Shown in pieces: positions 1 to 6,585 of a DNA stretch of 6,585 bases. The DNA comes from a bacterium (GTDB lineage Bacteria > JAHJDO01). Location of the stretch: assembly GCA_030611945.1 (NCBI GenBank), contig JAUWOV010000087.1, positions 1-6,585 of the forward strand, read 5' to 3'. The notes below the pieces were generated by a model, which was not told the origin of the DNA, did no database searches, and saw nothing but the letters and a program-made list of their open reading frames with translations. How positions within the stretch are numbered: position 1 is the stretch's first letter; every line of letters starts with the position of its first letter. The position numbers were made by a program, and so were the translations under genes.

Positions 1-37
1 GATGAAAAAGTAGAATTATCTTGACAATGTCAGATTA

Positions 38-65
38 ACCGCAGAGTTCACAGAGAGCGCAGAGG
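38..65 (+). repeat. CGCAGAG-type dispersed repeat, copy 1
   Basis: A 28-base unit beginning ACCGCAGAG and ending GCGCAGAGG, with an internal CACAGAGA. Purine-rich CGCAGAG/CACAGAG repeats of this style occur scattered in intergenic DNA of many bacteria and some archaea. That statement is from general knowledge; no family name is assigned here. Confidence 0.55.
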
Positions 66-158
66 ATATAGAGTAGAGATATGTCCTTTTATCTCCTTCA
101 CAACCTGAACCAATTTTATTACCCATTGAGGCACTGTCTTAAAAACTAGTGATTTATC

Positions 159-185
159 AACGCGGAGATCGCCGAGGGCGCAGAG
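159..185 (+). repeat. CGCAGAG-type dispersed repeat, copy 2 (degenerate)
   Basis: AACGCGGAG, then GCCGAGG, then GCGCAGAG: the same three-block layout as copy 1 and in the same orientation, but more diverged. It lies in the middle of the element bounded by the 12-bp inverted ends. Confidence 0.45.
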
Positions 186-223
186 TTTAAGAGTGTTCCA
201 ATCAACGCTTGGGCTTTCTAATG

Positions 224-251
224 CCTCTGCGAACTCAGCGTTCTCTGCGGT
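224..251 (-). repeat. CGCAGAG-type dispersed repeat, copy 3 (inverted)
   Basis: Read on the minus strand, this 28-base unit begins ACCGCAGAG and ends TCGCAGAGG, the same length and ends as copy 1 with six internal mismatches. It forms the inner right arm of the inverted element. Confidence 0.55.
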
Positions 252-318
252 AAATGAAATGTGACATTGTCAACTCTGTGTTCCGCAGAGGTCAATTAAT
301 TATTTTATCCAATGTTTT

Positions 319-364
319 TGTAATTATTTTCTTACATATGTAACTTTTTGTTTTAATATGTAAG
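319..364 (+). promoter_or_regulatory. Putative operator: 20-bp periodic TGTAA sites with palindrome
   Basis: TGTAA starts at 319, 339 and 359, exactly 20 bp apart, so the three copies fall on nearly the same face of the helix. The middle copy is half of the perfect palindrome TTACATATGTAA (332-343). CTTACATAT (331-339) is also repeated inverted as ATATGTAAG (356-364). The block lies roughly 20-70 bp upstream of the likely TATA box of the peptide gene, where an archaeal activator or repressor dimer could bind. The repeats are directly visible; the regulatory role and the protein are inferred. AT-richness makes some of this possible by chance. Confidence 0.45.
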
Positions 365-378
365 TATAAACTCACAGA

Positions 379-397
379 ACGAAAGTTTTTTATATTA
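379..397 (+). promoter_or_regulatory. Likely archaeal BRE/TATA promoter of the peptide operon
   Basis: ACGAAAG (379-385) resembles a BRE and runs directly into a T-run followed by ATATTA (386-397), which resembles an archaeal TATA box. Initiation about 25 bases downstream would fall near 415-422, giving a leader of roughly 60-65 nt before the peptide start at 482. A second AT-rich candidate, CTATAAATAA (401-410), would start transcription about 15 bases later. No convincing bacterial -35/-10 pair was preferred over this reading. The exact start site is not determined. Confidence 0.45.
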
Positions 398-468
398 CCT
401 CTATAAATAAATAACATACGCGGTGCATCATTACTCCCCATCGCGGCATAAAACGAGGGAGCAAAAAA

Positions 469-476
469 AGGAGGGG
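469..476 (+). promoter_or_regulatory. Strong ribosome binding site of the peptide gene
   Basis: AGGAGGGG ends five bases before ATG 482. It is close to the ideal anti-Shine-Dalgarno complement and is the strongest such site in the window. It fixes the start of the 54-codon gene and excludes the in-frame GTG at 509, which has no comparable site. TCCCC at 435-439 could pair with GGGGA at 473-477, so partial masking of the site is possible. Confidence 0.75.
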
Positions 477-481
477 AAAAA

Positions 482-646
482 ATGAATATAGCAACCTATG
501 ATGAAGTCGTGGAAGGGCCTGATGGCTGCATCTGCTACTGCACTTGCATCTGCACCTGCAGTCTTGATACTGCCTCGCAGGCAACTGTGGGGAAGCAAGG
601 CGCCGTAGCTGGAGGAGCAATCGGGGCCCTTATTACACGCGGCTAG
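482..646 (+). CDS. Cysteine-array RiPP precursor peptide (54 aa)
   Basis: This small gene most likely encodes the substrate of the radical SAM enzymes downstream. The 54-residue product has three parts. Residues 1-15 are a short, acidic leader-like segment starting MNIATYDEVVEGPDG. Residues 16-26 are CICYCTCICTC, six cysteines at strict i+2 spacing alternating with Ile, Tyr and Thr. Residues 27-54 are a tail with GAVAGGAIGALI at 40-51, a glycine zipper (G40, G44, G48) as in membrane-active peptides. It has the best ribosome binding site in the window and is followed by a hairpin and oligo-T tract. By hand count it is about 55% GC, against about one third in a sampled line of the next gene. 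Alternating cysteines would all face one side of a strand, suiting thioether cross-links or metal binding. The context of two SPASM proteins and an exporter favours a RiPP over a metallothionein. There is no GG leader-cleavage motif and I know no named family with this layout. Confidence 0.8.
   Translation: MNIATYDEVVEGPDGCICYCTCICTCSLDTASQATVGKQGAVAGGAIGALITRG
527..559 (+). repeat. Hexanucleotide-like repeat encoding the Cys-X array
   Basis: Five and a half units of a 6-base period (TGC plus one variable codon: ATC, TAC, ACT, ATC, ACC, then a final TGC) encode the cysteine array. All six cysteines use TGC. TGCATC occurs twice, as units 1 and 4. Such an in-frame tandem repeat could gain or lose Cys-X units by slippage without a frameshift. 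Confidence 0.6.
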
Positions 647-717
647 CTTAGAAACAATGTGGGGCCGGAGAAGTATGCTGAAATGAGAAAAAGTCTGCGA
701 AGGAGTTTACGATAGCT

Positions 718-766
718 CTTTGTTAATGTAACAAAGGCTACAATACCCTTTTTTTTTCTTTTTTTT
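718..766 (+). terminator. Hairpin plus oligo-T terminator/attenuator after the peptide gene
   Basis: CTTTGTTA (718-725) and TAACAAAG (729-736) form a perfect 8-bp stem around an ATG loop. Twelve bases later comes T9-C-T8 (749-766), the longest T-tract in the window. Archaeal RNA polymerase terminates at oligo-T, and the hairpin may assist or protect the 3' end of the short mRNA. Because the maturase genes follow on the same strand, partial termination would give more precursor than enzyme transcript, as in many RiPP operons. The gap between stem and T-run is longer than in a canonical bacterial intrinsic terminator. Confidence 0.65.
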
Positions 767-768
767 AG

Positions 769-781
769 CAAAATTTAAAAG
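769..781 (+). promoter_or_regulatory. Possible secondary promoter for the maturase genes
   Basis: CAAAATTTAAAAG right after the T-tract resembles a BRE plus TATA box. Initiation about 25 bases downstream would fall near 800-808, giving a very short leader before ATG 821. If real, the enzymes could be expressed independently of read-through from the peptide promoter. AT-rich background makes this a weak call. Confidence 0.25.
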
Positions 782-806
782 CCTGTGTATCGAATAGGAA
801 AATAAA

Positions 807-812
807 GGGTGA
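807..812 (+). promoter_or_regulatory. Ribosome binding site deciding the start of the first maturase
   Basis: GGGTGA lies eight bases before ATG 821 and matches the GGTGA core of archaeal ribosome binding sites. The alternative GTG at 809 lies inside this site and has only a weaker AGGA (796-799) upstream, so ATG 821 is preferred. The choice changes the protein by four residues. Confidence 0.5.
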
Positions 813-820
813 AAAAAATT

Positions 821-2314
821 ATGAAATTTTATAGCAAAAGCGGAATGGAGTACGTATATGATAATACTACAGGGCTAAGTTTTCCCTCAACTTCTCTGAT
901 GGAACGAGTTATACAAGAAGTTCAGGGGAATTTGAGTGAAGAAGAGACCGTTGAGAGATTAAAGAGCGATTTTAATGAAGAGGAAATCCTGTTCTGGTAC
1001 AATTTTGTAAACAAATGGAGCAAGTTTAAAGCGTTTTCTTCAACACAGGCTCAAATCTCCGTGGAAAAGCCAGATGCAGAAGACGTTAAAGAATGGATAT
1101 TGAGAGAAGGATTAAATCAGCTCACACTATGTGCTACCGAGGACTGTAATTTCAGATGTAAGTATTGCATCTATTCAGACAATTACGAATATTCTAGTGG
1201 ATATTCGCATAAATACATGGATTTTGAAACTGCAAAGAAAGCACTCGATCACTATTTCTCTCTTTTAGAAGAGGCAAAGAGATACAATCCGTGGAGAGAA
1301 CCAGCAGTAGGATTTTATGGCGGAGAGCCCCTGTTAAATTTTAAACTTGTCAAAAGATGTGTTGAGTATATTAAAAAGGAGTATAGTAACTATAAAATTT
1401 TGTACACAATAACCACAAATGCTTCTTTAATGAACAAAGAAAAAGCAGATTTTCTCATGCAGCACAATTTTGGGATTGCCGTTAGTTTAGACGGACCTGA
1501 AGAAGAGCATGATAGAAATAGAGTCTATGCAAATGGTAAGGGAACGTTTAAAGACATCATGAAAAAGGTTAGCTACGTCATGGAAAAGGGCTATGAAAAG
1601 ATTAGCTCGCTTGCAATTTTTGACTGGAAGAGTGATTTGTTCAACTTACAAGAGTTCTTTGATCGAGAAGATGTCCCTCGCCTGACTATCATATCTGTAG
1701 TAAATACCGACATGGGGTGCAACTACTACAAACAATTTTCGAAGGAAGATTTTCAGTGTCATTTTGAACAGATGAAAAAAGCTAAACAACACTACGTGGA
1801 ATATTTAATCGGGAATAATCTCAAGAAAAGAACATCCGTTTTTGACCTTTTGTTTGGTCTTAGCGCTGCAAGGAGCATTTTTCAGACCCCCTTTGTACTA
1901 GATCCTAGTCCTATCATGCCCTGTACTAGTTCATGTATTCCCGGTAGGAAGTTATATGTGGATGTGGATGGAAGATTTCATACATGTGAACGAATAAATA
2001 AAGCATTTCCTATCGGAGACGTAGAGAAAGGACTGGACTTTGAAAGAATTGCAGAGATGATGGGCAACTATTTTCAACATCTGGATAGCTGCTCAAATTG
2101 CGGAGTTAGAAGAATGTGCGACAAATGCTACTGTGCTTTTGTAACGGATAAAGGATTTTTGAGCTCTTCACAAGTATGCAAAGATGTTGAAGCCTCTATC
2201 GCAAACTCTCTTTCAGATGCGTTTACCATTGGCGAAATTAATCCTGAATTTCTTGAAAACTTCAGCAGCAACTATAATAGAACGCTAAAAAAATTGGAAT
2301 TTGTGGAGGACTAA
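821..2314 (+). CDS. Radical SAM/SPASM peptide maturase (497 aa)
   Basis: This cytoplasmic Fe-S enzyme probably installs cross-links in the Cys-array peptide. Numbering is from ATG 821. Residues 1-100 form an N-terminal region with no cysteines that may hold a precursor-recognition domain. The radical SAM cluster motif is CNFRCKYC (C109, C113, C116), followed by the SAM-binding GGEP (167-170), ITTNAS (197-202) and SLDGPEEEHDRNR (222-234); the last is typical of SPASM peptide maturases such as SCIFF, sactipeptide and anSME-type enzymes. The C-terminal SPASM domain shows C372-x11-G384-x4-C389, then C424-x2-C427-x5-C433, C436, C438 and C453. These are enough ligands for two auxiliary [4Fe-4S] clusters. 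C368 and the C436/C438 pair depart from the usual C-x3-C spacing. Length is normal for the class. It leads a tight three-gene run, and the next start lies one base after its stop. The class is clear from motifs; the exact linkage (Cys alpha or beta/gamma carbon thioether, or another C-C or C-S bond) cannot be read from sequence. Confidence 0.9.
   Translation: MKFYSKSGMEYVYDNTTGLSFPSTSLMERVIQEVQGNLSEEETVERLKSDFNEEEILFWYNFVNKWSKFKAFSSTQAQISVEKPDAEDVKEWILREGLNQLTLCATEDCNFRCKYCIYSDNYEYSSGYSHKYMDFETAKKALDHYFSLLEEAKRYNPWREPAVGFYGGEPLLNFKLVKRCVEYIKKEYSNYKILYTITTNASLMNKEKADFLMQHNFGIAVSLDGPEEEHDRNRVYANGKGTFKDIMKKVSYVMEKGYEKISSLAIFDWKSDLFNLQEFFDREDVPRLTIISVVNTDMGCNYYKQFSKEDFQCHFEQMKKAKQHYVEYLIGNNLKKRTSVFDLLFGLSAARSIFQTPFVLDPSPIMPCTSSCIPGRKLYVDVDGRFHTCERINKAFPIGDVEKGLDFERIAEMMGNYFQHLDSCSNCGVRRMCDKCYCAFVTDKGFLSSSQVCKDVEASIANSLSDAFTIGEINPEFLENFSSNYNRTLKKLEFVED
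2305..2310 (+). promoter_or_regulatory. Ribosome binding site deciding the start of the second maturase
   Basis: GGAGGA lies within the last codons of the first maturase and ends five bases before ATG 2316. It rules out the in-frame TTG at 2301, which would extend the protein by five residues. Being embedded in the upstream gene, it suggests translational coupling. Confidence 0.75.
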
Positions 2315-2315
2315 C

Positions 2316-3452
2316 ATGTATTTTAGGCTAAACCCAGAGTGCTATTTTATAAAAGGTAGTAGATGTGGAGCGATTTATGATCTAATAGAAGGTAATATAT
2401 ATGCTTTAGACTCCGAGGAAACAAAACTAGTAGAGTCGTGCGAGAAGAACGTTGAAAAAGAGAATAAAATTCTTGAAAATCTTAAAAAGTTGTGCTTGGG
2501 AAATTTTTATGATAAAAGAGCATACATAGAAAAATTACGATTGGGCTCTCCAATAGAAGAAAGTCAGCCCGGTCATCCACCACAGCTCAACAGAGCCTTT
2601 TTAGAGATAAACAATTCTTGCAACAGAAATTGCTGGTTCTGTGGCTATCATGGAATTAAAAGAAGTTGGGGCTGTATGGGCTGTAATAAATGGAATGAAG
2701 ATGGAGAAACTTTAACCACAGAAAGATGGAAAGAGATCATAGACGAGCTTAAGCGTTTGGATTGCAAGGATATTTTTATAACTGGTGGGGATTTAATTTT
2801 AGCATGGGACAAGACCATGGACATTTTAGACTATGCAGATGGGAAATTTAGAAAAATATATATAACACTTCATGAACAGAGTTTTTCTGAAAAGATAGTA
2901 AAATATCTGACAGACAAAGCTCAACCAATTGTTCAGACAGAACATCTAGATAGCATACAATCAGAAGATTCAATTTTTCTTTTGACCGTAAGACCAGAAG
3001 AGTTCAAGAATCGTAAGGACATAAACAGTAAAAAAGTGATGATAGATTTCGTAAGTGAAGATTTCAGTTCTTTACCCCCTGACATGCCTTTAACTTCTAA
3101 AAGAAAACTAGCTAAAGAGAGCATGTATCAATTCTTTCACAATATAAAATATCACCCGTGCATTGGCAATACATTAACAATTTCTCATACTGGAAAGGTA
3201 CTTCCATGCCCAATGATGAGAAATCACGTTCTTGGCAATATAAGAGATAGAGAGCTTTACACCTTATTTGAAAATGGAAAGGAGGAAATAGATAAATTCT
3301 GGAATTTGACTTTAGACAACATAGAAAAGTGTAGAGATTGTGAATTCAGATATGCTTGCAATAATTGTAGAGCTTTAGAAGAAAAATTGACAGGAAAACT
3401 AACTGGCAAAAGGTTGTGTAACTATGAACCCGAAGAAGGAAAATGGTTATAA
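2316..3452 (+). CDS. Second, divergent radical SAM/SPASM protein (378 aa)
   Basis: This is a second Fe-S enzyme of the same cluster, not a duplicate of the first. Numbering is from ATG 2316. Residues 1-95 hold a module starting MYFRLNPECYFIKGSRCG with IYDLIEGNIYAL. It recalls the N-terminal 'C-x-x-x-KG...YDL' region of SPASM maturases such as those of grasp-with-spasm systems; that is my recollection, not a search. CNRNCWFC (C102, C106, C109) is the radical SAM cluster. GCMGC (C120, C123) adds a CxxC. TGGD (156-159) stands where GGE is usual. The SPASM part shows C282-x10-G293-x4-C298, C339-x2-C342-x5-C348-x2-C351 and C368. At 378 residues it is short and lacks a recognisable SLDGP strand motif, so the barrel is probably partial. 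It could act on different residues, in a second step, or as a partner of the first enzyme. Its stop overlaps the next gene by 29 nt. Confidence 0.85.
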   Translation: MYFRLNPECYFIKGSRCGAIYDLIEGNIYALDSEETKLVESCEKNVEKENKILENLKKLCLGNFYDKRAYIEKLRLGSPIEESQPGHPPQLNRAFLEINNSCNRNCWFCGYHGIKRSWGCMGCNKWNEDGETLTTERWKEIIDELKRLDCKDIFITGGDLILAWDKTMDILDYADGKFRKIYITLHEQSFSEKIVKYLTDKAQPIVQTEHLDSIQSEDSIFLLTVRPEEFKNRKDINSKKVMIDFVSEDFSSLPPDMPLTSKRKLAKESMYQFFHNIKYHPCIGNTLTISHTGKVLPCPMMRNHVLGNIRDRELYTLFENGKEEIDKFWNLTLDNIEKCRDCEFRYACNNCRALEEKLTGKLTGKRLCNYEPEEGKWL

Positions 3453-5073
3453 AAAATTCTACAGAAAGTTTGTTAGACCTCATGTTTTTACCATATTATT
3501 ACTTTTAGGATTAAATTTTTTAGGTCTGCTTTTCTCTCTTGTCAGCCCATTGCTCACAAGGTCTCTGATAGACGATGTCTTTATTGGTAAAAGGGTTGAG
3601 CTCTTTGGTTATATTCTTTTAGGAATCGGTGGAATATATGTCATTTCTGCAATCTCTAATTACTTCTCTGGTTATATAAGCGGAAAATTAAATTTAACCC
3701 TATTCAAAAATGTCACTGCAGAGACCTTTAATGCTATCCAGTTTGCGTCTCTAAGAAAAACTCAGCAGATGAAGATTGGAGATATGCTTAGCCGGATCAT
3801 GAGCAATGTAAATTCTGCCATACAAATATTCTCTTCCATTTTTCCAGGGTTTGTTATGAGCATAATAAGCATTGTTGCACCCTTTATTATAATGCTCTAT
3901 CTTAACCTGCATCTTACGCTCATTGTGATGACACCGGTATTGCTTTTTGTTATCTCTTCAGCATTCTTTGGCAAAAGAATAAAGTACCAACAGAGAGCAT
4001 CTCTGGACAAAATGGCATCAGTGCATTCCTTCTTAAAAGAAGCTCTCTCTACAATTCCTCTTATAAAGGTCTTTGGACTTGAAAAATGGTCGCAAGACAA
4101 ATTTCACGGTCAGATGGATGACTATTATGACGCTTCAATAGATGTAACAAAGACCGCTTCTTTGAGTGTTTCTGCCGCCTCTCTTATTTATGGCGTGCCC
4201 ATGGTTCTTCTCTTTGCTTTTGGTGGTGTAATGGTGATTCAGGGTTCCTTAACCCTGGGCACACTTATGGCTTTTATGGGATATGTTGGTCTCTTCTTCT
4301 CGCCCATCTCAACATTATCTCACTTATGGACATCGTACAAAAGCTCTTCGGCGGCCTTTGATAGAGTAAATGAGGTGTTTGAGTTGGAGCAGGACGGTAA
4401 GGGTAATGAAGAGCTGATTGTGAAAAAAGGTGTAGTAGAGTTCAAAGAGGTGTGGTTTTCCTATGATAAAAGACAGATACTTAACGGATTCAATGCCACC
4501 TTTAAGAAAGGTTTAAACTATATAATAGGAGATAATGGCAGTGGAAAGACGACAATTCTAAAATTGTTGTGCTCTCTTTACCCGTTAGAAAAAGGGCACA
4601 TTACTATAGATGGACAGGAGCTCTCAAAGGTAAGAAAAGAGGATTTGAGGAAAAGCATCTCAATAGTCTTCTCAGAGCCCTATCTGTTTGATAGTTCCAT
4701 TTATGAAAACATTCACATGGGTAAGATCTCAGCATCTGAAGAAGAGGTTATCAATGCTGCAAAGCTTGCTCGTGTGCATGAGTTCATAATGAGTTTACCC
4801 CAGGGGTATGAAACGGAGGTTGGGGAAGCAGGATTAAAACTATCGAGCGGAGAAAAGCAGAAGATTGCATTATCAAGATCAATTTTGAAGAGTTCCCCAA
4901 TAATACTTTTGGATGAAGTGACAAAGTCCATAGATGCAGAATCAAGAAGGTCGATCAATGAAAGTATTGAGCACTTAAAGAATGAAAAAACGATAATAAT
5001 TGTTACCCATGACATGAGTGAAATAAATGATGAAAGCAATATAATCTGTCTTGGGCAAAAAATGGTACAATAA
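3424..5073 (+). CDS. ABC exporter, fused TM and ATPase half-transporter (549 aa)
   Basis: This is a type I (MsbA/lipid-A and peptide exporter-like) half-transporter, expected to work as a homodimer in the cytoplasmic membrane and export the modified peptide. Six membrane segments fall around residues 22-45, 60-83, 140-160, 163-183, 250-274 and 278-300. The ATPase has an A-loop Tyr (Y347), Walker A GDNGSGKTT (369-377), signature LSSGEKQ (473-479), Walker B IILLDE (493-498, with catalytic E498) and H-loop H529. The Q-loop is odd: IVFSEPYLF places Ser417 where Gln is usual. There is no N-terminal C39 peptidase domain, so leader removal needs another protease. ATG 3424 is the only plausible start, since the frame is closed by TAA at 3400. 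It overlaps the second maturase by 29 nt, which points to a single coupled operon. Substrate assignment rests on context. Confidence 0.88.
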   Translation: MNPKKENGYKKFYRKFVRPHVFTILLLLGLNFLGLLFSLVSPLLTRSLIDDVFIGKRVELFGYILLGIGGIYVISAISNYFSGYISGKLNLTLFKNVTAETFNAIQFASLRKTQQMKIGDMLSRIMSNVNSAIQIFSSIFPGFVMSIISIVAPFIIMLYLNLHLTLIVMTPVLLFVISSAFFGKRIKYQQRASLDKMASVHSFLKEALSTIPLIKVFGLEKWSQDKFHGQMDDYYDASIDVTKTASLSVSAASLIYGVPMVLLFAFGGVMVIQGSLTLGTLMAFMGYVGLFFSPISTLSHLWTSYKSSSAAFDRVNEVFELEQDGKGNEELIVKKGVVEFKEVWFSYDKRQILNGFNATFKKGLNYIIGDNGSGKTTILKLLCSLYPLEKGHITIDGQELSKVRKEDLRKSISIVFSEPYLFDSSIYENIHMGKISASEEEVINAAKLARVHEFIMSLPQGYETEVGEAGLKLSSGEKQKIALSRSILKSSPIILLDEVTKSIDAESRRSINESIEHLKNEKTIIIVTHDMSEINDESNIICLGQKMVQ

Positions 5074-5078
5074 AAAAA
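5072..5078 (-). terminator. Oligo-T tract ending the minus-strand operon
   Basis: A7 on the plus strand reads as T7 on the minus strand, 16-22 bases beyond the TAG stop of the permease gene and just reaching the stop codon of the exporter gene. An oligo-T tract this close to a stop is a plausible archaeal terminator. No strong hairpin is seen in the 20-base gap between the two convergent genes. On the plus strand only T5 (5120-5124), inside the opposing gene, could serve the exporter operon. Confidence 0.4.
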
Positions 5079-5093
5079 GGTATCATAGCGGAA

Positions 5094-6530
5094 CTATTTA
5101 TACAACCTCTTATATCTCCTTTTTCTAAGCAATAAAGGCATAGCGAGAACAAGCAAGGTTGGGATAAATGCCGCAACGGAATAAAGTTTGAAATTGTCAG
5201 TTAGAAAGTACCATACGGTTAACTCGATTATTGGTTTTGAACTCAAACTCCAGTTATCCGGTACCAAGAGCTCAGCCTTATATCCTCCTGCTATATTGAG
5301 TTTCGGCGCAACGATCTTTATTTTAACCGGAAATTCAATCCAGACGTAGTTGCAATCGGTAAATCCTGCAGTTTTTGGTTTACAGATGTATGATTGTTCA
5401 GCCGCACCGTCAAATCTTAATCTATCATCCGGCGATTTAATGGTTATTTCTACTTCTTCTGTATCACTTCTATTAGATAAATCTTCTCGAGTCACCAGAT
5501 TTACAAGAAACACACCGTTTATTGTACCATCTTCAGCCACTCGTGCAGAATATATTTTACCGTCCCTACCTTTTCGTCTGTGCTCTAATATGTCACCTTT
5601 TTCTTCGGCGCTTAATCTAGACGCAGTACGAGAGTCAATAAATACTCCTGCATCAAAATCACCAGAAGGTTCCCATTCCACATCCACAGCCACTACATTA
5701 TAGTTTGTATCAATTGCGGTTGCTAAAACAGGAGCTGCTATCGAGAGAGCAACGAGCATAACCGCTATCGCTTTCTTTTTCTCTTTTAGATGTGCAAATA
5801 CTAGGAAGCCCACTAATGGAAATAAGAGAATAGACACGATAGGTACAACTAACGAAATACCCCTATCAACACAGCAAAAGGCAATAAACGGAGGAAATGC
5901 CATATAGTCAGGAAAGCCCATATAGTCCGAGATTGAAACTATTGGAGAGAGTCTCATAAACGCAGAGATAACAACTTTTCCTCTGGACTCTGGAAATGCA
6001 TAGAAAAGACTTGCTAAGATAGACCCAAAAGCAAAGATAAGCGAAATAGCAAGAGATACCGTTTGTCTTGAACCACAGACAGAAGCAATCATTGTCCCTA
6101 AACCCGATATAACCAGAATAATCAAGATAGATGCGATGAAGTATTTAAGAAATATGCCTGCAAGTGGCATGCCAACAAATGCAAAGTAGATCGCCATAAA
6201 TGGAAGGGTAATTGCAAGATAAAACAAACCCAGGATTACAGATAAAAGATACCGTGAAAAGAAGTATTCTCTATCTGAGACAGGATAGGTAAGGGTGATG
6301 TCTGTAAACCTTGAATTTTTCTCCGCAGGTATTAAAGTTGCAGGCACAATTATCAAAAATACGGGGGCAAGAAGGTAAACAAAATATAATGTGAGCTCTG
6401 TACCTATTGCTCCGAAAAGAAAAACGATTCCAAATACACCTAGTAGAGGAATTATCAAAAGGTATGTCCATTTTGTACCCAGATAGAGCTTCAAACTCTT
6501 TTTCAATAATCGGCTAAAATTGCCCATCAT
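5094..6530 (-). CDS. ABC-2 type transporter permease with large extracytoplasmic domain (478 aa)
   Basis: This is a membrane permease lacking its own ATPase domain. Numbering is from ATG 6530. Hydrophobic segments fall near 22-42, 47-68, 93-117, 127-149, 158-179, 224-246 and 253-272. A last helix at about 450-468 ends in the basic tail RKRRYKRLYK. The loop around 69-95 (AEKNSRFTDITLTYPVSDRE) is typical of ABC-2 permeases. Residues about 273-449 form a soluble, beta-rich-looking domain, probably outside the membrane, with two cysteines (C383, C393) that could form a disulfide. The in-frame GTG at 6536 and ATG at 6527 are alternative starts; GGAG at 6536-6539 best serves ATG 6530 or 6527. The start lies two bases after the stop of the preceding minus-strand gene. 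The gene converges on the exporter with a 20-base gap, so it is a separate transcript. It could give self-protection, export a second substrate, or be unrelated; the substrate is unknown. Confidence 0.75.
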   Translation of the reverse strand: MMGNFSRLLKKSLKLYLGTKWTYLLIIPLLGVFGIVFLFGAIGTELTLYFVYLLAPVFLIIVPATLIPAEKNSRFTDITLTYPVSDREYFFSRYLLSVILGLFYLAITLPFMAIYFAFVGMPLAGIFLKYFIASILIILVISGLGTMIASVCGSRQTVSLAISLIFAFGSILASLFYAFPESRGKVVISAFMRLSPIVSISDYMGFPDYMAFPPFIAFCCVDRGISLVVPIVSILLFPLVGFLVFAHLKEKKKAIAVMLVALSIAAPVLATAIDTNYNVVAVDVEWEPSGDFDAGVFIDSRTASRLSAEEKGDILEHRRKGRDGKIYSARVAEDGTINGVFLVNLVTREDLSNRSDTEEVEITIKSPDDRLRFDGAAEQSYICKPKTAGFTDCNYVWIEFPVKIKIVAPKLNIAGGYKAELLVPDNWSLSSKPIIELTVWYFLTDNFKLYSVAAFIPTLLVLAMPLLLRKRRYKRLYK

Positions 6531-6532
6531 TA

Positions 6533-6585
6533 TCACTCCACCATCTCTCCTTTAAGAAGCTTTGTTACATTCTCCTCAAGCTCAT
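6533..6585 (-). CDS. 3' end of a gene, probably the ATPase partner of the ABC-2 permease (partial)
   Basis: The minus strand carries an open frame from the window edge ending ...ELEENVTKLLKGEMVE and a TGA at 6535-6533. Sixteen complete codons are visible. The charged helical C-terminus and the two-base gap to the permease start fit a cytoplasmic ABC ATPase gene, the usual upstream partner of an ABC-2 permease. No ATPase motif lies within the window, so the identity is inferred from position only. Confidence 0.45.
   Translation of the reverse strand, partial: ELEENVTKLLKGEMVE

Follow-up and report, generated by a model that had tools for sequence, protein, structure and literature searches.

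The window, i.e. the whole 6,585-nt contig analyzed here (JAUWOV010000087.1), carries a four-gene cluster that is a genuine RiPP locus, together with a dispersed repeat and a convergent permease gene (Table 1). A previous sequence-only reading had described a 54-residue peptide with the array CICYCTCICTC, encoded on one strand with an ABC exporter and a pair of non-identical radical SAM/SPASM enzymes, and re-analysis recovered all of them. The tight packing that it described applies to the three enzyme genes, with the exporter ORF overlapping rSAM2 by 29 nt, but not to the peptide gene, which is separated from rSAM1 by 174 nt.

Table 1. Features of the 6,585-nt window.
Feature	Coordinates	Strand	Product length	Description or basis
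Dispersed repeat	15–273	.		16-nt terminal inverted repeats (21–36 / 258–273)
Precursor peptide gene	482–646	+	54 aa	ORF, motif count, same-position peptides in relatives
Hairpin region, intergenic	647–820	+		Folding compared with shuffles
rSAM1	821–2314	+	497 aa	CcpM/RumMC-like radical SAM/SPASM maturase
rSAM2	2316–3452	+	378 aa	Second radical SAM/SPASM protein
ABC exporter	3424–5073	+	549 aa	Single protein with membrane and ATPase domains
ABC-2 type permease	5094–6536	−		Convergent to the cluster

The precursor ORF translates to MNIATYDEVVEGPDGCICYCTCICTCSLDTASQATVGKQGAVAGGAIGALITRG, with AAGGAGGGG directly 5′ of its ATG. An acidic leader of 15 aa (net −4) precedes six cysteines at positions 16, 18, 20, 22, 24 and 26, all with gaps of 2; these cysteines sit in the N-terminal half of the core, ahead of a Cys-free, Gly/Ala/Thr-rich tail of 28 aa with one Asp and no Glu. 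The corresponding nucleotide pattern, TGY(NNNTGY)x5, occurs a single time in the window and in none of 200 shuffles. The peptide matched neither the HuaA model NF037972 (up to E 10), nor TIGR04065, nor the other RiPP family models, and a tblastn search against plasmids retrieved nothing. The idea that the ladder was unique was dropped, because a six-Cys C-x-C ladder is also found, with related enzymes, in the bacterial clusters L030 and L067; it is thus rare, not unique.

The start of rSAM1 was set at the ATG at position 821, and not at the mechanically chosen GTG at 809, from an alignment with its relatives. The protein contains the radical SAM motif CNFRCKYC (CX3CX2C) and seven SPASM cysteines in a TrnC-type pattern, and its N-terminal region (strand-strand-strand-helix) is consistent with a leader-binding (RRE) domain. 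Pfam/NCBIfam confirmed the Radical_SAM domain in both enzymes and the SPASM domain in rSAM2. The best family model for rSAM1 was CcpM (TIGR04068), with 250 bits for a cut-off of 500; matches to RumMC (204 of 720 bits) and the ranthipeptide enzyme PapB (144 of 340 bits) were likewise below the respective cut-offs. The best solved match to its structure model was the thioether-forming 5why/5wgg (E 3e-16), which is its closest solved structure by fold and also by sequence. In the phylogeny, rSAM1 fell in a 14-row clade (support 99/95) made up exclusively of two-rSAM clusters; inside it, a clade of 8 rows (100/98) united rSAM1 with the Methanothrix enzymes and L025, although its exact sister inside the larger clade was weakly supported. 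Two precursors from the 14-row clade, those of Ruminococcus albus pRUMAL03 and Aeribacillus, pass the huazacin model NF037972 (50 and 41 bits, cut-off 35). This grouping, as well as the occurrence of C-x-C ladders in CcpM-type clusters (six Cys in L030, four in L031), leaves the earlier view that the product could not be matched to a named family unsupported. The enzyme is probably a thioether synthase. A scan of viral contigs found no relatives of rSAM1, and phage records contained no matches to rSAM2, whose alignment of six rows was nowhere conserved enough to serve for scanning viral contigs.

The second enzyme, rSAM2, is distantly related to rSAM1 and has the radical SAM motif CNRNCWFC, a full SPASM region with seven cysteines (C-x10-G-x4-C-x40-C-x2-C-x5-C-x2-C-x16-C) and an extra CMGC motif retained in close relatives. 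The CX3CX2C motif and the seven SPASM cysteines were present in every rSAM2 relative aligned. We consider rSAM2 a putative partner maturase or a putative leader-binding subunit. Its equivalence to TrnD is weakened by its full SPASM, that of TrnD being shortened. A grasp-with-spasm system was rejected, since rSAM2 scored 96 bits against the SPASM protein model TIGR04193 (cut-off 175) and the window lacks an ATP-grasp gene. The exporter shows the motifs GDNGSGKT (Walker A), LSSGE and IILLDE, and Pfam/NCBIfam confirmed its ABC_membrane and ABC_tran domains; its N-terminus leads directly into the membrane region, so that a leader peptidase domain is not evident. The ABC-2 permease might function in immunity or efflux, or be a mere neighbor; in the Halobacteriota genome G811 it is retained beside the cluster, with an ABC ATPase gene upstream of it.

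In the intergenic sequence after the peptide gene, a hairpin can form, with a T-rich tract 3′ of it (CTTTGTTA...TAACAAAG). Hairpins were found in all eight loci tested (z from −1.9 to −4.4), with the one in the window at z = −1.9, not clearly stronger than shuffles given that 10 of 200 folded equally well; a strict terminator scan found none. The predicted hairpin could possibly be an attenuator yielding more peptide than enzyme.

The closest relatives of the cluster are in Methanothrix genomes, with identities, where the genes are present, of 46–48% for rSAM1, 54–62% for rSAM2 and 58–65% for the ABC protein. Each of them has a peptide of 42–47 aa adjoining rSAM1 and built on the same plan of leader, cysteine cluster and tail of around 20 residues. 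Conservation of the peptide beside the enzymes had been proposed as a check of the first reading; we ran it, and a Cys-array peptide adjoins rSAM1 in all seven close relatives with an intact upstream region (co-oriented in six and divergent in the seventh), supporting a cluster of the thioether-RiPP type. Two rSAM genes lie beside the peptide throughout these relatives, and the order peptide-rSAM1-rSAM2-ABC is found in R. albus, Aeribacillus, L024, L145, L146 and L147. Paired paralogous clusters were observed within one genome of the Methanothrix group. The common precursor plan comprises a leader of 15–19 residues, a Cys cluster with three to six cysteines spaced 1 to 4, and a tail; architecture is kept among the peptides whereas sequence is not, with the exception of one orthologous pair. 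This pair differs by 18 synonymous and 10 non-synonymous codon changes, which indicates constraint at the protein level.

Comparison with known systems places the cluster nearest to huazacin/thuricin Z (HuaA/ThzA, ThzC, ThzD), with which it shares a pair of dissimilar radical SAM enzymes, an ABC exporter and a short precursor whose core cysteines are N-terminal and whose tail lacks Cys; rSAM1 also shares its clade with enzymes beside HuaA-family precursors, while the likeness to ThzC/ThzD is by description. However, those precursors have four cysteines, every fourth residue, and the window peptide six, every second residue, in a probably archaeal cluster with a single precursor gene and without a match to the HuaA model. 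The TrnC/TrnD pair of thuricin CD, also compared by description, resembles the window in its paired enzymes and in the TrnC-type SPASM pattern of rSAM1 (PMC12093266), but TrnD has a three-Cys SPASM (PMC12093266), in contrast to the full one of rSAM2, and thuricin CD has two peptides instead of one. Ruminococcin C shares the C-x-C donor pair of RumC1 and the sub-threshold match of rSAM1 to RumMC, although RumC forms two hairpins with two bonds each. CcpM, which accompanies precursors of the CLI_3235 family (TIGR04065/TIGR04068; including SacP23), is the best model for rSAM1, and some of its clusters contain C-x-C ladders; nevertheless, they form a separate branch lacking an rSAM2 of the window type, and the window precursor has no KKLGKK-type leader. 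Resemblance to grasp-with-spasm systems is limited to rSAM2 and their SPASM protein.

The contig is assigned to the bacterial MAG G000, but its DNA suggests that it is probably archaeal and mis-binned. Positions 1565–6585 match G811 with 93.3% and 91.9% DNA identity, including a 92% match for the ABC-2 gene, which is missing from the congeners of G000. The dispersed repeat is outside the RiPP system and marks the origin of the contig: G811 contains 44 matches to it, G000 nothing beyond the copy in the window, and four congeners none. The G811 ortholog is cut within rSAM1 and its peptide is therefore out of view. Tetranucleotide composition slightly favors G000 (0.950, within its leave-one-out range of 0.911–0.981) over the small G811 sample (0.922), so the evidence for mis-binning is the DNA identity and the repeats, on which we abandoned the idea that the cluster is a native part of the bacterial MAG. 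We regard as improbable that the contig truly belongs to G000 and that the cluster was gained from an archaeon by horizontal transfer: its composition fits the bin, and such clusters do move (the L024 cluster has a GC content of 0.39 and its flank 0.59), but the flanking repeat occurs throughout the G811 genome with a second copy in neither G000 nor its congeners, the adjacent ABC-2 gene also matches G811 and is absent from the congeners, and the contig has a length of only 6.6 kb.

On the best reading, the cluster belongs to an archaeal branch of the sactipeptides, a known bacterial type of antibiotic peptide. More specifically, it is likely a huazacin/thuricin Z-type cluster with two radical SAM enzymes, of archaeal (Halobacteriota) origin and coding for a nested, hairpin-type sactipeptide, known here from its genes and with a chemistry that we infer. 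This assignment is supported by the genes present and their intact motifs, by the clade in which rSAM1 falls, by the plan conserved among the precursors and by the affinity of the contig to archaea; counting against it are a C-x-C spacing more fitting for a strand than the i+4 spacing seen in thuricin Z, a full SPASM in rSAM2 that may imply a division of labor different from that of TrnC/TrnD, the unmatched HuaA model and the distance of rSAM1 from the cut-offs of named maturases. The acidic leader would dock onto a leader-binding domain at the N-terminus of one enzyme or of both, and rSAM1, with SAM, would generate alpha-carbon radicals on C-terminal tail residues to be joined to the six cysteines, probably with rSAM2 in a helper role like that of TrnD for TrnC. 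As many as six thioethers, at a cost of up to 12 Da in mass, would close the product into a nested hairpin. Its export would be by the ABC protein, and its leader would presumably be cut off by a protease encoded outside the window; the hairpin 3′ of the peptide gene may hold the peptide-to-enzyme ratio high. The sequence-only reading had placed the links on neighboring Ile/Tyr/Thr residues, which precedent makes unlikely, as acceptors are in the tail in characterized nested sactipeptides (PMC8172795, PMC12093266); alpha carbons of the tail are the best candidates for partners. Ruminococcin C1 provides a precedent for C-x-C-spaced donors (Cys3-Asn16 and Cys5-Ala12; PMC8172795). By analogy with characterized sactipeptides, the most likely function would be antagonism of other microbes.

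Other chemistries were weighed against this assignment. Divided chemistry, with rSAM1 forming the thioethers and rSAM2 catalyzing, for instance, epimerization or a carbon-carbon link, or only binding the leader, is somewhat unlikely: the distant relationship of the two enzymes, the resemblance of rSAM2 to a grasp-with-spasm protein, its CMGC motif and the fact that radical chemistry is essential only in TrnC of the TrnC/TrnD pair (PMC12093266) favor it, but the cysteines retained in all aligned relatives make a merely structural rSAM2 unlikely, and nothing found points to a different reaction. The structure model of rSAM2, with a mean pLDDT of 57, is of insufficient quality for a judgment. The same enzymes could instead produce a ranthipeptide, with thioethers to beta or gamma carbons, as suggested by the match to PapB and by 5wgg/5why being CteB, named as a ranthipeptide enzyme in PMC12093266. 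We give this little weight, because the phylogenetic neighbors of rSAM1 with a recognized precursor are huazacin-type, links in thuricin Z/huazacin are to alpha carbons (PMC8172795), and C-x3-D-kind acceptors are scarce in this tail. Six alternating cysteines could also bind soft metals, as a metal-binding or redox peptide on which the enzymes act otherwise or not at all; this is highly improbable, since two rSAM genes attend the peptide throughout close relatives and its ligand pattern varies among them, as expected of a variable product rather than of a conserved site.

Beyond the hairpin-type sactipeptide assignment, we tentatively propose, short of considering it probable, an archaeal family diversified within single Methanothrix genomes, whose member in the window would form six thioethers, nested and starting from a strand of alternating C-x-C cysteines. 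If so, its scaffold would be more densely bridged and strand-like than characterized sactipeptides, with at most four bonds in the literature searched. Many archaeal RiPP clusters have been predicted but few products are known; a 2025 survey gives characterized lanthipeptides only and lists radical SAM-modified archaeal RiPPs as still unexplored (PMC12144867). Our literature search, covering few subscription papers, found archaeal sactipeptides as predictions only and no archaeal product of that type. Under the proposal above, the peptide would count as one of the earliest examples of a radical SAM thioether peptide from archaea. The window cluster and its Methanothrix relatives form a compact, testable set of three to four genes, with natural variants of three to six cysteines, that could reveal how ring register is fixed by paired radical SAM enzymes, and also whether peptide antagonism is practiced by acetate-using methanogens and their relatives.

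The sequence-only reading had described a peptide, two radical SAM/SPASM genes (rSAM1 and rSAM2) and an ABC exporter, all on one strand, and gene reading bore this out: the cluster is real, and constitutes a two-radical-SAM peptide locus. The sequence AAGGAGGGG precedes the ATG of the peptide gene, and the six-cysteine alternation of its product appeared in none of 200 shuffles. rSAM1 carries the cluster motif CNFRCKYC and the SPASM pattern C-x11-G-x4-C-x34-C-x2-C-x5-C-x2-C-x16-C, and rSAM2 the motif CNRNCWFC and seven SPASM cysteines.

Features of the window and peptides of related loci
Feature	Position	Strand	Remarks
Precursor peptide gene, 54 aa	482-646	+	ORF reading
rSAM1	821-2314	+	
rSAM2	2316-3452	+	
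ABC exporter	3424-5073	+	
ABC-2 permease	5094-6536	-	convergent, after exporter
L024 peptide			...PDACWCDWCNC...
L146 peptide			...PEACYCNWCSC...
L144 peptide			...AACDCRCYIRC...
L145 peptide			...APCCLSCGC...
L147 peptide			...MACCFTAC...
L025 peptide			...AGCCNCTKHC...
L148 peptide			...VSCTSACWSYC...; divergent orientation

The top NCBIfam models for rSAM1 were CcpM (250 bits), RumMC (204) and GG_samocin (181), each below its cut-off, and for rSAM2 SPASM_w_grasp (96 bits vs. a cut-off of 175). In a search of plasmids, both enzymes were matched by neighbouring genes on pRUMAL03 of Ruminococcus albus (rSAM1 at 35 %, rSAM2 at 27 % over 97 %). Ahead of these genes stand two copies of a peptide annotated as huazacin-family, which passes the huazacin precursor model NF037972 with 50 bits. 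Further two-rSAM clusters, from a genome scan and its follow-up, occur in Aeribacillus composti, whose peptide also passes NF037972, candidate division TA06 (two), Eubacterium ruminantium, a Coriobacteriales genome and Methanothrix, the closest set to the window. A maximum-likelihood phylogeny of 41 rSAM1 proteins places the two-rSAM clusters in a single clade (99/95), apart from the single-rSAM CcpM clusters, and the window protein groups with Methanothrix and locus L025 (100/98). The two TA06 clusters (L027 and L141) belong to one genome and have different precursors, with nine and six cysteines. Locus L149 (4965-6245, genome G547) encodes an rSAM2-like protein, with no rSAM1 homologue detected nearby.

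The window shares 48 % (rSAM1), 62 % (rSAM2) and 65 % (exporter) identity with L024, from a Methanothrix MAG. Genomes of the same class contain two clusters each (G594 and G584) or one (G600); G594 is a single 3,008,626-bp chromosome, on which the paralogous clusters L144 and L145, with different peptides, lie ca. 20 kb apart. A small Cys-array peptide adjoins rSAM1 in every close relative, preceded, except in L144, by a Shine-Dalgarno-like sequence (script search). Conservation of the peptide beside its enzymes holds for the array and for a shared plan, with a leader of 15-19 residues (acidic in most of the peptides), then the cysteines and a tail, but not for the sequence itself. Between the orthologous peptides of L024 and L146, 17 codons are identical, 18 synonymous and 10 non-synonymous, and this supports a constrained coding sequence. 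In all eight loci folded, a stem-loop was predicted in the gap that separates the peptide gene from rSAM1; it is strong in most and weak in the window. Several close relatives have a large protease-like gene 3′ of the exporter, of a kind absent from the window; in L146, of the Methanothrix class, the gene directly after the exporter (5026-8793) codes for a ca. 1,255-aa subtilase (S8) by Pfam, a candidate leader protease.

The L024 cluster (3900-10330) has a GC content of 0.39 vs. 0.59 in its flank and, by eye, apparent transposase-like and group II intron-like remnants upstream, which suggests a recent gain. In L025 (2488-3643), whose contig bears a doubtful Nanosynbacter label, rSAM2 ends early, at ca. 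135 residues, and the adjacent gene resembles an ATPase of IstB-type insertion sequences, which points to disruption of the cluster by an insertion.

The six-cysteine C-x-C array had been considered unfamiliar. A six-frame scan of 1.35 Mb of fetched loci, with the same result from a DNA pattern, found three such runs, in the window, L030 and L067, and we therefore rejected the ladder as unprecedented. The L030 cluster (Oscillospiraceae MAG) has a maturase above the CcpM cut-off, and the L067 ladder (Planctomycetota) lies 27 nt from an rSAM1 relative; four-cysteine runs adjoin rSAM1 relatives in L017, L031 and L063. The ladder thus recurs within this enzyme superfamily, on branches other than that of the window. 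The L067 precursor (2746-2991) has two ladders, CACGCPCSCIC and CACGCLC.

The contig was binned into G000, a bacterial MAG whose 16S rRNA gives a full-length match to the bacterial model, and whose listed kin are one genus and, beyond it, only the domain; rSAM1, rSAM2 and the ABC-2 gene were found in none of its four congeners. An orthologous contig occurs in G811, an archaeal genome of the same phylum as the Methanothrix genome G385, outside the 237 searched members of the class of G385. DNA identity is 93.3 % over 1565-5078 and 91.9 % over 5066-6585; the G811 contig stops within rSAM1, with the peptide region beyond its end, and also contains nifH, nifD-like, nifK-like, nifV and ammonium transporter genes. 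Window positions 15-273 are a dispersed repeat that is bounded by 16-nt terminal inverted repeats and looks like a miniature mobile element. Its part at 15-255 matches 44 times in G811, whereas in G000 it matches itself alone. Because of this identity and the distribution of the repeat, mis-binning of an archaeal contig is the most likely reading, and the cluster is most likely not bacterial; recent transfer of the DNA into G000 is less likely. Composition by itself would not have revealed the archaeal affinity of the contig.

The thuricin CD enzymes act as a complex in which TrnC performs the chemistry and the main role of TrnD is to hold the leader; the innermost cysteine is bonded first and the outer ones follow (PMC12093266). 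Thuricin Z links Cys16-Asp26, Cys12-Thr30, Cys8-Tyr34 and Cys4-His38, and ruminococcin C1 joins a C-x-C pair to residues 12 and 16 (PMC8172795). By analogy, linkage in the window peptide would start at Cys26 and proceed outward step by step to Cys16, with residues of the 28-aa tail as partners. The rSAM1 model (pLDDT 81; best structure match 5why/5wgg) has an N-terminus of three strands plus helices, a predicted fold as expected of a leader-binding domain; the rSAM2 model is poor, with at most a SPASM-type resemblance.

Judged from sequence, the cluster appears to be an archaeal variant among the sactipeptide clusters with two radical SAM enzymes, a kind already known, and its product is a prediction. 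Its archaeal setting, the diversification within single genomes and the six-cysteine ladder make it worth testing.
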